Assembly (NCBI GenBank): GCA_913062735.1
Contig: CAJXWI010000049.1
Coordinates: 1 to 10,160 of the forward strand
Origin: an uncultured Arcobacter sp.
GTDB lineage: Bacteria > Campylobacterota > Campylobacteria > Campylobacterales > Arcobacteraceae
DNA: 10,160 nt
Direction of reading: 5' to 3'
This document shows positions 1 to 10,160 of the stretch, piece after piece. A program made the position numbers and the translations under genes. How positions within the stretch are numbered: position 1 is the stretch's first letter; every line of letters starts with the position of its first letter. Below the pieces are notes generated by a model. That model ran no database searches. It saw only the letters and a list, made by a program, of their open reading frames with translations, and was not told the DNA's origin.

Positions 1-518
1 TAGGTGTTTATGGTGTGAATATTCCTTATGAATGGATAGATATTGGAAATGTCAATGACTTTTATTATGCAACATCTGCCATATTAAAAGGTGAAATCAA
101 AAACTACAAAATTTTTGCACAAGAAATTAAAAAAGGAATTTTTGTTGGTTTAAATGTAAAAATAGATTTTGATAAAGTCACTATAATTCCTCCTGTTTTT
201 ATAGGTTCTTCAACAAAAATAGATGAAGGTGTAACTATTCTTGGACCTTGTATGATTGGATCAAATTGTCATATTGAAAAAAATGTTTTGCTAAAAGAAT
301 CCATTGTTGATGACTATAAAAAAATAAATTTTCCTGCTTCAATTGAAAATAAAATTATTTTCTCAGATTCTATTATATCTTTAGATGGGAATTTTCTTGA
401 TACAAAAGAATGTGAAATGAACTGGCTTGTTGAAGACATTCGAGTAAAAAGAAATCAAACCTTACTTGAAAAAAGCATTTCTGCTTTATTAGAACAAAGA
501 AGTATAAATGAAAACTAA
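1..518 (+). CDS. Sugar-nucleotide pyrophosphorylase, C-terminal part (5' end outside window)
   Basis: The frame is open from the first full codon (base 3), so the gene starts upstream; the GTG at 15 is internal. The visible protein begins GVYGVNIPYEWIDIGN, the end of the catalytic domain of nucleotidyltransferases that make GDP-mannose or dTDP/UDP-glucose-type donors (W-x-DIG near the sugar site). It continues as a left-handed beta-helix of hexapeptide-like repeats (PPVFIGSSTKIDEG, then ILGPCMIGSNCHIEKN), followed by about 60 residues of tail. This matches bacterial mannose-1-phosphate guanylyltransferase-like or glucose-1-phosphate nucleotidyltransferase-like proteins with an LbH tail. The sugar and nucleotide cannot be fixed because the N-terminal GxGTR signature is missing. 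It would act in the cytosol, supplying an activated sugar to the glycosyltransferases that follow. Its last 11 bases overlap the next gene, which suggests translational coupling. Confidence 0.85.
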   Translation, partial: GVYGVNIPYEWIDIGNVNDFYYATSAILKGEIKNYKIFAQEIKKGIFVGLNVKIDFDKVTIIPPVFIGSSTKIDEGVTILGPCMIGSNCHIEKNVLLKESIVDDYKKINFPASIENKIIFSDSIISLDGNFLDTKECEMNWLVEDIRVKRNQTLLEKSISALLEQRSINEN

Positions 519-2901
519 AAAACTTAAGGTTTTATACATAGACAAACCTTTTTTAGGTCTTTGTGGTGGAGATAAAAATAGAAGTAAATTTTTATTTCAA
601 GCCTTATGTTTAAAATATAATACGGACATAGTCCTTATTGAAGATAAAACATATGAAAATAAAACCCTAGAAGAACATGAAGTTAATAAAATGTATCGAA
701 TTAAAAGCAATGAAAGTTCATTTTATTTGCCTCAATCACTGTATTCTTTTAATAAAAAATACCTCGCTTATTTCAAAGAGATACTAAGTACAAATCAATA
801 TGACTTACTTGTTTTCAGATCTAATGCCAGCGCAATACTTGCTAATATTGCAAATAAAACTCTGCCTTTTGCTAATATTATTATAGATGTAGATATGTTA
901 AGTTCACGTATCTGTTATGATTCATGGAAAAAAAACAAAAGTATAAAAAACAGATATTATTTATTTGAGTATTTAAAATTGTATTCTTTTGAAAAAAGAT
1001 TTTTAAAAAAAGATTTTACTTTTTTATATAGTAATGCGCAAGAAATCACCATAGTTAAGAATTTATATAAACTAGAAAATATCAATAATCATAAAGTATT
1101 AGAGAATGTATTTCATGAAGAAAAAAGCAGTAATACATATAAAAGTGAAAACAGATTTATTCTATTTTACGGTATGTTAAACTCCTCTGTTAACACAAGC
1201 GCTTTTATATTTTTAAGAGATGAGATTTATCCTTTAATAAAAGATTTTTTAATTAAAGAAAATATAAAAATCCTGATCATTGGAAAAAATAAAAATAATT
1301 TATATAAAAATCCTCCAGCAAATATTCAAGTACTAGGAGAAGTTGATAATTTAAGTTCTTATATTAAAGCAAGTGAATTTGTTTTTTTACCCTTAGTACT
1401 TGCATCTGGAACCTTAACAAGAATATTAGAAACAGCTTTTTTAAAAAAAGCTGTGTTAACAACTCCTATTGGGGCTGAAGGTTTAGATATGCAGGCCTGT
1501 GTTTTTATTGAAAAAAAAGCAAAAGAGCTTGCTTTAAAATTTCAAGAATTAGTACTTAATAAAAAAGCGTGTAAAAAAGCGGGAGAAATGGCTTATGAGC
1601 ATGTTCTTAAAAATCATTCAAAACAAGAAATTTCAAAAAAACTGTATGACTGCATAAAGAATCAAAAAAGTAAAATAATAAATGTTGTTCATATTCCAAG
1701 ACGTTTCACCCAATCACATTGGGGTGGAACTGAGAATGTAATTATGTCTTATGCAAAAGGATTAAAAAAATTTCATATTAATTCTGAAATTTACACTACA
1801 ACAATTTTAAATACAAAACATACAGAAAACATGCAAGGAATTAACATTAGAAGATTCTGCTATTTTTATCCTTATATCAATTTAAGTAAAAAAGTAAAAG
1901 AAAAACTAAATCTTATTGGGGGAAATGTATTTTCTTTTTCTTTATTGTTTTTTCTTCTATTTAAAAAGAATATTGATTTAATACATTTGCATACCTTTAA
2001 AAGAATGGGAGCAATAGCAAGATTTGTTTGTAAAATACGTAATATTCCCTATATTATTTCAATTCATGGGGGTGTTTATACGCTAGGGGAAAAAGAAACA
2101 AAAAATAATCCTTTTTCAAATAGTTTTGAGTGGGGGAAGATTCTTGGTTTAATTTTTGGCTCTAGAAGAGTAATAAAAGATTCAAATGCAGTGATATCTT
2201 TGAATACTGAAGAGTATGAAAAACTAAAAATAAAAGAGAGCAATAAAAATATCTTTTTATTGCCAAATAGTGTAGATGTTGCAGCTTTTAAAAAAGCCAA
2301 AAATCAACACTTACGAAAAAAATATGTACAAGATGATGAAACCTTTATTTGTTTACTTAGTGGCAGAATTGATAAACAAAAAAACCAATTGTTGCTTTTA
2401 AAAGTACTAAAGCAAATAAAAAAAGAACAGGCAAATGTCCATATATTCTTTGCAGGAAATATCACAGACAAAATGTATTATAAAGAACTAAAAGAATATA
2501 TTTCTAAGCACTCCCTAGAAAAAAATATTACATTTTTTTCTCATCTTAAACCTGAATCACAAGAACTAATCGATATTTATTTAAACGCAGATGTTTTAGT
2601 ACTTCCTTCAAGTCATGAACCTTTTGGTATTGTCGTTCTTGAGGCCTGGGCCAGTTCTTTGCCAGTAATTGTAAGCGATGTCGCTGGTGTTTGTAATCAT
2701 ATTGAAAATAAAAAAGATGCACTGATTTTTAAAAATAACTCAACAGAATCCTTAGAAAATAAACTACTTACCTTAATCAATAATAAATCCCTTCAAAATA
2801 CCTTAATACAAAATGCCAAAAAGACTGTTTTAAACTTTGACATCTCTTTAATTAATTCTCAAATAAACACAATATACAGAAAAATTCTTAGTCAAAAATA
2901 A
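508..2901 (+). CDS. Tandem two-domain GT-B glycosyltransferase (two GT4-like domains)
   Basis: This 797-residue protein is about twice the usual GT4 length and has two complete GT-B units. Unit 1 (about 1-385) has an N-terminal GG-x2-NR-like segment (20-25) and ends in SGTLTRILETAFLKKAVLTT plus PIGAEGL (about 300-326). That is the donor-site signature of GT4 enzymes with the G(T)R-x-LE form; the first Glu of the classical E-x7-E pair is not in place. Unit 2 (about 390-797) opens with NVVHIPRRFTQSHWGGTE, the GGxE acceptor-side loop. It has HTF and SIHGG in its first Rossmann fold, a donor-side SGRIDKQKN and the canonical E704-PFGIVVL-E712 pair. A hydrophobic patch at 474-484 may dock on the membrane. 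The two domains probably add two sugars in succession to a lipid-linked acceptor; specificity cannot be read. The ATG at 508 lies inside the preceding gene and its ribosome site is weak (AAAGAAG), so coupling is likely. Confidence 0.88.
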   Translation: MKTKKLKVLYIDKPFLGLCGGDKNRSKFLFQALCLKYNTDIVLIEDKTYENKTLEEHEVNKMYRIKSNESSFYLPQSLYSFNKKYLAYFKEILSTNQYDLLVFRSNASAILANIANKTLPFANIIIDVDMLSSRICYDSWKKNKSIKNRYYLFEYLKLYSFEKRFLKKDFTFLYSNAQEITIVKNLYKLENINNHKVLENVFHEEKSSNTYKSENRFILFYGMLNSSVNTSAFIFLRDEIYPLIKDFLIKENIKILIIGKNKNNLYKNPPANIQVLGEVDNLSSYIKASEFVFLPLVLASGTLTRILETAFLKKAVLTTPIGAEGLDMQACVFIEKKAKELALKFQELVLNKKACKKAGEMAYEHVLKNHSKQEISKKLYDCIKNQKSKIINVVHIPRRFTQSHWGGTENVIMSYAKGLKKFHINSEIYTTTILNTKHTENMQGINIRRFCYFYPYINLSKKVKEKLNLIGGNVFSFSLLFFLLFKKNIDLIHLHTFKRMGAIARFVCKIRNIPYIISIHGGVYTLGEKETKNNPFSNSFEWGKILGLIFGSRRVIKDSNAVISLNTEEYEKLKIKESNKNIFLLPNSVDVAAFKKAKNQHLRKKYVQDDETFICLLSGRIDKQKNQLLLLKVLKQIKKEQANVHIFFAGNITDKMYYKELKEYISKHSLEKNITFFSHLKPESQELIDIYLNADVLVLPSSHEPFGIVVLEAWASSLPVIVSDVAGVCNHIENKKDALIFKNNSTESLENKLLTLINNKSLQNTLIQNAKKTVLNFDISLINSQINTIYRKILSQK

Positions 2902-2969
2902 CACGTTCTTATTTGCAATTTTTTTGCATTAAAGGAGGTTAAAATCTTGTATTAATAAAGGAGTTTAGG
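2902..2969 (+). promoter_or_regulatory. Intergenic regulatory gap 1 with TGCAA-N5-TTGCA palindrome
   Basis: The gap between the tandem glycosyltransferase and the next GT4 gene holds a perfect inverted repeat, TGCAA (2914-2918), five T, TTGCA (2924-2928), centred 49 bases before the ATG at 2970. The T-run followed by TTGC and ATTAAA resembles the T-rich extended -10 promoters of Campylobacterota, with a weak hexamer. Downstream are two ribosome-site-like sequences, AAAGGAGG (2931-2938) and AAAGGAG (2957-2963); only the second is correctly placed for 2970. There is no GC-rich terminator, so readthrough from the upstream gene is possible. Presence of the palindrome is directly seen; promoter or operator function is inferred from its recurrence in the other gaps. 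Confidence 0.6.
2931..2955 (+). other. Relic-looking ribosome site and dead start codon
   Basis: AAAGGAGGTTAAAATC (2931-2946) is almost the same as the working AAAGGAGTTTAAAATG before the gene at 4126, but the start triplet reads ATC instead of ATG. A TTG-TAT-TAA minimal reading frame (2947-2955) follows at a plausible spacing from the strong AAAGGAGG. Either a former gene start has decayed or this is a two-codon leader. A functional role is uncertain. Confidence 0.35.
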
Positions 2970-4124
2970 ATGCATATTTTGTGGATAAACAATAAAGCTT
3001 CAAGAGGTGGTGGAGCTGAGCAATATATTTATAATACTGTAAAACATTTAAATAAAGTAGGTATAAAATCTTCTCTTCTTTATGATCCAAATATTGAAGT
3101 AGAGAATGAATTCCTTGATGTATTTTTTAGTGCTTTCCCTTTGCTTTGTATCAAAGAACAAATTGAAAATATTAATCCAGATGTTTTATATATACATCAG
3201 TTACACGATTATAAGAGCTATGAAGAAATCATGAAATGCAAGGTTAAAAAGATTAGATTTTATCACGATTACAAATTATTTTGTTTAAGAGAACATAAAT
3301 ATAAAACCTTAAGTAAAAATACCTGTACTTCTAAAATTGGTCTTTCTTGTTACTCATGTTTGGGTTTTATTAATAAAACCCAAAATGGTTTTAAAATAGC
3401 TAGTTTAAAGGAATTAAAAAAACTACAAGAGATAAACAAACAATTAGATTTTTTTGTTGTGGGATCACAATATATGAAAAAACATTTGCAACTTCATGAT
3501 TTTGATGAAGAAAAAATAATTGTTAATCCCTTATATGCAAATAACAATATTGGCTATAAAAACAGTGTAAATTTTTCTAAGAGCAAAACACTCTTATATG
3601 TGGGACAATTAGTCACAGGTAAGGGCATAGATATTTTATTAGATGCAATGAAGAATATTGATGAATCCTATTCTTTAAAAATTATTGGATCTGGGGCTCA
3701 AGAAGAGTTTCTTAAACAATATTCACAAAAATTGAGTTTAGAAAACAGAGTTGAATTCCTTGGAAAGATTGATCATGAAAAATTACCACTTTATTATCAA
3801 AGTGCCTACTGTTTAATTGTGCCAAGTAGAACACCTGAAACATTTAACTTAACAGGCATTGAAGCTTTAAAAGCTGGACTTCCCGTAATTGCTGCTGATG
3901 TTGGAGCAATTAGTGAGTGGTTACAGCATGGTTTTAATGGTTTTCTTTTTAAATCAAATAATTCTAATGATTTGGCACTTAAAATAAATGAGTTGATTTT
4001 AAATCGAAGTTTACATAGAATTTTTTGTTTAAATGCTTTTAAAAGTACAATATTTGACTTTAAAAGCAAAAACCATATAAATAATTTGATTGATATATTT
4101 AATCAAAAAATAAAAGGAGTTTAA
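2970..4124 (+). CDS. GT4 family glycosyltransferase with cysteine insert
   Basis: A 384-residue GT-B enzyme of normal GT4 length that transfers a sugar from a nucleotide donor to a growing glycan at the inner membrane face. The N-terminus MHILWINNKASRGGGAEQY carries the glycine-rich GGAE loop (14-17). H99-D100-Y101 is the usual HD segment. It is followed by C105, C119, C127 and C130, the spaced cysteine cluster seen in a GT4 subgroup after the HD-x-W/Y-x3-C motif; it could bind a metal or be structural. The donor half has LLYVGQLVTGKGIDILLDA (208-226, with K218) and E290-TFNLTGI-E298, the E-x7-E pair. The start has AAAGGAG at 2957-2963, six bases before the ATG. It begins the second block and its stop lies one base before the next gene. 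Linkage and donor sugar are unknown. Confidence 0.9.
   Translation: MHILWINNKASRGGGAEQYIYNTVKHLNKVGIKSSLLYDPNIEVENEFLDVFFSAFPLLCIKEQIENINPDVLYIHQLHDYKSYEEIMKCKVKKIRFYHDYKLFCLREHKYKTLSKNTCTSKIGLSCYSCLGFINKTQNGFKIASLKELKKLQEINKQLDFFVVGSQYMKKHLQLHDFDEEKIIVNPLYANNNIGYKNSVNFSKSKTLLYVGQLVTGKGIDILLDAMKNIDESYSLKIIGSGAQEEFLKQYSQKLSLENRVEFLGKIDHEKLPLYYQSAYCLIVPSRTPETFNLTGIEALKAGLPVIAADVGAISEWLQHGFNGFLFKSNNSNDLALKINELILNRSLHRIFCLNAFKSTIFDFKSKNHINNLIDIFNQKIKGV
3359..3384. repeat. Perfect 26-bp palindrome inside a coding region
   Basis: The arm TTTGGGTTTTATT (3359-3371) is followed directly by its exact reverse complement AATAAAACCCAAA (3372-3384), with no spacer. It encodes LGFINKTQ just after the cysteine cluster of the GT4 enzyme. 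As RNA it could form a stem of about 11 bp with a short AU loop. No U-run follows on either strand, so it does not look like an intrinsic terminator. Function is unknown. Confidence 0.75.
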
Positions 4125-4125
4125 A

Positions 4126-5313
4126 ATGAAATCTTTTGGAAAATTAAGTCTTAGAGGAAGTGTACATTTTGAGGAAAAGATGACAAATCTTTTAAATGAT
4201 ATTTCTATTGATATTGAAAAGTTCATTGATTCAACATTGTACAAAAGTGTAATTTTAATTGGCGGGTATGGAAGAGGTGAAGGAGGAGTAATAAAAGTTC
4301 AAAATGTGGAGTTTCCTCATAACAATCTGGATTTTTTAATTGTTTCTAAACATATCAATAAAAATGAAGAAGAGGAACTTAAAAATAATATTAATGAAAT
4401 CATCACCTCTCATTGTACTTCTTTAAACATAGATTTTGATCTCTCACTTATTAGTGAATTTAAATTAAAAACGTGTGAGCCTTTGGTCATAACCTATGAT
4501 ATGAAATATGGACATAAGGTCATTAATGGAGACTTCTCGTTTTTTACTAGTTTAAGTCGTTTTGATATTGAAAATATACCTGATTGGGACATACGTAATT
4601 TGATGGTAAATAGAGGAACGCTTCTTACAATAAATGATTTAATACTTGCAAAAAAAGACCATACAATGAAAGATTTGAAAACTATAATTAAGCATTGTAT
4701 AAAAGCAATCATTGGTTATGGGGATGCTCTTTTATATTATCATGGCAATTATCATTATTCTTATGTTGAAAAAAAATTACGTATGGCACAAGATAGCAAT
4801 GTTGATGAAAGTTTTAAAAAATTGTACGATGATGCAATGTCTTTCAGATTTGAACCCAATTACGATAAATATTTACAACTTGATTTGATTGATTTTCAAA
4901 ATGATGTAAAAGAAATTCTCAAAAAAATACATTTAAGCTGTGAAGCTATGTCTTTGCAAAATAAAGATATCAAATGGCGTGGATATTTTGAAACTGCCTT
5001 GTCAAATTCTTTATCTCACAATCTAAGTTTTAAGATGGTTTTGAAAAATATACGAAATTTATTTTTACCCAATCACTTAATAAAAGACTTAAGTATCACC
5101 AATAGATTAAGAGTAAAAATGCTTGGGTACAGAGGAGTACTTCCTCTTTTATTTCCATATGTGGCTTTTGGAATGCAGGATAAAAACAGCAATATTCTCA
5201 ATAGTTTTTTTAAAGTTAAAAGCAGTAATACGACAGTTCTAAAACAACAATATCTTATATATTGGGGAAAGTATGTAAATAATAATTTCTCTTTTAAAGA
5301 GTATGGAATATAA
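4126..5313 (+). CDS. Polymerase-beta-type nucleotidyltransferase-like protein of polysaccharide loci
   Basis: A 395-residue protein with no enzyme assignment I can name. Residues 41-74 read as the active-site strand-turn of the polymerase-beta/MNT nucleotidyltransferase fold: VILIGGYGRGEGG (42-54), then NNLDFLIV (66-73), with a third acidic patch NIDFDLSLISE (101-111). In that fold the signature is GG/GS-x-G-x3-(S/N)D-x-D; here the first metal-binding Asp is Asn67, while D69 and D103/D105 are kept. The middle (about 165-290) is helical, with GYGDALLYYHGNYHYSY (197-213), a block I recall from unnamed nucleotidyltransferase-like proteins of glycan clusters. No signal peptide is seen, so it is probably cytosolic. 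It starts one base after the preceding stop, with AAGGAG at 4114-4119 inside the previous gene. It may add a nucleotide- or phosphate-derived group to a sugar, as LicD proteins of the same fold do; this is inference. It could also be a non-catalytic relative. Confidence 0.65.
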   Translation: MKSFGKLSLRGSVHFEEKMTNLLNDISIDIEKFIDSTLYKSVILIGGYGRGEGGVIKVQNVEFPHNNLDFLIVSKHINKNEEEELKNNINEIITSHCTSLNIDFDLSLISEFKLKTCEPLVITYDMKYGHKVINGDFSFFTSLSRFDIENIPDWDIRNLMVNRGTLLTINDLILAKKDHTMKDLKTIIKHCIKAIIGYGDALLYYHGNYHYSYVEKKLRMAQDSNVDESFKKLYDDAMSFRFEPNYDKYLQLDLIDFQNDVKEILKKIHLSCEAMSLQNKDIKWRGYFETALSNSLSHNLSFKMVLKNIRNLFLPNHLIKDLSITNRLRVKMLGYRGVLPLLFPYVAFGMQDKNSNILNSFFKVKSSNTTVLKQQYLIYWGKYVNNNFSFKEYGI

Positions 5314-5316
5314 AGG
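5312..5316 (+). promoter_or_regulatory. Ribosome site that selects the start at 5324
   Basis: AAAGG lies seven bases before the ATG at 5324. The in-frame ATG at 5303, inside the previous gene, has only AAAGAG upstream and would add MEYKGFI in front of the first beta-strand of the fold. The 5324 start is therefore preferred. Confidence 0.6.
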
Positions 5317-5323
5317 TTTTATT

Positions 5324-6148
5324 ATGATTTGTTTAACAGGTGATTTGCATCACAAGAGTTTGAAAACACTTAATCAAAAACATTGTGATATCACAGAAAT
5401 GCAAACAGCACGCGCTTTTTTAAAATGCTTGGAAAAACACAAGGTAAAAATGACCTGTTTTATAACAGGAAAATCTTTTTTACAAGAGTTTGATGATGTG
5501 TCCCAAATTATACATAATCCCTTAATTAAAATTGGAGGACATAATTATGATGCATTTGAAAATGAGTTTCTTCATCGTGTTTGGAATAAATTAACCAAAA
5601 ATTATAATGGCCCCAAATGGGTTCAAAAAAGGGACGTTTTAAAAACCATGGATATCATTTACAAAATGTCTGGAAAAGAGATAAAAGTGTGGAGAAATCA
5701 CATGTATATGCATGGAATAAATACAGAAGAAGTACTTTATAAAGCAGGCATAAAAATATGTTCAGATGGAGTTTTGAAAAACTCTTATGGTTTGCAAAAA
5801 CATACAAGTGGTTTATATAATTTACCTATCAATATTATTCCTGACCATGAACATTTAATTCATGCAGAACGAACACCAAAATGGATTGAAGCATGGAGAA
5901 AAAGATATAAATGGAGTGATGACTTTGGTTCTAAATCTTATTATATCAATGAATGGTGCAAAATGGTTTTAAAACAGTTAAAAGAAAATGAAAAAAAAGG
6001 ACTGCTTTCAAACCTTATTATTCATCCAATTACAATGTATTTGTGTGACAAGTTTGAAAAAGTTGAAGACATACTTGCATATATTTCAAGCTGTGAGAAC
6101 ATTCATATGAGCAAACTACTAAGCGAAAAAGGAGGAAATCATGTTTAA
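5324..6148 (+). CDS. Atypical polysaccharide deacetylase-like (NodB/CE4-type) protein
   Basis: A protein of 274 residues from the preferred start. MICLTGDLHH opens directly with a beta-strand and a motif corresponding to the TFDD of NodB/CE4 deacetylases, here T5-G6-D7-L8-H9-H10. GGHNYDAF (71-78) stands where CE4 enzymes have H-(S/T)-x2-H, with H73 kept but the second His absent. WRNHMYMHG (123-131) fits the R-x-P motif region, and LIIHP (231-235, H234) fits the final L-x-H. One expected Asp and one expected His of the metal triad are thus replaced, while extra histidines (H9, H10, H126, H130, DHEH 174-177) could act as ligands. No signal peptide is seen, so it probably acts on a cytosolic or lipid-linked sugar. 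It follows the nucleotidyltransferase-like gene closely and overlaps the next gene by eight bases. The likely role is removing an acetyl group from an N-acetylated sugar; the substrate is unknown. Confidence 0.7.
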   Translation: MICLTGDLHHKSLKTLNQKHCDITEMQTARAFLKCLEKHKVKMTCFITGKSFLQEFDDVSQIIHNPLIKIGGHNYDAFENEFLHRVWNKLTKNYNGPKWVQKRDVLKTMDIIYKMSGKEIKVWRNHMYMHGINTEEVLYKAGIKICSDGVLKNSYGLQKHTSGLYNLPINIIPDHEHLIHAERTPKWIEAWRKRYKWSDDFGSKSYYINEWCKMVLKQLKENEKKGLLSNLIIHPITMYLCDKFEKVEDILAYISSCENIHMSKLLSEKGGNHV

Positions 6149-7019
6149 GCAGCATGTTTCAATAATAATAAGAACAAAAGATTCATCAAATATAATCGAG
6201 CAAAGCCTAAAAGCACTGTTCTCACAATCCTTTCAGGATTTTGATGTAATTATTGTGGATTCTGGTTCAACAGATAAAACCTTAGAAAAATGTTCTAAAT
6301 ACAAACATACACTCATAAAAATTAAAGCCCATGAATATCATCCAGGAAAAGTATTAAATTATGTTTTGCAAAAGTGTCATAACGATGTTGTTGTTTTTTT
6401 AAATTCAGACTGTGTCATGCTACATACCAATACATTACAGCACTTATTAAATGGTCTTGAGAGTGAAAATATACACGCAGTATTTGCAAGGCAAGTTTCC
6501 AGACCTGAGGCAAAAACATGGGTAAAAAGAGATTATGAAGTTTCTTTCCCTGAAGGTGAAAAACCAGAATGGATGCATTTTTCACTTCCACTTGCTGCAA
6601 TTAAAAAAGAGGTTTGGGAAGAAGTTCCTTTTTATACACAAGCATGGGCTTCTGAGGACAGTAAATGGGCAATTGATATCAAACAAAAAGGTTACCATGT
6701 TGAATATATAAACAATGCTTTAGTCATGCATTCTCACAATTATAGTTTTAAACAATTGTTTAACAGAAGATATGTCGAAGGTGAAGCAGATAGTTATATC
6801 TTTGATTTCAAGTTAAGTATTTTTACAGTGCTTAAAAAGTACGCCTATTCACTTTGGAATGATTTAATTTATCATTTAAAACACCATGATACCTTAGGTT
6901 TCTTCAAAGTAATAATTGTTCGTTTTTTTTACCATTATTCTTATTATTTGGGACATAAAAATGGAATAAAAAGAAAAAAGAACAGCAGTAAAGAAGCTAC
7001 TTTTGGAAATTATCAATAA
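6141..7019 (+). CDS. GT2 family glycosyltransferase (rhamnosyltransferase-like)
   Basis: A 292-residue GT-A glycosyltransferase. HVSIIIRTKDSS (5-16) is the first nucleotide-binding strand and VDSGSTDKT (39-47) the conserved D-x-S-TD turn. FLNSDC (86-91) is the DxD-equivalent metal and sugar-nucleotide site. WASEDSKWA (169-177) carries the ED pair containing the likely catalytic base, and MHSHNYS (196-202) follows. The block AHEYHPGKVLN (63-73) corresponds to the F-x-x-G-x-A-LN region of rhamnosyltransferase-like GT2 members, but the donor cannot be assigned. The C-terminal 60 residues are hydrophobic and basic (IIVRFFYHYSYYLGHKNGIKR), suggesting peripheral membrane contact. A strong AAGGAGG (6129-6135) precedes the ATG, which overlaps the deacetylase-like gene by eight bases. 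It is the last gene of the second block and would add one residue of the repeat unit. Confidence 0.9.
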   Translation: MFKQHVSIIIRTKDSSNIIEQSLKALFSQSFQDFDVIIVDSGSTDKTLEKCSKYKHTLIKIKAHEYHPGKVLNYVLQKCHNDVVVFLNSDCVMLHTNTLQHLLNGLESENIHAVFARQVSRPEAKTWVKRDYEVSFPEGEKPEWMHFSLPLAAIKKEVWEEVPFYTQAWASEDSKWAIDIKQKGYHVEYINNALVMHSHNYSFKQLFNRRYVEGEADSYIFDFKLSIFTVLKKYAYSLWNDLIYHLKHHDTLGFFKVIIVRFFYHYSYYLGHKNGIKRKKNSSKEATFGNYQ

Positions 7020-7027
7020 AAAGAAAA

Positions 7028-7042
7028 TGCAATGTATTTGCA
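7028..7042 (+). promoter_or_regulatory. Gap 2 TGCAA-N5-TTGCA palindrome
   Basis: TGCAA (7028-7032), TGTAT, TTGCA (7038-7042) form a perfect inverted repeat in the 62-base gap, centred 47 bases before the ATG at 7082. The bases after TTGC (ATAAAA) could serve as a weak -10 element. The same element occurs at nearly the same distance in the other two gaps, which supports a shared regulatory site. Function is inferred. Confidence 0.6.
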
Positions 7043-7055
7043 TAAAAAAATCGTA

Positions 7056-7070
7056 GTATTACTTTAATAC
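7056..7070 (+). repeat. Small inverted repeat ahead of the ribosome site
   Basis: GTATTA (7056-7061), CTT, TAATAC (7065-7070) form a perfect 6-bp stem with a 3-base loop ending right before the ribosome site AAGGA (7071-7075). It is AU-rich and weak as RNA. It could be a DNA-binding half of the control region or chance. Confidence 0.35.
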
Positions 7071-7081
7071 AAGGATTTAAG

Positions 7082-8224
7082 ATGTATAAAATATTTGTAA
7101 GCGCCTTGGCTTTTGATCAAGGAAAATCTGGAATTTCAAACTATATTGAAAACTGTGTATATAATTTGGCTTTAAACAATGAAATTTATCTGGCAATTTT
7201 AAAAAGTGATATAAAAAACTATAGAAGAAAACATAAAAATATTCATTTTATTGTATATCCTGATTTTTTAAAATACACACCTTTAAATCTAATCTTTCAT
7301 TTTATTATCTTGCCTTTTTTAATATCAAAAAAATATGATTTTATTTTTTTACCTGCTGCAAATAGAAGACTCATGTTCTATTATCCTTTATATACCATTG
7401 CAACTTTTCATGATTTATCACAGTTTTATGTCAAAGGAAAATATGACTTTTTTAGAATGTTCTATATAAAATATTTTATTCCCCTTTTCTTAAAGGGCAT
7501 TAATAAAATACTAGCTGTTAGCAATAATACAAAAAGCGATATGTTGAAATATTTAAAAATAAACAAGGAAAAAATCATAGTCAATCCAAATGGGTTTGAT
7601 CAATCCTTATATGCTAAGAATACTAAACAAGCAGAAACAACAAAATTTAATCTTTCAAATCAATATATTCTATACATATCTAGAATTGAGCATCCAGGGA
7701 AAAACCATATTAATCTTATAAAAGCTTATGAATCACTGCCTTTAAGTATTAAAAATACCTATGACTTGGTTTTAGTAGGAAGTGATTGTGGAAATGCACA
7801 TTTCATTCATGATTATGCAAATAAATCCAAAGATAAAAAACATATAAAATTCTTGGGTTTTGTAAAAAATGAAGACATGCCTTTTCTTTTTTCACATGCC
7901 AAACTCTTTGTTTTCCCATCTTTATATGAGGGCTTTGGGATTCCTTTACTTGAAGCAATGGCTATGAGCGTCCCTGTAGTATCTGCTTCAAACTCATCCT
8001 TAATCGAAATAGGAGAGAATGTTTGTATGTTCTTTGATGAATACGATGAAATTAACATGAAAAATAAAATAATGGAGGTTCTTGAAAACGAAAAATTACA
8101 AAAAAAAATGAAAAGGTCTGGTTTATTACGAGCAAAAGAATATGATTGGAGATCTCATGCAAAAAAAATTATCAAGCTTTATGAAAAAAATAAATTTTTA
8201 CACTATTCAAAAACGCTTACTTGA
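7082..8224 (+). CDS. GT4 family glycosyltransferase
   Basis: A 380-residue GT-B enzyme of standard GT4 layout. The N-terminal half holds SGISNYI (16-22, acceptor-side loop), a hydrophobic segment (66-82) suited to membrane contact and FHDLSQF (109-115). AVSNNTKSDM (145-154) and VNPNGFD (167-173) mark the link to the donor half. YISRIEHPGKNH (198-209), with R201 and K207 positioned for donor phosphate binding, and E283-GFGIPLL-E291 (the E-x7-E pair) complete the catalytic signature. The typical GT4 end, YDWRSHAKKIIKLYEK, is followed by a short extension created by overlap with the next gene. Ribosome site AAGGA (7071-7075) is modest. It opens the third block behind the gap 2 palindrome. It probably extends the lipid-linked oligosaccharide made by the neighbouring protein; it resembles mannosyl-type GT4 enzymes but the donor sugar is not readable. 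Confidence 0.9.
   Translation: MYKIFVSALAFDQGKSGISNYIENCVYNLALNNEIYLAILKSDIKNYRRKHKNIHFIVYPDFLKYTPLNLIFHFIILPFLISKKYDFIFLPAANRRLMFYYPLYTIATFHDLSQFYVKGKYDFFRMFYIKYFIPLFLKGINKILAVSNNTKSDMLKYLKINKEKIIVNPNGFDQSLYAKNTKQAETTKFNLSNQYILYISRIEHPGKNHINLIKAYESLPLSIKNTYDLVLVGSDCGNAHFIHDYANKSKDKKHIKFLGFVKNEDMPFLFSHAKLFVFPSLYEGFGIPLLEAMAMSVPVVSASNSSLIEIGENVCMFFDEYDEINMKNKIMEVLENEKLQKKMKRSGLLRAKEYDWRSHAKKIIKLYEKNKFLHYSKTLT
8148..8151 (+). promoter_or_regulatory. Ribosome site that selects the start at 8157
   Basis: GGAG lies five bases before the ATG at 8157, inside the end of the GT4 gene. The in-frame ATGs at 8142 and 8181 have poorer sites (AAAAGAA and CAAG). ATG 8181 (MKKINFYTIQ) remains possible because the membrane segment starts just after it. 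Confidence 0.5.
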
Positions 8225-10079
8225 ATATGTTTTAAGTCTAAGTGTTTTGTCTTTTGGATTTATCTTGTTTTTTTATTATGCAATTAAAAACAAAGTACTT
8301 TTAAAAAAAGACATTTTTAGAAGTCTTGTTATAAATAAGCAAAAACTCTATACTTACAATACAGAGCTTCTGTTGTTCAGAAATATTCCTTTGTTTTATT
8401 ACATATTAAAAGGAGATATTGAACTTGTGGGATTAGCTAAGTGTCAAGAGAAACCTTCTTATGAAATAAATGAAAATAAAATAGGACTTTGTAGTCTTTG
8501 GTTTGTACGTAAAAATAATAAAATTCCAAATACCTCAATATACAAATGTAACAACGAATACTTAAAAAATAGAAGTTTTGCTTATGATTTTAAAATACTT
8601 CTTAAATCCTTAATTTCTCTTTTATATTATAAAAAAATAAACAATTACCGTTCAAAAATAAAAATATTCGATATCAAATTTGATAATTTAACAAGAAATG
8701 AAATTTTAAAGAGTGTAAAAAACTCAGTAGCTAACGAAATAAAAAAATCAGTCTATTTTGTTAATGCAGATTGTTTAAACAAAAGTCAAAATAATCAAGA
8801 ATACAAACAAATACTACAAAAAGGTGATTATATATTGCCAGATGGTAGCGGAATTAATATTGCTTGTAATATCTTAGATAATCCTTTAAAAGAGAATTTA
8901 AATGGAACAGATTTATTTCCTTTTATATGTTCCTTAGCTCAAAAACAATCCTACAAAATATATCTTTATGGTGCAAAAGAAGGTATTGCACAAAAAGTAA
9001 AAGACGAGTTAGAAAAGAAGTACGAAAACTTGCAAATTGTAGGAGTACATCATGGTTATGTACAAAACAAAGATATTCCAAAATTAATACAAAACATAAA
9101 CCAATCTAAAGCTGATATCCTTTTTGTAGCTTTAGGTGCGTCTGTCCAAGAACTTTTTATAGAAAAATACAAAAAACAAATTGATGCAAAACTGTTTTTT
9201 GGAGTGGGAGGTTTATTTGATTTTTATTCAAAATCTATAAAAAGAGCCCCTCTTTTTATAAGAGAAATTGGTTTTGAGTGGACGTTTAGAATGTTGCAAG
9301 AACCAAAAAGAATGTGGAAAAGATACATAATAGGAAATCCTGTATTTTTATACAAGGTTTTTCAATATAAAAAGAGTTTAAATAAAAATAAACTAATTGA
9401 TACTTATTTAAGAAACTATGATCAAAACAATTTTCAGTACAGATACAAAAGTATCTTGTGGAAACTTAAATTAAATTGTTCCTCTCTTTTCAAAAGATTC
9501 ATGGATATTTTTATTTCAAGTGTGATGTTATTTTTACTTTTGCCACTGTTTTGTTTACTTGGCCTTATTATAAGAATTGAATCAAAAGGTTCCGTACTTT
9601 TTTCTCAACATAGAGTAGGAAAAAAGGGGAAAATATTTAAAATGTATAAATTTAGATCAATGATAATAGATGCCTCTTTTTTACAAGCAGAACTGGTAGA
9701 AAAGAACGAATCAAAAGATGGTGTAACTTTTAAAATGAAAGAGGACCCAAGAATTACTAAAGTAGGTAAATTTATTAGGAAAACAAGTATAGATGAACTT
9801 CCACAATTATTTAATGTATTAATAGGTGAAATGAGCTTAGTAGGACCTAGACCTCCAATTCAAAGTGAGGTTGAACAATACAGTATAGAAGACAGAAAAC
9901 GTTTAGATATTAAACCAGGAATTACTTGTATTTGGCAAGTAAGTGGGAGAAGTGAAATACCTTTTAAACAGCAGGTTATTATGGACAAAAAATATATAAA
10001 AGAACATGGAGTTTTATACGATATTATTCTTTTACTAAAAACAATTCCTGCTGTCTTATTTTCAAAAGGTTCGTACTAA
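8157..10079 (+). CDS. Fused GT26 (WecG/TagA/CpsF) glycosyltransferase and initiating sugar-phosphate transferase
   Basis: A 640-residue protein in three parts (numbered from 8157). Residues 1 to about 125 have one hydrophobic hairpin (22-43), LFRNIPLFYYILK and GDIELVGLAK (86-95), and GLCSLW (110-115). This looks like a decayed phosphoglycosyltransferase lacking the catalytic core. Residues about 170-390 are WecG/TagA/CpsF: VNADC (202-206), LPDGSG (227-232), NGTD (249-252), HHGY (298-301), LGASVQE (326-332), GVGG (349-352), RAP (363-365) and the appendage GFEWTFRMLQEP (372-383) to KRY (388-390). Residues about 440-640 are a complete bacterial sugar transferase: membrane hairpin (about 450-472), KFRSM (498-502) with likely catalytic D505, DPRITK, DELPQ (546-550), GEMSLVGPRPP (557-567) and KPGITCIWQVSGR (586-598). 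The C-terminal domain should transfer sugar-1-phosphate to undecaprenyl phosphate; the GT26 domain may add the second sugar. It overlaps the GT4 gene by 68 bases. Confidence 0.88.
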   Translation: MQKKLSSFMKKINFYTIQKRLLEYVLSLSVLSFGFILFFYYAIKNKVLLKKDIFRSLVINKQKLYTYNTELLLFRNIPLFYYILKGDIELVGLAKCQEKPSYEINENKIGLCSLWFVRKNNKIPNTSIYKCNNEYLKNRSFAYDFKILLKSLISLLYYKKINNYRSKIKIFDIKFDNLTRNEILKSVKNSVANEIKKSVYFVNADCLNKSQNNQEYKQILQKGDYILPDGSGINIACNILDNPLKENLNGTDLFPFICSLAQKQSYKIYLYGAKEGIAQKVKDELEKKYENLQIVGVHHGYVQNKDIPKLIQNINQSKADILFVALGASVQELFIEKYKKQIDAKLFFGVGGLFDFYSKSIKRAPLFIREIGFEWTFRMLQEPKRMWKRYIIGNPVFLYKVFQYKKSLNKNKLIDTYLRNYDQNNFQYRYKSILWKLKLNCSSLFKRFMDIFISSVMLFLLLPLFCLLGLIIRIESKGSVLFSQHRVGKKGKIFKMYKFRSMIIDASFLQAELVEKNESKDGVTFKMKEDPRITKVGKFIRKTSIDELPQLFNVLIGEMSLVGPRPPIQSEVEQYSIEDRKRLDIKPGITCIWQVSGRSEIPFKQQVIMDKKYIKEHGVLYDIILLLKTIPAVLFSKGSY

Positions 10080-10137
10080 TTTGCAAAGTTCTTGCAATTT
10101 GTTTGCTTATAATTTATAAAAGAATGAAGGAGTTATT
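10080..10137 (+). promoter_or_regulatory. Gap 3 control region: two overlapping palindromes and a TATAAT box
   Basis: A perfect TGCAA-AGTTC-TTGCA (10082-10096) is centred 49 bases before the ATG at 10138. A second, nearly perfect copy, TGCAA-TTTGT-TTGCT (10093-10107), overlaps it, giving three TTGC half-sites spaced 11 bases apart, about one helical turn. TATAAT (10108-10113) follows at once, a good -10 hexamer in a T-rich setting, within the repeat TTATAA-T-TTATAA (10107-10119). GAAGGAG (10126-10132) is the ribosome site. This is the best promoter candidate in the window; the half-sites abut the -10 box, so a bound regulator would touch RNA polymerase. Function is inferred. Confidence 0.6.
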
Positions 10138-10160
10138 ATGTTTAGTATTAACTATGAGAA
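10138..10160 (+). CDS. Start of an unidentified gene (3' end outside window)
   Basis: The ATG is preceded by GAAGGAG five bases upstream and by a promoter-like region. Only MFSINYE is visible, too short to identify. The same spacing between palindrome and start codon as for the genes at 2970 and 7082 suggests it belongs to the same regulated locus. Confidence 0.6.

Follow-up and report, generated by a model that had tools for sequence, protein, structure and literature searches.

The window analysed here, a stretch of 10,160 nucleotides, raises the question of whether a short sequence repeated in its intergenic gaps is an operator and, if so, which type of protein might read it. An earlier note had described three perfect palindromes, TGCAA-N5-TTGCA, and a pattern scan confirmed them at 2914-2928, 7028-7042 and 10082-10096; these were the only exact copies in the window among 11 matches with up to two mismatches. 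The ATG that follows each site lies at 2970, 7082 and 10138, which places the site centres 49, 47 and 49 bases upstream, as the note had stated. The gaps that hold the sites measure 68, 62 and 58 bases and are the sole gaps longer than 10 bases between the main ORFs. The predicted rate of about one chance copy in ten thousand was borne out as well: in mononucleotide shuffles of the gap bases (n=200,000), a copy appeared in any gap at a frequency of 0.0001 and never in all three, and the three copies are thus not chance.

The sites lie at a fixed distance ahead of promoters in a gene cluster for surface polysaccharide, which belongs to a marine relative of Arcobacter. Two glycosyltransferase (GT4-type) genes, at 2970..4124 and 7082..8224, are the first genes behind sites 1 and 2, respectively, and a WecG-type glycosyltransferase fused to a bacterial sugar transferase is encoded at 8142..10079 (start codon uncertain). 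Behind site 3, the window contains the start of a further gene (10138..10160), which in the related locus L003 is a STAS-domain gene. All of these features are on the plus strand.

All three copies are perfectly symmetric, which favours a palindromic operator read by a dyad-binding regulator, of the LysR type or another. The register of the sites is also compatible with direct repetition every 11 bp, again on the plus strand. Box 1 (2913..2928) consists of TTGCA units at 2913-2917 and 2924-2928, box 2 (7027..7042) of ATGCA at 7027-7031 and TTGCA at 7038-7042, and box 3 (10081..10107) of TTGCA units at 10081-10085 and 10092-10096 with a weaker third unit, TTGCT, at 10103-10107. The TGCA core is self-complementary, and direct and inverted arrangements were scored on the two bases flanking each core. 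In the window alone, boxes 1 and 3 gave a tie and box 2 matched the inverted form better; the first-gene box is a perfect palindrome in relatives G037 and G087 too. Several other orthologous boxes, however, keep the direct repeat without the palindrome. None of the five manC-like boxes and neither of the two OEP boxes is symmetric, nor are the first-gene boxes of G001, G003 and G004, and boxes of the CTGCA type in distant relatives show the direct form alone. The direct repeat scored better at 5, equal at 10 and worse at 1 of 16 distinct window-type sites, and better at 7, equal at 5 and worse at none of 12 held-out sites (12, 15 and 1 for all 28 distinct sites). The third unit of box 3 and a G241 site with three units at an 11-bp period also argue against a dyad. 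Neither a LysR-type domain nor a linked LysR-type gene was found in a Pfam scan of 28 proteins, of which 8 come from the window, 18 from the L003/L130 cluster and 2 from just beyond it; the scan omitted at least one ORF of the cluster (106 aa). The dyad symmetry is not conserved either. We therefore consider the palindromic reading very unlikely. Half-site pairs at gap 6 numbered 31 in the held-out loci and 3 in control loci, and no other gap between 0 and 16 gave more than 11 in the held-out loci. The boxes accord with tandem direct repeats of the 10-11 bp period of PhoB/OmpR-type operators.

Each window box is followed on the plus strand by a -10-like hexamer: TAAAAT (2940..2945) 11 bp after box 1, TAGTAT (7054..7059) 11 bp after box 2 and TATAAT (10108..10113) 11 bp after the second unit of box 3. 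Across five ortholog groups, a predicted -10 of the form TANNNT was located at N11 after the second unit in 24 of 25 sites; in a sixth group, the box of a manC-like gene, this was so in none of five genomes. With that group excepted, the sites occupy the -35 position at a fixed distance from the predicted -10 in the five groups and the held-out loci. The architecture is best read as YTGCA units repeated directly in tandem every 11 bp (YTGCA-N6-YTGCA), with exactly 11 bp between the repeat and a TATAAT-like -10.

This arrangement bears on two further suggestions of the earlier note. RpoN (sigma54) -24/-12 promoters would account for TTGCA in the -12 register and for G residues spaced 11 bp apart. 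Against them, the -24 GG, which the note itself had seen to be missing, is present in 0 of 42 tabulated sites, although this count is partly by construction because the TGCA pattern was used to pick the sites; the three window sites read TTG, ATG and TTG at -24. The constant 11 bp between the second unit and a TATAAT-like hexamer, together with the lack of a sigma54 activator domain in the 28 scanned proteins, makes RpoN promoters barely credible. The other suggestion, a conserved extended -10 context, was right in that a sigma70-type -10 belongs to the architecture; an extended -10 alone was rejected, as it leaves the repeat one helical turn further upstream unaccounted for.

The three sites recur at the same gaps in the orthologous Arcobacteraceae clusters of G001, G003 and G004 (site 2 of G002 falls beyond its contig end), and these clusters contain two further boxes upstream of the window. 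Box 1 is kept in G001-G004 and is conserved in G037 with CTGCA as its second unit, box 2 is kept in G001, G003, G004 and G037, and the third unit of box 3 reads TTGTT in G001-G004 and is missing in G037 and G087. We found no box in the 73-base gap after the regulator gene in G037 or in gaps of 37-41 bases in G001, G003, G004 and G037, so the box is absent from some gaps. Genome-wide tests used the relatives' genomes, in which forward counts of the exact palindrome (6 in G001, 3 in G002 and 12 in G003) at first seemed scattered; among the extra copies that were read, with several of G003 left out, some were coding-like by eye and others were part of a longer palindrome, TGCAACTWAGTTGCA. Because orthologous loci retain the sites, and 16 of 19 examined out-of-cluster exact direct repeats are within ORFs, the idea of a locus-specific operator is supported.

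To which protein the box might belong is suggested by the operon behind box 3, which in L003 encodes, in order, a STAS-domain protein, a histidine kinase, an RR-HATPase, a PhoB-like response regulator and another RR-kinase; in the Arcobacteraceae cluster, the regulator gene lies beside RsbU-, RsbW- and STAS-like partner-switch genes. The regulator (L003:15693-16340) contains Response_reg (PF00072) and Trans_reg_C (PF00486) domains, both above cut-off, and is the only DNA-binding protein among the 28 scanned. Its gene position lies beyond the window end and the protein was seen in relatives; the window's own genome presumably carries it as well. Across relatives, the recognition helix TISSH(I/V/L)RDI(R/H)K co-occurs with the box. 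The form TISSH(I/V)RDIRK is found in the six genomes whose regulator is closest and in G059, where a box with N11-TAAAAT immediately follows the regulator gene and precedes a gene homologous (39%) to the one behind box 1. It is highly probable that the box is the site of this PhoB/OmpR-family response regulator from the cluster's last operon, which would switch the cluster promoters on.

We searched 299 related genomes with a 39-column promoter model, whose top 20 matches (at least 24 bits) all fell in six genomes with a regulator at least 70% identical, the training sites being orthologous to most of these top matches. The model separated better than a pattern search including the -10, which matched in 56 of 150 genomes and was too loose by itself. 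Among the other model matches, 13 of 19 were judged by script to be in ORFs (for two of these 13, L327 and L328, a neighbouring match was taken). Eight genomes outside model training have more distant regulators with a TISSH-type helix, and all eight have boxes near the regulator gene; many are CTGCA-type and clearly direct, and the genes they precede are for polysaccharide, a diguanylate cyclase or secreted proteins, or form a Pel operon. Gap 6 with spacing 11 gave 14 matches (one antisense) in 173 kb near held-out regulators, against 1 in 75 kb from control loci; this control comprised 21 loci, 30 of 51 candidates having been excluded because the same pattern had served to retrieve them. Twelve of the 14 entered the direct/inverted scoring, the omitted two being a duplicated copy in L368 and the antisense match in L374. 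Spacing 13 was also high (11 matches), and 8 of these are spacing-11 sites read two bases on. PWM matches above 15 numbered 19 in the 173 kb of held-out sequence; the control, 178 kb from 38 loci, gave 6, among them a genuine ortholog site (L161, G058) and a duplicate (L142/L361). The 19 held-out matches include one inside an ORF (L364) and two in L374 flagged as coding by a start thought to be overcalled; of the two in L194, one was inspected.

It is conceivable that a different, unlinked PhoB/OmpR-type regulator binds the box and that the linked one is a passenger. Many of the relatives' genomes carry several OmpR-type paralogs, and the draft genome G019 has two boxes, a divergent pair, before polysaccharide genes with no regulator ortholog detected. 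The proximity of box and regulator gene in the eight non-training genomes speaks against this alternative. So does the comparison with two genomes whose regulators, at 45-46% identity, have another helix: in G060 a weak box lies upstream of the operon that encodes the regulator (CTGCA-N6-CTGCA-N11-TAAGAT in L195, regulator 46% identical, counted as a control match), and G041 has no box above threshold. We consider an unlinked regulator unlikely.

The box is best read, then, as the activator site of an autoregulated, PhoB-type system governing a biofilm-matrix regulon, and we infer that the linked regulator binds there. Two regulator subunits would bind head to tail on the tandem YTGCA units, one helical turn apart, and the bound regulator would take the place of a -35 element and bring sigma70 RNA polymerase to the -10 hexamer 11 bp downstream, the predicted transcription start lying beyond the box. 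Recruitment at each box would switch on the operons of the cluster together, including the regulator's own (box 3), with positive feedback. The regulator probably acts as an activator rather than a repressor and may be controlled by phosphorylation.

The pho box of PhoB in E. coli likewise consists of tandem 11-bp direct repeats that replace the -35 close above the -10; unlike here, its half-site is TGTCA-like and it serves the phosphate regulon. PceP of Sulfurospirillum is an OmpR-family response regulator with sites in the organohalide respiration region, for tetrachloroethene respiration (PMC7755780). As proposed here, it is encoded within the region it controls and its sites precede several transcription units including its own; at one promoter, CTATA repeats separated by 6 nt (11-bp period) overlap the -35 box, and EMSA shows that both are needed (PMC7755780). 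In contrast to the present box, its half-site differs (proposed pair CTATW-N17-CTATW), its own-promoter site is 85 bp above the start, and its function is different (PMC7755780). HP1043 of Helicobacter pylori is an activator of the OmpR/PhoB family, with two hexamers 5 bp apart (11-bp period) overlapping promoter sequences, but its half-site is TTTAAG and it is an orphan, phosphorylation-independent and essential; its binding was modelled as head to head (PMC8345958), which counts against the head-to-tail arrangement proposed here. The syp polysaccharide locus of Vibrio fischeri is transcribed via a response regulator, SypG, as proposed here, and also has a STAS protein (SypA) and a multi-domain response regulator (SypE); SypG, however, is sigma54-dependent and uses an enhancer (PMC12369376), whereas the present locus has a PhoB-like response regulator with a sigma70-type box.

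The kind of operator is already known, whereas the regulator family and its regulon seem to be new; a literature search of limited scope found no report of such a regulator. A broader proposal, which we believe and doubt in equal measure, is that the window lies at one edge of an undescribed biofilm-matrix regulon common to several related lineages, in which a PhoB-like family with the TISSH(I/V/L)RDI(R/H)K helix would read a strict YTGCA-N6-YTGCA-N11-TATAAT code and the targets would be each lineage's matrix genes. The genes behind the boxes vary by lineage: a WecG/sugar-transferase polysaccharide cluster, a Pel operon, a diguanylate cyclase gene, or genes for long secreted proteins that have a '..VSAQG' leader and lie near C39-like peptidases. 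If the proposal is true, a promoter code legible from sequence alone would forecast the regulon and pair the code with the regulator's recognition helix, and genes for surface polysaccharide, Pel, cyclic-di-GMP and secreted proteins would come under a single switch across Arcobacter-like bacteria and the organisms related to them.

The window is part of an Arcobacteraceae polysaccharide cluster, and Pfam searches of its proteins identified glycosyltransferases, one polysaccharide deacetylase and one WecG-sugar transferase fusion. The 797-aa protein encoded at 508-2901 is apparently two tandem glycosyltransferases, with a Pfam match in its second half only, and the 395-aa protein encoded at 4126-5313 has a GGYGRGEGG motif and no Pfam match. 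The earlier note had reported perfect copies of TGCAA-N5-TTGCA at 2914-2928 (site 1), 7028-7042 (site 2) and 10082-10096 (site 3), and had argued that they did not arise by chance. All three were found at these positions, with no further exact copy in the window, and shuffling of the gap bases gave a copy in any gap at a frequency of 0.0001 and never in all three gaps, consistent with that argument. The sites also held up in homologous loci. Among the closest loci, L001-L003 (Campylobacteraceae/Arcobacteraceae and Arcobacter sp. MAGs), L001 and L003 retain all three at the same gaps, although much of the flanking gap sequence is altered. L002, a partial contig, retains site 3; site 1 is retained on another contig of the same genome, and site 2 falls off the contig end. 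The sites are real and conserved.

The comparison was widened by extending the loci and adding two relatives, G004 and G037 (WecG fusion identity 83% and 56%, respectively). The extended clusters contain two more boxes upstream, preceding the first gene and a manC-like gene. A palindromic operator, for example of the LysR type, had been the earlier reading of the perfect window copies; in the first-gene and manC-like boxes of near genomes the palindrome is broken. Across 30 tabulated sites in six ortholog groups, the consensus was instead a tandem direct repeat with an 11-bp period, YTGCA-N6-YTGCA-N11-hexamer, in which the first unit is ATGCA or CTGCA at some sites. The -10-like hexamer, which lies 22-24 bases from the start codon in the window, was TANNNT at 24 of 25 sites in five groups (first-gene, sites 1-3 and an outer-membrane efflux protein, OEP, gene), the exception being site 2 of G001 (CATTAT). 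TANNNT was present at N11 in none of the five manC-like sites, most of which have a TATAAR-like stretch ~12 bp further on. At the window's site 3, a third, weaker unit follows at the same period.

With gap lengths dependent on mechanical start codons, G001, G003 and G004 have a box in every gap of >50 bases from the manC-like gene to the end of the regulator operon and no box in the 39-41-base gap preceding this stretch; G037 has none in the 73-base gap after the regulator. The exact direct repeat was examined at 19 loci outside the cluster: 16 lay within an ORF, two were the OEP boxes of G003 and G002, and one was a TTGCAACTTTGTTGCA site. The OEP gene has a 98% ortholog in G003/G002 only, among six draft or complete genomes (other matches <=35% identical).

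The operon behind site 3 in L003 encodes a STAS protein, a hexapeptide transferase, a histidine kinase-receiver, a receiver-HATPase, a 216-aa receiver-winged-helix protein and a receiver-kinase, and the first half of the cluster encodes a SpoIIE phosphatase with a receiver and an RsbW-like HATPase. Only the 216-aa protein, a PhoB/OmpR-family response regulator and the candidate regulator of the boxes, had a DNA-binding domain among 28 scanned proteins. Among 150 relatives, it is at least 70% identical in six genomes (G001-G004, G037, G087), the next-best match being G059 (57%), and the helix TISSH(I/V)RDIRK is common to all seven regulators. An RsbU-like phosphatase, an RsbW-like kinase and a STAS protein lie inside the polysaccharide cluster at L003 12000-17485 and L130 1423-3096, a set that suggests a partner-switch input to the phosphorelay.

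We read the regulator surroundings in eight genomes outside the training set (G059, G244, G253, G241, G200, G188, G058, G127). Boxes and the helix TISSH(I/L)RDI(R/H)K were found in all eight. In G059, ATGCA-N6-CTGCA-N11-TAAAAT occupies the gap directly after the regulator, preceding a 39% homolog of the site-1 gene. In G244, boxes lie ahead of a 38% homolog of the 797-aa protein, divergently of a 54% homolog of the cluster first gene, and of a short gene following the WecG fusion, in the STAS position, for which BLAST gave no match at 1e-4. In G253 (locus L371), a box lies directly ahead of a 34% homolog of the 395-aa protein. In both G244 and G253 the boxes are weaker, and their units depart from consensus. 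In the other five genomes CTGCA was the first unit at 8 of 11 typed sites, and one G241 site has a three-unit box; CTGCAATTTAT-CTGCAATCTTC, from these distant genomes, is a direct repeat without dyad.

Half-site pairs in the non-training loci (173 kb) peaked at gap 6 (n=31; next highest count 11), and 14 matches, one antisense, combined gap 6 with spacing 11. Control loci (75 kb around paralogs) gave 3 gap-6 pairs and 1 combined match, and 60 Markov shuffles gave a mean of 1.6 gap-6 pairs (maximum 8). PWM matches above 15 numbered 19 in held-out loci versus 6 in 178 kb of control, or 4 after excluding a true ortholog site and a duplicate; 20 column-permuted models gave 0-2.

A sequence-only promoter model built from 14 sites and run on 299 relatives returned 46 matches, spread over 26 genomes, at E<=0.002. 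All 20 matches of at least 24 bits fell in the six genomes with a regulator at least 70% identical, and most were training sites or their orthologs. The OEP boxes, held out of the model, scored 22.9 and 22.8, similar to sites in G019 (23.7 and 23.4), G241 (22.9) and G026 (22.7) and to ORF-internal sites in G024 (23.9) and G068 (22.8). The regulator DNA-binding domain was found at >=54% identity in 12 of the 299 genomes. Model matches also occurred in 20 other genomes, three of which (G241, G188, G253) belong to the six further regulator genomes.

The sites are best explained as putative PhoB-type activator boxes for the cluster-encoded response regulator. This kind of operator is already known, and further comparison systems are DccR and the pho box of E. 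coli. A limited literature search gave nothing on DccR direct repeats in Campylobacter jejuni and no report of this regulator family, its box or its putative matrix regulon. The nearest described case, in the available excerpts of PMC7755780, is PceP of Sulfurospirillum, with 5-mers at 6-nt gaps across the -35 box and sites at several transcription units, among them its own operon. HP1043 hexamers, 5 bp apart, are modelled head to head in the excerpted PMC8345958; therefore, head-to-tail binding at the boxes here is putative. The syp locus has a plan like that of the cluster but is sigma54-dependent, according to excerpts of PMC12369376.

Two other repeats were seen. A longer, different palindrome, TTGCAACTWAGTTGCA, recurs in G001-G004, G037 and other relatives (e.g. 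L086, L088, L094), with a similar second copy nearby in L086 and L094, and looks like another regulator's putative operator. G040, G142 and G144 have another 11-bp tandem repeat, TTGCACA-N4-TTGCACA, likewise with TANNNT at N11, perhaps the sister box of a related regulator.

Locus L334 (G019:C190) has two divergent boxes at ~3526-3610, each followed at N11 by TAATAT; annotation by eye places rmlA/rmlC-like genes on one side of them and a glycosyltransferase-like/flippase-like pair on the other. A search of this draft genome gave no regulator ortholog. Five loci (L366, L368, L369, L372, L373) encode homologous secreted-looking proteins of up to 1280 aa with an N-terminal 'LSD.DL..VSAQG'-like motif, and the one scanned had no Pfam match; L366 and L369 also encode a Pfam C39-like peptidase, with a 31% homolog in L368. 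In more distant genomes, boxes or the regulator adjoin long, secreted-looking proteins whose leader is of the VSAQG type, as well as C39-like peptidases and a GGDEF protein. A Pel operon (PelD, PelG, DUF3492 glycosyltransferase) lies beside boxes or the regulator in G241, and the regulator locus of G127 contains a PelD-like gene (28%). Because of this gene content, our results suggest that the boxes and the regulator may serve a matrix regulon.
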